From Holophagae bacterium (lineage in GTDB: Bacteria > Acidobacteriota > Holophagae > Acanthopleuribacterales > Acanthopleuribacteraceae): a DNA stretch of 64,000 bases. The stretch covers positions 372,001 through 436,000 of the forward strand of contig JAJCXM010000022.1 of NCBI GenBank assembly GCA_029263455.1, given 5' to 3'. Within the stretch, counting starts at the first letter, position 1. Each line of letters starts with the position of its first letter. The translations under genes were made by a program, and so were the position numbers. The notes beneath the pieces were generated by a model that had not been told where the DNA came from, did not search any database, and worked only from the letters and a program-made list of their open reading frames with translations. Positions 1 through 64,000 of this stretch are shown here, piece after piece.

Positions 1-2
1 TT

Positions 3-335
3 GAGTTCCGGCCTTGGGGTAGCTTTACCGTGCTCGAGGATGACCCGAAATTCAAAGTGAAAAGGCTTGATGTGCTGCCTGGAAAAAGGCTGTCCTTGCA
101 AAGGCACCAAAAGCGAACGGAATTCTGGCTGGTGGTCTCGGGAAAAGCCATTGTTGTGATCGGCGACGAGACGCTAAATCTGAACACGAACGACACCGCC
201 ACCATTCCTTGTGGAACGATTCACCGAATCGAAAATCCCGGATTAGAACCCCTATGTATTGTGGAAGTACAGGTAGGGACCTATTTTGGGGAAGATGATA
301 TTGAAAGGTTCGAGGATGATTTCGGACGTCTGTAA
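3..335 (+). CDS. Type II mannose-6-phosphate isomerase / ManC-type cupin, 5' truncated
   Basis: The reading frame is open from the left edge (first full codon at base 3), so the N-terminus lies outside the window. The visible 110 residues begin RPWGSF and continue with a GKRLSLQRH...EFWLVVSG stretch, a GTIHRIENPG histidine motif and VEVQVG. These mark the cupin domain of type II phosphomannose isomerases, which interconvert fructose-6-P and mannose-6-P for GDP-mannose synthesis. The same domain occurs alone or as the C-terminal third of bifunctional ManC enzymes. The cut prevents deciding which form this is. A GTG at base 30 is internal to the domain and not the start. The family call is firm; the architecture is open. 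Confidence 0.85.
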   Translation, partial: EFRPWGSFTVLEDDPKFKVKRLDVLPGKRLSLQRHQKRTEFWLVVSGKAIVVIGDETLNLNTNDTATIPCGTIHRIENPGLEPLCIVEVQVGTYFGEDDIERFEDDFGRL

Positions 336-392
336 AAGCGGGTTGTTAGAATGACGACACGGGCAGTGTAATTTTTGTTTTTGGGAGTTGAT

Positions 393-2222
393 ATGTCTAT
401 TTTGGGTATCTTAGTCATGATGTGGCTGCCAGCCGATTCAAGGGACGATTTACTCGCCCAAATTGAACAAGCAGGTGTTACCGGGTTTCAGCCTGTAGAG
501 ATAGGCTTGATCGCTAGCGGTGTACCAATTGATGAACTTCCAAAAATGGTTGCTGAATACGAAGCATTTGTAATGGAACTAACATCTGAAGTGGATAGTG
601 GCAAATCAGCCAAAAAGATGGCGAGACAGTTGTTTAGTGAACTATTCAGCAAGGTGAAGACCCATGATGAGGACTCCCATAAACTCACTGATTTGCTTGG
701 ATCTAAAACCTATTCAACGGTTACGGCAGCTTTCTTATTTTATGATGCGGCTCAGCGTTTAGGATTAGACGTACAACTGGTTGAAACGCCAATCCACGTA
801 TTTGCCGTCTTTAATGACAACAAAAAAGAAACCGACATTGAGTTCTTTGACCGTAATTCCTACGACAAAAAATATAGTGATTACCAAGGCTACGGTCGCG
901 ATTTGTTAGATGCGGGTGTAACTGACCAACAGGCACTCGCTAATATTCAGTTTCAGAATGAATTTGAATCGATCCGTAAACAACGCAAGGGCATCAGTTT
1001 GAGAGAGGCAGCAGCTATTTTGCTGAGCAAAGCGGCGGCAAAATACGGACCCAGCGATGTGAATGTGCGAATTCGAGACCTCAAACTGGTCAATCAACTT
1101 GCACCCGAAAGTTGGTTTGGCAAAGGCAACTTTGATCGCGAATTGCATCGTCACATCGGCGAGCTGTATAAGAGCAAAGAGGTTCTGCTTGGTTTGAAGC
1201 TCGCCACCGTTGCTGCGCAGAGGTTTCCTGACTACACCGAATACAGCCCTTTCCTGTTTAATTTCGCCGTTTTGCGTGTCCAAGAGCTTGATAAAACCAA
1301 GGAATTCTCAAAAGCATTCCTCGTGGCCGATGAAGTTAAGCCTCTATTGGCCGCAGATGTACGCCCATCTTTTAATGATATCTATCCAACCCTACATCAC
1401 AATTTCGCCGTCGATCTGTTTAATAACAAATCTTATGCGATGGCCCTAGAACATGCTGAAGGCGCTTTGGCTGGGTATAAGCAAATGCAGGAACACTACG
1501 CGAGCCAGGCCGAAAGCGCTAAGAAATTGGAAGAGATCAAAGTCTCACTTAAACATGTAGAGGAACTTGTACCCAATGCGCAAGAACTGTGGGTGATGCA
1601 GTTGTTAGACGAAGGCGATCACGTTAAGGCTCAACAAGTGTTAGCTGATCTCGCAGTAAATAATCCAGCGCGTGCAGATCAAATCAAAACGAGACTGGAT
1701 CAACAAGCGTTGAAGTCTCTTTATGAGTCAGGCAACTACCGAGACGCCTTGGCTTTGGCCACAAAGCGTATCAGCGACGACAACGGCCAACAGAATTTTC
1801 TGGCGACATTCAACCGCTTCATCCTAGACCTACTGTCGAAAAAACAATTTGAAGAGTCTCTTAAGGAACTGGACGGGGTTCCCGAAATAGTGGCAGGCGA
1901 CAAAGCTGTCAAAGATCTACGCTACAACACCTATATTGAGTGGCTTAACAGGTTCAAGAACGATTCTGCTAAAAAACAGCTACCTATTTATCAACGAATG
2001 TTTGCCGATAAGAGGCTTGAGCTAACCGATGCTGAACGGAAGGCGCTGATCTCTAATCATGTGGCCGTCTTTGCCGGCAGGGTGGAAAAAGCAATTGCGG
2101 ACGGCCGCTATAATGAAGCTTCTGATCTCTTGGCGGAAGGTGAAAAATTGTATCCTGACGATGTAAGCCTGCAGGCGTGGCGCAAGAAGGTACGAACGAT
2201 TCAGGAGCGGCTCGCCGAGTAG
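393..2222 (+). CDS. Secreted transglutaminase-like/TPR protein lacking the catalytic Cys
   Basis: The start is placed at ATG 393 because GGGAG lies 5 bases upstream; an in-frame TTG at 375 has no such site. The 609-residue product starts with a short hydrophobic, signal-like segment. Residues about 95-150 resemble SirB1/transglutaminase-like domains (RLGLDVQLV followed by TPIHVFAVF with His135, then FFDRN). At the place where the nucleophilic Cys is expected there is YSTVTAAF (Ser108/Thr109), so cysteine-type catalysis looks lost. The rest is helical, TPR-like repeat sequence to the C-terminus. It precedes the PP2C-like gene by 13 bases and is probably co-transcribed with it. Its function is unknown; a binding or scaffold role is inference. 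Confidence 0.65.
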   Translation: MSILGILVMMWLPADSRDDLLAQIEQAGVTGFQPVEIGLIASGVPIDELPKMVAEYEAFVMELTSEVDSGKSAKKMARQLFSELFSKVKTHDEDSHKLTDLLGSKTYSTVTAAFLFYDAAQRLGLDVQLVETPIHVFAVFNDNKKETDIEFFDRNSYDKKYSDYQGYGRDLLDAGVTDQQALANIQFQNEFESIRKQRKGISLREAAAILLSKAAAKYGPSDVNVRIRDLKLVNQLAPESWFGKGNFDRELHRHIGELYKSKEVLLGLKLATVAAQRFPDYTEYSPFLFNFAVLRVQELDKTKEFSKAFLVADEVKPLLAADVRPSFNDIYPTLHHNFAVDLFNNKSYAMALEHAEGALAGYKQMQEHYASQAESAKKLEEIKVSLKHVEELVPNAQELWVMQLLDEGDHVKAQQVLADLAVNNPARADQIKTRLDQQALKSLYESGNYRDALALATKRISDDNGQQNFLATFNRFILDLLSKKQFEESLKELDGVPEIVAGDKAVKDLRYNTYIEWLNRFKNDSAKKQLPIYQRMFADKRLELTDAERKALISNHVAVFAGRVEKAIADGRYNEASDLLAEGEKLYPDDVSLQAWRKKVRTIQERLAE

Positions 2223-2235
2223 CCGAGTAATCCAT

Positions 2236-3231
2236 ATGCCGCCACTACAATTCCGAACGCTTTTTGGGCCTCAAGTTGTGCGGGCCGACGAGGTCCGTAT
2301 CGTTGATTTGGGGAGCAACCTGGCTGCGGGTTTAACGCCGGGTCATAAACGGGCCCTTAAGACAAAAACGGACAAGAATGAAGATGCGGTTGCCATTTTC
2401 CAATTTCCAAGCAACGTCGAGCTTTTTCTGGTAGCCGATGCTCATTTTGGTGCGGCTACTTCGAGCTCTGCTGTTGAATGGTTTGTCCCTGTTTTCGAAA
2501 GCCTTAAGGGTAGCTTGGAATCTCGTCTATTCTGCACGCATCTTGAGATTGACCGTCGACTTGATGCCTTTAAACTCGATCAGCCGACGATCTCAGACGG
2601 TAGCTCAACGACTTTGCTGAGTGTCTTAATTCACGATCAACATGTGATTTGGGCGAGTAGCGGTGATTCGTTGCTTTATCTATGGCGTGATGACAAGCTC
2701 TTTCAGATTAATCGGGGCCATCACGCGCTCTTCCTAGGCGATGCCCTCAATGCGCCTCGCCATGCGGCAGCCATACTCGAAGGCTATGTTTCACCAGCTA
2801 CGGCACGCGACATTGGTCTTTTTGATCAAGTTCTGTTGGGACTCGCACAATTGGCGCATGCCCGTGAAAGTTATAAAGGCAGTGAAACCATGGTCGCTGA
2901 GGTAATCAGCCTGCTTGAACGTAGGTTGGGATGCGAGTTGTTGCTTGAACCAAAAGACGTTCTGACGCCTTGGAGCCGACTCAACATCGGCATTGCGCAA
3001 GCCGTACCGGAATTTGGGCGATTCAAATTGGCCGAGAATGACCTCATTTTGCTCGCAAGTGATGGGCTTGATGCGGCAGTCAGTGGCCTGTCGCAGGACG
3101 ACATCAGACTCATTCTCGGATCTGGAGAGGGTGATGCTGAAGTGAGGGTGCGAGAAATGCTCGATCGTGTGTTAAGTCGAGATGGGGGAATGGATAATTG
3201 TTCGGTCGTGTTGAGGATTTGGCGTCCGTGA
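2236..3231 (+). CDS. PP2C-family serine/threonine phosphatase-like protein
   Basis: The 331-residue soluble protein carries recognisable PP2C motifs in order: DKNEDAVA (Asp50), LVADAHFG (Asp68, in place of the usual DGxGG), GSSTTLLSV, SSGDSLLYLW, LASDGLDAAV and a C-terminal MDNCSVVLRI. The metal-binding aspartates are retained, so it could be an active Mn/Mg-dependent phosphoprotein phosphatase, although the DGxGG loop is altered and the middle of the protein is unusually long. It probably reverses Ser/Thr phosphorylation; the kinase at 40.3-42.7 kb is a candidate partner but is not adjacent. It lies 13 bases behind the transglutaminase-like gene, so both likely form one transcript. Confidence 0.8.
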   Translation: MPPLQFRTLFGPQVVRADEVRIVDLGSNLAAGLTPGHKRALKTKTDKNEDAVAIFQFPSNVELFLVADAHFGAATSSSAVEWFVPVFESLKGSLESRLFCTHLEIDRRLDAFKLDQPTISDGSSTTLLSVLIHDQHVIWASSGDSLLYLWRDDKLFQINRGHHALFLGDALNAPRHAAAILEGYVSPATARDIGLFDQVLLGLAQLAHARESYKGSETMVAEVISLLERRLGCELLLEPKDVLTPWSRLNIGIAQAVPEFGRFKLAENDLILLASDGLDAAVSGLSQDDIRLILGSGEGDAEVRVREMLDRVLSRDGGMDNCSVVLRIWRP

Positions 3232-3277
3232 TATTCGGTTTGTCGCTAGAATAGCGAATGAAGAAAGGTGGTGACTC

Positions 3278-4147
3278 ATGTTTATGTCGCTTTTACTGAT
3301 GTCATTCTTGGTAGTTGAAAACGATTTTTCGACTGCAGAAGAGGCTTGGAGGGCCGAACGGCTTGAAAAGCTCAAGTCTGAAGACGGCTGGCTAAATCTT
3401 ATTGGCCTCTTTTGGCTTAAAGAAGGTGAAAACCTGTTTGGGACTGCTGAAGTCAGCGATATTTTGTTACCCACCATGTCCACGGTCCCTCATGCAGGAA
3501 CGATTATCGTCAACGATGACAAGGTTCGTTTCACCATGGAGCGCGCTCAAAGAGCTCTGTTGAACGGCGAAGCCAAGCGCGAGGGTGAACTGAAAATGAG
3601 TTCTCCACCTGATATTCTCGCGCACAATCACATACGCATGTTCTTAATTGAACGGGACGATCGTTTGGCATTGAGAGTGAGAGATTTACGCGCAAAGGCG
3701 GTTGTCAACTTCAAAGGGATTCAGTCATTCAAAGCCAAAGAAAAGTATGTTGTAGAAGCGCAATACACGCCTTTCGAAGAGAACGAAGTCATCTGGGTTT
3801 CAACCGTCATAGGAACACAAGAGATGATGGAAGTACCTGGAAAACTAAGCTTTGAATGGGAAGAGGAGAGCTATGAGCTACTACCGTTTGTCGAAGGAGA
3901 AGGGGACGATCGCTACCTGTTTATCATTTTCAAAGATCTAACATCAGGATCGGAAACCTATCCGGGCGGACGTTACTTGAAGGCTTCGATACCTGCCGAA
4001 GGCGAAGCGGTGATGCTCAATTTTAATCGCGCCTACAATCCACCATGTGCATTTACACCCTATGCCACCTGTCCCTTGCCACCTGCCGATAATTGGCTCG
4101 ACGTATCCATTGAGGCCGGAGAGAAATACATTGCCGGCGATCATTGA
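3278..4147 (+). CDS. DUF1684 domain protein, probably exported
   Basis: The 289-residue protein opens with a hydrophobic stretch that could be a short signal peptide. It then shows the DUF1684 pattern: EEAWRAERLEKL, GWLNLIGLFWLKEGEN, F.G and a C-terminal FNRAYNPPCAFTPYATCPLPP.DNWLDVSIEAGEKY. DUF1684 proteins are common in Bacteroidetes, actinobacteria and acidobacteria and have no established biochemical role. AGGTGG precedes the ATG; an alternative ATG lies 6 bases downstream. The stop is 8 bases before the acyl carrier protein gene, so it could share the transcript of the polyketide cluster, but no functional link can be shown. Confidence 0.8.
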   Translation: MFMSLLLMSFLVVENDFSTAEEAWRAERLEKLKSEDGWLNLIGLFWLKEGENLFGTAEVSDILLPTMSTVPHAGTIIVNDDKVRFTMERAQRALLNGEAKREGELKMSSPPDILAHNHIRMFLIERDDRLALRVRDLRAKAVVNFKGIQSFKAKEKYVVEAQYTPFEENEVIWVSTVIGTQEMMEVPGKLSFEWEEESYELLPFVEGEGDDRYLFIIFKDLTSGSETYPGGRYLKASIPAEGEAVMLNFNRAYNPPCAFTPYATCPLPPADNWLDVSIEAGEKYIAGDH

Positions 4148-4155
4148 GTTAATTT

Positions 4156-4698
4156 ATGCATGATCCTCCTTCACTTTCACAATTGGTCGACGAAATCAGT
4201 CAGATCTTAAAGCAGGCCTGCCAGAAGGATGTCATCGCTAGCGACCGACCGCTTGTGGGCGAATTGGGCTTTGATTCGTTGGATATGATAGAAGCGGCGT
4301 TTTCTATGGAGGATCGCTTTGGATTTCAATTTGCCGAAAAACATCCATTAGATGTACTCAACGAAATAGTTGGCGCGGACATCATCGTCAAGGAGGGTTT
4401 GCTGACGCCTTTAGGTCGCGAGATGGCTATCAAAAGGATGCCTGAGTTAGGTGCCTTCCAAATCGAAGAAGGCGTTAGTACAGATGCATTGCAGGCCTAT
4501 TACACGGTTGAAACCTATGCGCGAATGCTACGGGAGTTTTACCTTGCGCTTCCTGAAGTTGACCCGGAAACTCAAGAACTGATTGTCCTGGATGGCTTAC
4601 GCCCAGTTACGCAGACATCTGGAAAAATCGTCAATCCGCCCGCTGGAGATGAATTGGTAAAAAACTGGGCGCTAAAGGTCGCTGCGGAAATAAAGTGA
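4156..4698 (+). CDS. Acyl carrier protein with long C-terminal extension
   Basis: Residues 1-80 form an acyl carrier domain with the phosphopantetheine site GFDSLDMIEA (Ser41) and the acidic helix that follows. The protein is 180 residues, about twice a normal ACP. Its C-terminal half (about 85-180, starting LLTPLGREMAI) has no recognisable fold and could dock a partner enzyme. It begins the tightly packed run ACP, ketosynthase, ketosynthase-like partner, type III PKS, methyltransferase, FAD oxidoreductase. The overlap of its stop with the GTG of the next gene (GTGA) implies coupled translation. It most likely carries the growing acyl chain for the cluster rather than for bulk fatty acid synthesis, which is inference from context. 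Confidence 0.85.
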   Translation: MHDPPSLSQLVDEISQILKQACQKDVIASDRPLVGELGFDSLDMIEAAFSMEDRFGFQFAEKHPLDVLNEIVGADIIVKEGLLTPLGREMAIKRMPELGAFQIEEGVSTDALQAYYTVETYARMLREFYLALPEVDPETQELIVLDGLRPVTQTSGKIVNPPAGDELVKNWALKVAAEIK

Positions 4699-5831
4699 GA
4701 GCTATTTACCTCGGTGAATCTGAACATGTCCTGCCCGCCAAATTAACCATTGACGATTTATTCAAGGGCCGCTCAGGCGTTCAGAGATTGGGCGAACAGT
4801 GGCCCGTTCATGTGGCAGGCAAAGTCAGCGGCACATTGCCGGATTTAGTGGATTTCCCGTTCAGGTACCAGCCGAGAGCACTTCAATTGGCCGACAAGGC
4901 CATATCCGGCATGAGCCAGGAACGGTCACCTCAATGTGGATTAGTCTTAGCCATGTCGTCGCTATTTAGTGAGACCGACTATTTGCAGCACACGTTGACT
5001 CATCGCGAAAGTGAAGTTGGCATGCGTGAAGTTGCCGGTTTTGCATCGGACCACGCCTTACACTACTTGGCCAAGAGATGGAAATTCATGGGTCCGCGTA
5101 TCCGGGTGGATTCGGCCTGTGCCAGCGGATCAGATGCGCTAATTGTGGCGTCTGAATGGCTATCGGCTGGCTTGGTGGAAGAATGTATGGTGGTTGCTGC
5201 CGCTTCCATGCTTAATCCAGTTGGCTTGGCCGTCTTTAAGAATCTACGCGCTTTATCGGTCGAGAATGATCTTGAGGCAAGTCGCCCGTTTGATCGCCGA
5301 CGCAAGGGCTTTGTAATGGGTGAAGGGGCCGTTGCATTGCTGCTTAGCACAAAAACAAAGTCGTCGTGTTGTGTACGAGGCTGGGGCCAATCCATGAATG
5401 CGCATAAATTCACTGACCTACCTGAAGATGTGTCGGCTATGAAACAGGCCGCGTTGACGGCTGCAGGCGCCAACTTGGGCGATATCGCCTACACATGCGC
5501 CCATGGCACTGGCACAGCTTCAAATGATTGGGCAGAAACACGTTTGCATCATGACATCCATCGAAAACGAGCCGAAAGCATACCGATATCAGCTATTAAG
5601 TCTATGACGGGACACTGTTTGGGGGCGTCATCACTGTTGGAAATTGTGGTCACGGCAGAGGCCTTGACTCGACAACAAGCGCCGCCAACTATTCATCTTC
5701 GAGTCCCGGACCCCTTGTGTGATCTGGACTACGTTGTGGACCATGCCAAGGTAATCGACGGCGATTTCGCATTAAGCCAATCATTCGCCTTTGGCGGACA
5801 CAATAGTGCCGTTCTTATGGGGTTAGCATGA
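4695..5831 (+). CDS. Beta-ketoacyl-ACP synthase (KAS II/FabF-like)
   Basis: The 378-residue condensing enzyme has the full Cys-His-His set: VDSACASGSDAL (Cys142), AHGTGTASND (His270) and KSMTGHCLGASS (Lys302, His307). It also keeps the DRRRKGFVMGEGA segment typical of KAS II enzymes. It should catalyse decarboxylative Claisen condensation of an acyl group with malonyl-ACP. It starts at GTG 4695, overlapping the ACP stop, and its own stop overlaps the ATG of the following Cys-less ketosynthase-like gene (ATGA). This KS plus partner arrangement recalls the KS-alpha/chain-length-factor pairs of type II PKS systems. At 378 residues it is slightly shorter than FabF (about 410), with a shortened N-terminus. 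Confidence 0.9.
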   Translation: MRAIYLGESEHVLPAKLTIDDLFKGRSGVQRLGEQWPVHVAGKVSGTLPDLVDFPFRYQPRALQLADKAISGMSQERSPQCGLVLAMSSLFSETDYLQHTLTHRESEVGMREVAGFASDHALHYLAKRWKFMGPRIRVDSACASGSDALIVASEWLSAGLVEECMVVAAASMLNPVGLAVFKNLRALSVENDLEASRPFDRRRKGFVMGEGAVALLLSTKTKSSCCVRGWGQSMNAHKFTDLPEDVSAMKQAALTAAGANLGDIAYTCAHGTGTASNDWAETRLHHDIHRKRAESIPISAIKSMTGHCLGASSLLEIVVTAEALTRQQAPPTIHLRVPDPLCDLDYVVDHAKVIDGDFALSQSFAFGGHNSAVLMGLA

Positions 5832-6583
5832 TAGCTATCCGTGAAATTAGCGCAGTTGTCACCCGCGACCTCGGTATCGTGTCGCCGTGGCTGTCGATTG
5901 TGCAGCAAGCTGAAGATCGGCGTAGCAGTTCTCCTGCAGCCCAATACGCATTGATGGCAGCTTCCAAATTGGCCACCTCGCCCACAAAGATGGCGATGAT
6001 ATGTTTTTCCGGTCCCAGTGGTGCCCATATCTCTCGTTTTGATGGCGCATGTGATTCCCAAAAACAACTGGTAAGTGATGGCTTCGCTGCGACCCGACAT
6101 CGCAAAATACATCCTTTCACTCTACTCTTGGCACTTCAGAATCAAGTGCCGGCCATGTTATCGATGCAGCTTGGTATGCTTGGTCCATGTACGAATATGT
6201 TCGAGTCGGGTACGTCATTTGCCTTTGCTCTACCATTGATAGAGGCATATTTACGAGGCGGATTTCGCGTGCTTGTGGTCATGAGTAGCGCGGCCGATCG
6301 GCTTGAAGAACGGCAACGCACAGCTAGTTTTCGCGCATCCAAAAAATCATTTGAAGGCGCCATTTGTGTGGTTTTTGATAGGAAAGGCGAACTTGGCCAC
6401 ATCAAGGCCGAAAGCGAACATGCAGAATGGCTCGATCTATGGTACGACTTGAATGTCATCGAACCAGTGCTGATGCCCGGTGTTGGCTTACTGAAAGCAA
6501 TTCACGGCAAGGCCAAGCAGGTCAGAGTTGGATTGCGAGACGATACGGGTTTTGAATCTTCATTTTGTTGGGAGGCTGTTTGA
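5828..6583 (+). CDS. Ketosynthase-like partner lacking the catalytic Cys (chain-length-factor-like)
   Basis: The 251-residue protein resembles the N-terminal half of a ketosynthase (beta-ketoacyl synthase N-terminal-like family). The nucleophile region reads LGPCTNMFESGTSFAFALPLIEA. Aligned with GPRIRVDSACASGSDAL of the preceding KS, the catalytic Cys corresponds to Gly128. No AHGTGT or SxxGHxxGA His motif is present, and the C-terminal half is missing. It therefore cannot condense by itself and is best read as a chain-length-factor or structural partner of the upstream ketosynthase. Translation is coupled on both sides (ATGA with the KS, TTGA with the type III PKS). The similarity is modest, so the precise subfamily is uncertain. 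Confidence 0.7.
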   Translation: MIAIREISAVVTRDLGIVSPWLSIVQQAEDRRSSSPAAQYALMAASKLATSPTKMAMICFSGPSGAHISRFDGACDSQKQLVSDGFAATRHRKIHPFTLLLALQNQVPAMLSMQLGMLGPCTNMFESGTSFAFALPLIEAYLRGGFRVLVVMSSAADRLEERQRTASFRASKKSFEGAICVVFDRKGELGHIKAESEHAEWLDLWYDLNVIEPVLMPGVGLLKAIHGKAKQVRVGLRDDTGFESSFCWEAV

Positions 6584-7632
6584 TCTACATCAATCACGTT
6601 GTAACGGCGGTTCCGGAATACGAATTAAGCCAATCTCAAGTTGTCGAGATGGGGCGCGAGTTGCTTAGAGGTAAGGTCCCTTTCGTGGAGCAGGCTTTGG
6701 CCCTCTTTCGAAACGCGGGCGTTGAGCAGCGATTCCTTGTGAAAGACATCGATGAGATCTTGGCCCATCCATCTCTTGAATGGAGAAACAACGTTTATGT
6801 TGAGTGGTGTAAACGGCTGGGCGAAAAACTACTTACCGATCTTTTCCAAGAAACTGGGTTGCGACCCGACGAACTGGATATGCTGATTACAACCTCGTGC
6901 ACTGGCTTCATGATTCCGGCCGTTGACGCACACCTCATTAATAAGTTTAAGCTTCGTCCAGACATTGTTCGGATGCCGTTAACGGAATTAGGTTGTGCCG
7001 CGGGGGCCATGGCGCTTTCCCGGGCTCACGATTACTTAAAAGCACATCCGCAAGCGAAGGTTGTCGTTATGGCCATAGAACTGCCATCAATGACCTATCA
7101 GAACGATGACCATCGCATTGCTAACTTGGTTTCTGCTGCTCTTTTTGGAGATGGCGGTGCCGCAGCCCTGATCTCAAATAAGGAATCGAGCTGTCAAATG
7201 GTGACCGGACGCACTCATTTTTTCTATAACACCGAACATCTAATGGGTTTCGAACTGCTGAGCAGCGGCTTTCAGATCGTTTTGGACCGCGATATACCGA
7301 CCCTTATCGAATCAGGGTTTCGCGACGTGATCACCGATTTTCTCGCTAGTGAAGGTTTACAGATATCTGATATCAAAACCTGGGTGTTCCATCCGGGCGG
7401 GCGGCGAATTATGGATACGACGCGTGATGTATTAGGGCTGCAAGAAAGTGCCTTTACTCACTCTCGACGTGTCCTCAAAGAAGTTGGAAATTTGTCATCG
7501 GCATCGATCCTGTGGGTGCTGAAAGAAACGCTTAACAATCACCCCGATACAGGGCCCGCTGTCATGGCAGCTTTTGGTCCGGGATTCAATGCCGAACTCA
7601 TTTTGGCTAACATGACCGGCGCACAAAGTTGA
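6580..7632 (+). CDS. Type III polyketide synthase (chalcone/stilbene synthase family; alkylpyrone/alkylresorcinol synthase-like)
   Basis: The 350-residue enzyme has the type III PKS triad: TELGCAAGAMAL (Cys139), WVFHPGGRRIMD (His271) and KEVGNLSSASILWVL (Asn304). It also has FGDGGAAALI and a C-terminal AAFGPGFNAELILA. The start is TTG 6580, since GGAGG lies at 6571-6575 and the family typically starts just before the INHVVTAVPEY-like segment; TTGA overlaps the previous stop. Such enzymes extend an acyl starter with malonyl units and cyclise it to pyrones or resorcinols. The following methyltransferase and flavoprotein match the order srsA-srsB-srsC of Streptomyces griseus (phenolic lipids) and bpsA-bpsB of Bacillus (alkylpyrone methyl ethers). 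The actual product cannot be read from sequence. Confidence 0.93.
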   Translation: MIYINHVVTAVPEYELSQSQVVEMGRELLRGKVPFVEQALALFRNAGVEQRFLVKDIDEILAHPSLEWRNNVYVEWCKRLGEKLLTDLFQETGLRPDELDMLITTSCTGFMIPAVDAHLINKFKLRPDIVRMPLTELGCAAGAMALSRAHDYLKAHPQAKVVVMAIELPSMTYQNDDHRIANLVSAALFGDGGAAALISNKESSCQMVTGRTHFFYNTEHLMGFELLSSGFQIVLDRDIPTLIESGFRDVITDFLASEGLQISDIKTWVFHPGGRRIMDTTRDVLGLQESAFTHSRRVLKEVGNLSSASILWVLKETLNNHPDTGPAVMAAFGPGFNAELILANMTGAQS

Positions 7633-8207
7633 CGTCGTCCAACCTGTATTTGGCCTTTATAGGCTTTATTGCATTGCTCCGTTTGGGCGAGTTGTTTTTA
7701 GCCCAAAGGAACCTCAAGAATGTTGGAACACAGGCTGAGGTCGTCGCCGAGCCCCGTTTCTCGCTGATGGTCTTGATGCATAGTCTTATGTATGTGGTCA
7801 TTCCGTTAGAACTGTTCTGGCGCCGTCCAACTCTTGGTGGTGCGCTGACTTGGATCGCCCTCGTCATCGTGATCCTTGCTTTGATAGCCAGATACTGGAC
7901 GTTGCGAACGATGGGTACGGCTTGGCACGTCCGCATCTTAAAAGGACCACAACTTCCCGTCATAACCGATGGACCGTTTCGCTATGTGCGTCACCCGAAT
8001 TACGCCATTGTCATGGTTGAACTTCTATTCATTCCCTTGATTCATCACCTCTACCTGTCAGCTATAGGATTGACAGTAATGAATGCTTGGGTGCTAAACG
8101 GGCGCATTCGGCAGGAAGAAGAATGGTTGTCTCAACGTCCCGATTGGGTCCGTGAAATGCAATCTAAACCACGTTTTTTCCCCCGCCTATTTGGCCGAGA
8201 ACCATGA
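7629..8207 (+). CDS. ICMT-family membrane methyltransferase (BpsB/SrsB-like)
   Basis: The 192-residue integral membrane protein has hydrophobic segments near residues 5-22, 45-60, 68-88 and 128-150. It carries the isoprenylcysteine carboxyl methyltransferase pattern GPFRYVRHPNYAIVMVELL followed by a charged EEEW. Members next to type III PKS genes, such as BpsB of Bacillus and SrsB of Streptomyces, O-methylate alkylpyrones or alkylresorcinols using SAM. The TTG start at 7629 overlaps the PKS stop (TTGA) and its stop overlaps the ATG of the FAD oxidoreductase, so it is translated as part of the same operon. A role in methylating the PKS product is a strong inference from this context. Confidence 0.88.
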   Translation: MTSSNLYLAFIGFIALLRLGELFLAQRNLKNVGTQAEVVAEPRFSLMVLMHSLMYVVIPLELFWRRPTLGGALTWIALVIVILALIARYWTLRTMGTAWHVRILKGPQLPVITDGPFRYVRHPNYAIVMVELLFIPLIHHLYLSAIGLTVMNAWVLNGRIRQEEEWLSQRPDWVREMQSKPRFFPRLFGREP

Positions 8208-9241
8208 ACTCCGTGGCCACTATTGTGGGTGGTGGACTGGCGGGACTGAGTGCCGCTCTTTTTTTGCGTCGCAAACGAATAGAGGTCCGAGTCATCGAAG
8301 CAAAATGCGGAGTCATTGATCGTGTTTGTGGTGAAGGCATCCTGCCATTTGGCGTGGAGATCCTGGAAGAGTTGGGTTTAGCCAAGCAAGCTCGAGCCCG
8401 TGGCAGAGTTCTGAAAGGAATCAAATATCTTTGTGGAAAACGGGTGGCTGTCGGCCGCTTTGATGGGAAAACAGGCATCGGAGTACCTCGCCATGAGTTA
8501 CATCAGATCTTTCGCGCCGCTTGCAAAAATGAGGGCGTAGAGCTGTGTGAAGGCCGATCAGTGTCGGTAGAAGAAGGCTGGGTCGATGCCCGGGGGTTGC
8601 GAGCACTGCGAGAGAGATCGCCCATGATTACCAGTCGTCGTGTCGGAGCCCGAATGCGACTTAATATCGATATCGGGGACCGTGTTTGCGTCGCTTTTGA
8701 ACCCTTTGGAGAGATCTATATGACGCCTATTGGGCCCCAGCAAACATCGGTTGCCTTCTTGGTTTATCCAAACTGTGTGCCGCCTGGCGTGGACTGGTCA
8801 ATATGGCTAAAGGCAAAGTTTGAATCCTGTTTTCCTGAATATGGTGAATGTCCGTTACAAGATTTTGCGGTTAGAGCGCCAATCGCAGGTTTTTCTACCG
8901 AGCCGCTGGGGTCCCGCAAAGCGGTTGGCGACTCTCTGTGCGCATTTGATCCAATATCGGGTTCGGGGATGAGTTTTGCTCTTTTGTCTGCCTACCATTT
9001 GGCGCAATATTGGCAGGATCAAACCTCCTTTGTTCGGGCCATTCAACCAGCCATAAAAGCAATCGATAGTTTCACGGGTCTTCTACTTTGGTGTTCAGGT
9101 GGGGGTTGGCGTAGTTCTCTCATGACTCGCCAACTGGCTCGCCGCCCGGCCCTCTTCAACGAGATCCTTCGGCTACATGATGCGAAACATCAAGTGACAG
9201 ACCTAGGCGCGCTCAAACTAGGCATGTTAATCACACCTTAA
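8204..9241 (+). CDS. FAD-dependent oxidoreductase/monooxygenase (SrsC-like position)
   Basis: The 345-residue protein opens with the dinucleotide-binding motif IVGGGLAGLSAALFLRR and an acidic strand end (VIEA). A CGEGILPFGVEILEELG segment and VPRHELHQIF follow, as in geranylgeranyl-reductase and PHBH-type flavoproteins, and the second FAD motif is GDSLCAFDPISGSGMSFAL. It most likely hydroxylates, oxidises or reduces the lipid made by the cluster; SrsC in the Streptomyces srs operon is a flavoprotein that oxidises the resorcinol ring. It is the last gene of the coupled run (ATGA overlap) and is followed by converging minus-strand genes. Substrate and direction of reaction are inferred from context only. 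Confidence 0.82.
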   Translation: MNSVATIVGGGLAGLSAALFLRRKRIEVRVIEAKCGVIDRVCGEGILPFGVEILEELGLAKQARARGRVLKGIKYLCGKRVAVGRFDGKTGIGVPRHELHQIFRAACKNEGVELCEGRSVSVEEGWVDARGLRALRERSPMITSRRVGARMRLNIDIGDRVCVAFEPFGEIYMTPIGPQQTSVAFLVYPNCVPPGVDWSIWLKAKFESCFPEYGECPLQDFAVRAPIAGFSTEPLGSRKAVGDSLCAFDPISGSGMSFALLSAYHLAQYWQDQTSFVRAIQPAIKAIDSFTGLLLWCSGGGWRSSLMTRQLARRPALFNEILRLHDAKHQVTDLGALKLGMLITP

Positions 9242-9262
9242 GCGGGTAACGATCGTTTGGTC

Positions 9263-9736
9263 CTATTTATCAGCTAATTTAACGGCTTTTCTCAAGCGGC
9301 CTAATGCGATATTGAGGGAGTGGGTGCGTTTTAAGAATTTGAGAACAGGTTTACTACGTGTTCCCATCGCATCTAAAGCATGGATAATCGGTAGGTAACC
9401 AGGTTCGATCTTAAGGCCTTTTTTAAAAATATCATATGCAAGACGACGGCTTGAAGCCTCCTGATAAACACGCCCCAACAGGAAGTAGTGGCGAGGATTG
9501 AGTCGATCTAATGCGATCGCTTGGCGACAAAGGTCAACGGCATCTTTGCGTTTCTTTTGAACGATACACGAAGCGTAGCCAAAGGCAGATAGCAGATTGG
9601 CGTAGCCACGAGGCTTAGGCTCCGAATCCATGTGGTCTGACATGGGACCCGTTGTAAGTTGAAGAACTTCGTCTAGGCGGCCAGCTTTGATCATTACCCA
9701 AGCCTGCTCAGTGAGCTTGGACAAGGAATCATTCAC
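9263..9736 (-). CDS. Small TPR-like protein
   Basis: The 157-residue soluble protein has helical repeat character: AVDLCRQAIALDRLNPRHYFLLGRVYQEASSR and AYDIFKKGLKIEPGYLPIIHALDAMG fit TPR consensus spacing, and a basic tail ends the chain. Translation probably starts at GTG 9736, with GGAGG a few bases upstream on the minus strand. It is convergent with the flavoprotein gene (21-base gap) and lies downstream of the UDP-sugar dehydrogenase on the same strand. TPR repeats mediate protein contacts; no enzymatic feature is seen and the partner is unknown. Confidence 0.6.
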   Translation of the reverse strand: MNDSLSKLTEQAWVMIKAGRLDEVLQLTTGPMSDHMDSEPKPRGYANLLSAFGYASCIVQKKRKDAVDLCRQAIALDRLNPRHYFLLGRVYQEASSRRLAYDIFKKGLKIEPGYLPIIHALDAMGTRSKPVLKFLKRTHSLNIALGRLRKAVKLADK

Positions 9737-9828
9737 AGGGAACCTCCAGATATCACGAACCTGAAGTTGGGGAACTAGGTGTGATTGTAATTGGGATTAT
9801 CATAACTTTAACAGCAAAAGTACGGCAA

Positions 9829-11139
9829 TCAAAGGCGCCAATAAGTAAATCCATTCGCTTTTGCCGATGCGGGATCCACGGCGCTCTTTACATCCATAAA
9901 GACAGGATTGTCTCCAGCTAGTTGACGCATCCACTCGATACCTTGGTCGATCAATTCTTTGTGAGGGACCGCAAGCACAATGGCGTCGACTTTGAGCGCC
10001 TTAAGGTTACCACACGGCTCCATTTTGAATGACGAAGATATTTGCTCGTCTTGGGCGACCGGATCGTAAACGTCGACGGTCATTCCGTAGTCTTTCAACT
10101 CATGGAAAACGTCTAGGACTTTGGAATTTCGCAAATCGGGGACGTTCTCTTTGAAGGTGGCGCCTAAAATCAATACATGGCAGCTCGAGACCCGCTTGCC
10201 AACACGAATCAATTGTTTGACGGTCTGTTCAGCAATATAGCGACTCATGCCGTCGTTGATACGCCGACCAGCCAGAATGACTTCTGGTAAATATCCAGCG
10301 CGTTCTGCTGCGTGGGTCAAATAATAAGGGTCAACGCCGATACAGTGTCCACCAACCAGCCCGGGTGTGAACTTGAGGAAATTCCACTTGGTGCCAGCGG
10401 CATCCAAGACAGCCTTAGTGTCTATACCCAAACGACCGAAGATGATGGCTAATTCGTTCATCAATGCAATGTTCAAGTCGCGTTGCGTGTTTTCAATGAC
10501 CTTGGCAGCCTCTGCTGTGGCAATTGATGGGGCTTGATGGATGCCGGCTGGCACCACCTGGCCATAAATTGCCTTTAGTAGATCACAGACTTCCGGCGAT
10601 TCCCCGGCCACCACTTTGACGATGCGATCAAGTGTGTGTTCTTTGTCTCCCGGATTGATTCGTTCGGGACTGTATCCCACAAAAAAATCTTGGCCACGCT
10701 TCAATTCGGTATGTTTGCTTAAGGCCGGAACACATATTTCTTCCGTTGCGCCCGGGTAAACGGTGGATTCATAAACCACGACCGAACCCGCTGTAAGCTG
10801 GCGAGAAATGGTATGGCTCGCGTCAATCAATGGTTTGAAGTTTGGACGTTTGTAGTCGTCTACAGGTGTGGGGACGGCAACGATGATGAATTTGGCGGCT
10901 GATAGACGCGTGGGGTCAGAGGTTAATTCGAGATCCAATGAATCCAAGTCATGGGCTTGAATTTCGTCGGTTTCATCGTGTCCATTTCGGAGTTGCTGAA
11001 TACGGCGTTCATCTATATCGAATCCGATTGTCGAAAATTGCCTGGCCAAATGGACCGCCAGGGGTAAGCCGACGTATCCAAGCCCCACGACCGCAATCTT
11101 TGCTTCTCTTCGCTTATATACATCAAATGAAAATGACAA
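9829..11139 (-). CDS. Nucleotide sugar dehydrogenase, UDP-N-acetylhexosamine 6-dehydrogenase (TviB/WbpA-type)
   Basis: The 436-residue protein contains the NAD-binding VVGLGYVGLPLAVHLA motif, VAVPTPVD, YESTVYPGATEE, the central VGGHCIGVDPYYLTHAAE catalytic motif of the Vi-antigen/WbpO-type subgroup, and a C-terminal UDP-binding half with GATFKENVPDLRNSK. It should oxidise C6 of a UDP-HexNAc in two steps to the uronic acid using NAD+, providing precursor for capsule, O-antigen or exopolysaccharide. No other glycan genes adjoin it, apart from the mannose-metabolism cupin at the left end of the window. Length and motifs look complete. UDP-GlcNAc versus UDP-GalNAc specificity cannot be decided from sequence. 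Confidence 0.92.
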   Translation of the reverse strand: MSFSFDVYKRREAKIAVVGLGYVGLPLAVHLARQFSTIGFDIDERRIQQLRNGHDETDEIQAHDLDSLDLELTSDPTRLSAAKFIIVAVPTPVDDYKRPNFKPLIDASHTISRQLTAGSVVVYESTVYPGATEEICVPALSKHTELKRGQDFFVGYSPERINPGDKEHTLDRIVKVVAGESPEVCDLLKAIYGQVVPAGIHQAPSIATAEAAKVIENTQRDLNIALMNELAIIFGRLGIDTKAVLDAAGTKWNFLKFTPGLVGGHCIGVDPYYLTHAAERAGYLPEVILAGRRINDGMSRYIAEQTVKQLIRVGKRVSSCHVLILGATFKENVPDLRNSKVLDVFHELKDYGMTVDVYDPVAQDEQISSSFKMEPCGNLKALKVDAIVLAVPHKELIDQGIEWMRQLAGDNPVFMDVKSAVDPASAKANGFTYWRL

Positions 11140-11230
11140 AAGCCTCTACCCCGACGAAAATCTAGGTTCGCCAGCATGATAGAGGCTTTACTGCCATTGT
11201 CAATAGTTAGGCTGGTCTAATGAAATTTCC

Positions 11231-11668
11231 TCAAGATACTTCGGCTGGTGTCTTAAGGCCTGCGAGTTCCATTAGTTCAGCGATGGTTGTGTGTTTCATG
11301 GATTCTGCGACTTTGTCGTTATATCGGTCATAAACTTCAGATACCGTTTGATTGACGGCTGCTCCGATAAACGAATCAGGGTTGGGTTCATGTGGGGATA
11401 GGGCGAAAAATTGAAGATCTCCGAGACAGTTGCTCAGATCGTACAGGCTGACTTCCGACGGCGGTAGAATAGCTCGAATACCACCTCGTGCCCCTTTGTA
11501 CGACTTCAGGATTCCTCCTTGAACTAATAAACTACATATCTGGCGTAAACGTGACGGGTGTACACCCGCATTCTCAGCGATGTCATCTATCCGAACACGT
11601 GCTTGACCTACCTGTTCCAAATAGATGAGAATGTGCGCCGCCGTCGATAGGCGGGTTGATCTACTCAT
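11231..11668 (-). CDS. Rrf2-family transcriptional regulator
   Basis: The start at ATG 11668 follows AGGAGG by 5 bases and gives the usual Rrf2 length (145 residues); an upstream in-frame start lacks such a site. The winged-helix region shows MSRSTRLSTAAHILIYLEQ, then VRIDDIAENAGVHPSRLRQICSLLVQGGILKSYKGARGGIRAILP, close to the Rrf2/NsrR/IscR consensus including the wing GARGG. The three clustered cysteines that hold the Fe-S cluster in IscR and NsrR are absent, so redox sensing by that route is unlikely. It lies downstream of the MutS-like gene but appears to have its own promoter and a dyad in its leader. Confidence 0.88.
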   Translation of the reverse strand: MSRSTRLSTAAHILIYLEQVGQARVRIDDIAENAGVHPSRLRQICSLLVQGGILKSYKGARGGIRAILPPSEVSLYDLSNCLGDLQFFALSPHEPNPDSFIGAAVNQTVSEVYDRYNDKVAESMKHTTIAELMELAGLKTPAEVS

Positions 11669-11698
11669 AGCGACCTCCTGACGAGAGTTATCGGAGAA

Positions 11699-11777
11699 GT
11701 GCTCATGAACCTTAAGCACAAAATTGCACGAACTTCGGCAACGGGAAAATGGTAATTGACTAAAAAAACAGAAACAA
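11699..11777 (-). promoter_or_regulatory. Candidate promoter and operator dyad of the Rrf2 regulator gene
   Basis: On the minus strand TTGTTT (11777-11772) and TACCAT (11754-11749) are separated by 17 bases, a sigma70-like arrangement upstream of the Rrf2 start at 11668. Inside the predicted leader, 11719-11699 reads GTGCT, 11 bases, AGCAC, an inverted repeat of the size Rrf2 proteins often bind. Autoregulation is plausible but inferred. Confidence 0.4.
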
Positions 11778-11834
11778 CTCGCGGTGAGAAAAAGGCGTAC
11801 TAGGCGAACTTCGCTAATCCCGGTAAAAAAACGA

Positions 11835-13661
11835 TCAGGGTGTTTCGAATTCGAGCGGGAGTCCAGCGGCCTTTATGACCCTTAACGCGTTGGTCGATTT
11901 CAGTTCGTTTGGATGTAAGCGATAGTCAAATGTCATCTGGTCCCCGCTTATAGTTTCGCGAAAATGGTATTTTTGAATTTGCTGCGGGGCTTGATCGGCA
12001 AGTGCCAATAATTCCAGGTCGTGAGTTGTGATGATGCCCGTGGCTGCTCTTTTAGTTAAATACTCGACAATGGCCTTACAGGCTATCAAACGTTCCCGGC
12101 TGTTGGTGCCACGTAATATCTCGTCCAACAGGAAAAAAACGGGGCGTCCTGGCTCCTGAACCGCATTGAGAATGGCTTTGAGTCTTAGAACTTCGGCATA
12201 AAAATAGGATACGCCTGCGTTTAACGAATCTTGAATGCGGATGCTGGTCCATAACCTTGGCAAACTGCAGGTAAGTCGTTCTGCGCAGACCGACGCGCCC
12301 AGTGCCGCGAGCACCCAATTAGCACCTACGGTTCTCAAAAAAGTACTTTTGCCGGACATATTTGATCCGGTTAACAGGTGAATTTGCCCCGCGCCCGAAA
12401 TACAATAGTCGTTGCCTGCACGTTGTGCCTCTGCAATAAGGGGGTGTCCCAAACAGTTGGCTTCGAACATTATTTTTTCATCAGCCAAGATCGTTGCTGG
12501 CGAGAATTGAGGGAATAACCAATTGAAATGGGCCAGGCTGGACAAAGCTTCGAATTCCACCAAGTCCTTAAACCAGGTCAATAGCTGACTAGCGTGTTGT
12601 TGACGCCAAGAAATGATGCGACTCACGTACCAAGCGTCCCACTGAGTGCAGTAGTTCAATAGGAAGTGGGCCAAACCATTGGCGCGGTAATTGAGGCCTT
12701 CACAGTAGGCTTGGAGGTGCCCTAGCTGCTTGCCAGCCTGGGATTGATTGTAGCGATGATGAATGGCTTGTAGCTGGTGACTTGAGAATTGGTGGTTCTC
12801 CAAGATGCTAGCCAATGAAGCGGTTGCATTGATGGGGTGTCGATGTTTCATCACGCCATCTATGAAATTGCGTTGTGTCCGACCGAAGAACGCATAGGAA
12901 ATAAATGCCAGGCCGGAAACAGGTAACCAGGGTATGTTCTCAATCTGAAAAATGAATCGCATTAGGATCAGGGTGGTTGCCGTCAAGGCCAACAGGGTTG
13001 CGGCAAATAGAAAGTAGCGATTCGCAGTAAAGGGTGCCTTCAGGTCCAGCCATTCAGGTCGTTGGTCTAGGTCAGCCGAAGCGTGTTCGTAAGTACGTGT
13101 GCGTAACATCATGCGTAGGCTAGCTTTTGGTGCGAGTTCCTGTGCTGAGGTCTGGCGTTCTCTTACTTCGGCAACGGTTGAAAACACTTCTATCCATGAC
13201 TGCAGTCGCTTACTAGAAGCCAGGAAATGTGTGCAATCGATAAGTTTTAAAAGACCGTTAGGACCACTAAAGTCTAAGTCGTGAATGAATGGGTGCGTGA
13301 GTGGGAATGTCATCGGGTGCTTGACCACAACTGCTTCTAGATCAAGGTTTATGCGGTTCAGGTCGTCGGCATACAGGGTTTGTCGCGTCCGGCAGCGCGT
13401 CAAATGGCGGTAAAGCTTATCGTGGAGCAGTAACTCGCCAAGGAAAAGCAACAGCAGGACGACGCTTGCCGATCCGCCAATCGCCATGTAATCGCCGCTA
13501 ACCGCGAACGAAATAGCAGCTATTAGCGCTAGAAAGGTAACAACACGAACAACGGCAAGTCGATCAATCAAACGTTGGATTTTTTGACCGCGACGTGCGT
13601 ATCGTCGAACGCCGCGGGTTAAAATGCCCTCGATAGTAGGAATCGAATTGGCCGAAGCCAC
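11835..13661 (-). CDS. Membrane-anchored MutS-like ATPase
   Basis: The 608-residue protein ends in a complete MutS ATPase: Walker A TGSNMSGKST (431-440), Walker B FFLLDE (about 509-514), the RGTNSRER segment, and TTHDLELLALA. MutS clamp-like helices precede it. The N-terminal mismatch-recognition domain is absent. Instead there are two hydrophobic segments near residues 38-54 and 62-78 and two more at about 215-235 and 243-258, indicating a membrane-bound protein. Such MutS-related proteins are widespread in Bacteroidetes, acidobacteria and others and have no proven role in mismatch repair. It is 7 bases downstream of the large lipoprotein gene, so both are probably co-transcribed. Confidence 0.88.
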   Translation of the reverse strand: MASANSIPTIEGILTRGVRRYARRGQKIQRLIDRLAVVRVVTFLALIAAISFAVSGDYMAIGGSASVVLLLLFLGELLLHDKLYRHLTRCRTRQTLYADDLNRINLDLEAVVVKHPMTFPLTHPFIHDLDFSGPNGLLKLIDCTHFLASSKRLQSWIEVFSTVAEVRERQTSAQELAPKASLRMMLRTRTYEHASADLDQRPEWLDLKAPFTANRYFLFAATLLALTATTLILMRFIFQIENIPWLPVSGLAFISYAFFGRTQRNFIDGVMKHRHPINATASLASILENHQFSSHQLQAIHHRYNQSQAGKQLGHLQAYCEGLNYRANGLAHFLLNYCTQWDAWYVSRIISWRQQHASQLLTWFKDLVEFEALSSLAHFNWLFPQFSPATILADEKIMFEANCLGHPLIAEAQRAGNDYCISGAGQIHLLTGSNMSGKSTFLRTVGANWVLAALGASVCAERLTCSLPRLWTSIRIQDSLNAGVSYFYAEVLRLKAILNAVQEPGRPVFFLLDEILRGTNSRERLIACKAIVEYLTKRAATGIITTHDLELLALADQAPQQIQKYHFRETISGDQMTFDYRLHPNELKSTNALRVIKAAGLPLEFETP

Positions 13662-13668
13662 TTAGACC

Positions 13669-16611
13669 TCAGTTCCCCGTAACCTGAATGAAAATCGGGT
13701 TGGTAAAGCCAATAGGCAAGTGTCCGGGATTCACCTTGCCAAAGGTGCCCGTTTCTATTTCGGTTTGACCGGCCAATGCATCTAAGGGTGCGCCAGCTTC
13801 AACGACGACCCAATGGGATCCTGGTTGTAGGTCCAAATCGAGTAAACCATTATATCGAATGGTTTCGTCCTCGCTTGAAGGACTTAAGGCAACCTCGCTA
13901 ACCACCTCACCATCAACCACAATGCGCATTTGGGGAACGGGAATCCAAGGGGCCGCTCTCACTTTGATGGTTAGTTGCGGTGTGGCGCTGGAAACTTGGT
14001 CTCCAGGGCCTGCAGAACCAATTTGAGCTTCGATGATCGGGCCGTTGGTTATGAATGAGTGACCCAAGTCCGCGTTGCTCCAGAAGTCTTGCAGGTCGTT
14101 GTCACGTAAATCGGTATTTGACACTTGGATGAACGTGCGCACAACACCCATCAAAGTGTCGCGAGTCGTACCATTTCCCGTGCCGCCAACGGCGGCTCTA
14201 AACTCGCCTGAATTGAGTAAATTGAACCAGTCTGCGCGCGCCAATAGGTATTCGTCGTACCGATTACCTGAAAGAATCTCGATCATATCGAAATCCATCC
14301 ATCTCGTGCTCGAGCCGCTCACCGCCGTTTTGTTCAAATAAATATTGTCAGCTGGCAACGGGGTTTGCTGATCCAGACCTGACTTGGCGGCAATGGCCGA
14401 GAACAGCCCAAGGTTACTTGCTAATGGCGCGCGTGGTCGGACAAGTGTGATTAAGGTCTCAGGTCCAATCTCGCGGGCCATATCGTAGAAGCCAGCGGGG
14501 TCGCTAGTAATTTCCGGAATATCGATAAACTCAACCACGTCCCGGAAGGGCAGATTCATGACACCAAAGAACCCTTTTCCGTTGGGGAACTCCCGTGTTG
14601 GGGCTGAGGTTACGGCGGCACAGCGGCTAGGCGCAACTTCGTCGAATAAACTGTCGACCTTATTTTCACGATCATCTGCGTCGAAAGAACCCTGAACCAG
14701 TGCCAAAGACATAAATCGATCTTTTATTTCCGGCTGAATATTGCGATCCATGAAAAAGATAACGTCCAGGTCTTCAGCATAGGGAATCAACAACATGCCG
14801 TTGATGTCGACGAAGCCACCGACATCGTAGTTGGAGAAGACCTCAAAATCGGCACTTAAGTAACCGGGCAGTTGGATGGCTTGATTCATTTCAGCAGACC
14901 AACGACTCGGAACAACTGGCGTGGTTACGTTGCCTTCATCATCCTCTACATCCATGATGGTGACCTGCTGGATATTGACACTGTGTAACGGGCCTCGACT
15001 CATGTGCATCTCGTATGTGCCACGAACAAATCGATGTGCGCCCAAAGATGAGGTCAAGTAGAGGGTGTGCTCCTGAGCAACACCGGGGAAAAACCCTGCA
15101 TTGTATTCGAGGTCATTCAAGGGTTCCACTTGAATGCGACTGAGCAAAACTCGTTCGTGGTTCTGGGTCGCTAACCCGTACGTAAAACTGAAATGAGCTT
15201 GACCTATCTGTTGGACACCCAAATCGAATGATTCTTCAACAACAATTTCGATGGGCACATCGGTGAATGTCTCGATACCCTCATCATCTGTTTCTCTGTC
15301 GGTGCGATGGTCAATAACAACGGGGTCGCTATTGATTGGTCGCGCATATACGGCAAGCTTGCCAGGCATGAGGGCTAGTGAAATAGTTGGATCATTGTTG
15401 CGGAAAGTGCCGAAGACAGGTAGCGTTTCATCTGCGCCTAAAGTAACCCAGTCCGACCCGTCAAAGTAGTCGATACTTTGATCGCGATATCCCACGACGT
15501 AGTGAGTGTCTGGTGCATTGATGTAATTGAACGATGCAGTGAAAGCGCCCAATTGGTCAAACGAACTATACGGCGACTGATCGCGAGAGCGACCGCGGAA
15601 GCGGTTTGCGATGAAATCATAGACGGTTTCATCAACCGTTGATGCGCCCTTTACGTAGAATTCCCGCACAAATGTAAGTTCGCCGCCGGGTGCTAGAACC
15701 TGTCCAGGTCGTCCCACTTTACCGATCATTGTATGTTCTAGGCCGCGGTTATAGTCTTGATTGGAATTGACCGCAACCATCGCATCCATATCCGAGAATG
15801 CGGCGTAGTGGGCGACGTTACTTTGGTAAGGCTGAAAATGGACAAATGGGACATATGCGATTGGATGCGTGCTATCAGATGCCGGACGCTCAAAACCCCA
15901 ACCGGGGTACGGTACGAATACATTCATGCCCTTAATAGGGGTTATGACATGGTCATTAACCGTGAAGATCGGCAAATCATTTTCTGACTCGTTGCGTATA
16001 ACCGTCGTTAAGCGCACAAACTCGCCGGGAGCAGTTATTTCCGGGTTATCGGTTGGTTCGGCATTAGAAGCCTCGATCATGGTCGAAACATAACAACGGT
16101 CCACCTTGCCGGAAATGGCGTCGGTGGTGGCTCCAGCGCTAGCTAAAGAGCCGTCAAGATCGTATACGGACCCTTCGAGCACGATCGACGAGTTCAGAAT
16201 ATCAATATTATTGATGTGAATAGAATCATAGCCAATTGGGTTTTGGGCATTGAGGTTGATCCCTTGAGCTAGCAATTGAAGGCCGTCATCGTCGCGAGTC
16301 TTGTATTCCGCGAAGGCGTCGACGAAACGAGTCGTAAAATCGACAATCGCTCCACCGGAATGTTCACGGTAAAGGTTGCGGTGGGGCGTGTTGAAATCGC
16401 CATCGAGGACGACCGAAACAAATTGAGTCTGCATGACGATGTCGCCAATGCGCCCGGTAGATTCGACGCCTGTTGGCAGGACATTCACATTCTCGTTGGT
16501 TACGCGAAACGCACTAACGGCTTGCGTCGATACGGCAGTTGATCGATAGCAACTCGACAAACACAGAATTGCCATGCAGGCACACAGGCCGTGGCCCACT
16601 AACTTCACCAT
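13669..16611 (-). CDS. Large lipoprotein with degenerate CehA/McbA (PHP-type) metallohydrolase-like domain
   Basis: ATG 16611 is chosen because GGAGGAG precedes it and it opens a lipoprotein signal ending LCLSSC; longer in-frame starts lack both. The 980-residue product has beta-rich N-terminal regions. Residues about 585-900 follow the outline of CehA-like PHP proteins: DFEVFS where DxHxHT is expected, LDVIFFMDRN where TDHN is expected, FGVMNLPF, TLITLVRPRAP where nHPR is expected, FDMIEILSG, GGTGNGTT where GxSDxH is expected, then GVVRTFI and SFITNGPIIEA. All the metal-ligand His/Asp positions that I can place are replaced. It is therefore probably a non-catalytic surface lipoprotein. The alignment was made by eye and needs profile support. 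Confidence 0.6.
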   Translation of the reverse strand: MVKLVGHGLCACMAILCLSSCYRSTAVSTQAVSAFRVTNENVNVLPTGVESTGRIGDIVMQTQFVSVVLDGDFNTPHRNLYREHSGGAIVDFTTRFVDAFAEYKTRDDDGLQLLAQGINLNAQNPIGYDSIHINNIDILNSSIVLEGSVYDLDGSLASAGATTDAISGKVDRCYVSTMIEASNAEPTDNPEITAPGEFVRLTTVIRNESENDLPIFTVNDHVITPIKGMNVFVPYPGWGFERPASDSTHPIAYVPFVHFQPYQSNVAHYAAFSDMDAMVAVNSNQDYNRGLEHTMIGKVGRPGQVLAPGGELTFVREFYVKGASTVDETVYDFIANRFRGRSRDQSPYSSFDQLGAFTASFNYINAPDTHYVVGYRDQSIDYFDGSDWVTLGADETLPVFGTFRNNDPTISLALMPGKLAVYARPINSDPVVIDHRTDRETDDEGIETFTDVPIEIVVEESFDLGVQQIGQAHFSFTYGLATQNHERVLLSRIQVEPLNDLEYNAGFFPGVAQEHTLYLTSSLGAHRFVRGTYEMHMSRGPLHSVNIQQVTIMDVEDDEGNVTTPVVPSRWSAEMNQAIQLPGYLSADFEVFSNYDVGGFVDINGMLLIPYAEDLDVIFFMDRNIQPEIKDRFMSLALVQGSFDADDRENKVDSLFDEVAPSRCAAVTSAPTREFPNGKGFFGVMNLPFRDVVEFIDIPEITSDPAGFYDMAREIGPETLITLVRPRAPLASNLGLFSAIAAKSGLDQQTPLPADNIYLNKTAVSGSSTRWMDFDMIEILSGNRYDEYLLARADWFNLLNSGEFRAAVGGTGNGTTRDTLMGVVRTFIQVSNTDLRDNDLQDFWSNADLGHSFITNGPIIEAQIGSAGPGDQVSSATPQLTIKVRAAPWIPVPQMRIVVDGEVVSEVALSPSSEDETIRYNGLLDLDLQPGSHWVVVEAGAPLDALAGQTEIETGTFGKVNPGHLPIGFTNPIFIQVTGN

Positions 16612-16733
16612 AAGGTTCTCCTCCCTGAGTTCCGGCCACTTGACCACGCAAACTGAGGTAAACATGATAATGACGTGATCCCAAGCTGTCAATGAGCGCG
16701 GGCGATCTCGATGTGTCGTCGTGTATGTGGGTG

Positions 16734-16762
16734 TTGACATTTGGCACGCTTCTCCGTTTAGT
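16734..16762 (+). promoter_or_regulatory. Candidate sigma70-type promoter for the PPDK/PEP-synthase regulator gene
   Basis: A perfect TTGACA (16734-16739) is followed after exactly 17 bases by TTTAGT (16757-16762), which matches TATAAT at four of six positions. The predicted transcript would start about 25 bases before ATG 16794. The divergent lipoprotein gene starts at 16611, so this intergenic stretch must serve both genes. Confidence 0.45.
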
Positions 16763-16793
16763 TAGTGTTAATTTTGTCCCTAATTGGTGGTTC

Positions 16794-17627
16794 ATGGCTG
16801 ACGATCTTGTCGTACACATTGTTTCTGATTCGACCGGAGATACGGCGATGACAATGGTCAATGCCGTAGGGGTTCAGTTCAAGCGTGACCAAATCTATAT
16901 CAGGCGCCACTACAATATACGTACCAACACTCAAGTGGACATGGTGATAAGACACGTAACCCGCGAGCCTGGACTCGTAGTTTTCACTATGGCAAACACG
17001 GAGTTAAGCGCCTATTTTTCGCGGTTGTGCGCGGAACGTGATGTAGCCTGCGTGGATTTGTTGGGCCCCCTGTTTGACGTGTTCTCGCGTCATTTTGGCG
17101 AACGAGAAGAGCGGGCCGGCGCGTTTCACGCCATAAACGACTCGTACTTTAAACGTATCGAAGCCATCGAATTCACTTTGGGTCATGACGACAATCAAAG
17201 CGTGCATACGCTTGGTCTTGCAGATGTGGTCCTCGTTGGCGTCTCCAGAACTTCAAAGACGCCTGTAAGCATGTACCTGGCGATACAACATGGGCTTAAA
17301 GTGGCCAATATAGCGCTGGCCTATGGTCTAGAGCCGCCAGAGGAATTGATCAAAGCCTCTGCAAATCGAATTGTTGGGCTGACCATTCAACCGGGACGGT
17401 TAGTGGAAATTCGTCGCTCAAGACTAGGTAAATTAGACCCGAGGCCTGGCTCCAACTATGCCGATGAATCATATGTGTTTCGGGAGATTGAAATGGCGGA
17501 GCGCTACTTCAGAAAGAACCCGCGCTGGCCCGTGATTGATGTGTCGGATCGCAGTATCGAGGAGACCGCGACCCTAATCCTTGATAAGGTATACGGACGA
17601 GTGCGACCTATTAAGAGTAATCAATAG
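16794..17627 (+). CDS. Pyruvate,phosphate dikinase / PEP synthase regulatory protein (DUF299 kinase-pyrophosphorylase)
   Basis: The product of 277 residues from ATG 16794 starts VVHIVSDSTGDTA, the conserved N-terminus of the DUF299 family, so a 34-codon upstream extension is excluded. A P-loop-like GVSRTSKTP lies at 149-157, followed by MYLAIQHGLKVANIAL and the C-terminal NPRWPVIDVSDRSIEETA. These bifunctional enzymes use ADP to phosphorylate, and Pi to dephosphorylate, a threonine of PPDK or PEP synthase, switching gluconeogenic flux. Neither target gene lies in this window, so PPDK versus PEP-synthase specificity is not resolved. The ribosome site is weak (GGTGG, 3 bases away). Confidence 0.93.
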   Translation: MADDLVVHIVSDSTGDTAMTMVNAVGVQFKRDQIYIRRHYNIRTNTQVDMVIRHVTREPGLVVFTMANTELSAYFSRLCAERDVACVDLLGPLFDVFSRHFGEREERAGAFHAINDSYFKRIEAIEFTLGHDDNQSVHTLGLADVVLVGVSRTSKTPVSMYLAIQHGLKVANIALAYGLEPPEELIKASANRIVGLTIQPGRLVEIRRSRLGKLDPRPGSNYADESYVFREIEMAERYFRKNPRWPVIDVSDRSIEETATLILDKVYGRVRPIKSNQ

Positions 17628-17649
17628 GTTGAGAATGAGAGGAATGTAT

Positions 17650-18438
17650 ATGAAAAGCATTTTATTTATCTTGGCGCTTACGCCAACTTGGGCCCAGGAA
17701 GGCCCTTCTGCTTTGGAAGATGCTCTCTGGAAGGGAAGCCTCGTCATTCATGCTGGCGGTGATTTGCAAAACCAGTACTTGGCCAATACGGTTTCAGAGG
17801 CCGGTAACCTAAATGGATTCACAAAAGAAAAATCCACCCTGAACGTGGACATGAACGTGCGTATCGATTTTTTGGTTAGCGCACTTGGCGAATTCACGTT
17901 TTTTCTGGTTCATGACCTTAAAGGTAGCGAAACGACCCACGTCGAGCACAAGTCCATTGAAGAAGAAGAACAAATCCTTGAAGGTGGCATCAAAGCCCCG
18001 TTGCAAGTGCAGTTCGTTGAGAATGGCCACCGCGATGTGAAATATGAAGGCTCTGGAGAACACTCAGAATCCCGATTTTCTTTAGGCCATATTCGCATGA
18101 CACCCAAAGGAAATATGAAAAAGAAGGGTGAGCTACATATTGAAGGAGATTTGACTTTCCGCTACCCAGGAGAAGGTAATTATCGAGCGGAAAAGGAAAG
18201 ACAACCTCCTTCGGACGATTACGCTCGTTTGTTTGAAGAGGCTCAGGTCAAGCAATCGTTAACGGTTCCCATGACCTTTCATGCCACGGTGAAATTCAAA
18301 AAGAAACTGGCTCAAGGGTCCATGTCCGTCAAAATTGACATGGAAAACCCGTTTAAACATGACGACGAAATCGGACGTGACATTCCAACTAATCACATCA
18401 AAACAACGGGAACGGTGACGATGGAAGCCCTGTATTAG
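17650..18438 (+). CDS. Secreted charged protein of unknown function
   Basis: ATG 17650 (with GAGAGGA upstream) opens a short signal peptide, MKSILFILALTPTWA, with cleavage before QE; a longer frame that overlaps the previous gene is rejected. The mature part, about 247 residues, is rich in Lys, Glu and His and alternates strand-like segments (SLVIHAGGDLQ, LNVDMNVRIDFLV, SLTVPMTFHATVKF, SMSVKIDMENPF) with charged linkers. This suggests a beta-structured periplasmic or outer-membrane-associated protein. I do not recognise a family. It is 22 bases downstream of the regulatory kinase gene and convergent with the FAH-family hydrolase gene. There are no cysteines in the mature part. Confidence 0.6.
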   Translation: MKSILFILALTPTWAQEGPSALEDALWKGSLVIHAGGDLQNQYLANTVSEAGNLNGFTKEKSTLNVDMNVRIDFLVSALGEFTFFLVHDLKGSETTHVEHKSIEEEEQILEGGIKAPLQVQFVENGHRDVKYEGSGEHSESRFSLGHIRMTPKGNMKKKGELHIEGDLTFRYPGEGNYRAEKERQPPSDDYARLFEEAQVKQSLTVPMTFHATVKFKKKLAQGSMSVKIDMENPFKHDDEIGRDIPTNHIKTTGTVTMEALY

Positions 18439-18458
18439 AGAAGAGAATTGGACAGGTG

Positions 18459-19451
18459 TCAGGCGTGAGGCTTCACGCCAACCACCTTCTGATTTATGGC
18501 TCCAAAAAGTGATTGCCCTGATGGTTCTTTCATCTCGATACGGATTCGATCTCCAACTTTCATAAACGGCGTTTTAGCTGCGCCCTCATGAATAATCTCC
18601 AACATGCGCTTCTCTGCCAAACAACTGCTGCCTTTGGCTGTGTCTTCGTTGGATACGGTGCCACTACCGATGATTGTACCGGCAGCCAGCCGCCGTGTTC
18701 TTGCTGCGTGTGCGATCAAATCAGCGAACGAAAAGTGCATGTGGCCAGCGTCGGCATGTCCAAATTGTGTTTCATTGTAATGTACCAGTAATGGCAGATG
18801 AACCCGGCCATCACGCCACGCATCGCCCAGTTCGTCAGGCGTTATCGCAAACGGCGCAAAAGCGGACGAGGGTTTTGATTGCAGAAACCCAAAGCCCTGT
18901 TTCAGTTCAGCAGGTATTAGGCCTCGCAGAGACACATCGTTGATGATGACGATCAAGCGCACGTAATTGAGGGCATTTTCTGCTGAGACGCCAAGTGGCA
19001 CATCATCTACAATCACGCCTACTTCGCCTTCAAAGTCAGTTCCATGACTGAAATCGGTCTGAGGAATATCTTCATCAGGGGCCAAAAACACATCGCTTCC
19101 GCCTTGGTACATGAGCGGGACGGTCATTAACGTCTCGGGCGGCGCCGCGTTTCGAGCTTGACGAACAAGCCTCACATGTTGAATGTAAGCCGAACCGTCC
19201 ATCCATCCTACGGCTCTTGGCAATGGCGAATGAAAGTCTTTTTCGTTGACCGTGAATGCTTGATCACACTCACCTTGGTTAAGCTGCTCGTATCTCTGGG
19301 AAAGTGGCTCTTGGACGTCTCCCCAATTTTCGATGGCAGATCGTAGGTTGGGCGTAATGTCCGTTGCGCGCACTGCTAGCAAATTATCGCGTGAGACCAC
19401 AACCAATTCACCGTCTCGCAGTGTGGGATGTTTTAAGCTTCCGAGTTTCAT
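18459..19451 (-). CDS. Fumarylacetoacetate hydrolase family protein (probable fumarylacetoacetase)
   Basis: The 330-residue protein has the FAH fold signatures: DFSHGTDFEGEVGVIVDD with the metal-binding Asp-Glu-Glu pattern, INDVSLRGLIP, QSKPSSAFAPFAITPDEL, GTIIGSGTVSNEDTAKGSSCLAEKR and a basic C-terminal VGDRIRIEM. These enzymes cleave C-C bonds of beta-diketo acids. It is divergently arranged with a zeta-class GST/maleylacetoacetate isomerase gene 248 bases away, so fumarylacetoacetase, the last step of tyrosine catabolism, is the best reading. The length fits the bacterial 330-residue form rather than the 420-residue eukaryotic type. No homogentisate dioxygenase or HPPD gene is visible here. 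Confidence 0.85.
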   Translation of the reverse strand: MKLGSLKHPTLRDGELVVVSRDNLLAVRATDITPNLRSAIENWGDVQEPLSQRYEQLNQGECDQAFTVNEKDFHSPLPRAVGWMDGSAYIQHVRLVRQARNAAPPETLMTVPLMYQGGSDVFLAPDEDIPQTDFSHGTDFEGEVGVIVDDVPLGVSAENALNYVRLIVIINDVSLRGLIPAELKQGFGFLQSKPSSAFAPFAITPDELGDAWRDGRVHLPLLVHYNETQFGHADAGHMHFSFADLIAHAARTRRLAAGTIIGSGTVSNEDTAKGSSCLAEKRMLEIIHEGAAKTPFMKVGDRIRIEMKEPSGQSLFGAINQKVVGVKPHA

Positions 19452-19699
19452 AATGGCACTTCCCTTCGAGTTGTCAAAGCGCGGGCATCATAACAATTTG
19501 CGCGGTGCGCATCTAGCGCGAATTTGTCTTAATGACCACATTCAGCTTCTTTTTGGGTCAGATGATGAAGGCAATAGAGCCACATTTCAGTTGGAACTTG
19601 CCAGTTTTCGCCGACTTATGCTTTAGAATTGCTAAACGCAATATGGGCTATCTACTCCTGCGATGGCACAGCAATACGCATTTATGATTAGGAGATTAT

Positions 19700-20359
19700 G
19701 TGAGTCTAACCCTGTTCAGCTACTACCGCAGCTCGTGCTCTTATCGGGTGCGAATCGCCTTGAACCTAAAAAAACTTGAATATCAAATCAACACCGTCCA
19801 TTTAGTGCAGGATGGTGGTCAACAGAATCGTGCAGAGTACGTGGCATTGAACTCAATGCGACATGTACCTACCTTGGTGCATGATGATCGAGTCATCGCC
19901 GAATCTGTCGCTATTATTGAATACCTGGATCATCGTTACGATCAACCTAAACTCATACCCAAGGATCCCTACCAAGCGGCCAAAGTGCGTCAACTGGTTG
20001 AAATCGTCAATAGTGGCATCCAGCCGCTCCAGAATTTGAAAGTCATGCAATATGTCGAATCTCAGTTAGGTGGAGACAAATTAGCATTCGCTCGCCATTG
20101 GATTGAACAAGGCCTTGATGCATTAGAAGCGACCATGAAACCTCTAGCAGGTGAATACTCGCTGGCAAATAGCCTCAGCGCAGCTGACTGTTACCTGATC
20201 CCTCAACTCTACAACGCGCGTCGACTGGGTATCGATACGTCGGTCTTTGCAACCCTGAATCGGGTCGATCAGAATTGCCGAAGCCAAAGCAGCTTTCAGA
20301 AGGCTCATCCAAGCCAACAACCGGATACACCCGATGAGCTACGTCACGAAAATCTCTGA
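19700..20359 (+). CDS. maiA: Maleylacetoacetate isomerase (zeta-class glutathione S-transferase)
   Basis: The 219-residue product carries the zeta-GST active-site motif SSCSYRVRIAL (Ser11, Ser12, Cys13), then the glutathione-binding VPTLVHDDRVIAESVAIIEYLD and the NSGIQPLQNL segment typical of maleylacetoacetate isomerases. It converts maleylacetoacetate to fumarylacetoacetate using glutathione, the step just before the FAH-family hydrolase encoded divergently at 18459-19451. The start is GTG 19700, with AGGAGA just upstream; the ATG at 19698 runs immediately into a stop. The C-terminus ends with the expected HPSQQPDTPDE region, slightly longer than usual. Confidence 0.9.
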   Translation: MSLTLFSYYRSSCSYRVRIALNLKKLEYQINTVHLVQDGGQQNRAEYVALNSMRHVPTLVHDDRVIAESVAIIEYLDHRYDQPKLIPKDPYQAAKVRQLVEIVNSGIQPLQNLKVMQYVESQLGGDKLAFARHWIEQGLDALEATMKPLAGEYSLANSLSAADCYLIPQLYNARRLGIDTSVFATLNRVDQNCRSQSSFQKAHPSQQPDTPDELRHENL

Positions 20360-20423
20360 ATGTACTTGATTTCCATGAATTCGTGAGATGATATTTAAGC
20401 AACACGGGTTGTAGGAGGGCCGA

Positions 20424-21140
20424 ATGCGTCTTTTGTTTATGTTTTTCACTCTATCCTGTCTTGCCTACAGTCAGGCAACATTCCAGGAACAGGCGCAACG
20501 ATTACAGAACATATTTGGCTATCTTATCGATTTTAGAGCTGCTGCAGCGCCTACCGTTTTCGATAAAACGACCTTAGAAGTTGTGCTCGACCTAACACCA
20601 CAACCCAGTATCGATACGCGTGTTGGCATCAAGGAAGAAGATGTCGAGCCACCAGAAGTGGTGCCTAAATTACGTGGCCGCATTCATCTGAAGAATGGAC
20701 TCATGTTAGGCGGTGCTTATGCCCCTGGCTTGGATTTCGAAGGTTATAAAGCCGAGTTTGTGGCTGTGGAGTTGGGCTGGCGCAAGTCGTTTGGTGCTTG
20801 GTCGGGTGGCATTCGTGGCTCGTATATAGATGGCGATGTCGAAGGACCGATCACCGAAGTCGATTTGGATGATCTTTTCACTTTCACCAATATGGGTGTC
20901 GATGTTTCCGTCGCACGAACTTGGAATGCTTGGACAGGCTATGGCTTTGTGGGTATCAACGACATCGAGACGGAACTTGACGTCGCCATTGATGGGGTGC
21001 ACCTTGTCAATGATGATGATGCCGTTTACGGAGGGTTAGGCATTCAATGGGCCTCCAAACGCTGGGCGTTTACGCTCGAACAGCATGCAACGGACGACTA
21101 TTTGCAACATCTAATCGTGTCCGTCGCTTTTCGGTTTTAG
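20424..21140 (+). CDS. Outer membrane beta-barrel protein, unknown function
   Basis: The 238-residue protein has a signal peptide MRLLFMFFTLSCLAYS with cleavage near AYS-QA. Alternating amphipathic strands follow (LMLGGAYAPGLDF, FVAVELGWRKSF, WSGGIRGSYIDG, VDVSVARTWN, TGYGFVGIND, VYGGLGIQW, WAFTLEQHA), and the final strand ends SVAFRF, the terminal-Phe signature recognised by BamA. About eight strands are apparent, as in OmpW/OmpA-like small barrels. It is 9 bases before the diheme cytochrome lipoprotein gene and probably in the same operon. No specific substrate can be proposed. Confidence 0.75.
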   Translation: MRLLFMFFTLSCLAYSQATFQEQAQRLQNIFGYLIDFRAAAAPTVFDKTTLEVVLDLTPQPSIDTRVGIKEEDVEPPEVVPKLRGRIHLKNGLMLGGAYAPGLDFEGYKAEFVAVELGWRKSFGAWSGGIRGSYIDGDVEGPITEVDLDDLFTFTNMGVDVSVARTWNAWTGYGFVGINDIETELDVAIDGVHLVNDDDAVYGGLGIQWASKRWAFTLEQHATDDYLQHLIVSVAFRF

Positions 21141-21149
21141 GGGGTAAAA

Positions 21150-21830
21150 ATGTATCGAACCTATGTCGCTTGTATGTGCCTGGTGTTTAGTGTCATATCT
21201 TGCTCCGATGCGGATACATTGGCAGACGAGCCACCCCCAGAAGTAGTTATTAGTGGTACGCCGACTTATAGCAACGGTGTTGGTGAATTGCTGGCGCTCA
21301 AATGCGGCTATTGTCATGTGTTTCCAGCAGGTGATTTGTCGCCCGACAACGTTCCAGATATGGATTTGAACCTATATGAGACACGACGTGTCGGTGAAGT
21401 CAATGTGGCTGGAGCCGACTCATTGGGACGCTGGATTCATGAAGGCATTCTCGATCACGCTGTCGATAAGTTCAAACTGATCGCTAGCCCTAGGCGCATG
21501 CCGCTGGACTATGGGACGCAACTAACAAACCGCGAGAAAGATGCCCTTGAAGCCTGGAGCGACTTAGCGACGCCTAGGGGCGATGAAGTGCCACCTGCGG
21601 CTGGTAACCTTCAGGCAGGTGCCGAAATTTACCCTGCTTGCGGAAGCTGCCACGGCGATGAAGGTGGCGGATTCTCCGACTTTGCGCCCAAGATCAGACG
21701 TTCGCACGTCACCATTTCGAAGATCAAGAGTATGTGGTTGTACCGGGCCGGTCAGTTTACGCCGCTCACGGATTCGCAAGCGGCTGACCTGAGATCTTAC
21801 ATTGTTACGCTTGATGATCTGGAGGATTGA
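21150..21830 (+). CDS. Diheme cytochrome c-type lipoprotein
   Basis: The 226-residue protein has a lipobox VISC (Cys18) after a hydrophobic signal and two c-type heme sites, CGYCH (52-56) and CGSCH (164-168). Each sits in its own cytochrome-c-like domain; the first is followed by [10 protein letters not shown] (Met117 is a possible axial ligand) and by the helix [16 protein letters not shown]. It should be anchored to a membrane facing the periplasm and carry electrons. The neighbouring outer-membrane barrel could be a partner, but no oxidase or dehydrogenase adjoins it. Its 3' end overlaps the convergent argF gene by 26 bases. Confidence 0.88.
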
Positions 21831-22800
21831 TGGTTGCCACCATGACTGCTTTGATGGTGTGCATGCGGTTCTCTGCTTGATCAAATACGCGTGAACGTGT
21901 TCCGGAAAACACCTCATCGGTGACTTCACAAATGTCCGGAAACTTTTTTGCCAATTCGGTTTCATGATTGTGGAATGCTGGCAAACAGTGGAGAAAGATT
22001 GAGTCGGCTCTTCCCGTCTTGGCAAACATCTCTGCATCCACCCGATACGGCTTCAGCAACGCGATACGGTCACTGATCATGTCTTCCTCACCCATGGAAG
22101 CCCAAACATCGGTGTAAATGACACGTGCGTCTTTTACGCCTTTAGCCACATCGTCCGTCACGGTTATTTTGGCGCCCGACTGGGAAGCGAACTCCGAACA
22201 CATCTTTAGGATTTCTGGGTCAGGTTGTAGGCTTTTTGGGGTGACGATGCGAAAATCGATGCCGAGTTTGGCTGCAATGACCATCAAAGAGTTAGCCATG
22301 TTGTTGCGGCCGTCGCCCGTGTAAGCAAAGACGAGATTGTTTAAGTCGCCAAATTCCTCTTGAACCGTTAAATAGTCAGCCAAAACTTGGGTAGGGTGAT
22401 AGCGATCCGTTAGCCCATTCCAAACTGGAACGCCTGCATGGGCGGCTAATTCTTCGACTGTTCGGTGCGCGAAACCTCGAAATTGAATACCGTCAAACAT
22501 GCGGCCTAATACGCGGGCTGTATCAGCGATGGTCTCCTTCTTGCCAATCTGGATATCGTTCTTGCCCAAATACTCAGGGTGCGCACCTTCGTCGTAAGCC
22601 GCAACCACAAACGCACAGCGCGTACGTGTCGATGGTTTCTCGAAAATTAGCGCGATATTCTTGTTTGCTAGGTGTTTGTTGTAGTGGCCTGCTTTTTTTT
22701 GCGCCTTTAGATCGGCGGAAAACTTCAATAATGCGAGTATTTCTGTGGACGAATAATCGGCTAGGGTCACCAGTGATCGACCCATCAAATTAAGGCTCAT
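21805..22800 (-). CDS. argF: Ornithine carbamoyltransferase
   Basis: The 331-residue enzyme shows the carbamoyl-phosphate site [12 protein letters not shown] (STRTR at 57-61), [38 protein letters not shown] and the ornithine-binding HCLPAF (271-274). It makes citrulline from ornithine and carbamoyl phosphate in arginine synthesis. It lies 15 bases downstream of fabI on the same strand, an unusual pairing that suggests a mixed housekeeping operon apt-fabI-argF. No other arg genes are close. Length and motifs match the trimeric anabolic enzyme. Confidence 0.96.
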
Positions 22801-22815
22801 ACTTTTTTCCCTTCT

Positions 22816-23586
22816 TTACATGCCTATGGCGTGAAATCCTGCGTCGACGTGAATGGTTTCTGCCGTGACGCCAGACGACAAATCGCTGAGCAAGAAGACG
22901 CCTACTTTGCCGACCTCTTCCTGACTGATATTCCGTCGCAACGGCGCTGTCTCACTGACGTGATCAAGAATGCTTGCGAAGCCCGATACGCCCGCAGCAG
23001 CAAGCGTTCTGATGGGGCCTGGCGAGACAATATTTACTCTTATCTGATGGGGACCTAGATCGGCAGCTAAGTACTTGGCCGACATCTCCAGCGCCGCCTT
23101 TGCGACGCCCATCATATTGTAGTTCTTAAAAACGCGTTCGCCACCCAGATAACTCATGCAGATGATGCTACCGCCACGCTCTTGCATAAGTGGCCTTGCG
23201 TGCTTGGCTAATGTAACTAACGAGTAAGCCGAAATGTCGTTCGCTAAGGCAAAGCCGTCACGTGAGGTGTCGGTGAATCCGCCCTTGAGGTCGTCGCGGT
23301 TTGCGAATGCGATTGAGTGAACCAAACCGTCCAAGTGTCCCCAAGTCTCTTTTAGATGAGAGAACAGCGCTTCCAACTCTTCGTCTTTGGAAACATCGCA
23401 GGGTAATAAAGTGACGCCCTCAAGATCTTTGGTCACCTTTTCCACATTCACTTTGAGACGTTCACTCTGGTAGGTCACCGCTATTTGGGCTCCAGCATTT
23501 ATACAAGCTTGGGCGATGCCCCAAGCGATAGATCGATGGTTGGCAATGCCTAGAATGAGTATCTTTTTGCCTTCTAATAGTTGCAT
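22816..23586 (-). CDS. fabI: Enoyl-ACP reductase FabI
   Basis: The 256-residue short-chain dehydrogenase has the FabI-type nucleotide site GIANHRSIAWGIAQ, the catalytic Tyr/Lys set SYLGGERVFKNYNMMGVAKAALE (Tyr146, Tyr156, Lys163) and the C-terminal VDAGFHAIGM. It reduces trans-2-enoyl-ACP with NADH in the last step of each fatty acid elongation cycle. It is a housekeeping enzyme; its acyl-ACP products could feed the polyketide cluster at 4-9 kb, which has no reductase of its own of this type. The stop codon is 15 bases upstream of argF. Confidence 0.96.
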   Translation of the reverse strand: MQLLEGKKILILGIANHRSIAWGIAQACINAGAQIAVTYQSERLKVNVEKVTKDLEGVTLLPCDVSKDEELEALFSHLKETWGHLDGLVHSIAFANRDDLKGGFTDTSRDGFALANDISAYSLVTLAKHARPLMQERGGSIICMSYLGGERVFKNYNMMGVAKAALEMSAKYLAADLGPHQIRVNIVSPGPIRTLAAAGVSGFASILDHVSETAPLRRNISQEEVGKVGVFLLSDLSSGVTAETIHVDAGFHAIGM

Positions 23587-23662
23587 TCTTCCTACCTTTC
23601 CGCTTTTGGTCCTAAAACCGTGACTGGTGAACGCTAATACAACAGATGTTGTTTTTCAAGCG

Positions 23663-24184
23663 CTATCCATAAAGGATTGAACTGTGAAGTTGTTTGTCGG
23701 CGAGGCGTGCTCGTCCGTTGAGGAAGCTCAGCTCAACAAGGAAACTGAGGCCAACAACCTCTGCGCCTAGGCGCTCGATTAATTTCACGGTGGCTTCAGC
23801 GGTCCCGCCAGTTGCAATCAAATCATCGACAATTAATACTTTGTCGCCGGCTTTGACAGCGTCGATATGGATTTCTAGATGATCTGTACCGTACTCCAAA
23901 TCGTAACTGATCTTTTCGGTATTATGGGGTAATTTCCCTGGTTTTCGAACCGGGCAGAAGCCGGCATTGAGCTGCAAGGCAACTAGAGGCCCAAAAATAA
24001 AGCCGCGAGACTCCATTCCCACCACGGTATCGATGCCTTTGCCCAGGAACGGCGCTGCAAGGTCATTAGCCGTCTCCCGTAGAGCGTCTGGATTGAGGAG
24101 CAAGGGTGTGATGTCCTTGAAAATAATTCCCTTCTTTGGGAAGTCAGGGATATCTCGAATGAGTGCTGCATATTCCGGATTCAT
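23663..24184 (-). CDS. apt: Adenine phosphoribosyltransferase
   Basis: The 173-residue protein starts with YAALIRDIPDFPKKGIIFKDITPLL and contains GMESRGFIFGPLVAL, VRKPGKLP and the PRPP-binding VLIVDDLIATGGTAEA (116-129), all diagnostic of Apt. It salvages adenine to AMP using PRPP. It lies on the minus strand between the acylphosphatase gene and fabI, with gaps of 64 and 76 bases, and may share their transcript. The length equals that of other bacterial Apt proteins. Confidence 0.96.
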   Translation of the reverse strand: MNPEYAALIRDIPDFPKKGIIFKDITPLLLNPDALRETANDLAAPFLGKGIDTVVGMESRGFIFGPLVALQLNAGFCPVRKPGKLPHNTEKISYDLEYGTDHLEIHIDAVKAGDKVLIVDDLIATGGTAEATVKLIERLGAEVVGLSFLVELSFLNGRARLADKQLHSSILYG

Positions 24185-24248
24185 GAATTACCTCTTAAAT
24201 TATTTGTTGTCCGCCACTATCAAGCCATGAATTAGAGCGGGAACAGCT

Positions 24249-24530
24249 TTAACGTGAAATAGTGAACTGAGTGTAAGTTATGTCTTCGTTCAGGTCCATT
24301 TCGTCAACTTGTGTCACTTTTGAAAATCGTGGCCCTTCGCGGATCTTTTGAATAAATGCGCTAAGCTCCGCATCCTCTGCAGCGACGTTTATTTCAACCG
24401 TTCCGTCAGCACAATTTCTAACCCAGCCAACCACACCAAGTTGCCGGGCTGCCTTCTGCGTGTAATAGCGAAAACCAACTCCCTGTACGCGACCCTGGAC
24501 CACCAAACGCCTGTGTTTCATGTCGCTCAT
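24249..24530 (-). CDS. acyP: Acylphosphatase
   Basis: From ATG 24530 the product is 93 residues, the normal size. It contains the phosphate-binding loop GRVQGVGFRYYTQKAA (Arg21) and the catalytic Asn in GWVRNCADGTVEI (Asn39). It hydrolyses acyl phosphates such as acetyl phosphate. A longer frame beginning at 24587 would overlap the divergent glycosyltransferase start region and is unnecessary; an ATG at 24521 is a second possible start. It is the first gene of a minus-strand run towards apt, fabI and argF. Confidence 0.93.
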   Translation of the reverse strand: MSDMKHRRLVVQGRVQGVGFRYYTQKAARQLGVVGWVRNCADGTVEINVAAEDAELSAFIQKIREGPRFSKVTQVDEMDLNEDITYTQFTISR

Positions 24531-24593
24531 TCTATCAGGGAAGTGCTTAACCTGGATATTGACGAATGGGCTCGACTGCGCAAGCATGTGAGT

Positions 24594-25328
24594 ATGCGCC
24601 CTTCATATGCCGTTCTCATAACCTGCTACAACGAAAAAGACCGTATCGGGCAAGTAATTCAAGATGTGCGGTCTCATACCGAACATCTTTTGGTGATTGA
24701 TGACGGTTCACGGGACGGTTCACGAGCCGCGATTCTTGCGACGGGTGCGCCTGCGCTCTTTCATGCGAGCAACCAAGGCAAAGGCGTGGCCATTCAAACG
24801 GGCCTTCGTGCACTTTTGTCGATGGACTATGACTACGTAGTTTTTATGGATGGCGATGGCCAACACGATCCTAACGATTTATCTACCTTCCTTGCTGAAG
24901 CGGATAAAGGCACCGAATTTATTTGTGGAAACCGCATGGCGGAAGTCGCAGCTATGCCATATAAACGCTTTTTCACCAATCGCATGGGTAGTTGGGCCCT
25001 TTCCTATATTGTGGGTGTGCGAATACCTGACACCATGGTTGGCTATCGCATGATCGCCACTTCTTTGTTGCGACGTTTCCCGCTTATCTCTAAGGGATTC
25101 ACAATCGAAACGGAAATCCTTATGCGTTGTTTTAAACACCAAATTAGCTTTGCCAATGTACCGGTGAAAACGATTTATCACCAAACCGACGACAACAAAT
25201 ATCGTGGATTCGTCGATTCTTGGCGTATCTTCTTTTTCTGTGGCGGCATGGAAGCCATGCAACACCGGATTCTTAAAACACAGCAACCTGCCGCTCTGAG
25301 AGCAGAGAGCCGCTTAACCTGGTCATAA
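24594..25328 (+). CDS. Family 2 glycosyltransferase (dolichyl/polyprenyl-phosphate glycosyltransferase-like)
   Basis: The 244-residue protein has the GT2 nucleotide-sugar site VLITCYNEKDRIGQVI, LLVIDDGSRDGS, NQGKGVAIQTGL, FMDGDGQHDP (DxD-type metal site) and GYRMIA followed by KGFTIETEIL. This is the pattern of soluble DPM1/UbiE-adjacent GT2 enzymes acting on polyprenyl phosphates or lipids. ATG 24594 is chosen because the GT2 domain starts three residues later; GTG 24588 is an alternative. The open frame upstream runs antisense through the acylphosphatase gene and is not coding. No transmembrane segment is evident. The acceptor is unknown. Confidence 0.85.
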   Translation: MRPSYAVLITCYNEKDRIGQVIQDVRSHTEHLLVIDDGSRDGSRAAILATGAPALFHASNQGKGVAIQTGLRALLSMDYDYVVFMDGDGQHDPNDLSTFLAEADKGTEFICGNRMAEVAAMPYKRFFTNRMGSWALSYIVGVRIPDTMVGYRMIATSLLRRFPLISKGFTIETEILMRCFKHQISFANVPVKTIYHQTDDNKYRGFVDSWRIFFFCGGMEAMQHRILKTQQPAALRAESRLTWS

Positions 25329-25408
25329 CGCCTGTTGACCAGCTAGGTGGGCATTGCTAAAGTGTGGGCTCGATTTGCCAACCGCTGGCAAGTCTTTTGG
25401 GGGGCTAC

Positions 25409-25717
25409 GTGACAGAGGCAAAAGTCGATGCAGCAACAGTCAGGAAGGTTGCGCAACTGGCGAACCTCGAATTTGATGAGAACGAGATTGATCAGGTAAC
25501 GCTAGACCTGGGATCTATGATTGCGCATATGGCCAAAATCGCTGAGTTAGATCTTTCGGGTGTCGCTCCTACCTTTACCGTATTTGATGAACGCGGCCCC
25601 TGGCGCGACGACAGCGTAAAAGCAAGTTTGGGGCAAGCTCAAGCACTACTTAATGCGCCGGATAAAGAGTCGGGTCACTTTTTGGTACCAAAAGTCATCC
25701 AAACGAAGAGGTCATAA
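25409..25717 (+). CDS. gatC: Asp-tRNA(Asn)/Glu-tRNA(Gln) amidotransferase subunit C
   Basis: The 102-residue product from GTG 25409, with a G-rich ribosome site at 25398-25404, shows the GatC pattern: VRKVAQLANLEFDENEID, MIAHMAKIAELDLSGVAPTF, LRDD-like PWRDDSV and a C-terminal SGHFLVPKVI. GatC stabilises the GatA-GatB complex that converts misacylated Glu-tRNA(Gln) and/or Asp-tRNA(Asn) to the amides. It is 3 bases upstream of gatA. gatB is not in the window, so it must be elsewhere. Confidence 0.93.
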   Translation: MTEAKVDAATVRKVAQLANLEFDENEIDQVTLDLGSMIAHMAKIAELDLSGVAPTFTVFDERGPWRDDSVKASLGQAQALLNAPDKESGHFLVPKVIQTKRS

Positions 25718-25720
25718 CCC

Positions 25721-27157
25721 GTGAACAGGCAATGCGTTAGCGAACTAACTGCATCACTCATCAACGGATCGACAACCAGCGTTTCTCTGGTTGAGACCTG
25801 CCTTCAGCGAATGGAAGAACACCAGAAACTAGGCGCATTTTTGGAAATTGATCAACAAGGTGCTTTGACAACTGCTGCGGAGATCGATCGTCGTCGGCTA
25901 GAGAATGAGCCACTCTCGCCACTTGCAGGCATTCCCGTTGCCGTCAAAGACAACATCAACATTAAAGGCCGAGTAACCACCTGTGCCTCAAGCATGCTTG
26001 AGAATTTTGTCTCTCCGTATGACGCCCATGTCATCGAACAATTGAAGCGTGTTGGGGTCGTGTTGATTGGGAAAACCAATATGGACGAATTTGCCATGGG
26101 CTCGTCAACAGAATATTCAGCTTTTAAGAAAACGTTAAATCCTGTGGATCAAACGCGCGTGCCAGGTGGTAGTAGTGGTGGCAGCACCGCGGCCGTGGCA
26201 GCTGGCCTTGTGCCTCTTGCGATCGGCTCATCCACGGGCGGTTCGATTCGTCAACCTGCCGCATTTTGCGGCGTGGTGGGTGTCAAACCTACTTATGGCC
26301 GGGTTTCGCGCTATGGGTTGGTGGCATATGGGTCGAGCCTCGATCAGATCGGTCCAGTAGCTAACGATGTGGATGGCGCAGCCTTGCTTCTCGAAGCAAT
26401 TGCGGGACATGATTCACGTGACTCAACCTCTGCTCATCGACCTGTCGACTTGATACCCAATGACAATCGCTGCGACCCAAGAGCCATGAAAATAGGGATT
26501 CCGAAGGCTTGGCTTACCAGTGACGTTCAAGCAGAGATCCTTGAAGCAACCATGCGGTTAATAACTGATTTTGAAAAAGCAGGAGCCGAGATTGTAGAAA
26601 TCGAGTTGCCCAATAGCGCCTATGCCATTCCAGCCTACTACCTGGTGGCAACGGCGGAGGCTAGTTCCAATCTCGCGCGTTTTGATGGGGTTCGCTATGC
26701 GCTGCGCCATGAGGACGACTTGAACTTGAAGGATATGTATGTAAAAACCCGTACCGCCGGTTTCGGGACTGAAGTGAAACGTCGCATTCTGCTGGGAACT
26801 TATTGTTTGTCAAGTGGCTACTACGAGGGCTATTACCTAAATGCACAAAGGGTTAGGACCAAAATCGCAGAGGACTATGTGGCGGCGTTTCAAAAAGTCG
26901 ATGCCATCCTAGCGCCTACGACACCTACGACCGCGTTTGCCTTCGGCGAGAAAACAACGGATCCAGTGTCCATGTACTTAAATGATATTTTTACCGTGAC
27001 GGCGAACCTAGCGGGTTTCCCAGCAATGTCAGTTCCCGCAGGCTTCGATAAGAAGAGCCTGCCCATCGGACTTCAATTCATGGCAGCACCTTTTCAAGAA
27101 GCGCGTATGTTCGAGGTCGCAAAAACAGCCGAGACCCTAATCAAAGCTTGGACTTAA
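25721..27157 (+). CDS. gatA: Asp-tRNA(Asn)/Glu-tRNA(Gln) amidotransferase subunit A
   Basis: The 478-residue amidase-signature protein has the Ser-cisSer-Lys triad: VAVKDNI (Lys76), VPGGSSGGSTAAVAAG (Ser151) and GSSTGGSIRQPA (Ser175). GatA releases ammonia from glutamine for transamidation of mischarged tRNA. The usual GSDTGGS is GSSTGGS here, an Asp-to-Ser change next to the nucleophile loop. The rest (SRYGLVAYGSSLDQIGP, GTYCLSSGYYEGYY, NLAGFPAMSVPAGF, PIGLQFMAAPFQE) is standard. It starts at GTG 25721, just after gatC, and its 3' end overlaps the convergent Nudix gene by 21 bases. Confidence 0.96.
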   Translation: MNRQCVSELTASLINGSTTSVSLVETCLQRMEEHQKLGAFLEIDQQGALTTAAEIDRRRLENEPLSPLAGIPVAVKDNINIKGRVTTCASSMLENFVSPYDAHVIEQLKRVGVVLIGKTNMDEFAMGSSTEYSAFKKTLNPVDQTRVPGGSSGGSTAAVAAGLVPLAIGSSTGGSIRQPAAFCGVVGVKPTYGRVSRYGLVAYGSSLDQIGPVANDVDGAALLLEAIAGHDSRDSTSAHRPVDLIPNDNRCDPRAMKIGIPKAWLTSDVQAEILEATMRLITDFEKAGAEIVEIELPNSAYAIPAYYLVATAEASSNLARFDGVRYALRHEDDLNLKDMYVKTRTAGFGTEVKRRILLGTYCLSSGYYEGYYLNAQRVRTKIAEDYVAAFQKVDAILAPTTPTTAFAFGEKTTDPVSMYLNDIFTVTANLAGFPAMSVPAGFDKKSLPIGLQFMAAPFQEARMFEVAKTAETLIKAWT

Positions 27158-27646
27158 TTGGGAAAGCATCTCGCGCGCGTCTTGGATGACTTGTTGATAG
27201 ACACCCTGTTTAAACCAAACTGTGTCGATGCTGAGATCCGTGAAATCTAACCATCGTAAATGTTTGAATTCAGGAGTCGTGGCTGCCCTCATGTCTAATG
27301 ACACATCGTCAGCAGCATGCAGTAAGAAATAAGTCTGTTCTTGACCGATAAAAGGATTGAATTTGCGGGCCAGAGACACCGGAAACCTATAGCGGTATGT
27401 ATTTGGCAATTGCGCCATAATTTTCAATTGATTTAAGCCTGTTTCTTCATAGACTTCCCGCATAACAGCTGCCCTTGCATCCTCTCCTCTCTCAATCCCA
27501 CCTTGTGGCCATTGCCAATATCCAGGTGTATCGTGACGTTCGCCAAGTAGAATCTCGGATGGGCCACCTAGGTTCCGGATTATGAGCGCACCGGCATTCA
27601 ATCTGAAGGGACCATTACCGTCACATAACTGTTCTTGCTTCATCAT
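27137..27646 (-). CDS. Nudix hydrolase, RppH-like RNA 5'-pyrophosphohydrolase
   Basis: The 169-residue protein has a complete Nudix box at 49-71 (G, five residues, E, then REVYEETGL). It is preceded by PGYWQWPQGGIERGE, the tryptophan-rich signature of RppH and plant-type diadenosine-polyphosphate hydrolases. A conserved QTYFLLH strand follows. RppH removes pyrophosphate from triphosphorylated mRNA 5' ends and starts RNase E-dependent decay; Ap4A hydrolysis is the alternative. It is convergent with gatA, and its promoter region (27647-27745) is shared divergently with the NtrC-type regulator. Confidence 0.82.
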   Translation of the reverse strand: MMKQEQLCDGNGPFRLNAGALIIRNLGGPSEILLGERHDTPGYWQWPQGGIERGEDARAAVMREVYEETGLNQLKIMAQLPNTYRYRFPVSLARKFNPFIGQEQTYFLLHAADDVSLDMRAATTPEFKHLRWLDFTDLSIDTVWFKQGVYQQVIQDAREMLSQLSPSFD

Positions 27647-27745
27647 TACTCCTACTCATGATCATAACTGAATCACATTGTCATTTGACGAATGCTTGAA
27701 ATTCTGGGATGCTGAGGGGTGTCAAAGGATTGACAGGCGGTTGAA

Positions 27746-29125
27746 TTGATTCTAATTATTGATGATGACCCCCATGTAGCGGAAGTATTGGCTCGCTTGA
27801 TCACAAAGGGTATGGGCCACCCTTGTCGCACTTGTTTCAATAGCTCGGACGCACTTGAATTGGTGAGGCGGCAGCCTTTTGAACTGATCATCACTGATTT
27901 AGTCATGCCAAGAGTCAGCGGCTTAGATATTGCCCGCACAGCCCTTGAAGCTTATCCCGATACCTTGGTTATCGTGGTGACTGGGCATCGGTCTTTGGAG
28001 ACCGGTATTTCAGCCTTGCGAATTGGGGTGTACGACTACATCCTAAAGCCGTTCAAATTAGATGAAGTAAGACACTCCGTTCAACGTGCCTTAGAGCGCA
28101 GAACCTTGATTGAGGAGAATAGGAACCTCAAATCTCAGCTTGCTTTGCATGAGGGAAAATGGGAATTGGTAGGCAAGAGTCCGGCTATGGAACATGTCTA
28201 TTCGCTTATTCAGCGCGCGGCACCTAGCCACTCGACTGTATTAGTTACTGGAGAGAGTGGAACAGGCAAAGAGCTTGTGGCTAGGGCTATCCACCGTTTG
28301 AGCACCCGTTGTGAAGGTCCATTTGTTTCTGTCAATTGTGGCGCGATTCCCGATTCTTTATTGGAAAGCGAGCTTTTTGGCCATCTTAAAGGTGCCTACA
28401 CCGATGCTGATTCGGATAGAATAGGTCGATTTTTGCAAGCTGATCACGGCACCATCTTCCTGGACGAAATTGGCGTAATGCCGATGCGTCTTCAAGTAAA
28501 ATTGCTGCGAGCCATCCAAGAAAGAGAAGTGATGCAACTTGGCGCCGATAAGCCACAAACCATGGATGTGCGAATTGTGGCGGCAACAAACGCCGATTTG
28601 ACCGACATGATTGCACGCGGTGAATTTCGCGAAGATCTTTACTATCGCCTGAAAGTGATTAGCATCAAGCTGCCGCCGTTAAGAGATCGACTGGACGATA
28701 TCCCGCGTTTGATCAATCACTTCATTCGCAAGCATGCCCAACAGCTAGATGTTAATCCCAAGCCTTTTGCGAAAGACGCATTGCGAAAACTGCAGACGTT
28801 CAATTGGCCAGGAAACGTGCGCCAATTAGAGAATGCGGTTGAATCTTGTCTGTCGTTGTCAATTGGGCCGGGACCCATTGGGGTTGCTGAGCTACCTGAC
28901 GAAGTTATTAAGAACAACGTCATGCCTTCACTGCCACTTGAGCTCGGTGATGAGCCCATAGATTTGGCCATGGTCGTTGGGCAATTCGAGCGTCACCTGA
29001 TCGAACAGTCCATCTTGCGCAGTAAAGGTGTCAAATCCAAGGCTGCCAGGCTATTAGGCATCAAGAGGACGACCCTCATCGAAAAGATGAAGAGATTTGA
29101 GTCGGACCCTGTCAAGGCAGGCTAG
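27746..29125 (+). CDS. NtrC-family sigma54-type response regulator with altered GAFTGA loop
   Basis: The 459-residue protein has a receiver domain (IIDDDPHV, phospho-acceptor Asp51 in ITDLVMPRVSG, Lys in ILKPFK), an AAA+ domain with Walker A GESGTGKE (169-176) and Walker B TIFLDEIG, and a C-terminal FIS-type helix-turn-helix (KAARLLGIKRTTLIEKMKRF). The loop that contacts sigma54, normally GAFTGA, is GAYTDA (216-221), so sigma54 activation may be altered or lost. The only usable start is TTG 27746, as a stop lies 15 bases upstream. No cognate kinase gene is adjacent; the hybrid kinase at 38-40 kb is a possible but unproven partner. Confidence 0.92.
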   Translation: MILIIDDDPHVAEVLARLITKGMGHPCRTCFNSSDALELVRRQPFELIITDLVMPRVSGLDIARTALEAYPDTLVIVVTGHRSLETGISALRIGVYDYILKPFKLDEVRHSVQRALERRTLIEENRNLKSQLALHEGKWELVGKSPAMEHVYSLIQRAAPSHSTVLVTGESGTGKELVARAIHRLSTRCEGPFVSVNCGAIPDSLLESELFGHLKGAYTDADSDRIGRFLQADHGTIFLDEIGVMPMRLQVKLLRAIQEREVMQLGADKPQTMDVRIVAATNADLTDMIARGEFREDLYYRLKVISIKLPPLRDRLDDIPRLINHFIRKHAQQLDVNPKPFAKDALRKLQTFNWPGNVRQLENAVESCLSLSIGPGPIGVAELPDEVIKNNVMPSLPLELGDEPIDLAMVVGQFERHLIEQSILRSKGVKSKAARLLGIKRTTLIEKMKRFESDPVKAG

Positions 29126-29262
29126 CCGACCCTAATAGCCTCATGCAGGAACGGGCTTGTAGAAGGCCAATCGCCGTGTTTCAGGCGCATGTGCCGCTGT
29201 AAGTCTGGGCGGCTAAAAAGGTTATTGCCATCAGCAAGGCTTGGCGACGCCATGTGCCTTGC
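29126..29262 (+). other. Structured intergenic segment with several potential stem-loops
   Basis: Between the NtrC-type gene and the ArsR operon promoter there are potential stems CGCC/GGCG (29172-29175 with 29184-29187), GCCGC/GCGGC (29193-29197 with 29209-29213), and a perfect GCAAGGC/GCCTTGC (29234-29240 with 29256-29262) enclosing an inner TGGC/GCCA. No T-run follows, so this is not a typical intrinsic terminator. It could be a factor-dependent terminator, an operator region or a small RNA. No riboswitch class was recognised. Confidence 0.35.
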
Positions 29263-29287
29263 AAATATTACTGAATAGTTTTATAGT
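29259..29287 (+). promoter_or_regulatory. Candidate promoter of the ArsR-RND efflux operon
   Basis: TTGCAA (29259-29264) and TATAGT (29282-29287) are spaced by exactly 17 bases. The predicted start point near 29294 leaves a leader of only about 12 bases before ATG 29306, just enough for the GGAGG at 29296-29300. ATAGTT occurs twice in tandem (29275-29288), overlapping the -10 region, and could be part of an ArsR operator. The -35 lies inside the right arm of the strong hairpin. Confidence 0.5.
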
Positions 29288-29305
29288 TGTATTTCGGAGG
29301 TGGTA

Positions 29306-29641
29306 ATGGATGACGCACAGTTACAGCAATTAGCCCACATCTTTAAGGTACTAGGTGAAGTCTCTCGACTTGCTTTGCTCAAAATACTCATGCACGAACA
29401 TGAATGTACCGTCAGCCAGTTGGTAGACAAGTCCGGTCTGTCACAGGCCAATACATCCAAACACTTGAAGGCCTTGTTTCACGCCAAATTGGTGTCCTGC
29501 CGAAAGCTCGGTAATCATGTTCTATACAAAATCCAAAATCCTTTGGTCTTTCATATCTGTGAGTTGTGTTGTCAAAACCTGGATCAACAAGAGGCTCAAC
29601 TCTTTATCGAACTACGGCAGAAATGGGAAGCCAAGCTATGA
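29306..29641 (+). CDS. ArsR/SmtB-family transcriptional repressor
   Basis: The 111-residue winged-helix protein shows IFKVLGEVSRLALLKILM, the recognition helix VSQLVDKSGLSQANTSKHLKALFHAKLV and the wing CRKLGNHVLYKI. Cysteines at 34, 65, 85, 88 and 89 (the last three in ICELCCQNL) could bind a soft metal or a thiol-reactive effector, though the classical ELCVCD alpha3 site of ArsR is not present. ATG 29306 follows GGAGG by 5 bases. Its stop overlaps the ATG of the TolC-like gene, so it very likely represses its own efflux operon. The inducer is unknown. Confidence 0.9.
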   Translation: MDDAQLQQLAHIFKVLGEVSRLALLKILMHEHECTVSQLVDKSGLSQANTSKHLKALFHAKLVSCRKLGNHVLYKIQNPLVFHICELCCQNLDQQEAQLFIELRQKWEAKL

Positions 29642-30924
29642 TTATTTGCTTAATCCTCCTTGTTCAAGAACCCGTCTTAAGCGCGCCGCTGAAAGCGCTC
29701 TTGCGTGCATTGCCTCAAGTTCAGTCTGCATTAACAGATATTGAGATGACGCAACTACAGGAAACGGCTTCGCAAGCGATGCTGTATCCACAAGTTGGTC
29801 TTAGCGGAACTATGTCGAATACAAACCAGCCCGTTCTGGTCTTTGGACAACGCCTTGCCGCGCAAGAATTTGAAATCTCTGACTTTGCTTATGTCACCGA
29901 TGCCGGGCTAGACCCCTATCCGGTAAACCACCCGTCCTCCGACAATGATATTGGTTGGGCGATAGATCTGGATTATGCCTTATTTGATCGCTCGCGAACG
30001 GCTCGTATCAAAGCGGCTAGCAAAGCCACTGATGCTAGTCAAGCAATGCAAGAGTTGGTTTGGCAACAGACATTGATTCAATTTGTCCAGAAGCGAATTC
30101 AAGCTCAAGGCTATGAGGCGAGTTCGCTCTTATTGGTGAAGATGGTTAAGCAATCGCTCGAGATGGAGACTTTGTTGGCGCAACTTTATCAGGAAGGTCA
30201 AATTTCGAAACTGGCCTATTTGGAGGTGCAGGAATCACGTTTCCTATTGCAAGCTCAATTGGCGGAAATGAGTGGCCAAGTACATGCCAGCAAAGTGGGA
30301 ATGGACCAATGGCTGAAGAATGAATCAGGCGTGGTGTATCCCGTTTTGAAATCGCCTACGGCAAGTTCGGCGGGCCACCACTCTTCGTTAGTCGCAGCCC
30401 AAGCGAATTTGCAACGACAAGAGTGGTTGATGGCAGCAGAGCAACCGTTGTGGTTCCCGAAAGTCCACCTGTTTTCTCAATTGGAACAGCACCAAGGCGC
30501 GAACGTCTTTTATCAGGTCGGCATCATGGCTAAGGTCCAACTTTGGGATGGAGGCTATCAGAAAACGAGACGCGGTGTTGCATTGTTGGCTGCCAAGCAA
30601 AGCAGCTTGACTATGGATAACAACCTGCGCGAATTAAGACAGATACGTTCGGAACTTGAAACCACGATTCAAGCGAACGAGTTGGCGTTGGTGAAGCATG
30701 ATGGAGCCATTGCTTCAATTCGTGAACGTTGGGAACTAGAGAAGCAACTGGTCGAAGAAGGTCAATATCAAAAAAGCAAGTGGATCGAAACCCAAAATCA
30801 ACTAGTTCAAGCTGAAATGAACCGCATCCGCGGACAAACAAGACTAATTGCAATGAAATGGCAACAGACTTTTGCCAATGGCCAAGATTTGGAACTGGCC
30901 ATTAATCAGGGAGGTTCACATTGA
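29638..30924 (+). CDS. TolC-family outer membrane efflux protein
   Basis: From ATG 29638, overlapping the ArsR stop as ATGA, the product is 428 residues with a short signal peptide (MIICLILLVQEPVLSAP). Long alpha-helical stretches rich in Gln, Ala and Leu follow, with the TolC-type strand segments YPQVGLSGTM and FPKVHLFSQLEQHQ and an internal repeat, as in outer membrane factors. It should form the trimeric exit duct of the tripartite pump encoded by the next two genes. An upstream in-frame ATG at 29566 lies inside arsR and is rejected. Confidence 0.87.
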   Translation: MIICLILLVQEPVLSAPLKALLRALPQVQSALTDIEMTQLQETASQAMLYPQVGLSGTMSNTNQPVLVFGQRLAAQEFEISDFAYVTDAGLDPYPVNHPSSDNDIGWAIDLDYALFDRSRTARIKAASKATDASQAMQELVWQQTLIQFVQKRIQAQGYEASSLLLVKMVKQSLEMETLLAQLYQEGQISKLAYLEVQESRFLLQAQLAEMSGQVHASKVGMDQWLKNESGVVYPVLKSPTASSAGHHSSLVAAQANLQRQEWLMAAEQPLWFPKVHLFSQLEQHQGANVFYQVGIMAKVQLWDGGYQKTRRGVALLAAKQSSLTMDNNLRELRQIRSELETTIQANELALVKHDGAIASIRERWELEKQLVEEGQYQKSKWIETQNQLVQAEMNRIRGQTRLIAMKWQQTFANGQDLELAINQGGSH

Positions 30925-31862
30925 TTACATTGTTTTGGGTTTCCTTGTGGAGTTGGCAACATGAGATGAAATGGGAAAACGGCTTTGAAGTCATCAGTTT
31001 AAGCGGAACCGTGGAGCCCCAACAAGAAATGTTGATGGCTGCTCAAGTGTTGGGGGAAGTCGCGGAGATACCTGCCCACCCGGGCTCCGATTGCCGGGCG
31101 GGAGAGGTGCTTATTTTGCTCCGGCCCGCTGGACAATCGGAGCGCATTGAGGCTGCGGAACAGACGTTAGAATCGGCCTTCGCCGCCGAAACCCTGGCTC
31201 AGCAACAAGTTGAAAGGCTGGACCGATTGCGACAAAGCGGTGCTGTTTCTGAGCTTCAGTTTGAGGAATCGCGTATTAAGCTGAGGTCAGCTCGGGCTGA
31301 GACAAAAAGCGCTCAGGCACTGCTCCAAGGCGAACAGGAGCTTTATCGATTCTTAGAAATGCGAGCCCCATTTGACGGTAATTTGACGGATATTTTTGTC
31401 TCGGTGGGGACACGCGTGAAGTCAGGCCAGCCGTTGGCTCGGATCGTCGGCCCTAAGGCCAGATCCATAAAAGTAATTTGGCCCGGGCGATTGATCGATG
31501 TTTTGTCCACGGCGAAATTTGAGCTAAGGATTGACGAAAAGTGGCTTCCCACCCAGAGTTCCAATCAACAAAGTAGCTTCCAGTCAACAGGTAATATGTT
31601 GGTCTATTTACAAGCTGACCATGGATTGATGCCGTATCAGCGTCCGCAAGTTCGCGCCCTTATCGAAATTGAGGGTCTATTTTTGAGACCAGGCCAGTGG
31701 GAACAGCGTGGAGCTGCCACGTTTGTACATGTGCAAGTTGATCAGGAAGTGCAGCGTAGGCTCGTTCGACTTGGACCAACTCTGCCCGAGGGCAAACGTC
31801 AGGTCATGGCTGGACTCAGGGTGGGCGACATCGTGATAGCTCCTTTTGGCGTTAGACCATGA
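30921..31862 (+). CDS. RND efflux periplasmic adaptor (membrane fusion protein)
   Basis: The 313-residue protein has the split lipoyl/barrel-sandwich domain (LMAAQVLGEVAEIPAHPGSDCRAGEVLILL and EMRAPFDGNLTDIFVSVGTRVKSGQPLARIV) around a helical hairpin (about residues 75-140), then beta-barrel segments. It links the RND pump to the TolC-like channel. The start is TTG 30921, overlapping the previous stop as TTGA, with GGGAGG upstream. The N-terminal signal is short. The adaptor is smaller than typical AcrA (about 400 residues), having a reduced hairpin and membrane-proximal domain. Confidence 0.87.
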   Translation: MITLFWVSLWSWQHEMKWENGFEVISLSGTVEPQQEMLMAAQVLGEVAEIPAHPGSDCRAGEVLILLRPAGQSERIEAAEQTLESAFAAETLAQQQVERLDRLRQSGAVSELQFEESRIKLRSARAETKSAQALLQGEQELYRFLEMRAPFDGNLTDIFVSVGTRVKSGQPLARIVGPKARSIKVIWPGRLIDVLSTAKFELRIDEKWLPTQSSNQQSSFQSTGNMLVYLQADHGLMPYQRPQVRALIEIEGLFLRPGQWEQRGAATFVHVQVDQEVQRRLVRLGPTLPEGKRQVMAGLRVGDIVIAPFGVRP

Positions 31863-34800
31863 AAAAACTTGGGTTGGCAGGTCAATTAGCTTCAGTATTC
31901 ATTAACCACTCATTGACCTTACCGTTGACACTCTTGCTGATTCTGTCTGGATTTGTGGCGTTGCAATTGACGCCACGGGAAGAGGAGCCCCAGATATTGG
32001 TACCGATGGTCGATATAACGATTCAATGGCCCGGCCATACGGCGCAGGAAGTGGAAGACCAAGTTGTCCTACCACTGGAAACATGGTTATTGAAATTGCC
32101 AGGAATGGACTACGTGTACGCCAATACGTCACAAGATGGGGTGTCAATAATTGCTCGCTTCAAGGTGGGTTCATCTGAAGAATCGGCACTAATTCAAGCC
32201 CAACAGGCAATCCAGGAGTGCATTGAAAAATGGCCAAGTGACATTGGCCCAGTCCAATCCAAGTCACGTTCCATCAATGATGTCCCTGTTTTTGCGCTTA
32301 CGCTATTTGTTAAAGATGATTCGCGCATGGACGCCATTCAGCTTACCGATCTGGCTCGCGAATTGGCACGTGATTTCAACCGAGAACAAAACGTAGCGGA
32401 TGTAGAAATCATCGGAGCCCGAGATCGTGAGGTCCTACTGGAATGGGAGCCAACACGTCTCGCCGCTTTTGGTCTTACGCCCAGCATGGTGGACCAACAG
32501 GTTTCTGCCTATTTGCAGCGATTCCCAGTTGGCAACGTTCAATGGCAAAACAAAATAGCCACCATCCGTTTGGAATCGGCACTAGATCAAGTACAACTCG
32601 CGCAATGTCCACTAATGACGATAGATGGTTCAAGTGTCTATTTAGGCGATGTATTGGACGTTAAGCTACAAGAAACGCCGCTATCGTCTATGGTTCTCTT
32701 TTCGGACATAGAGTTACAGAATCGCGAAGCCGTGACTCTTTCTGTGAGTAAGCGGACAGGTGCCAACGCGTCATCCTTGACCCAGAACCTCCGTGCGCGT
32801 GTAGATCGGTTTCTGGACTTGAAATTGTTGCCTAACTCGGTGGGAACTTGGGTTGTGAGGGACTATGGTGCGAGTGCCAAGGAAAAAAGTGACGAGCTCA
32901 TCAAGCACCTGTTGATTGCCACGCTGTCGGTTGTGGCTTTGATTGCGTTTGCTCTAGGTTGGCGCGAGTCCCTAGTCGTGCTGATGGCGATTCCGGTTAC
33001 TTTGGCTATGACTTTATTATTGAGCTATTTACTTGGATTTACGATCAATCGGGTCACGCTATTCGCGCTTATCTTTTCCATCGGGATATTGGTGGATGAC
33101 GCAATTGTCGTTGTTGAAAACATACACCGTCATTCGGAACAGTCAGATGAACGAACGTTCTTGGCGTGCATCATCGACGCTGTCAATGAGGTAGGCAACC
33201 CCACAATCTTGGCCACATTTACCGTAGTTGCGGCCATCCTACCCATGGCGATGGTGGGCGGCTTAATGGGTCCTTACATGCTGCCAATTCCCATTTTGGC
33301 TAGCCTGGCGATGTTGTTTAGTCTCTTGGTCGCCTTCGTGGTCAGTCCATGGGCTGCATTGCGCTTTATGTCTCATCTGCGGACAGAACATCGGGAAGAA
33401 GGTAGACTTAACAAGCTCTATCGGCGATTCATGCAATGGCTTTTGACCCATAAAATTAGTTATTTTGGCTTTTGGTTGGTCACTTTAGTCATGTTTATCG
33501 CGGCATTGAGCCTGATCCCGTTCAAAGCGGTAAAAGTGAAGATGCTGCCATTCGATAATAAGAACGAGGTACAGATCATTGTTGATTTGCCGCAAGGTTC
33601 CGCGCTTGAGGATACGGCGCGAGTGGCGATGGATGTGCAGGCAGCCTTACTCCAGCATGACGCCGTTGACTCGGTTCAAACTTACATTGGCAGTGCGGCA
33701 CCAATTACTTTTAATGGTTTGGTACGGCACTACAATTGGCGTAACGGTTCGCACCAAGCCGATCTGGCAGTTGAGCTATCGGATCGCCATGAACGCGATA
33801 AACAAAGCCACGAATTAGCTAAAGAACTACGTCAAGCCATTTCTGCTATTGGCCGTGAACTTCAAGCCAGTATTAAGGTCGTTGAAATACCACCAGGCCC
33901 TCCAGTATTGAGCACCGTCGTCGCTGAGTTATATGGTCCTAATCGGGAACAGCTACGGCAGTTAGCATTAGGCGTCCAGTTCGACATGCAACAGATGGCT
34001 GGTGTGGTTGATGTTGATTGCTTTGAATCCGACCCCCACGACCAGATGGTGCTGGACGCGGACGTTGCTTCTAGTCAACGATTGGGGGTTTCCTCTCATG
34101 CTATTGCTGATGAGTTAGCAGCCATTCGGCAGCGTGAAATTGGGCTACTTCCCAAAATGCACGACCGTCACGGCGTTTCATTACGCATGGGTTTCTCTAC
34201 CGAACAGCAATATCAAATTGAGAAATGGTTGCAGACTCCGATCCGATCGAATTCTGGGTTAGTTCAATTAGGGCAAGTAAGCCATATCTCGTATCTCCCG
34301 GTCCAACCCATGCTCTTCCGCAAGAATGGTCAACAGGTGGTATATGTGGTTGCCGATGTTGCTGGTTCGATTGAGTCGCCCATCTATGCATTGAAGCAGC
34401 TACAAGACCTGATTCAGGCCCGTGCTAAGGCGATGGCGATACCGGAGCTGACCGTCTTTCATACGTCCCAACCAGAAGATGGCGAGTCGTACAGTTTGAA
34501 ATGGGATGGAGAGTGGCATATTACAGTTGAAGTGTTCCGTGACATGGGCTTGGCCTTTGCAGCGGTGTTACTGTTGATCTATTTTCTGGTGGCCGGCTGG
34601 TTTCGCAGCCTCACTTTACCGATTGTCATTCTGCTGCCGATTCCGCTCAGCCTAGTCGGTATTCTGCCTGGTCACTGGATGTTCGGTGCCTTTTTTACTG
34701 CCACCAGCATGATTGGATTCATCGCCGGAGCAGGCATTATCGTTCGAAACTCCATTATCCTGGTAGATTTCATCCAACAACTGAGAAGGGAAGGTGTTGC

Positions 34801-35038
34801 CTTAGAGGATGCTGTCGTCAGTGCGGGTGTCATTCGCTTCAAACCCATGTTACTCACCGCCGCCGCCGTTCTAGTAGGCTCGTCTGTTATCCTGTTTGAT
34901 CCCATATTTCAGGGCCTCGCGTTAAGTCTAATGATGGGTGAAATCGCTGCAACGTTACTCAGTCGTTTCGCTGTTCCCCTTCTTTATTTAGGCCTCACTC
35001 GCTTAGGTCTCAATTTCGACCCGTTGGCTATCCGTTGA
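31859..35038 (+). CDS. RND-family efflux transporter permease (AcrB-type)
   Basis: The 1059-residue inner-membrane transporter has the RND layout: a first membrane helix, the TPREEEPQI segment, a large periplasmic loop, a helix bundle including GILVDDAIVVVENIHRH with the paired Asp proton-relay residues, a second half starting near KISYFGFWLVTLVMFI, another periplasmic loop, and terminal helices with IIVRNSIILVDFI. It couples proton influx to drug or metabolite export together with the upstream adaptor and TolC-like gene (ATGA overlap). The PREEEPQI signature places it near AcrB/MdtB-like hydrophobe pumps, not the heavy-metal CzcA group, although an ArsR protein controls it. Confidence 0.93.
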   Translation: MKKLGLAGQLASVFINHSLTLPLTLLLILSGFVALQLTPREEEPQILVPMVDITIQWPGHTAQEVEDQVVLPLETWLLKLPGMDYVYANTSQDGVSIIARFKVGSSEESALIQAQQAIQECIEKWPSDIGPVQSKSRSINDVPVFALTLFVKDDSRMDAIQLTDLARELARDFNREQNVADVEIIGARDREVLLEWEPTRLAAFGLTPSMVDQQVSAYLQRFPVGNVQWQNKIATIRLESALDQVQLAQCPLMTIDGSSVYLGDVLDVKLQETPLSSMVLFSDIELQNREAVTLSVSKRTGANASSLTQNLRARVDRFLDLKLLPNSVGTWVVRDYGASAKEKSDELIKHLLIATLSVVALIAFALGWRESLVVLMAIPVTLAMTLLLSYLLGFTINRVTLFALIFSIGILVDDAIVVVENIHRHSEQSDERTFLACIIDAVNEVGNPTILATFTVVAAILPMAMVGGLMGPYMLPIPILASLAMLFSLLVAFVVSPWAALRFMSHLRTEHREEGRLNKLYRRFMQWLLTHKISYFGFWLVTLVMFIAALSLIPFKAVKVKMLPFDNKNEVQIIVDLPQGSALEDTARVAMDVQAALLQHDAVDSVQTYIGSAAPITFNGLVRHYNWRNGSHQADLAVELSDRHERDKQSHELAKELRQAISAIGRELQASIKVVEIPPGPPVLSTVVAELYGPNREQLRQLALGVQFDMQQMAGVVDVDCFESDPHDQMVLDADVASSQRLGVSSHAIADELAAIRQREIGLLPKMHDRHGVSLRMGFSTEQQYQIEKWLQTPIRSNSGLVQLGQVSHISYLPVQPMLFRKNGQQVVYVVADVAGSIESPIYALKQLQDLIQARAKAMAIPELTVFHTSQPEDGESYSLKWDGEWHITVEVFRDMGLAFAAVLLLIYFLVAGWFRSLTLPIVILLPIPLSLVGILPGHWMFGAFFTATSMIGFIAGAGIIVRNSIILVDFIQQLRREGVALEDAVVSAGVIRFKPMLLTAAAVLVGSSVILFDPIFQGLALSLMMGEIAATLLSRFAVPLLYLGLTRLGLNFDPLAIR

Positions 35039-35140
35039 ATGTCATAGGCTTGTTTACGGGAATGTCAGTTGAATGCTAGAAGTAAGTGGAGCCATGCCTT
35101 GATCTGTAAGCTAGAATGAGTTTTTCGTGGGAGGGTAGAT

Positions 35141-35578
35141 ATGTGTTTAATGCTGTTTTTGAGTTGTTTGATGGCTGGCGATGGCCAGTACGGAGCTACG
35201 CTGAATGACAATGTAGCTGAAATAAAATTGACCCAATTGATGGCTGCACCAGAGGCTTACCTAGATAAAGTGGTCCAAGTTCGCGGTGAAGTCAAAGAGG
35301 TGTGTCCCGCCAAAGGGTGTTGGATGGACGTGTCTGCCGAAAACCAACAAGTTCGGATTAAAGTCAAAGATGGCGAAATCGTCTTCGATCAGGAGCTGGT
35401 TGGCCAGCAGGTCCTGGTGCAAGGAACCGTGTACAAGTTCGAAATGAGTCCCGATCAGGCTAAGAAATATTTCGCGCATTTGGCTGAGGAAAAGGGTGAG
35501 GCCTTTGATCCAGATACCGTAACCGAAGGCACGACAATTTATCAGATTGGAGGCATAGGCGCCAAGGTTTTGCCTTGA
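35141..35578 (+). CDS. Secreted DUF4920 domain protein
   Basis: The 145-residue protein has a short hydrophobic leader (MCLMLFLSCLMAG) and the DUF4920 pattern: AYLDKVVQVRGEVKEVCPAKGCWMDVSAENQQVRIKVKD, a VLVQGTVYKFEM strand and an EGTTIYQIGGIGAKVL end. The fold is OB-like; CPAKGC resembles a metal or disulfide site. The family has no proven role. GGAGGG precedes ATG 35141. It follows the pump operon after about 100 bases and sits 12 bases before the JAMM-helicase gene, with which it may be co-transcribed. Confidence 0.82.
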   Translation: MCLMLFLSCLMAGDGQYGATLNDNVAEIKLTQLMAAPEAYLDKVVQVRGEVKEVCPAKGCWMDVSAENQQVRIKVKDGEIVFDQELVGQQVLVQGTVYKFEMSPDQAKKYFAHLAEEKGEAFDPDTVTEGTTIYQIGGIGAKVLP

Positions 35579-35590
35579 TCGCTGGCTTAA

Positions 35591-38086
35591 ATGATTCCGA
35601 TTTCAAGGGTCCTTACCGAGGAAGTGGCGGCCAAGTTACGGTCGGAGATTGCAGAGTCTCAAGGTGCTGAGATATTCGCGGTATTACATCGCGATGCAGA
35701 CAGGCCCTTATTCAGTGAAATAACCGTCATTGCACGCGGCACTGGCGTCGAGGTTCCCGCTCTTTTGAGTCGTGCCAACTGGGGCGATATGACGGTACAC
35801 AATCACCCCAGCGGTGAATTGAGACCCTCTGAAGCCGATATGCGCGTAGCGACCATCTTCGGTGAAGAAGGTGTCGGCTCGATGATTGTTAACAACCAAG
35901 TGACGCACACATATGTGGTGGTAGAGCCGGCGGCCGACGTGCAAACCGTTGAATTGGCAGCTACCCAGGTCTCAGATGTTTTTGTGGCGGAAGGTCCGCT
36001 GTCGAAGCAGCTCGAAGGCTACGAAACACGAGAGGGCCAAGTCAAGATGGCACTACACGTTTCTCAAGCACTCAACCGGGGTGATTTGATGACGGTTGAG
36101 GCTGGAACGGGCACGGGCAAGAGTCTAGCTTATCTTGTGCCCTCCATGATGTGGGTTCAAGCCAACAAAAAGCGCGTCGTAATCGCAACCAAGACAATCG
36201 CCTTGCAAGAACAGTTAGTCTATAAAGATATTCCCATTGCCAAAACGCTGATGCCTGACCCACCTCACGCCGCGCTCATCAAGGGTCGCAGTAACTACGT
36301 TTGTTTGCGAAAACTCCAAGACGTTGTACAACACCAGCTTTCGTTGTTTGGTGAGGAAGAGGACGGAGCAAAACAAGAAATAAAGGAGCTGGCAGATTGG
36401 GTTACGTCACATGAAGTCGGCGATAGAGCCGATTTACCTTATCTCCCTTCACGACGTGCCTGGGAATCAATTCAATCGGATTCAGACATGTGTTTGGGCG
36501 CAAAATGCCCCCATTTTCAACGCTCTCCATTCTATGTTTCAAGGAGACTTGCTGCGAAAGCGAGAATCTTAGTCGTCAACCAAGCCCTTTTGTTTGCCGA
36601 CCTTGCCGTTCGCCAGTCCACTGGTAACCATAAAGCCGCGGCTGTTATTCCTCCCTACGACGTTGTCATTCTTGATGAAGCGCACAGCATTGAAGATATT
36701 GCAACCGATCATTTTGCCATGAAAATTTCGTCATTCGGATTGCGTTTAGCGTTAGGTAAATTAATCTCGGCACGAGGCGCCTCGGGTGTCATCGTGAGAT
36801 TATCTGAATTTGTTATGCGCGAAGGCAAGGCGGACTTAAGCGCATTTCTAAGTGAGACGATTCCTCAAATACGTGAATCTCAAGAACGTGTTTTTCAGGC
36901 GGTTGAAGCCATGGCTGCAGAACTCCATGCAGCCCTCAACCCTGAAGAAGCCAAGCGTGTCGAGATCTGGTTGAACGAGCGAACGCTGAATTCGGGGCGC
37001 CTGGCAGAATCTAAGAATATGGCGCAAGAATTGATGATCGCTATTTCTGTCTTGTTGCATTTATGTAAACGCATCCGTCGAAAGTTAACGGAACTTGACG
37101 ATGCGTTTGCGCAAAAGATCGAGGGCCAAGCGATTGAACTTGATGCCCGTATCTCTCGCATCGAGAATATGACCGCCGCACTCAAAGATTTTGCCGTGAA
37201 ACATGACCCGGCCGTGATTCCGTGGGTCGAGTTGCGTAGGTTCAGAAACGGTCGTCCAGAATTTGACTACAAAGTTTCGCCGCTCGATATCAGTGAAATG
37301 TTACAGAAGGCCCTGTTCAAGCCGTATCACAGTGTGCTCATGACCTCAGCAACACTTGATTTGAATGATGATTTTGCCTTTTTTGCTGAGCGTGTGGGTT
37401 TGAAAGATTATGCGGATCGAAAGCCTGTCTTCTTGCAGGTCAATTCGCCTTTTAGTTATGCAGACCAGGCACGATTGGTTGTGCCTGACTTGGGTTTGGA
37501 TCCAGATCACCCCGGTTTTGCAAAGCGGATCGCAGAGTTGGTAATTGAATTGGCGGAAACGGGCCACGGCGGCACATTGGTGTTGTTTACGTCTTATTCG
37601 CTTTTGAATCGAGTGGCTGATGCTTGTTCGGGACCACTATCCCTCAAGGGGATTGAGTTATTGGTGCAAGGCCATGAACAGCGAAGCGTGCTGTTAAACC
37701 GTCTCAAACAGGGAATGGGCGTTTTGCTTGGGACCGATTCATTCTGGGAAGGCGTGGATTTGCCCGGTCTTGCCCTAAGCAAGCTTGTCTTGACCAAGCT
37801 ACCCTTTCCTCAGGTGAACGATCCCATTTTTGCCGCACGCAGTGAAGCGATCCGCCTTGGTGGTTCTCATCCCTTTGCCAGTTATGCCTTGCCATTGGCA
37901 TTACTTAAATTTAAGCAAGGGGCAGGCAGACTGATACGAAGTCGAGTCGATGAAGGGATTCTATTTGTGACGGACCGCCGCATACTGCACAAATCTTATG
38001 GCGGTCGTTTCTTGCGTCAACTAGAGCAGTATCCCCTCTATCGGGAGTGGCCAATCCCTGGCAACAGTATGCCAAAGCGCCTTTAG
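35591..38086 (+). CDS. DinG/XPD-type helicase with N-terminal JAMM (JAB) protease-like domain
   Basis: Residues 1-125 form a JAMM/RadC-like domain with an intact zinc motif: Glu27, His70-x-His72 (HNHPSG) and Asp83. Residues about 145-831 are a superfamily 2 DinG/XPD helicase: Walker A EAGTGTGKS (about 170-178), DEAH (362-365), and late motifs GTDSFWEGVDLPG and QGAGRLIRS. The Fe-S region has Cys238, Cys301 and Cys306, but the fourth ligand is Ser312 (CPHFQRSPFY). The helicase probably unwinds DNA in repair, with the JAMM domain cleaving or binding a peptide or nucleic-acid partner, which is inference. It follows the DUF4920 gene closely, and its stop overlaps the convergent kinase gene by 4 bases. 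Confidence 0.9.
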   Translation: MIPISRVLTEEVAAKLRSEIAESQGAEIFAVLHRDADRPLFSEITVIARGTGVEVPALLSRANWGDMTVHNHPSGELRPSEADMRVATIFGEEGVGSMIVNNQVTHTYVVVEPAADVQTVELAATQVSDVFVAEGPLSKQLEGYETREGQVKMALHVSQALNRGDLMTVEAGTGTGKSLAYLVPSMMWVQANKKRVVIATKTIALQEQLVYKDIPIAKTLMPDPPHAALIKGRSNYVCLRKLQDVVQHQLSLFGEEEDGAKQEIKELADWVTSHEVGDRADLPYLPSRRAWESIQSDSDMCLGAKCPHFQRSPFYVSRRLAAKARILVVNQALLFADLAVRQSTGNHKAAAVIPPYDVVILDEAHSIEDIATDHFAMKISSFGLRLALGKLISARGASGVIVRLSEFVMREGKADLSAFLSETIPQIRESQERVFQAVEAMAAELHAALNPEEAKRVEIWLNERTLNSGRLAESKNMAQELMIAISVLLHLCKRIRRKLTELDDAFAQKIEGQAIELDARISRIENMTAALKDFAVKHDPAVIPWVELRRFRNGRPEFDYKVSPLDISEMLQKALFKPYHSVLMTSATLDLNDDFAFFAERVGLKDYADRKPVFLQVNSPFSYADQARLVVPDLGLDPDHPGFAKRIAELVIELAETGHGGTLVLFTSYSLLNRVADACSGPLSLKGIELLVQGHEQRSVLLNRLKQGMGVLLGTDSFWEGVDLPGLALSKLVLTKLPFPQVNDPIFAARSEAIRLGGSHPFASYALPLALLKFKQGAGRLIRSRVDEGILFVTDRRILHKSYGGRFLRQLEQYPLYREWPIPGNSMPKRL

Positions 38087-40203
38087 GCGTCTTTTGTGCT
38101 GTTGGAAGATTCGAATCCCGAAAGGATGCGAATAAGTTCGTTGGCGCGATATGGTTTCTGTAAAAAAGCGTCGGGTTTTACGTCTTGAAAGCGTCGGCTA
38201 GCATGTTTTTCCGAATAGCCACTGCTGAGGACCACATATAGATCAGGTCGCTGTTGCCGTAACTCAAGCAGTGTCTCTTCACCGTCCATCTCTGGCATCG
38301 TGAAGTCAAGTAAAACGGCGTCGATAACTTGTTTATTCTCTTCAAAACGACTTAGCCCTTCTCGACCGTTCATGGCAGTAATGACACGAAATCCCGCTGA
38401 GCCAAGTATCTGCGTCGCCATTTCAAGGATGGAGGACTCGTCGTCGATGACGAGAATTGTGCCTGAGGCCTGTAATCCGTCTTCGTCTACAAGGTCCTCG
38501 ATGTATACAGCCGGTTTGTCACTAGCCGGGAAGAGGACTACAAATTCGGTGCCTTCGTTAGGCTGGCTCTCGACAATTATGGTTCCATTGTGGCCACGGA
38601 CGATTCCAAGTACGACAGGTAAGCCAAGACCTCGCCCCGTGAATTTGGTGGTGAAGAAAGGGTCGAAGATGTTCTTGAGATTGGATTCACTGATGCCGAG
38701 TCCAGTGTCCTTAACCCTCAAGTATATGTAATCGCCAACCGCGATATACTCGGAGAAGATGGAGCGATTCAAAAAATGTCGGTCGCAGTGACGGAAACCG
38801 GTCCCGACGGTAATTACGCCCTTTCCTTCTACTAGTGCTTCTGACGCATTGAGCACTAGATTCATGACCACCTGGCGGATCTGTGAAGCATCGGCTTCAA
38901 TGGCGGGAATGTCTGGCGGGAACTCCAGAATGAGCTCTGCCTTCTTTGAGATACTACTTTCCAGTAAGAAGGTCATGTCCCCGGCGATTTCAGACAAACA
39001 AATGGGGCGCACTTCAAATGAGCCTTTACCGCTGTAATCCAGCATCTGCTGTGTAAGTTCCGATGCACGTAACGCTGTTTGTTCCATTTGTTTGATCATG
39101 GCTAGTGGAGACCGGCCAGCTTGTGTCTCAATACGGGCCAAACTAGCGTTGCCCAATATGGTGGTTAACAGATTGTTGAAGTCATGTGCGATGCCGCCTG
39201 CCAAAATGCCTAAGCTCTCAAGTTTGTGCATTTGGCGGATATTCTCTTCTAACTTGCGTTGAGCCTCTTCAACGCGTCGCGTCTCGGTTACATCACGTCC
39301 AATAGCATTGAGCGAAACGACATGACCTTTTTGGTAGTGGAGATTCAACGTCCACTGTACGGTGCGACTTTCACCGTCAGAAGCATGGATGGTGAATTCA
39401 ACATTCAGATGAGGCGAACCTGTTGCAATGGCGTTTTGCATGGTCATACCTGTAGGTGCCTGATCTTCTTTCTTGATGTACTTAAATACGAAACAGCCAA
39501 TAATGTCATCGCCCAATATACGACGAACCGCCTTGTTGGCAAATCGCAGTCGTCCAATACCGTCAACTTGAGCAACTAAACTGTCGGTGTCCTCGACGAA
39601 GTCGCGGTAACGCTCGAGCAGCTCTCTGAATTGGGACTCTGTTTTCGTGCGAGCTATGGCTGCACCCAAGCATTCGGCGGCCGTCCTTAAGGCGCTGATC
39701 TCTGTCGTTTCCCAATCTCTCATTTGTACGTAATCGTTAAAGCCGAGGAACCCCCACCAAATGTCATTGGCAAATACGGGGACAACGACCATCGATTTGA
39801 CTCGCCTAGATTCTAGGAAAACTCTTTCCGAATCAGGGAATTGGCTAACCAGTCCACTGATGGCGGTACCGCTGCTTAGGGATCGAAACCAACGCGTAAA
39901 ACCTAGCCGACTATAACTGAGGGCCGACAGCGAATGATCTTGGATGAGAGAGCGTGTGCCGGGCGCGGCCCATTCGAAACGTTGTCCAACCAAGTCGCTA
40001 TCACGTGGATCATTTTGGTATACATAGGCGCGACTAGCACTGGCCGCTTCTCCTATCTTTCCGAGCGCCTCTTCGATGACAGATTCCCATGAATGGGTAT
40101 TGATTAGCGCATGGGCAAACTCATTGACGGCACGTAAGATATTCTCGCTGCGTGCTTCTACGTCAGACGCCTTGTGGCCGTAAGAGTTGAGTGCTTCGCC
40201 CAT
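38083..40203 (-). CDS. Hybrid sensor histidine kinase (GAF-PAS-HisKA-HATPase-REC)
   Basis: The 706-residue cytosolic protein contains a GAF domain (about 25-190), a PAS domain (about 200-305), a HisKA dimerisation domain with the phospho-acceptor GGIAHDFNNLL (His340), an HATPase domain (N-box VMNLVLNASEAL, G1 VKDTGLGIS, G2 GRGLGLPVVLGIV), and a C-terminal receiver with LLDFTMPEMDGEE and FLQKPY. It lacks membrane helices and so senses an internal signal. The HDFNNLL H-box belongs to the NtrB-like group common in orphan hybrid kinases. A partner regulator is not adjacent; the NtrC-type protein at 27.7 kb is one candidate. It may be transcribed after the Ser/Thr kinase gene. Confidence 0.93.
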   Translation of the reverse strand: MGEALNSYGHKASDVEARSENILRAVNEFAHALINTHSWESVIEEALGKIGEAASASRAYVYQNDPRDSDLVGQRFEWAAPGTRSLIQDHSLSALSYSRLGFTRWFRSLSSGTAISGLVSQFPDSERVFLESRRVKSMVVVPVFANDIWWGFLGFNDYVQMRDWETTEISALRTAAECLGAAIARTKTESQFRELLERYRDFVEDTDSLVAQVDGIGRLRFANKAVRRILGDDIIGCFVFKYIKKEDQAPTGMTMQNAIATGSPHLNVEFTIHASDGESRTVQWTLNLHYQKGHVVSLNAIGRDVTETRRVEEAQRKLEENIRQMHKLESLGILAGGIAHDFNNLLTTILGNASLARIETQAGRSPLAMIKQMEQTALRASELTQQMLDYSGKGSFEVRPICLSEIAGDMTFLLESSISKKAELILEFPPDIPAIEADASQIRQVVMNLVLNASEALVEGKGVITVGTGFRHCDRHFLNRSIFSEYIAVGDYIYLRVKDTGLGISESNLKNIFDPFFTTKFTGRGLGLPVVLGIVRGHNGTIIVESQPNEGTEFVVLFPASDKPAVYIEDLVDEDGLQASGTILVIDDESSILEMATQILGSAGFRVITAMNGREGLSRFEENKQVIDAVLLDFTMPEMDGEETLLELRQQRPDLYVVLSSGYSEKHASRRFQDVKPDAFLQKPYRANELIRILSGFESSNSTKDA

Positions 40204-40299
40204 GTGTCCCCGAGTGTGCGCGTTGCTGTTTTGTCTCGTCGAATCACTAATTAATAAAAGAGTTATAGCATATCTTTACAATTCACTCCGCTTCTCGTA

Positions 40300-42681
40300 T
40301 TAGGGTGTGACGTCTTTCATCTCTCTGACTACGCGAAACCCGATCTTGGAATTCTTCATACTTCTAAGATGGACGCCCCTGAATCCACTTTCACACTTAC
40401 CGTCATCGCTGACGAAACTACCGCCACGTATAACGCGCGGACTTGGGCTGAGGGCTTTCTCGACAACAGGGTCGACGACACGTTCATTTGGGTAGGGCGC
40501 ATAAATATCCTCGCACCATTCCCAGACATTACCGTGAAGATCATAAAGGCCCCAACGATTTGGGGTGTAGCTGCCAACATCGACTGGTTTTCCGGACTTG
40601 CTACGATCATGGCGAAAGTTTGCGTTGTCGGACGTTAACGAGTCGCCGACGTTATATAACGTATCGCTACCAGCCCGACACGCATACTCCCACTCAGCTT
40701 CTGTGGGCAAGCGGTATTGGTCGCTATTCTCCAATCCGTTTAAACGCTTGATAAACGTTTTGGCGTCCTTCCAAGAGACATCGTGTACCGGCATGTCATC
40801 GCCCTTGTAAGTGGACGGATTATTACCCATCACCGCTTGCCACTGGGCTTGCGTGACTTCGAACACCGAAATCATGAAGTCTTTGCTCAGCACAACGGAA
40901 TGTAATAAGTCATCGCTACCAATGACGGGTGTTTGGTTTCCCATCTGAAAACTGCCAGCCGGGACTTTTAAGAAACGCATATTCAAGCTGTTGACATAAG
41001 TAGACTTGTCGAGTTTTGCGACCGCTTCCCGGTCATCCGCGCGAGCCGCGTTGTGTTCAACAAGCAGGGTCAGTTGTTCGCGTGCCTTCTTGACGTCTTT
41101 AGAGGCAATGCCTTGCTCAAAGGCAGCCCTAATTTCGACAACTCTTTGTTGTTGCTCTCGTTTTGCCTCTGCAAGCCGCGTCTCATATGGCGTAAGAAAA
41201 GTCTTGTCCTTGGTTGCTAGATTCATTTCAGCAACGACTCGTTCCAATTCCTGGATTTGACCTAACTGCTCAGCCTCTACAAAACGTTTCTCGTAAACTG
41301 ACAGATCAACTTTTTCTGTTTTGATGGGAGCCGGTTTAACCGCAACCGCCTTTATGTTTTGCTGCTGAGTCACCTTTTTTAGAATGCGATGTTCCGTGCT
41401 CGTGTCGTGGTCCAGTGACTCTAGCTTAAGCAACGTAAGTTCAGCGTCGTCCAGTTGGCGTGCATCCACTTGTTCAAAAAAGCTTTGTTGAAGATCTGTA
41501 ATCATGCGTTGCTTTTCAAGTTGGTTGCGCTGGGCTTCCGCAATTCGCAACTGTTCTACGTCAACTTGGTCTGGCGGCGGGTCTTCGTCTTCATCATCGG
41601 TGATTTGATCCAAGATAGTTATATCGCCAACATCTTCTACCGCAACAGCTGGGGTCTCAATATCTATGGGGACCGGAATCGGTTGACGGTCAAATGGCCA
41701 GTTTTGCGTCTTGAACGCCCATAACCCTGCTGAGACCAATATGAACAAGGGCACAAGAACCAAGGCCAGCCAAAGGCGTTTGCTGGGAGGTGTGTGTTGT
41801 TCGATTGAAGGTATGTGAGTTAAGGCTAAAGTTGCTTCTGCATCATGAGTGCCTGCAAGCGAGGTTTCCAAGTCTTGTATAAACGATGAGGCGGATGCGT
41901 AACGGTTACGCGCCTCCTTAGACAGTGCTTTTGTGAATACCGCACGAATTGCATGCGGGGCATCGCATTTAATCGATGAAAAATCGAATTCCGGGGGTGA
42001 ATTGACGAGGTGATACAGGATCGAGTTGATGTTATCGCCCGGAAAAGGCCGACGACCTACCAACATTTCGTGCGACATCACGGCAAATGAAAAGAGATCA
42101 GTTCTTTCATTCACGGTGCCTGAGACCACCTGTTCTGGTGCGGCATAGCTCGGCGTACCTAAGAATTCGCCGGTTGTGGTTAATTTTGAATCGGCCAATT
42201 TGGCAAGGCCAAAATCGACTAACTTAGCCGAACCGTCGGCAGTAACAATAATGTTTGCGGGTTTGATGTCTCGATGTACAACGCCTCGACCGTGTGCATA
42301 GTCGAGACCCAAGCCAATGTCTCGTAAAATAACGAGTTTATGGTCCAAATCACGAATAAAGCCTTTCTTGATGGCTTGGTCTAAGGCCATGCCGTCAACA
42401 TACTCCATCACGATATACGGTTCCTGCTCGTGAAATCCTGAATCGTATATACCCACAACGTTGGGGTGATTAAGTTGACTAACCGCCTGTGCTTCGCGAT
42501 GAAAGCGATCTCTGAATCCTACAGAGTCTGCATCCGATGATCTGATGCGAGCGTGGATCATCTTGACCGCAACATATCGCTGCAAGTTCGGGTCGAAGGC
42601 TTTATAAACGGCACCCATGTTGCCTTGGCCCAACAAACTGTGCACTTTGTAACGACCTATTTGAGTAAGAACACCTGACAT
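40300..42681 (-). CDS. Membrane Ser/Thr protein kinase fused to an FGE-sulfatase (formylglycine-generating-like) domain
   Basis: The 793-residue protein has an N-terminal kinase domain with GQGNMGAVYKAF, Lys40 in VAVKMI, HRDIKPAN (136-143), DFGLA (156-160) and PSYAAPEQ. It has a single membrane helix near 303-324, then an acidic and coiled-coil linker of about 230 residues. The C-terminal FGE-sulfatase domain (about 565-785) shows VPAGSFQMGN, HDVSWKDAKTFIKRLN, YRLPTEAEWEYACRAG, NRWGLYDLHGNVWEWCED, RGGSF and IGFRVV. The domain order puts the FGE-like part outside the cytoplasm, where it may act as a ligand sensor; most such fusions lack the catalytic cysteines of true formylglycine enzymes. 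All active-site residues of the kinase are present. Confidence 0.94.
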   Translation of the reverse strand: MSGVLTQIGRYKVHSLLGQGNMGAVYKAFDPNLQRYVAVKMIHARIRSSDADSVGFRDRFHREAQAVSQLNHPNVVGIYDSGFHEQEPYIVMEYVDGMALDQAIKKGFIRDLDHKLVILRDIGLGLDYAHGRGVVHRDIKPANIIVTADGSAKLVDFGLAKLADSKLTTTGEFLGTPSYAAPEQVVSGTVNERTDLFSFAVMSHEMLVGRRPFPGDNINSILYHLVNSPPEFDFSSIKCDAPHAIRAVFTKALSKEARNRYASASSFIQDLETSLAGTHDAEATLALTHIPSIEQHTPPSKRLWLALVLVPLFILVSAGLWAFKTQNWPFDRQPIPVPIDIETPAVAVEDVGDITILDQITDDEDEDPPPDQVDVEQLRIAEAQRNQLEKQRMITDLQQSFFEQVDARQLDDAELTLLKLESLDHDTSTEHRILKKVTQQQNIKAVAVKPAPIKTEKVDLSVYEKRFVEAEQLGQIQELERVVAEMNLATKDKTFLTPYETRLAEAKREQQQRVVEIRAAFEQGIASKDVKKAREQLTLLVEHNAARADDREAVAKLDKSTYVNSLNMRFLKVPAGSFQMGNQTPVIGSDDLLHSVVLSKDFMISVFEVTQAQWQAVMGNNPSTYKGDDMPVHDVSWKDAKTFIKRLNGLENSDQYRLPTEAEWEYACRAGSDTLYNVGDSLTSDNANFRHDRSKSGKPVDVGSYTPNRWGLYDLHGNVWEWCEDIYAPYPNERVVDPVVEKALSPSPRVIRGGSFVSDDGKCESGFRGVHLRSMKNSKIGFRVVREMKDVTP

Positions 42682-42910
42682 GTAGTCTCCGAAAATGGAT
42701 CAGACTCTTCTATTTTTACAGAACATGGCGCCTGTGTGTATTGTAGGCATCACATTCTCGCTCAAAGCCTAGTCAAAATTAACTCGCGGGAACCGCTAAT
42801 TAATAGCGCAAGGAGTTGTGTTTGGCACTTGTTGGGTTTGTAAGTTCCTGATAAATAAGTCGTTGGAGTTGGCATAGAGTTTGATAAGTATAGGGCGGAG
42901 GTGTGCGTTG

Positions 42911-43102
42911 ATGACCTTTTTTGTTTGGCTATTGTTATTCGTGTTCTGTTGGCCGCTGGCATTGTTGGCCTTGATTTTGTACCCAGTCGTCTGGATTTTG
43001 TTGATCCCGTTTCGTCTCGTTGGCATAGCGGTTGAGGGTGTGTTGGATCTGGTTTCGTCCATCATTCTATTTCCTGCGCGTCTGTTGAGAATGGGTCGTT
43101 AA
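42911..43102 (+). CDS. Small conserved membrane protein, unknown function
   Basis: The 63-residue product is almost entirely hydrophobic: MTFFVWLLLFVFCWPLALLAL, then LYPVVWILLIPFRLVGIAVEG, and an amphipathic tail ending FPARLLRMGR. Two membrane helices are likely. The W-PLALLAL...P-VW-LL-PFR-LGIAVEG pattern recurs, as far as I recall, in small hypothetical membrane proteins of other Gram-negatives, supporting a real gene. ATG 42911 is preceded by GGAGG at about 9 bases. It is convergent with the ICMT-like gene, 22 bases apart. No function is known. Confidence 0.65.
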   Translation: MTFFVWLLLFVFCWPLALLALILYPVVWILLIPFRLVGIAVEGVLDLVSSIILFPARLLRMGR

Positions 43103-43124
43103 TCCGCCTAGCTGTTGCACGTTG

Positions 43125-43844
43125 CTAAATGAGAAAAGGTACGAACCGTTTGCTGCGAGCTTGATAAGCTACATACCTATCTCCAAATTCTTCAAGCGCC
43201 ATATTTTCCTCGAAACGGGCAAGCCAGGCATAGGCAAGTATCAAGATTGGCCAAAGTAGGATCGTGAACCACGAAGGCCAATGTACTAACCAACCCAAGC
43301 TAAATAGAATTAGGCCCGTATATTGTGGATGCCGGATGTAGCGGTAAAGACCGTTATCAACTAGATCTGTTGCCCGATGGATCTGGCGCCAGCCTTGAGC
43401 AACAAGCAAAATGCCTATGAAACTCAATCCCGTTCCGACCGACGCCGGCCAGTGACCAACCGTGTGAAACCAGCTATGTGACAGATTGGGAACCTCTATC
43501 AATGGCGCAACCATAAATATAAGCAAAGGAAAGCCAAACATTTCGGTCATTAATGCGATGGCAAAGGCCATAAATGCACTGCGAGTTTTCCAAACGTGTT
43601 TGGTTGGCTTGCGATATGGAAGCAGTAACAGGAAGGCGATGACGATGACGATATTCAAAATGATTAAACCTTGAGTGCCAAACGTTGCTTCGATCCAAGC
43701 CAGGGTGCGAGGGCGTCCCTTGTGAGGCAATAATTCCACGCAATAAATCGCTATGAAGAGCAGGATCGAGAGCCATCCCAGTAGGTCCCATAACCGGCTT
43801 GATTGGGAGCTGGGTTGTGTCTTGCTTGGTTTTTCAGCACTCAT
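43125..43844 (-). CDS. ICMT/PEMT-family membrane methyltransferase-like protein
   Basis: The 239-residue polytopic protein has about six hydrophobic segments and the C-terminal ICMT-type motif LYRYIRHPQYTGLILFSLGWLVHWPS, followed by EENMALEEFGDRYVAYQ...FVPFLI, which forms the SAM-binding part. Related proteins methylate isoprenyl-cysteines, phospholipids or small lipids. The ATG overlaps the stop of the upstream GST gene (ATGA), so it is translationally coupled in the run lipocalin-like, GST, methyltransferase. It is unrelated in context to the ICMT gene of the polyketide cluster. The substrate is unknown. Confidence 0.8.
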   Translation of the reverse strand: MSAEKPSKTQPSSQSSRLWDLLGWLSILLFIAIYCVELLPHKGRPRTLAWIEATFGTQGLIILNIVIVIAFLLLLPYRKPTKHVWKTRSAFMAFAIALMTEMFGFPLLIFMVAPLIEVPNLSHSWFHTVGHWPASVGTGLSFIGILLVAQGWRQIHRATDLVDNGLYRYIRHPQYTGLILFSLGWLVHWPSWFTILLWPILILAYAWLARFEENMALEEFGDRYVAYQARSKRFVPFLI

Positions 43845-44491
43845 CTCGGCGTACCTGCCTCGTCCTCTTCGACGACCTCAACCTCCGCCGCTGCCAGCTT
43901 CTCGAGTTGTTTATAGGTCTGAGATTGCACCACCGTTTCCATGTACTTACGCGCCGAGCCAGTCAGTGAAATGCCGTAGGTATAGAAACGACTCACGACC
44001 GGAAAATACATGCTGTCAGCAATGGATAACGATCCGTATAGCCACGGACCGCCATGTGCGAATTGATCTAGGGCTTGGTTCCAAATGGATTCGATGCGCT
44101 TAATGTCTGCCATTGTGGCCTGTGCGATTTCGATTTTGCGTTTTGCTCGCACGTTGACAGGCAGATTTGACCTCAAAGCCTGAAATCCTGCGTGCATTTC
44201 TGCCGCGGCTGATCTGGCGTGCGCTCTGGCGTCAAGGTCCTTCGGCCATAAATGCCCGTTATGGTTTTCGTTGATATATTCACATATAGCTAATGACTCC
44301 CAAACCATTCGATGGTCGTCTATCAAGATGGGCACACGACCGTGGACGGAGTATTGTGCGATACGGTGCTTGAATTCTGGGGTTGAAAGCGGAATTCGTT
44401 CAAATTCAAAAGCAATCTTGGACTCGGTCAAAAGGTGCCAGGGCCGCAGTGTCCAGGACGAATAGTTGAGATTACCGCCTACTAGTTTCAT
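43841..44491 (-). CDS. Glutathione S-transferase family protein
   Basis: The 216-residue protein has an N-terminal thioredoxin-like GST domain (KLVGGNLNYSSWTLRPWHLL, with NYSSW in the catalytic Ser region, then GRVPILIDDHRMVWESLAICEYINE) and a helical C-terminal domain with GGPWLYGSLSIADSMYFPVVSRF. It should conjugate or reduce substrates with glutathione. Both ends overlap its neighbours by four bases (ATGA), placing it mid-operon between the lipocalin-like and the membrane methyltransferase genes. The acidic C-terminal tail (EVEVVEEDEAG) is unusual. Subfamily and substrate are undetermined. Confidence 0.87.
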   Translation of the reverse strand: MKLVGGNLNYSSWTLRPWHLLTESKIAFEFERIPLSTPEFKHRIAQYSVHGRVPILIDDHRMVWESLAICEYINENHNGHLWPKDLDARAHARSAAAEMHAGFQALRSNLPVNVRAKRKIEIAQATMADIKRIESIWNQALDQFAHGGPWLYGSLSIADSMYFPVVSRFYTYGISLTGSARKYMETVVQSQTYKQLEKLAAAEVEVVEEDEAGTPR

Positions 44492-44952
44492 GGTGAGGAC
44501 GCCAGGTGTTTATATGTGGTTCGTAACGTGATTGTCCTGGCGTCATCGTGCTGACTCCAATTCTCCTGGTAGACACCAGTTTCTGTGGGATGGTAGTCGA
44601 TGCCAGACAAGCCGTCGCTTGTCGCCAGTCGAAAAACGCCGTCATCGATTAATACGCCGTGCATAATTGATCCTTCTTGCGGCCCAAAAAAGACGATTGC
44701 CTCAAATTCGCCAACATCGATCGCCCGAATCATTCCATGGGCCTCCCAAACAGCGCGCGTAGGATGTTTTCCGACGAATGTGAATTTGATCCAATCGCCA
44801 CCTAACACGGACTCATAGCTCAATTTACCTTCGGCTTGAGTGCCATCTGGGTAAACACTATGAGTTTGCCACTCGCCTATGAGGAAACTTAAAGGCGTCA
44901 TGGACTCAGAAAGAACGGCGGACTCGAAGCATATGAAGGCCAAAAACCACAT
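44488..44952 (-). CDS. Secreted lipocalin-like (DUF1579-type) protein
   Basis: The start is set at ATG 44952, which opens a short signal peptide (MWFLAFICFESAVLS); a longer frame to 45204 would overlap the divergent gene's region and gives no plausible N-terminus. The 154-residue product resembles DUF1579/THAP4-like calycin barrels: FLIGEWQTHSVYPDGTQAEGKLSYESVLGGDWIKFTFVG, alternating strands, then YQENWSQHDDARTITLRTTY. Such barrels bind small hydrophobic ligands or heme; no ligand is evident here. It is the first gene of the coupled three-gene minus-strand run. Confidence 0.6.
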   Translation of the reverse strand: MWFLAFICFESAVLSESMTPLSFLIGEWQTHSVYPDGTQAEGKLSYESVLGGDWIKFTFVGKHPTRAVWEAHGMIRAIDVGEFEAIVFFGPQEGSIMHGVLIDDGVFRLATSDGLSGIDYHPTETGVYQENWSQHDDARTITLRTTYKHLASSP

Positions 44953-45110
44953 CTTACGTACCCCAATTTGTTTTCGACAAACTAGCGCAGAAAGCAATAG
45001 CTTGGCAATTGGCATTTTTGAATGATTGTTTATGACGCCCGGCGCTTTTTGCTTGTTAGACTGGAGCCAAAAGGCATCACAGTACATAAGAGGTGATGAC
45101 GGAGGACACC

Positions 45111-45719
45111 ATGGAACAGGATCAAAAGGTAACGACGTCAAGGCACAAGATACGTGGGCTAATGGCCGAATTAGTTGTTGTGTTTGTGGGTGTCTATTTG
45201 GCATTTTGGCTTAATGTCTATCAGCAAGAACAGCATGATCAGAAAGCCAAGGTCGCTTTTTGCGAATCAGTGTTGGCCGAACTCATCGTCATCAGTCGCG
45301 GCATAGCCAAGCCGCTAAACGAACAGGCATCTGACGCTTTGAATCACCTAAATGAGCACGGTAGTAAGGATTTTCAACCGCCGCTATTGTTTTTTGACAG
45401 CGAGAGTTTATTAATCAAATCGGCGGTTGACCCCATTCGCTTCGATGCTATTGGCAACGACCTTGCCGTTAATCTGGCTCTTGGACACAACGGCATAACG
45501 TCTTTGAAAAATCGTGTAGACACATTTCGTGATCTCTGCGTGCGAGACATCATTGGCACAGACGGGAACATGCGAAAACAGCAATTACTTAGCTACGAAC
45601 GACTCTTGCACGAGATTATCGATGGCAGCGGCTCTCTCATCACGGCTATTGAGGATCATGCATTGCCTGACCTTCGCCTTCAAATTGCTCAGCTGAAAGG
45701 TGAATGGTCGTCATTGTGA
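45111..45719 (+). CDS. Single-pass membrane protein of unknown function
   Basis: The product from ATG 45111 (GGAGG 5 bases upstream) is 202 residues. A basic N-terminus (TTSRHKIRGL) precedes one membrane helix at about 19-38 (MAELVVVFVGVYLAFWLNVY). The remaining 160 residues are helical and outside the cytoplasm or on its surface, including HDQKAKVAFCESVLAELIVISRGI and LLSYERLLHEII. This layout matches a loose set of small conserved hypothetical proteins with an AFWLN-type helix end, but I cannot name a family. It is convergent with the M3 peptidase gene, from which a strong hairpin separates it. Confidence 0.6.
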   Translation: MEQDQKVTTSRHKIRGLMAELVVVFVGVYLAFWLNVYQQEQHDQKAKVAFCESVLAELIVISRGIAKPLNEQASDALNHLNEHGSKDFQPPLLFFDSESLLIKSAVDPIRFDAIGNDLAVNLALGHNGITSLKNRVDTFRDLCVRDIIGTDGNMRKQQLLSYERLLHEIIDGSGSLITAIEDHALPDLRLQIAQLKGEWSSL

Positions 45720-45855
45720 CCGTATTTTTGCTGCTCGAATTAGCATCAAAATGATGCTTGTTGCGGGCCAGCAAGGTCGATGCTCTTAGATGACGACCCT
45801 TCGTCGGTTCCAAAAAGGCTTCGATGTAGACAATCCGTAACAGTTGGGTAGCCAT

Positions 45856-45878
45856 AGGGCCAGCATAAAGCTGGCCCT
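45856..45878. terminator. Perfect hairpin between convergent genes, terminator-like
   Basis: AGGGCCAG (45856-45863) and CTGGCCCT (45871-45878) form an 8-base-pair perfect stem with a 7-base loop, centred between the convergent ends at 45719 and 45888. No T-run follows on either strand, so intrinsic termination would be inefficient. Its position, 10 bases beyond the peptidase stop, suggests 3' end protection or pausing. Confidence 0.5.
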
Positions 45879-45887
45879 TAGTCGGGT

Positions 45888-47993
45888 CTATTGAGGAGGG
45901 CTATCAAGACCTCGACGTTTTAGCAGTGGGGCAATACTAGGTTCTTGGCCCCTGAAACTTTGGTAGAGGGTCTGTGGTTCGGCCGTGCCGCCTCTCGACA
46001 GAATATGGTCGCGAAACGATTTGGCTGTTGCTTCGTCAAAGATTCCGTTCTTCTTAAATACTTCAAACGTATCTGCATCCAGGATTTCAGCCCAAATGTA
46101 ACTGTAATAGCCCGCAGAATAGCCGCCAGCAAAGATGTGAGAGAAGTAGGTTGAACGGTATCTGGGGATTATTTCGTCAATCAGTCCCAAATCATCCATC
46201 GCCTTCTTTTCAAATGCCAACGTGTCCTGCTCTTGACCGTCACTGATGCTGTGCCATTTCATGTCCAGGTATGACGCCGCCAAATACTCAACGGTTTTGA
46301 ATCCCTGGTTGAATTGACCCGCAGCTTTGAGCTTATCAATTAGTTCCATGGGAATGGGTTCGCCAGTCTTGTAATGTTTGGCAAACTTACTTAAGACTTC
46401 TTTTTCAGAAAGCCAGTTTTCCATTACTTGGGAGGGAAACTCAACAAAATCACGGTTAACGGCAGTGCCGGAGAGCGAATTGTAGTGGCAATTGGACAAG
46501 AGTCCGTGAAGCGCATGACCAAATTCATGAAATAGGGTGGAAGCCTGTTCGAAAGTCAATAAGGTGGGCTCGCCTGCGGCTGGCGCCGGATAATTAAAGC
46601 AATTGACGATGATCGGTTTTACTTGGCCATTGAAAAAGGATTGTTTTCTAAATGAGTTCATCCACGCGCCACTTCGCTTGCTGTCACGCACATAGTAGTC
46701 GGCGAAATATACGCCAAGCAGAGAGCCGTCTTTGTCAAATACCTCGAATGCTTTGACGTCAGGATGATAGACAGGAAGGTCAGAGCGCTCTTTCATGGTG
46801 ATGCCAAAGAGTTTATTGGCTACGTTGAGCGCGGCGTCGAAAGTACTAGTTACCGAAAAGTAGGGCCGCGTTTGCTCTTCATCAAATTGATATTTGGTTT
46901 TGCGAATCTTTTCAGCGTAATAGGCCCAGTCCCATGGTTGCAACTTGAAGGTTCCACCTTCTTGGTCGATCATGGCTTGCATCATGGCGGCTTCATCTTT
47001 GGACTTGTTAATAGCGGCAGGCCATACTTGATCCAGTAGTGCATAAACGCCCGCGGGCGTTTTCGCCATGTTCTGTTCTAATACGTAATGAGCGTGGGAT
47101 TGATAACCCAATAACTTTGCTCTCTGCGACCGTAATGCGGCGGTTCTGGACGCGACTTTCTTGTTGTCAAAATCGTTGTCGTTATTTGCGTTGTTTGCGT
47201 AGCCTTTGAACATCTTCTCCCGCAGACTGCGGTTTTCAGCGAATTGCAGGAAGGGCGTCATGCTGGGTCTGTGGAGCGTGAATACCCATTTGTTATTGTG
47301 GCCCTTCTTTTCTGCTGTTTGAGCAGCACTGGCGACAATCGCGTCTGGAATTCCGGCCAAATCATCTTTGTTATCGATGACGAGCTCCCAACGGTTGGTA
47401 TCCTTGAGTTGGTTCTCTTGGAACTTGAGCTGTAACAATGAAATCTCTTCATTTAATGCTCGCAGGCTGCTCTTGTCTTTTTCGCTCAGGTTGGCGCCAC
47501 CGCGCACAAACTGTTTATATGCGTTTTCTAATAAAATCTCTTGTTCGGCTGCCAGCTTGAGGGATTCTTTTTGATGATAAACAGCCTTGACCCGCGAAAA
47601 AAGCTGCGCATTAAGTACAAGATCATCGTTAAGTTTGGTCAGTTCTGGCGTAATCTCGGCTGCTATTTGATTCAACCGATCGCTCGAGTGCGATGACATG
47701 AGGTTGAAAAAAACGCTACTCACGCGCGACAAAAGTTGCCCTGAATTTTCTAGAGCCTCGATCGTATTTTCGAAATTGGCTTCCTCTTTATTATCAATGA
47801 TGGCCTTGATGTCGGCGTTATTGGCCTTGATTCCGGCCCGAAATGCAGGTAAGTAGTGGCTTTCTTGGATTTGATCAAATGGTGGTATTCCGTGTGCCGT
47901 TTCAAATTCACTCATAAACGGATTCAATGGTTCACCGCCTATCGAAGTTGCTGCTACGAGGCAGCTCAGTATTATGCCCATCCAACGCGTCAT
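45888..47993 (-). CDS. dcp: M3-family zinc metallopeptidase, peptidyl-dipeptidase Dcp-like
   Basis: The 701-residue protein has a signal peptide (MTRWMGIILSCLVAATSIGG) and the M3 catalytic motif FHEFGHALHGLLS (HExxH at about 489-493). NRDFVEFPSQVMENW follows, and the C-terminal ISDGQEQDTL...FEKKAMDDLG...IIPRYRSTYFSHIFAGGYSAGYYSYIWAEILDADTFEVF contains the substrate-binding Tyr-rich region. It removes C-terminal dipeptides or cleaves short peptides, probably in the periplasm. The export signal distinguishes it from cytoplasmic oligopeptidase A. It appears intact and monocistronic, with the hairpin at 45856-45878 just after it. Confidence 0.95.
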   Translation of the reverse strand: MTRWMGIILSCLVAATSIGGEPLNPFMSEFETAHGIPPFDQIQESHYLPAFRAGIKANNADIKAIIDNKEEANFENTIEALENSGQLLSRVSSVFFNLMSSHSSDRLNQIAAEITPELTKLNDDLVLNAQLFSRVKAVYHQKESLKLAAEQEILLENAYKQFVRGGANLSEKDKSSLRALNEEISLLQLKFQENQLKDTNRWELVIDNKDDLAGIPDAIVASAAQTAEKKGHNNKWVFTLHRPSMTPFLQFAENRSLREKMFKGYANNANNDNDFDNKKVASRTAALRSQRAKLLGYQSHAHYVLEQNMAKTPAGVYALLDQVWPAAINKSKDEAAMMQAMIDQEGGTFKLQPWDWAYYAEKIRKTKYQFDEEQTRPYFSVTSTFDAALNVANKLFGITMKERSDLPVYHPDVKAFEVFDKDGSLLGVYFADYYVRDSKRSGAWMNSFRKQSFFNGQVKPIIVNCFNYPAPAAGEPTLLTFEQASTLFHEFGHALHGLLSNCHYNSLSGTAVNRDFVEFPSQVMENWLSEKEVLSKFAKHYKTGEPIPMELIDKLKAAGQFNQGFKTVEYLAASYLDMKWHSISDGQEQDTLAFEKKAMDDLGLIDEIIPRYRSTYFSHIFAGGYSAGYYSYIWAEILDADTFEVFKKNGIFDEATAKSFRDHILSRGGTAEPQTLYQSFRGQEPSIAPLLKRRGLDSPPQ

Positions 47994-48128
47994 GTATTTC
48001 CTCTTTTTCTGTCTGATTCATGCGCAAAGGGTGAGACATAAAATCGTCCAAATGAAGGCGCACTTTTTGTCTTACGTCCACGTTAACGATTAGTTTGGTT
48101 TCAAAAGTAAAAAGCCTATGCAATCGAA

Positions 48129-49025
48129 TTAGATCGGGTTGTCGCTGATAAATTGATTGATGGCTACAGCGAATTCAGGACCATTATCCTCTTGTAGAAA
48201 ATGACCGCCTTTGATAATCCGATGATTTTGGTTCAGACAGCCAGGTATGTGTTTTTGCATCAAACGATCCATGCCGCGCATGATGGGGTCGCCATTGCTG
48301 AAGCAAGTTAGGAAGGGACGCTGCCACTGGCATAAGTTGGACCAAGCCAATTGATTCTGTTGTGCGTCATAGGTGTCAGATTTGATTGGTACCAGCCGCG
48401 GAAAAGCTCGGGCGCCAGCTTTGTACTTGGCACTGGGAAAAGGCGCGTTGTAAGCCCGTTTTAGACTTGCGTCAAACTTCTTGAAACAGCCTGCCTCGAC
48501 AATACGCGCGATAGGGAACCAAGGGCTGAAACGGGCAAAGACTCGCCATACCCGGAAAATAGACGGCATCTTGTGTTGACCAGTTGGTAATGCACTGTTA
48601 CCCACAACGATTCTTGAGAACAAATCGGCGTAGCTGCCCGCAAGTCGTAATCCCAATAACCCGCCCCAGTCCTGACAAACTAAAGTGGACGTGCGGATCT
48701 CAAGGGCATCTATTAATGTCAGCAGCCAAGTGAGGTGCTTGTTATACGTGTAATCCGAGATGGCGGTCGGTTTGTCTGACTTGCCAAAACCGATCAAGTC
48801 AGGTGCAATCACTCGGTAGCCCGCCTTTACACATACCGGGATCATGAAGCGATACAGATAAGACCACGAAGGTTCACCATGGAGCATAAGAATGACCTGG
48901 CCGTCTCTGGGTCCTTCATCAAGGTAGTGCATGGTTAGGCCCGCTTCCACATCCAAGTAATGAGCATCAAATGGGTAGTCGGGCAGATTTTCAAATCTCG
49001 ATAGGGGTGTTTTAAGTACGATCAT
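48129..49025 (-). CDS. Alpha/beta hydrolase, haloalkane dehalogenase-like (HLD-I type)
   Basis: The 298-residue protein has the haloalkane dehalogenase set: HGEPSWSYLYR (49-59, with the oxyanion residue and halide-binding region), the nucleophile motif VCQDWGGLLGLRLA (Asp119, Trp120), an acidic residue after strand 7 (SNGDPIM) and the general base in KGGHFLQED (His275). HLD-I enzymes hydrolyse terminal haloalkanes to alcohols. Closely related epoxide hydrolases lack the Trp next to the nucleophile, which favours dehalogenase. It is preceded by a 182-base region shared with the divergent Grx-rhodanese gene. The natural substrate is unknown. Confidence 0.85.
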   Translation of the reverse strand: MIVLKTPLSRFENLPDYPFDAHYLDVEAGLTMHYLDEGPRDGQVILMLHGEPSWSYLYRFMIPVCVKAGYRVIAPDLIGFGKSDKPTAISDYTYNKHLTWLLTLIDALEIRTSTLVCQDWGGLLGLRLAGSYADLFSRIVVGNSALPTGQHKMPSIFRVWRVFARFSPWFPIARIVEAGCFKKFDASLKRAYNAPFPSAKYKAGARAFPRLVPIKSDTYDAQQNQLAWSNLCQWQRPFLTCFSNGDPIMRGMDRLMQKHIPGCLNQNHRIIKGGHFLQEDNGPEFAVAINQFISDNPI

Positions 49026-49207
49026 GGTATGAAATATGCCGCCTTTCGAAGATGCAAATGTTTATGACTTTTGGACACAGCTAGATAAAGAGAAAAGTAA
49101 TTTGTTAATTATTGTAGCGGTCGCCTTGCCTCTGGACCAAAACGAATGCTCGCGGTATAGTGTGGGCCCGTCAACTGGCGGTCGAGGGTAGGCAAATGGA
49201 GGTCATC

Positions 49208-49876
49208 ATGGAAACTCAACTGAAAGAACGAATTGATAAGCTTGTATCGCATGAGAAAGTGTTTTTGTTTATGAAAGGAAACCCTTCGTTTCCTCAGTGT
49301 GGATTCTCAAACCAAGTCGTGCAGATATTGAAAGCTTACAAGATCCCGTTTGGCCACTTTGATGTGCTTTCCGATTCCGAAGTGCGCCAAGGAATTAAGG
49401 ACTATTCGGACTGGCCGACCATCCCTCAATTATTTGTAGGTGGCGAGTTCATGGGTGGATGTGACATTGTTCGCGAAGCCTGGGAGAACGGCGAATTGAC
49501 TGAACAGCTTAAAGAGACTTTTCCTGACCTCACGATCGAGGCACCGAAACCTCCAGCTCAGGTCGTACACATTTCACCGTCTGATGCCAAACAATTATTG
49601 GAAGAGGCTTCCTCAAAAATGCTCGATGTACGTTCACCAGCAGAGCGAGAATTGGCGTCGGTAGATGGCTTTCAGCTGCTCGATCAAGAGTTAGTCCAGG
49701 AGATGGTCGACAAGTGGGACCGTGAGACACCGCTCGTTTTTATGTGTCACTTTGGCGGTCGTTCGACTCAAGCAGCGGAGTTCTTTTGTCAGCAAGGTTT
49801 CCAAAATGTCAAGAACGTCGCAGGTGGAATTGACGCCTGGTCCAAGCAAGTTGATAACGCCTTACCGCGTTATTGA
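49208..49876 (+). CDS. Monothiol glutaredoxin (Grx4 type) fused to a rhodanese domain
   Basis: The start is ATG 49208, 5 bases after GGAGG. Residues 1-110 are a CGFS monothiol glutaredoxin: FLFMKGNPSFPQCGFSNQVV (Cys31), then DWPTIPQLFVGGEFMGGCDIV. Residues about 120-222 are a rhodanese-like domain with KMLDVRSPAERELA and the persulfide loop VFMCHFGGRST (Cys180), ending NVAGGIDAWSKQ. Grx4 proteins carry and transfer [2Fe-2S] clusters; a rhodanese could deliver or accept sulfane sulfur. The fusion suggests one protein joins both steps. It is convergent with moaA, 4 bases apart. Confidence 0.92.
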   Translation: METQLKERIDKLVSHEKVFLFMKGNPSFPQCGFSNQVVQILKAYKIPFGHFDVLSDSEVRQGIKDYSDWPTIPQLFVGGEFMGGCDIVREAWENGELTEQLKETFPDLTIEAPKPPAQVVHISPSDAKQLLEEASSKMLDVRSPAERELASVDGFQLLDQELVQEMVDKWDRETPLVFMCHFGGRSTQAAEFFCQQGFQNVKNVAGGIDAWSKQVDNALPRY

Positions 49877-49880
49877 TCGC

Positions 49881-50873
49881 TTAACCGCCAATCTGGAACA
49901 TTTCAACGCGCTCCCTATCGCTGGTTTCCGTACGGAGCTGGGAATAGCGATCGCTGCGTATGGACCATAGTTGGGACACCGCGCGTTGCAAATCATCGTC
50001 TGTTTTAGCCGACCTCAAGTAGGGGCGGATGTCGGTGCCTTTTGACCCAAAAAGGCACGTGTACAATTTGCCGTCGGCCGACAACCTCAAACGAGAACAA
50101 CTCTGGCAGAAGGGTTTCGATACCGACATGATCACACCGAACTCGCCTCCGTCGCGATACACAAATCGATTAGCAACGTCATGGTTTGAGTTCCTTGGTT
50201 TAGGCACGAAATCGTAGACTGCTTTCATGCGTTCCAAGATTTCGGCACCTGTAACGACACGATCCAATGTCCAGCCATTCAGCGTACCGACATCCATGAA
50301 TTCAATGAACCTTAACTGTGCGCCCATGTCTTTTGCTTGTTGTGCCATGGCGACGATCTCATCATCATTGACGCCCTTTTGAACAACCATATTGATCTTT
50401 ACTGGGCTCAAGCCTAATTCGAGGGCGTAATCGACTGCACGTAGCACTTGCTCGGCAGACTCTTGGTGCAGCGTGAGCTTTTTTAGTGTGGCCGGTATGA
50501 GGCTGTCCAAGCTAAAGGTGACCCTTGTTAAACCTGCATCGCGTAGAGATTTGCCATGTTCGTGGAAGAACATGCCATTCGTCGTTAGGGCCGTTTCCTT
50601 GAGTCCGGGCAGCTTAGTAAGTGCTTTGACCAATAGGTGCAAGTCGCGCCTGAGCAGTGGTTCTCCACCTGTCAATCTTGCTTTTTCCACGCCCAAGGTG
50701 GTCAGCGCGTTGGTCAACCGTACGATTTCTTCAAATGTCAAAATCTCTTTTCGCGGCAGAAATTGATATTTTCGGTGGCCAGGCATGCAGTAACTACATC
50801 GCAAATTACAGCGATCGGTTACCGATATCCTGAGATCGGTTAGGGGGCGTTTGAATACATCTTGAATGGTCAA
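49881..50873 (-). CDS. moaA: GTP 3',8-cyclase MoaA (molybdenum cofactor biosynthesis)
   Basis: The 330-residue radical-SAM protein has the N-terminal cluster motif DRCNLRCSYCMP (Cys22, Cys26, Cys29), GGEPLLRRD, the C-terminal GTP-binding cluster FCQSCSRLRLSADGKLYTCLFG and the conserved terminal Gly-Gly that is needed for GTP cyclisation. It converts GTP to 3',8-cyclo-GTP, the first step of molybdopterin synthesis. The other moa and moe genes are not nearby. The final residues and length match MoaA; it is a complete gene. Confidence 0.96.
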   Translation of the reverse strand: MTIQDVFKRPLTDLRISVTDRCNLRCSYCMPGHRKYQFLPRKEILTFEEIVRLTNALTTLGVEKARLTGGEPLLRRDLHLLVKALTKLPGLKETALTTNGMFFHEHGKSLRDAGLTRVTFSLDSLIPATLKKLTLHQESAEQVLRAVDYALELGLSPVKINMVVQKGVNDDEIVAMAQQAKDMGAQLRFIEFMDVGTLNGWTLDRVVTGAEILERMKAVYDFVPKPRNSNHDVANRFVYRDGGEFGVIMSVSKPFCQSCSRLRLSADGKLYTCLFGSKGTDIRPYLRSAKTDDDLQRAVSQLWSIRSDRYSQLRTETSDRERVEMFQIGG

Positions 50874-51224
50874 AAAGGATCGTCCTCAAAACATCTATTC
50901 TGACGTGCTTTGTGTGAACGCGCAATTACTGAAGGATAAGTGCCATCCGTATTTGCTTCGCGAAAGCGAGTAGGGTTTGTTGATAATCTTGCCAATCAAT
51001 GATGGGTCAATTGGAATGGTTGGCAAAATGAGGTAGGCGAATGAGTTCTGTCGTCACAGAACTCGAATATTTATTGACCAACGCCAACTAGAGTTCGGGT
51101 CATGACGTTTAGATTGGGACATCGTCATAATGGTGTCCAAATGGGTAACGGCATGTTTTTGGGTATGTTGACATCCATTAGTTCAATCGTTATCCTCGCC
51201 GGTATTCAAATCGGGAGTCTAGGC
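50874..51224. other. Intergenic region with two inverted repeats upstream of the sulfatase-TPR gene
   Basis: This 351-base stretch has no supportable gene. It contains a widely spaced inverted repeat TTGCCAA (50989-50995) and TTGGCAA (51020-51026), and a perfect 8-base-pair hairpin GAGTTCTG/CAGAACTC (51043-51050 with 51057-51064, loop 6). Neither is followed by a T-run. Both could be operators or leader elements of the gene starting at 51225 or of the divergent moaA. A frame open from 51102 is merely an extension of the downstream gene. Confidence 0.4.
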
Positions 51225-53348
51225 ATGGCTTGGCGTTTGCTGGTCTTACTAAGTTTGGCGGCTTGTCTTAGCTGCGGCAAAAACGAGCGCTGGAACGTCG
51301 TGCTGGTCACTTTTGACACGACGCGCGCAGATTATATTGGATGCTACGGCAACGAGAACATCCAAACACCGATCGTAGACAGACTTGCGGCAGAAGGGGT
51401 GCTCTTTGAGCATGCCTATACACCGGTTCCTATAACGTTACCCTCGCATTCGACCATGATGACCGGCAAAAACCCTTTCTCTCATGGGATACGCGACAAC
51501 GGCTTGTTTGTATTAGGTGAGAATCAGCTCACATTGGCCGAAATTCTGAAGGCTCGAGGATATCGCACGGCCGCAGCAGTAGCCTCGTTTCCGCTGACTT
51601 CTAAATTTGGCATCAATCAGGGATTTGACTTGTTCGACGACATTCTGGCAACGCCTTATCAAGACCTGTATGGCCGTCGAATTTTTCCTAAGGAACGGCT
51701 CTTCTTTGATGAACGCAAGGCCGCACGGGTAAACGAGGCATTGCTGCCATGGTTAGAAGAAAACCACCATGAGCCGTTTTTTCTGTGGGCCCACTATTTT
51801 GACCCTCATCATCCCCACGAGCCGCCTCCACCCTACAATCAACTCTATGCGCACGACCCTTATGCTGGTGAAATTGCCTATGCTGATGAAAGCTTCGGTG
51901 TGTTGATTGATAACCTCAAACGCCTAGGTGTATACGATAAAACGCTAATCATCTTTACCTCCGACCATGGCGAGGGCAATGGCGAACATAACGAGTCCAC
52001 CCATTCTCTATTGCTATACAACGCAACGCTCCACGTTCCGCTGGTCATCAAAGCACCAGGTGGGGCTGAAGGCCGCCGAGTTTCTCAGCGTGTTGGCACG
52101 GTTGACCTGTTCCCAACGGTACTGGAATTCTTAGGCATGACCTCAGCTGATGATATTCAGGGTCAAAGTTTACTTGGTTTGCTTAAGAAAGACGGTTCAG
52201 TAAAGGTTCCGGAATCGCCCCTGTATGCTGAGACTCTCTCGCCGCGGTTATCACAGAATTGGGGAGAGTTACGGGCATTATTTGAAGGTGATTACAAATA
52301 CATCCATGGGCCTAGGCCTGAGCTTTTTGATATCACCAGAGACCCTCGTGAATTAAACGATCTCAGTCAGGTTGAACCAGAAATTGCTGCATCGCTGCGT
52401 GCCAATTTACAAGATTATCTTGCCAATAACGCGGTACATGGATTGGATAGTTCGACAGTACTTGATGAGGAAACCGCCGAACGACTGATGGCGCTCGGCT
52501 ACATTCAGAGTAGCGGCGCGAAAGTAGGTCCCATAGAAGAGGTCCTAAGGCAGGATGGCACGCCGCCGCAAGATCGAGTAGGCGACAACAGTGCATACAG
52601 CATGGCGAAAACCTTTCTCTTTCAAGGCAAGTTCGTCGAAGCTCAGGAACTTCTGCAAGATTTACTTACAAGCGACCCAGGTAACCCTCACTATTTGGAA
52701 ATGGCGGCCAATGCGGAACTCATGGTCGGAAACCATGATCAAGCGCTTGATTTGTTGGAACAATTGAAAACAATTTCCCAAGAATATGTGCCTCCAGAAA
52801 GGCTCTTGAACGCGATGGGTGGAATCTTTTCCCAGCAAAAAAAATGGCCGCAGGCTTTGGAGCGATACCAAGAGTCGCAGGCGCTTAAGGCAACAGCTGA
52901 AGGACAGTATATGCTCTCCCAAATACATGGAGCCCTCAATCAGCAACATGAATGGCTACGATGCCTAGAAAACTCTCTGTCCATCGATGCCCATTATGTG
53001 CCTGCGCGGTTAGATCTGGCCATTCAACTGGCTGGCAGCGGTGACCTGGCTGGAGCCGAAACAGAATTCAAACGAGCGATGGCCGATCAGCCATACCATG
53101 CGCGTTCCTTCTTTAACTACGGCGCTTTCCTTGTTCAACAACAAAGTTTTAAGCAGGCGATCCCTTATTTCGAACGCGCTATTGCATTGAAAAGTGACTA
53201 TTTGGGCGCGTACCAATCGTTGGTAGATCTACATAGCGGTCTTGGCGAACGGGTAAGAGCTGAATATTACTATTCAATTTTGAAGGGTTTAGCGCCACAC
53301 AGCAAAGAAACAAGAATTGCTCAGTCGCTGCTAGAGGTTGATCAATGA
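51225..53348 (+). CDS. Sulfatase-like lipoprotein with C-terminal TPR repeats
   Basis: ATG 51225 (GGGAG upstream) opens a lipoprotein signal with LAAC lipobox (Cys14). Residues about 22-415 are an alkaline-phosphatase-superfamily sulfatase domain: VVLVTFDTTRADYIGCYGN (Asp31), TLPSHSTMMTGKNPFSHGIR, FIFTSDHGEGNGEH-like IFTSDHGEG and VDLFPTVLEFLG. At the nucleophile it has Thr71 in ITLPSHS, not the C/S-x-P-S-R formylglycine motif, so it may be a phosphatase, phosphodiesterase or phosphotransferase. The final 260 residues are TPR repeats (AKTFLFQGKFVEAQELLQ and later units). Its stop overlaps the parvulin gene (ATGA). Confidence 0.88.
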   Translation: MAWRLLVLLSLAACLSCGKNERWNVVLVTFDTTRADYIGCYGNENIQTPIVDRLAAEGVLFEHAYTPVPITLPSHSTMMTGKNPFSHGIRDNGLFVLGENQLTLAEILKARGYRTAAAVASFPLTSKFGINQGFDLFDDILATPYQDLYGRRIFPKERLFFDERKAARVNEALLPWLEENHHEPFFLWAHYFDPHHPHEPPPPYNQLYAHDPYAGEIAYADESFGVLIDNLKRLGVYDKTLIIFTSDHGEGNGEHNESTHSLLLYNATLHVPLVIKAPGGAEGRRVSQRVGTVDLFPTVLEFLGMTSADDIQGQSLLGLLKKDGSVKVPESPLYAETLSPRLSQNWGELRALFEGDYKYIHGPRPELFDITRDPRELNDLSQVEPEIAASLRANLQDYLANNAVHGLDSSTVLDEETAERLMALGYIQSSGAKVGPIEEVLRQDGTPPQDRVGDNSAYSMAKTFLFQGKFVEAQELLQDLLTSDPGNPHYLEMAANAELMVGNHDQALDLLEQLKTISQEYVPPERLLNAMGGIFSQQKKWPQALERYQESQALKATAEGQYMLSQIHGALNQQHEWLRCLENSLSIDAHYVPARLDLAIQLAGSGDLAGAETEFKRAMADQPYHARSFFNYGAFLVQQQSFKQAIPYFERAIALKSDYLGAYQSLVDLHSGLGERVRAEYYYSILKGLAPHSKETRIAQSLLEVDQ

Positions 53349-55045
53349 TTCGTATTTTAGCGCTACTGCTTGTCATGATGCCGCTGTTGCTGACGTGTCG
53401 AAACGCAACCCACAACTCTGAAGAAACGCCTCAAGGTGCCCTAGCCGTTTACGACGGTGGCATTGTCACTGCTGAAGATGTGGATCGTGAAATGCTCAAG
53501 TTACCGGCCGACTATCGTGTTTTGACAGACGGTCATATGGTTGAGCGCTATGAAGCGCTTGCTCAAAAAATTGTGGTTGATCGGATCCTACTGGAAGAGG
53601 CGAAGCTTATCGGGTCTGACAGCAACCCCCAATTCCAGGCGCTGGCGCGTCAAATTGAAAGAAATGTATATAGTGACCATTACCTTGCAAGCCATGATAT
53701 GCCCTTAACGGCATTAACTGAAGAGGACTTGAAATCCTATTTTGAGGCGAATCGAGATGAATTCGTGCGTTCAGCGAAACGTCACGTTTTTCACATGTTT
53801 AAACGCAAGGCAGAGGGTCAAACAAAAGAAGAATTGGTGCGTGAAATGGAGGCACTCCGTAATAGAGTTTTGGCCGGCGAGTCTCTATCCGAATTGGTTG
53901 CGGAACATTCGGATTCCGAATCGCGTCATCGTGACGGCGACCTTGGATATATCGAGAAAGGACAGTTCTCTGCAGATTTTGACGCCATCGTCTTTTCATT
54001 AGACAAAGACATACCCAGCCAACCCATCGTTACAGCCGATGGCGTTCATCTTTTCATGGTTCAGAGCATTATTAGGCAACAAGTCTTTGAATTCAAACAG
54101 GTTCGTCAGCAGATCATTGGCACCCTATTTGCCCGAAAAAAGATGGAGCGTAGCAATCAAATTGTTGAAGGCATAGGTGTTCCACCTAATTCGTTTGTAC
54201 CGGATGATTCCGAGGTTGCCCGCTTTTCCCAAAACGGAGATGCCGGAACGACGATCATGCGCATCGGCGACTTTCAACTAACGCTTGGCCGTTTCAACCA
54301 ATTACTTGCCGACCGCAAACGCCAATTAGGCGGCAAAGCGCCAGCGGATTTGATCAAAAATCTATTGCAAGAGGTCCGAAACCGTGAGGTCATATTCCAA
54401 CACATGCGTGAAGTCGGTTTCCCTGAATTGCCTGACAATGAATTTCAAGTGAAAAGGGATGAAGAATTAATTGCCATATTCGCTCAACGTAAGATGAGGC
54501 TTCTGTTGGAACGCGATCCGCAACGGCTTCAAGACCACTACCAAAACAATCAAATGCGATTTTGTACGCCATTAAAGCTGCATCTCAATCGGCTCACCGT
54601 CACACTCGGAAGTGAACCTTCTGAACAGATGGCGCACCTGGAATCGCTTTCTAAACAACTCAATCAAGGTTTGTCAAATTTTGAGCAAGTTGCGATAGAC
54701 ACTTACGGAACGATTAGCGACCTTGGTTTATTGAACATGGCCCAAATCAGTTCTATCGACCCACGTGCACCTTTCTATTTGTCGGCACTTCAAAGTGGAG
54801 CTTTTTCGCCACCGTACCGCTGGGGTGACCATTTGATCTTGTTAGAAGTTCGTCAACGTATTGAGCCAGCGCCATTACCGTTCTCCCTGGTTCGTGACGC
54901 TGTATTGACCGATTATCTTCAGAACTATTCACAAAAGGTTTTCGAAGAGATAAGCGATAGTTTGTTAGAATCCGTTCACTTTAAGATAAACCCTAATCAA
55001 CCGGTCACTCTTGATATTTTCGAGGCCAATTCGCCGAATAAATAG
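53345..55045 (+). CDS. Parvulin-type (PpiC/SurA-like) peptidyl-prolyl isomerase lipoprotein
   Basis: The 566-residue protein has a lipobox LLTC (Cys18) after a hydrophobic signal, a SurA/PrsA-type helical region and a parvulin domain at about 135-225 with HVFHMFKRKAEG, SLSELVAEHSDSESRHRDGDLGYIEKGQF and VTADGVHLFMVQ. A second, weaker parvulin-like unit occupies about 400-505 (LHLNRLTVTLGSEPSE, then GTISDLGLLN and WGDHLILLEVRQ). It probably assists folding of exported proteins on the periplasmic side. The four-base overlap with the sulfatase-TPR gene suggests that this lipoprotein may be the dedicated chaperone for that product or its clients, which is inference. Confidence 0.87.
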   Translation: MIRILALLLVMMPLLLTCRNATHNSEETPQGALAVYDGGIVTAEDVDREMLKLPADYRVLTDGHMVERYEALAQKIVVDRILLEEAKLIGSDSNPQFQALARQIERNVYSDHYLASHDMPLTALTEEDLKSYFEANRDEFVRSAKRHVFHMFKRKAEGQTKEELVREMEALRNRVLAGESLSELVAEHSDSESRHRDGDLGYIEKGQFSADFDAIVFSLDKDIPSQPIVTADGVHLFMVQSIIRQQVFEFKQVRQQIIGTLFARKKMERSNQIVEGIGVPPNSFVPDDSEVARFSQNGDAGTTIMRIGDFQLTLGRFNQLLADRKRQLGGKAPADLIKNLLQEVRNREVIFQHMREVGFPELPDNEFQVKRDEELIAIFAQRKMRLLLERDPQRLQDHYQNNQMRFCTPLKLHLNRLTVTLGSEPSEQMAHLESLSKQLNQGLSNFEQVAIDTYGTISDLGLLNMAQISSIDPRAPFYLSALQSGAFSPPYRWGDHLILLEVRQRIEPAPLPFSLVRDAVLTDYLQNYSQKVFEEISDSLLESVHFKINPNQPVTLDIFEANSPNK

Positions 55046-55406
55046 TCACGGTTTGCTAATAACCTGACCAAGTATCGACTAGCTTTCAGGCTGTGACATT
55101 GGCCCATAAGACCATAAGGCCCGACATTAAACAATCTTAATCGAGGCGGTAAACTGACACGCAGATTAAAAGTAATCAGATGCCTCACTAATTAGCTACG
55201 AGCCTCAGGTATTAAGGCAGTGCATATATTGAATTCACGCCTGTCTTGGCTTCGAAATCCTTTGTTTATTGAATTGACAGCCAGCATGCGCTCTGTTAAA
55301 ACGGTATACTGTTTCATTAAAAATACGACCGCCCTCGATAATATTCCGCGTTGAATGATGCAAGAACGATAGGGCGAACGATTCCTCATTCAAAAGGGAG
55401 ATTGCC
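55046..55406 (+). promoter_or_regulatory. 361-base intergenic region with candidate promoter for the secreted-protein gene
   Basis: No gene is supported here. A perfect TTGACA (55274-55279) lies 16 bases before TTAAAA (55296-55301), a weak -10. TATACT (55305-55310) is a better -10 but has no good -35 at normal distance. Either would place transcription start about 80-110 bases before ATG 55407. Inverted GTCAC/GTGAC and GGCC/GGCC pairs near 55045-55125 could form weak hairpins after the parvulin gene. AAGGGAGA near 55397 is the ribosome site. Confidence 0.4.
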
Positions 55407-56204
55407 ATGAAAAGATCCGCAGCTATTGTTTTGACGTTAGGCTTTTTCTTTGGCGGTGTCATGGTCATCGCTCAGGCATCTGGTAACAATTGGCAAGACG
55501 CCATACCTTACGAGCCCGATTACGAGAATTGGACGAAAGACGAAGTACGAGCCTATAACCAGCAGTACAAAGCTGCTTTGGAAGCACGTGCTCGCGAGTT
55601 GGGATTGATCACCAAGCGGGATCGCAGTTTCAAGCCTCTGACACCTGAGCGACGTGTCGAAGATAATAAGGCCACAGCTAAGCGAATACCAGGTACGTCG
55701 ATTACTTATCATAGTGGCACCTTAGGGACAGCAGGCCTCAACGGACAAATGGTGGGAAATCAATTTAATAACGCGCTCAACCCGGCAGGCACGGCCATTT
55801 TCCCCATCGAGGCTTCCGGATCCATCACCATGGTTACCTTTGATCTTATTGGTGCAAGTGGGAGTGTGTTCCTTAGTTTCTATCACCAGCTCATGGGAAC
55901 GTCGGCAGCCCAAATTACGTCGATGAATATTTCGGCTGTTACTGGTCTGAATACCCATACAATAAATACAACAGCGAATACTTATTCAGGCGGCACCTTC
56001 CTTGGCGGGATTTGGCAATTCACTGGCTCTGCGACGCCTGCTGTGGCAACGGGTTCGGTGTTGGGTCAGGGCTTCCACGGCATCAGCATTAACGATGGCA
56101 CCGTCGGGAACAGCTTCTTGGTTTTCACTAACCTAAACGCGGCGTTCTCGGCTTCGGGCAATCTGGCAACGCCTGTGGAGCTGATCAACTTCAAAGTTGA
56201 ATAG
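55407..56204 (+). CDS. Secreted protein of unknown function
   Basis: The 265-residue protein has a clear signal peptide (MKRSAAIVLTLGFFFGGVMVIAQA) and a charged helical segment (about 25-90) containing KDEVRAYNQQYKAALEARAREL. The C-terminal domain of about 170 residues is rich in Gly, Ser, Thr, Ala and Asn (GTAGLNGQMVGNQFNNALNPAGTAIFPIEASGSITMV and later units), with no cysteines. This composition suggests an extracellular beta-sandwich. I recognise no family. GGGAG precedes ATG 55407. The gene stands alone with its own upstream region and a strong terminator, as expected for a highly expressed secreted product. Confidence 0.65.
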   Translation: MKRSAAIVLTLGFFFGGVMVIAQASGNNWQDAIPYEPDYENWTKDEVRAYNQQYKAALEARARELGLITKRDRSFKPLTPERRVEDNKATAKRIPGTSITYHSGTLGTAGLNGQMVGNQFNNALNPAGTAIFPIEASGSITMVTFDLIGASGSVFLSFYHQLMGTSAAQITSMNISAVTGLNTHTINTTANTYSGGTFLGGIWQFTGSATPAVATGSVLGQGFHGISINDGTVGNSFLVFTNLNAAFSASGNLATPVELINFKVE

Positions 56205-56230
56205 AATAAGAAATCAACTTTTCTTTTAAC

Positions 56231-56265
56231 AAAGGGTGGCCTAATTAAGCTGCCCTTTTTTATTT
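56231..56265 (+). terminator. Rho-independent terminator of the secreted-protein gene
   Basis: AAAGGGTGGC (56231-56240) pairs with GCTGCCCTTT (56249-56258) through ten positions, two of them G-U wobbles, with an 8-base loop. It is followed by a T-rich run (56256-56265). It sits 27 bases after the stop of the gene at 55407-56204 and overlaps the 3' end of the convergent TPR gene. Confidence 0.8.
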
Positions 56266-57872
56266 GTCCAACTATGTAAAACTAGTTCGAATTCGTTATT
56301 GTTCCAAGGTTCTTGGCACGTTCGCCCTTGTTGATAGTCATTGAGGCGCCTTGCCGCTGATTCAAAGGATTCTGGCTGATTGGCTGCTGAATCTCGAGCT
56401 TTTGTCTGCCACCTAATGGCATCTGAAAACTGTTCTAACGATGCATAACACATCGCAAGCGTTTCCATTTCGAAAACAGTGAGTCCATCTTTGGAGCAAG
56501 CAGCAAGGAATTGCGTCAAATTCAAATGATAGCTGGGCGTGCTTGCCACCATGGTGGACCAAAGTCGTGCCGTCAACCAGGTTTCCAGTGAGGAGCCAGG
56601 GAAGGCGGCAAGACATGCATCGAGCTTGCTAATGGCTTGGTCGTATTGTCGTAGCAAAACCAACGATATGACGGAGCCAAGTTTGGCATGATGGTCAGCA
56701 GGGTCGATTACTGCCGCGCTTTGGTAGTGCTTCAAGGCCTTCAAATACTGTCCGCTATAGCGAAAAACGTCTGCCATACCCAGGTCGCCTTTTGGCCCAG
56801 CCGGATCAGCAAGTACGGCGCGCTGAAAAAAGACAAGAGCAGCGTCTGTTTGGCTTTCGTCCCTTGATAGGTTACCCAACAATACGAGCGAGGGCGCGTG
56901 GTCGGGTTTGTGGCTCAATAGGATATTTAACTCCTGCTTGGCCAGTTCACGACGCCCTAGCCTCAACAATGCCATCGCTAGGTTGAAACGAGCATCTGGC
57001 CGTTCCGCATCCAGTTGTAAGCAGCGCCGGTAAGTCGCTATCGCTTCTTGGTAGTCGCCGCGTTCGAGGGCTTTTTGTGCCATATGTTCAAGGGAAAGCG
57101 CGTCTTGTTGAACCGCCTGAATAGCGATCATGAGTGGGTCATTAAGCACTAAATCAACGCGGCGAGCTGGATGTGACTCTGCTAGAGCGAGATGTTTTCG
57201 TGCGCGATCCATGTCACCTAGCTCTCTGAGAACTAGACCCATATTGTAATGGAGCTGGGAAGCTTGTGGCTGTAGATCCAACGCCATTTGTAGAAAAGTG
57301 GCTGCGCTGTCAAAACGACTCTGAGCGCTCGCGACCATGCTTAGACCATAGAGACATTTGGCGCATTGAACATCAAGCCTGCTAGCGTTCTTGTATTGTT
57401 CCTCTGCCGCTTCGTATAGGCCACGGTCAAATGCGTTTTCTGCTATCCATACCATGGCTGGTACATATTCTGTGCGTAACCCAAGTACGTTTTGGAAGGC
57501 GACATCCGATGCTTCAAAATTGCCGAGACTACGTTGAACTTTCCCCAAATAATAGGCCCAGCGGTATTCTTGTGGGTCCAAGAGGTTGGCGTTGGAATAA
57601 CAATCACGAGCTAGCCCCATATAGTTGAGCGCGTGGTAAGCATTTCCCAATTCGCCAAATGCCTGAGCCAACAGTACGGGCTTCTTTTTGGCATATGGCA
57701 AAAGACGCTTAACCGTCTCAGAGAGATCGTTAAGCGGTTGACGACCCATCAAGGTGTCTGGAAGGGGAACGACACTCAGATTCGTGGCCTCAACCTTGGG
57801 GTTACTGCACTGCCAACTTGTGAACGCTAAGAGCATCATCACCGCAAGGCGTGCAGAGATGAGCCTTATCAA
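56241..57872 (-). CDS. TPR-repeat lipoprotein
   Basis: A longer frame reaches 57947, but TTG 57872 is preferred. It overlaps the stop of the upstream FG-GAP gene as TTGA, as in other couplings here, and opens a lipoprotein signal (MIRLISARLAVMMLLAFTSWQC). The 543-residue protein then consists of about ten TPR units, for example AFGELGNAYHALNYMGLARDCYSNANLLDP and DYQEAIATYRRCLQLDAERPDARFNLAMALLRLGR. TPR lipoproteins of this type serve as scaffolds for envelope or secretion complexes. Coupling to a CRTAC1-type FG-GAP protein is a recurrent neighbourhood in such bacteria. No enzyme domain is present. Confidence 0.85.
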   Translation of the reverse strand: MIRLISARLAVMMLLAFTSWQCSNPKVEATNLSVVPLPDTLMGRQPLNDLSETVKRLLPYAKKKPVLLAQAFGELGNAYHALNYMGLARDCYSNANLLDPQEYRWAYYLGKVQRSLGNFEASDVAFQNVLGLRTEYVPAMVWIAENAFDRGLYEAAEEQYKNASRLDVQCAKCLYGLSMVASAQSRFDSAATFLQMALDLQPQASQLHYNMGLVLRELGDMDRARKHLALAESHPARRVDLVLNDPLMIAIQAVQQDALSLEHMAQKALERGDYQEAIATYRRCLQLDAERPDARFNLAMALLRLGRRELAKQELNILLSHKPDHAPSLVLLGNLSRDESQTDAALVFFQRAVLADPAGPKGDLGMADVFRYSGQYLKALKHYQSAAVIDPADHHAKLGSVISLVLLRQYDQAISKLDACLAAFPGSSLETWLTARLWSTMVASTPSYHLNLTQFLAACSKDGLTVFEMETLAMCYASLEQFSDAIRWQTKARDSAANQPESFESAARRLNDYQQGRTCQEPWNNNEFELVLHSWTNKKGQLN

Positions 57873-59602
57873 GGTATATCCAGTGATGGCTCGGTACCGC
57901 CGCCTTTGACCAACGTTGAGTATTGATTCGCGGGCAGATCCGTCCACTGCTCCACAGAACCGTCTAACCAGAATACGGTCACCGATTCAAAATCTGGTGA
58001 CTCGCCTAAACCGATCAGAATACGGGGATCGTTGGCAGAAAGATAACTGGCGTCGGTTCGCACTCGACGCCATTGCGTTGGTAGGTTTAGGCGATGAATA
58101 GCTAAGCGAGTCCCCAACATATCGCGTCTGCCCGAACCGGAGATTCGTATGCCTAGCCAGTTAGAGTTCTGGCCAACTTGATTGATTAGAAGCCTAACCT
58201 GACCATTGTTGTCGTTCACTAGGGCATCGGCATCGCCGTCATTGTCCACGTCTCCAATGGCCAATCCACGGCTGACCGTTGGGAGCGCTAGAATAGATGC
58301 CTTGTGACTGATTTCGGTGAACGATGAATTCTTGTTTTGAAAGAGTTGGTCGGATTGTGCGTAAGGGAAAGGCTCGTTGTTAAGCTTGAGGGATTCTACG
58401 GCTTTAACTGCACCGTTCACTGAAATGATGTCTTGCCAGCCGTCGTTGTCGATATCAAGAAAGGCACAGCCGAATGCCGTGAATGCGAAACTTGCTGGGC
58501 CTAAGCCTGTGTTCACTGAATAGTCTTTAAAGTAACCCTTACCATCATTGACATAGAGTGTATTGGTTTCACCTGCCAAATGCGTCATGAAAAGATCATC
58601 ATCGCCATCGTTATCGAAATCGGCTGCGTCGACGCCCATACTTGCCTCGGCCAGTCCTTGTGCATCCAAAGCGTTTCCGCGAAACAAAGCGTCATTTTCG
58701 AAGCGACCGTCGCCCAAATTCAGCCAAAGATGATTGGGCTTTTTATCGTTAGCCACGTAAATGTCTTGCCAGCCATCGTTATTGAAATCTGCGCATACGA
58801 CCCCCAAGCCTGTGCTGGGTGAATTTAAGAATCCTGCTGGGCCGGATACATTCTCAAAAGTGCCATCACCTCTGTTTCGAAATAGGCTGTCCGTAATGGG
58901 TTGGTAACTGAGGGGACCACAATAATCTAATTCACCCTCGTTTACGCAATCCTTATTGTTCGTCAGACGAAAGTCGGTGTAGTTCACCACGAATAGATCT
59001 AAGAAACCATCGAGATCATAATCAAAAAAGGCGGCACTTGTGCTCCAGCGCAGATCATTGACACCGGCCTGTTCTGTGATGTCTTGAAAGCTACCATCGC
59101 CCATGTTGCGCCAAAGGCTATTTGCTCCAAATTGGGTCAGGTACAGATCCGTAAAACCGTCATTATCTACATCACCGGTGGCTACGCCCATTCCGTAACC
59201 AGATGCCTTTATCCCGCTGCTGGCGGTCACATCGGTGAAACTTAGACGAAATACACCCTGATCCAGGACACCATCGTTTCGATAAAGCTTGTCCATGGGA
59301 GCGTCTTGCTCGGGAACGGCATCCGCCGAACCGCTTTGTACCAAATAAACATCTAAATCGCCATCATTGTCGAAATCAAAAAAGGCACACCCTGAACCGA
59401 CGATTTCGCAAAAATAATAGTGCCCCGACGCGCCATTTTCGTGATGGAAATCTAGGCCGCTATCGGCCGCGGCATCAATGAAAATCTCTGGGCTTGATGT
59501 GGAGACCATTCCGCTATCAAGGATTGTAGGTCGGCAGGTTAGAATACAAAAAGCCGCCAAGACGATAGCCATGTAAGGCCCTGATTTGGGACGAGGTTCC
59601 AT
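57869..59602 (-). CDS. FG-GAP/VCBS repeat lipoprotein (CRTAC1/ASPIC-UnbV family)
   Basis: ATG 59602 is chosen because it begins a lipoprotein signal (MEPRPKSGPYMAIVLAAFCILTC); an upstream ATG would overlap the divergent gene. The 577-residue product has repeated calcium-binding FG-GAP blades of the form D-x-D-x-D-G-x-x-D-L (FFDFDNDGDLDVYLV, GDVDNDGFTDLYLT, ADFNNDGWQDIYVA, ADFDNDGDDDLFMT, LDIDNDGWQDIISV, GDVDNDGDADALV) and an ASPIC/UnbV end with NWLGIRISGSGRRDMLGTRL and VTVFWLDGSVEQWTDLP. It probably folds as a calcium-bound beta-propeller at the cell surface. It is translated together with the TPR lipoprotein. Confidence 0.92.
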   Translation of the reverse strand: MEPRPKSGPYMAIVLAAFCILTCRPTILDSGMVSTSSPEIFIDAAADSGLDFHHENGASGHYYFCEIVGSGCAFFDFDNDGDLDVYLVQSGSADAVPEQDAPMDKLYRNDGVLDQGVFRLSFTDVTASSGIKASGYGMGVATGDVDNDGFTDLYLTQFGANSLWRNMGDGSFQDITEQAGVNDLRWSTSAAFFDYDLDGFLDLFVVNYTDFRLTNNKDCVNEGELDYCGPLSYQPITDSLFRNRGDGTFENVSGPAGFLNSPSTGLGVVCADFNNDGWQDIYVANDKKPNHLWLNLGDGRFENDALFRGNALDAQGLAEASMGVDAADFDNDGDDDLFMTHLAGETNTLYVNDGKGYFKDYSVNTGLGPASFAFTAFGCAFLDIDNDGWQDIISVNGAVKAVESLKLNNEPFPYAQSDQLFQNKNSSFTEISHKASILALPTVSRGLAIGDVDNDGDADALVNDNNGQVRLLINQVGQNSNWLGIRISGSGRRDMLGTRLAIHRLNLPTQWRRVRTDASYLSANDPRILIGLGESPDFESVTVFWLDGSVEQWTDLPANQYSTLVKGGGTEPSLDIP

Positions 59603-59632
59603 CGAGTAATCCCCATGAAAGGTAAACTTCAT

Positions 59633-59638
59633 ATTATA
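59633..59638 (-). promoter_or_regulatory. Candidate -10 element for the minus-strand FG-GAP gene
   Basis: The minus strand reads TATAAT at 59638-59633, about 30 bases before the ATG at 59602. No convincing -35 is seen near 59656-59661. The two FG-GAP genes are divergent with almost no space between them, so a compact shared control region is required. Confidence 0.35.
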
Positions 59639-59656
59639 AGTGAAAGAACTTTAAAA

Positions 59657-61966
59657 GTGAGCCGATCCAACGGACCCCGACATCGTGGCTCCAAATCATT
59701 GACTTGGAACCTATGCTGGGTCTGTTGTTTTTTGTCGACCTGTAGTTCTAATGGGCCGCACGTTGAAGAGGTCCGATTCGAAAGTAATAGGAGAATGGCC
59801 GAACGACTTGCGTTATTGGAACATGAGTCTAGCCCAAACAGAAATCCGTTTGCCAATAACGACCGTGTAGCCTATTACCGTCAGCTCATGCCGCCGCTGG
59901 ACTCACCGGAATGGCCCAGAGCGCAATTTCAATTAGCCGTTGAACTTGTTTTTTCCGGTAACTCTGAAGAAGCAATCGTGCGGATTGAACATGTAATGGA
60001 TGAGTTTGATAAGCAAACCCATAAGATGACCAAGCATTTTGTGATGAAGCTCAAAGTCATGACGGCAACGGCTTACCTACGGCTTGGAGAGCAGCAAAAT
60101 TGCCTTGAGGGTCACGATCCAGAGGCCTGTCTACTGCCGATCTCCGCTAATAGTCAGCACCAGTTTGAAAAAGGTTCGCGGTCCGCGATCAATCTTTTTC
60201 AAAGCATTCTGGAAGAAAACCCCGATGACCTGGAAACACGCTGGCTTCTGAATATAGCAGCCATGACTGTGGGTGATTATCCGGAAGAGGTGCCGCCACA
60301 ATGGCTCATTCCCCCGGACGTATTTGAGTCCGACTTCCCCATTCCTCGATTTCACGATGTAGCAGCCCGATTGTCCTTAGACGTTCTAGGCACGGCAGGG
60401 GGAAGTGTATTGGAAGATTTCGACGGCGATGGCTATCTAGACCTTATGGTTTCATCCTGGGGTCTAAGAGACCAGATTCGTTTGTTTCACAGCAATGGAG
60501 ACGGTCGTTTCAGGGAGAGCACTAAACAATCAGGTCTGACGGGCATCACTGGCGGTCTCAATATGGTGCAGGCTGACTACGATAATGACGGGCTAATGGA
60601 TGTTCTTGTTCTACGCGGAGCTTGGCGAGGGTTAGAAGGTCGTCATCCTAATTCGCTCTTGCGAAATCGCGGTGATGGATCTTTCGAAGACGTCACCGAG
60701 GCCGCCAGCCTGCTAAGCTTTCATCCCACACAGACAGCAGCCTGGGGTGATTACAATAACGACGGCCTGCTCGATCTTTTTGTGGGCAACGAATCCATCG
60801 GCATTTTTCGAAACCCCTGCCGGTTGTACCAGAATGATGGCCAAGGAGCTTTTACCGACGTCACGGCAAGTGCCAACATCGCAGCAGACGGTTTTGTGAA
60901 AGCGGTCATTTGGGGCGATATCGATAATGACGGTTGGATGGACTTATTTGTTTCTCGGCTGTTGGAGCCAAATTTATTGTTCCATAACCAACCCAGCCAG
61001 GACGGCAAACGTCACTTTGTTGAAATCGCCGAGAAGGCGGGTGTAAGCAACCCTGTACACAGTTTTACCTCGTGGTTTTGGGATTTTGACAACGACGGAT
61101 ATCTGGATATTTTCGTTTCTGGATACGGTTCCGACTATTTTTCAATTAACGCTAAGAGTGTGGCTGCAGATTACCTCGGCTTGCCCAGGGATGCAGAAAC
61201 CCCTCGGCTATATCGAAATCAAGCGAATGGCACGTTTGAAGATGTGACAAAAGGCATGGGTCTAGATAGCGTGTCGTTCACCATGGGTGCCAATTTCGGC
61301 GATATAGATAACGACGGTTTTCTCGATTTCTATTTGGGTACCGGTGGCCCGAGCTTCAGCACATTGATCCCTAATATTATGTTTCGCAATGATAGTGGCC
61401 ATTTGTTTCAGGATGTGACGACTGCTGGGGGGTTTGGACATTTGCAAAAGGGACACGGCATCTCCTTCGGTGACGTTGATTTGGATGGAGACCAGGATGT
61501 TTATGCTGTGATGGGAGGGGCGTACGAAGGCGACGTCTATCCCAATGCTCTATTCAAGAATCCGGGCAATTCGAACCGGTGGATTAAGTTGCTCTTGGAG
61601 GGCACCAACGCCAATCGTTGCGCCATAGGCGCTCGTGTGAAGATTCAGGTTGAGACGCTCGCAGGGCGTTTCAATATCTATTCTACCGTCTCATCTGGAG
61701 GCAGTTTTGGGGCGTCGCCATTGAGGAGAGAGATTGGCTTGGGGGATGCGATTCGCATCTCCGCCCTATCAGTGTCCTGGCCCGGTACAGCGAAACCTCA
61801 ACTTTGGAATGGGATTGAATGCAATCGTACTTACAAACTGAAACAGGACCACACGCAGGCGATCCCATTGGATTTAAAGCCTGTGAGTCTTTCTCCGACG
61901 CAAGATCATGGTAACAATGCCACATCTAAAAAACACAATCATCACCAATCACTCAATGAAAGATAA
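59657..61966 (+). CDS. FG-GAP/VCBS repeat protein with ASPIC/UnbV C-terminus
   Basis: The frame opens at ATG 59615, only 12 bases from the divergent gene's start. GTG 59657 is therefore a likelier start; it gives a basic N-terminus before the hydrophobic NLCWVCCFLSTC lipobox. The 769-residue protein has an N-terminal helical region (about 60-220), then FG-GAP blades (EDFDGDGYLDLMVS, ADYDNDGLMDVLVL, GDYNNDGLLDLFVG, GDIDNDGWMDLFVS, FDNDGYLDIFVS, GDIDNDGFLDFYLG, GDVDLDGDQDVYAV). It ends with an ASPIC/UnbV domain (VSSGGSFGASPLRREIGLGDA, SVSWPGTAKPQLWNGIECNRTYKL). Like its divergent neighbour it should be an exported calcium-binding propeller. It precedes the spermidine-synthase fusion by 12 bases. 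Confidence 0.87.
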   Translation: MSRSNGPRHRGSKSLTWNLCWVCCFLSTCSSNGPHVEEVRFESNRRMAERLALLEHESSPNRNPFANNDRVAYYRQLMPPLDSPEWPRAQFQLAVELVFSGNSEEAIVRIEHVMDEFDKQTHKMTKHFVMKLKVMTATAYLRLGEQQNCLEGHDPEACLLPISANSQHQFEKGSRSAINLFQSILEENPDDLETRWLLNIAAMTVGDYPEEVPPQWLIPPDVFESDFPIPRFHDVAARLSLDVLGTAGGSVLEDFDGDGYLDLMVSSWGLRDQIRLFHSNGDGRFRESTKQSGLTGITGGLNMVQADYDNDGLMDVLVLRGAWRGLEGRHPNSLLRNRGDGSFEDVTEAASLLSFHPTQTAAWGDYNNDGLLDLFVGNESIGIFRNPCRLYQNDGQGAFTDVTASANIAADGFVKAVIWGDIDNDGWMDLFVSRLLEPNLLFHNQPSQDGKRHFVEIAEKAGVSNPVHSFTSWFWDFDNDGYLDIFVSGYGSDYFSINAKSVAADYLGLPRDAETPRLYRNQANGTFEDVTKGMGLDSVSFTMGANFGDIDNDGFLDFYLGTGGPSFSTLIPNIMFRNDSGHLFQDVTTAGGFGHLQKGHGISFGDVDLDGDQDVYAVMGGAYEGDVYPNALFKNPGNSNRWIKLLLEGTNANRCAIGARVKIQVETLAGRFNIYSTVSSGGSFGASPLRREIGLGDAIRISALSVSWPGTAKPQLWNGIECNRTYKLKQDHTQAIPLDLKPVSLSPTQDHGNNATSKKHNHHQSLNER

Positions 61967-61978
61967 ACCCGGCGCTTT

Positions 61979-64000
61979 ATGAATAAATTCCGTCTCTCGG
62001 GGCAATCCGACTCGATCAATACCACTACGACGGCCTCATTTTCCTTTCCAATTCTACTCGGTTGCTTTTTCCTGTCCGGATTTGCGGGTTTGATTTACGA
62101 AACCGCTTGGACACAACAATTCACTTTAGTTTTTGGAACCTCTGAGCTAGCTGTCGCTACGGTTTTAGGTGCCTATATGGCAGGCTTGGCATTAGGTGCA
62201 GCCATTGCTGCACGGTATTCGAATTCTATTCGTCGTCCGCTTTGGCTATATGCGGTTTTGGAATTGGGGATCTGTGTGACCGCCTTGATGGTACCTTGGG
62301 CGATTCGGGTCGCGGGCAAACTACAAGTGAATCTATTCAGCGGCCCTAATCTACCTAATGACGAGACAGGACTTTCTCTTCTATTGTTCGACCTCATCTC
62401 CTCGTTCGGTATCTTGTTGGTGCCTACATGTCTCATGGGCGCAACGCTTCCTTTTCTTGTGCGTTATGCCGTAAGGCGAGAGCGAGATGTGGCGCCACGG
62501 GTAGGCATGTTATATACGCTCAATACGCTTGGCGCTGCCGTTGGGACACTGGCCGCAGCTTTTGTTTTTTTGCCTAGGTTTGGCCAAAACACAACTGTTT
62601 GGGTCGCGGTGTTCACCAATCTTGCCGTCTTCTTGGGTGCGTTCCTTTTAGCGCGAAATGAAAGGAACCAAGAACTCGATATCTTGACCGAGAACAACGA
62701 GCATCAGGCCTATACCTGGGTCTTACCTGTCATGCTTGTATCGGGGGCGATCTCGTTCACTTATGAAATACTGTGGTCCCGTCTCTTGACACACCTATTA
62801 GGTGGAAGCATTTATGCTTTCGGAACCATGTTAGCGACGTTTTTAGCTAGTATCGCATTAGGTGCGGCTTTTGCCGGAAGAATGGCGACGACACGGGCAA
62901 GGACAATTCTGATTTTTGCCTTGGCTCAAATTTGTGCAGCCTTTCTCTCCTTGGGGGGTTTTGCCGTTGCCAACCGGTTGCCTCAGTTGCTGCCTACTTT
63001 AGCGAATCAGGACAGTCTTTTTTGGATGGGAACCCTACTTTCTTCGCTCACGATCTTACCGGGCGCACTCTGTTTTGGGGCGACTTTCCCGTGTGCCGTA
63101 AAATTGTTGGCAGGTGGCGCGGCCAATGCTGGTCGAGCCAGTGGTCGCGTGTTTTCCTGGAATACCATGGGCGCTATTTTCGGTTCGTTGTTTGCTGGTT
63201 TTTATCTGATCCCAACCTGGGGCTTTGCTGGCACCGTAAAGCTGGCAGTGATTTGTAGCCTCGGCCTGGCGATGGTGATCACACTCTTGTGGAGATTTTC
63301 CTTCACAAAATCGACGTCGAGTACGGATGAGGGTTTTCCTTGGAACGTGTCATTCATCTCGCTTCTTGTCTTGATTTTCACTGGATCGGTGGTTTGGTAC
63401 CTGCGGCCACCACAAACACCGTGGCGGATCTTACAAACGTCCTCACTAAGGGGAAACACAAGCGACGCAAAAGTTGTTTTTCTTGGGGTGGGCCGAAGCT
63501 CAACCGTCATGTTGACCGAATACGGCAGTGATTGGAGATTGACGACAAACGGTCTTCCAGAGTCGGTAATCCAGGCACCGGGCACAAGGCCAAGTCGGTT
63601 CTCGGTAGCGCGCTGGCTCTCGCTCCTGCCTTTAGCCGCTCGGCCTGACACACACTCGATGATGGTCATCGGTTTGGGTGGCGGTGTAACCGTTGAACAA
63701 ATACCAAATACCGTCAAACGAATCCAAGTCGTCGAATTGGAACCAGAAGTGCTACGGGCCAATCGACACCTGAGTGCACATCGTCGGACTGATGCTCTGC
63801 AGGATCCACGTATTAGCATTCACATAAACGATGCAAGGAATGCCTTGCAGTTATCGAATGAAAAATTTGATGCGATCGTTTCGCAGCCATCACATCCCTG
63901 GACGGGTGCCTCGTCCAACCTTTTCACCACTGAGTTTTTCGAACTAGTTAGGGCACGCTTAAACGACAGCGGCGTTTTTGTGCAGTGGATTGGGCTTCAA
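61979..64000 (+). CDS. Fused polytopic membrane / spermidine-synthase-like protein, 3' truncated
   Basis: The frame runs from ATG 61979 to the right edge without a stop (674 codons visible). The N-terminal half has about twelve hydrophobic segments, with two repeat-like openings (GCFFLSGFAGLIYETAWTQQ and VMLVSGAISFTYEILWSRLL) and PTCLMGATLPFLV, the pattern of MFS-spermidine-synthase fusions. From about residue 500 a Rossmann methyltransferase/spermidine-synthase-like domain follows, with VIGLGGGVTVEQI, VVELEPEVL, INDARNAL and FDAIVSQPSHPWTGASSNLFTTEFFE. The family catalyses aminopropyl or methyl transfer only in some members; the physiological role of the membrane fusions is unproven. The last part of the domain is outside the window. 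Confidence 0.88.
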   Translation, partial: MNKFRLSGQSDSINTTTTASFSFPILLGCFFLSGFAGLIYETAWTQQFTLVFGTSELAVATVLGAYMAGLALGAAIAARYSNSIRRPLWLYAVLELGICVTALMVPWAIRVAGKLQVNLFSGPNLPNDETGLSLLLFDLISSFGILLVPTCLMGATLPFLVRYAVRRERDVAPRVGMLYTLNTLGAAVGTLAAAFVFLPRFGQNTTVWVAVFTNLAVFLGAFLLARNERNQELDILTENNEHQAYTWVLPVMLVSGAISFTYEILWSRLLTHLLGGSIYAFGTMLATFLASIALGAAFAGRMATTRARTILIFALAQICAAFLSLGGFAVANRLPQLLPTLANQDSLFWMGTLLSSLTILPGALCFGATFPCAVKLLAGGAANAGRASGRVFSWNTMGAIFGSLFAGFYLIPTWGFAGTVKLAVICSLGLAMVITLLWRFSFTKSTSSTDEGFPWNVSFISLLVLIFTGSVVWYLRPPQTPWRILQTSSLRGNTSDAKVVFLGVGRSSTVMLTEYGSDWRLTTNGLPESVIQAPGTRPSRFSVARWLSLLPLAARPDTHSMMVIGLGGGVTVEQIPNTVKRIQVVELEPEVLRANRHLSAHRRTDALQDPRISIHINDARNALQLSNEKFDAIVSQPSHPWTGASSNLFTTEFFELVRARLNDSGVFVQWIGLQ

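Follow-up and report, generated by a model that had tools for sequence, protein, structure and literature searches.

Type III polyketide synthases (PKSs) are generally regarded as stand-alone enzymes, which use the acyl-CoA that is on offer in the cell. Known exceptions, which are primed by carrier-bound chains, draw on type I enzymes, single acyl carrier proteins (ACPs) or primary fatty acid synthesis (FAS) (PMC6274091, PMC8086630). In the window analysed here, by which we mean the whole stretch of 64,000 nucleotides, six co-directional open reading frames at positions 4156-9241 encode an ACP, a ketosynthase (KS), a ketosynthase-like partner (KS'), a type III PKS (T3PKS), an ICMT-type methyltransferase (MT) and an FAD oxidoreductase. 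The question that this locus raises is whether the six genes serve one pathway, and whether the first three provide the starter of the T3PKS. The window lies on one contig of a draft genome of 6.25 Mb (40 contigs, 95% complete), and its features are as follows.

3278..4147, + strand: DUF1684 protein, possible first gene of the operon (PF07920, E=2.5e-45)
4156..4698, + strand: enlarged acyl carrier protein (ACP), 180 aa (Pfam PF00550, E=7.8e-6)
4695..5831, + strand: FabF-type ketosynthase (KS), C142/H270/H307 (PF00109/PF02801, ketoacyl-synt N and C)
5828..6583, + strand: KS', half-length, nucleophile-less partner of predicted ketosynthase fold, chain-length-factor-like (AlphaFold2 model, alignment)
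6580..7632, + strand: type III polyketide synthase (T3PKS), C139/H271/N304 (PF08392/PF00195/PF02797, FAE1_CUT1_RppA, Chal_sti_synt N and C)
7629..8207, + strand: ICMT/PEMT-type membrane methyltransferase (MT) (PF04140, E=2.4e-21)
8204..9241, + strand: FAD-dependent oxidoreductase of the flavin monooxygenase / geranylgeranyl-reductase superfamily (PF01494, FAD_binding_3, E=1.2e-11)

The initial annotation had described the six genes as coupled by 4-base stop/start overlaps, and all six reading frames and all five junctions were recovered as described (GTGA at 4695, ATGA at 5828, TTGA at 6580, TTGA at 7629 and ATGA at 8204). TTG is the start codon of both T3PKS and MT, and the former has an alternative TTG start 15 nt further upstream. 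The gene next downstream of the FAD oxidoreductase gene lies on the opposite strand, and promoter and terminator scans of the locus gave no excess over shuffled sequences. The DUF1684 gene, which is separated from the ACP gene by 8 nt, may also be part of the operon. In the sister genome, MAG HKST-UBA04, it is kept at the same place and overlaps the ACP gene; in the other genera, no DUF1684 gene was found next to the KS locus.

We consider it probable that the six genes act in one pathway, in which a KS/KS' pair and a private ACP are combined with an acyl-ACP-primed T3PKS and with tailoring by the MT and the flavoenzyme. KS and KS' would constitute a ketosynthase/chain-length-factor (CLF) heterodimer in the layout of the aryl polyene systems, namely a full KS with a half-size CLF, and would build or select an acyl or beta-ketoacyl chain on the enlarged ACP. 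The acyl-ACP would prime the T3PKS, which would add malonyl units and cyclise the product, while the ICMT-type enzyme would methylate the ring and the flavoenzyme would oxidise it, as in srs/hid-type clusters. Since no ketoreductase (KR) or dehydratase (DH) is found among the operon reading frames (ORF list, Pfam), just as the initial annotation had reported, the chain would either be short and unreduced, or be reduced by a KR and DH borrowed from fatty acid synthesis. This scheme is built on observed features, namely the component proteins with their active sites, the conservation of the set as a whole and, by way of a model, the CLF-like fold of KS'; from these we infer the direction of flow, the hand-off by the ACP, the cooperation with FAS and the product class. 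More specifically, we propose, tentatively and at somewhat below an even chance, a type II/type III hybrid in which the KS and the half-size CLF set the starter on the enlarged ACP and pass it directly to the T3PKS, chain length being fixed by the CLF and not by the T3PKS tunnel. Acyl-ACP starters of type III PKSs have precedents in ArsB/C, which receive them from ArsA, and in Gcs (PMC6274091), as well as in CylI (PMC8086630). If the proposal is true, a conserved, dedicated KS/CLF/ACP module gives a type III PKS a programmed starter, and the half-size CLF is put to a new use.

KS' scored over the cut-off of no Pfam family. With a length of 251 aa, against about 410 aa for a ketosynthase, it can be aligned with FabF only in the stretch around one motif (RrIHPfTLLkaLqNQVpAaLsielgllGPC), and the position aligned with the nucleophile (residue 128) is G in the window; in relatives, the register of this alignment gives S, P, D, V or N, but never Cys. 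Of the earlier description of this protein as a Cys-less ketosynthase-like partner, the missing nucleophile thus stands, in the window as well as in the orthologues, whereas the protein is of half length and not a full ketosynthase. An AlphaFold2 model built from six sequences reached medium confidence (pLDDT 75, pTM 0.79), and its best PDB match by Foldseek was ApeC (6qsp_B, E=1.4e-5), the half-size CLF of aryl polyene synthesis, followed by chain B of the ishigamide KS/CLF, other CLFs and other thiolase-fold proteins, with the CLFs 6kxf_B and 1tqy_B among them. The aryl polyene CLF is about half the size of a KS and has one thiolase domain, the first one being mostly kept (PMC8358021). Because the model matches ApeC, and ApeC is itself of half size, KS' is, on its predicted fold, a chain-length-factor-like half protein and partner of KS, the homology being drawn from a single model with a TM of about 0.55. 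A duplication of the neighbouring KS was considered as its origin and set aside, as the profile-profile comparison with KS was not significant.

KS had been described as an active-type enzyme with Cys142, His270 and His307; these residues are exactly in place, and the triad is invariant in six orthologues. In the tree, KS falls into a clade of its own, distinct from the FabF of the host genome's FAS, which is encoded on another contig near an ordinary ACP. The T3PKS-linked KSs together form one clade (five KSs in one tree, four in another), to which the FabF proteins of these genomes do not belong. In profile comparison, KS scored 231 bits with the best FabF and 121 bits with 6qsp_A, so KS is FabF-like and not ApeO-like. 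The window resembles the aryl polyene pair ApeO-ApeC in that a KS is combined with a half-size CLF of a single thiolase domain, but it differs in its FabF-like KS, in the lack of a KR (ApeQ) and a DH in the operon, and in its coupling to a type III PKS. In six genomes, a gene for an active-site-complete KS is directly followed by that for a Cys-less KS-like protein, which has a thiolase/CLF fold according to Foldseek with the medium-confidence model, as expected of a type II KS/CLF pair, and we infer that KS and KS' form a heterodimer.

The T3PKS matches its domains over the Pfam cut-offs, its Cys-His-Asn triad is invariant in the orthologues, and its nearest solved structures are Pks11, THN synthase (1u0m) and CylI. 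The T3PKSs of six genomes of the order form one clade (100/100). None of the sequence features tested in this enzyme marks ACP dependence. A reading of the product class from active-site residues was abandoned, as the compared positions do not separate the classes; these include the CHS-G256 position, which, in the register of the alignment, is F224 in the window, W in Pks11 and Y in THN synthase. The product may be an alkylpyrone, a resorcinol or a derived quinone. Alternatively, two chains could be joined late, with the T3PKS ring made from acyl-CoA or from malonyl-CoA alone and ACP-KS-KS' producing the second chain, as in dialkylresorcinol/aryl polyene chemistry. This we regard as unlikely, even though it would accord with the resemblance of KS' to the aryl polyene CLF, with C107 of the T3PKS, which occupies the position of Cys106, the second active-site Cys of THN synthase, and with the best NCBIfam match of the T3PKS, the malonyl-only DpgA, which stays far under its cut-off (140 versus 425 bits). 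A Cys at the position of C107 is a common feature of bacterial type III PKSs (PMC6274091), present in 57 of 59 other loci, and was therefore discarded as a mark of a malonyl-only enzyme; moreover, no obvious joining enzyme is encoded in the operon or shared by the surroundings of the relatives' core loci.

A carrier protein with a PP-binding domain is indeed present, as the initial annotation had claimed for its private ACP, but it is an enlarged protein of 180 aa and not of ordinary size, which adds a segment of some 100 residues to the domain that bears the phosphopantetheine site (GFDSLD). Its AlphaFold2 model (pLDDT 91) has as its best fold match a specialised ACP, at a weak E=0.03, and its orthologues in five other genomes of the order are 37-55% identical over the full length. 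Elsewhere, enlarged ACPs like that of the window adjoin KS genes in a few other Acidobacteriota, and in one family (f18), where the locus has no T3PKS, genes for a Cys-less KS-like protein and for additional KSs come after those for the enlarged ACP and a KS. A slimmer prospect than late joining is that the KS pair does not elongate at all, but acts as a transacylase, taking an acyl chain off the FAS ACP and loading it onto the private ACP or directly onto the T3PKS. The lack of KR and DH at every locus speaks for such a role, as does the NCBIfam match of KS to the cispentacin 'acyltransferase subunit' AmcF, although this is below the cut-off (133 versus 325 bits); FabF scores above it (204 bits), and KS retains the two His residues on which decarboxylative condensation depends.

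The one-pathway reading further includes the two tailoring enzymes. The MT has a homologue adjoining the T3PKS in most Acidobacteriota loci, and the FAD oxidoreductase, whose best NCBIfam match is QhpG (50 bits, below the cut-off), has orthologues of 39-49% identity in five other genomes of the order. The PKS-MT-FAD order of the window is also that of srs. SrsABC of Streptomyces, hidABC, the planctomycete operons and BpsAB of Bacillus resemble the window in combining a type III PKS with a methyltransferase, srs and hid also with an FAD oxidoreductase, whereas the planctomycete/hid order (MT-oxidoreductase-PKS) is different, and a private ACP, KS or CLF is not described in the srs, hid, planctomycete or bps systems. 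The three srs/hid-type genes stand together at one locus in the window and in HKST-UBA04, and are distributed over three loci in four other relatives. Comparison of loci bore out the likeness of the last three genes to srs, as T3PKS-MT(-FAD) fits a widespread srs/hid-type arrangement (PMC10896814). In planctomycetes, PKSs encoded in operons with such a set of genes produce alkylresorcinols (PMC10896814).

No published type II/type III hybrid of such a kind was found in the open-access literature, and searches of two open-access papers that deal with this family met no mention of the locus. ArsA and ArsD of Azotobacter are type I FASs, and germicidin synthase Gcs is not known to have a dedicated KS/CLF/ACP module. 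The ArsABCD system is like the proposed route in that a dedicated synthase delivers a carrier-bound acyl chain to type III PKSs (PMC6274091), but the window has a separate FabF-type KS, a half-size KS' and an ACP, with no multidomain FAS among its reading frames. Gcs is a type III PKS accepting acyl-ACP (PMC6274091). In the cylindrocyclophane cyl cluster (CylB ACP, CylD/CylH type I PKSs, CylI), a free ACP and upstream elongation likewise feed a type III PKS (PMC8086630), elongation there being carried out, unlike in the window, by type I PKSs.

The initial annotation had staked its reading on the conservation of ACP, KS and KS' with the PKS, and in the order, sampled by seven genomes that are few and related, the set is kept in six. 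These are the window genome, the MAGs HKST-UBA04, MO_135.B14 and 8_bin.70, Sulfidibacter corallicola and Acanthopleuribacter pedis; the seventh genome (3.5 Mb) has neither T3PKS nor KS', nor an MT or FAD orthologue, and the ACP search found there only a weak match to an ordinary ACP. KS, KS' and T3PKS are adjacent and in the same gene order in 6/6 carriers, with proteins 25-64% identical to those of the window, and this adjacency in six divergent genomes exceeds chance. The single run DUF1684-ACP-KS-KS'-T3PKS-MT-FAD occurs only in the window and HKST-UBA04. In the other four carriers, a second locus holds a full-length ACP orthologue (37-44%) adjoining an MT orthologue (50-51%), and a third holds the FAD orthologue (39-41%), so that the ACP adjoins the MT and not KS, and could serve methylation instead of the starter step. 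In these relatives, the FAD gene has a rhomboid gene as a neighbour and ACP-MT is flanked by housekeeping-type genes, neither of which we counted as part of the pathway. The orthologues of ACP, MT and FAD oxidoreductase are present in one copy each in the six carriers, and the all-or-none presence of the six genes across three loci argues for one pathway, though the genomes are few and related. The six-gene set suggests that, in one family of Acidobacteriota, a lipid-like compound is made on a single assembly line. As the module is present in the cultured Acanthopleuribacter pedis and Sulfidibacter corallicola, both rich in biosynthetic gene clusters, it is open to experiment.

Scanning 84,980 species genomes for two conserved 8-mers, a pattern search limited to T3PKSs that contain one of them, yielded 64 related T3PKS loci, and for the 59 outside the family the neighbourhoods were searched in all six frames with flanks of up to 8 kb. 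An ICMT-type gene directly follows the T3PKS in most loci of Acidobacteriota and Myxococcota. No KS gene was found near the T3PKS in these flanks (0/59), and the search for KS' and ACP gave only two matches there (17 and 18 bits). Among 396 sampled Acidobacteriota, KS' has no orthologues beyond two genomes of the window's genus; weaker matches in other members of the phylum were rejected as orthologues, being full-length KS or CLF-like proteins. As the T3PKS elsewhere is usually accompanied by an MT and not by a KS, the KS/KS' module appears to be a lineage-specific addition. That most T3PKS-MT loci have no KS or ACP nearby would also suit an ordinary srs/hid-type cluster, with a T3PKS fully efficient on fatty acyl-CoA and ACP-KS-KS' as another, co-transcribed pathway, but six divergent genomes keep KS, KS' and T3PKS side by side, and the six genes occur either as a complete set or not at all, which makes this the least probable of the explanations considered.

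The initial annotation had called the arrangement unusual. This holds within limits, as a type III PKS of another kind also stands with an ACP and a KS in other Acidobacteriota. In an Acidobacteriaceae-like family (f10), seven loci have the order T3PKS-(FAD)-ACP-KS, the FAD gene lying in between in some of them, and are similar to the window in that a type III PKS adjoins an ACP and a FabF-type KS. They differ in their ordinary short ACP, in another KS clade, in the absence of KS' and in a T3PKS of another clade, which has 36% identity and groups with Pks11 and CylI. Since their KS lies outside the KS clade of the window, the ACP-KS pair of f10 looks independently recruited, which suggests that type III PKSs have repeatedly been coupled to carrier-bound starters. 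The loci of f10 and f18, together with the other loci of enlarged ACPs, support ACP-KS-KS' as a type II module. One genome has T3PKS, MT and ACP genes in this order, and behind them the gene of an AMP ligase and two more of similar size.

Between the same genomes, the half-length KS-fold partner that lacks the nucleophile cysteine (KS'; window 5828-6583) shares 25-38% identity, versus 47-59% for the ketosynthase (KS) and 54-64% for the type III PKS (T3PKS), and, as judged from these sequences, KS' is evolving much faster than either.

Two neighbouring genes recur in other genomes of the order:
YceI-like (lipid/isoprenoid-binding) gene: L025 6886-7593; L026 11790-12560; L027 6644-7549; L024 10853-11518
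MutS_V-type gene: window 11835-13661; L116 7156-9069; L117 6806-8749

The YceI-like gene adjoins KS-KS'-T3PKS in four relatives and is absent from that place in the window's genus; a lipid-binding protein gene also occurs in a planctomycete-associated T3PKS operon (PMC10896814). In the window, the MutS_V-type gene is found close to the operon; in two relatives (L116, L117) it immediately precedes ACP-methyltransferase. This placement is possibly a trace of operon assembly from separate loci.

Carrier proteins accompany these enzymes elsewhere:
T3PKS-(FAD)-ACP-KS: L131 6670-10165; also L165-L169, L171 (Acidobacteriaceae-like, family f10, genus g39)
T3PKS-methyltransferase-ACP, then an AMP-binding enzyme and two further genes of ~600 aa: L170 4287-11749 (genome G351)
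Enlarged ACP adjoining KS: L209 1938-9397 and L210 7775-15234 (both family f18); L207 8050-12721

The first gene set is conserved across its listed loci, and its KS and T3PKS clades are both unrelated to those of the window operon; no published description of it was found. At L170, the ACP is possibly loaded by the ligase and would then feed the type III PKS. The enlarged ACPs at L209, L210 and L207 carry a cysteine-rich tail. In f18 the genes after ACP-KS encode a KS-like protein that lacks the Cys and then more KSs, apparently a type II array without T3PKS.

T3PKSs of the window's kind are also encoded at L080 and L091, on MAG contigs whose titles name Klebsiella pneumoniae and Akkermansia muciniphila; these contigs are probably mislabelled or contaminated.
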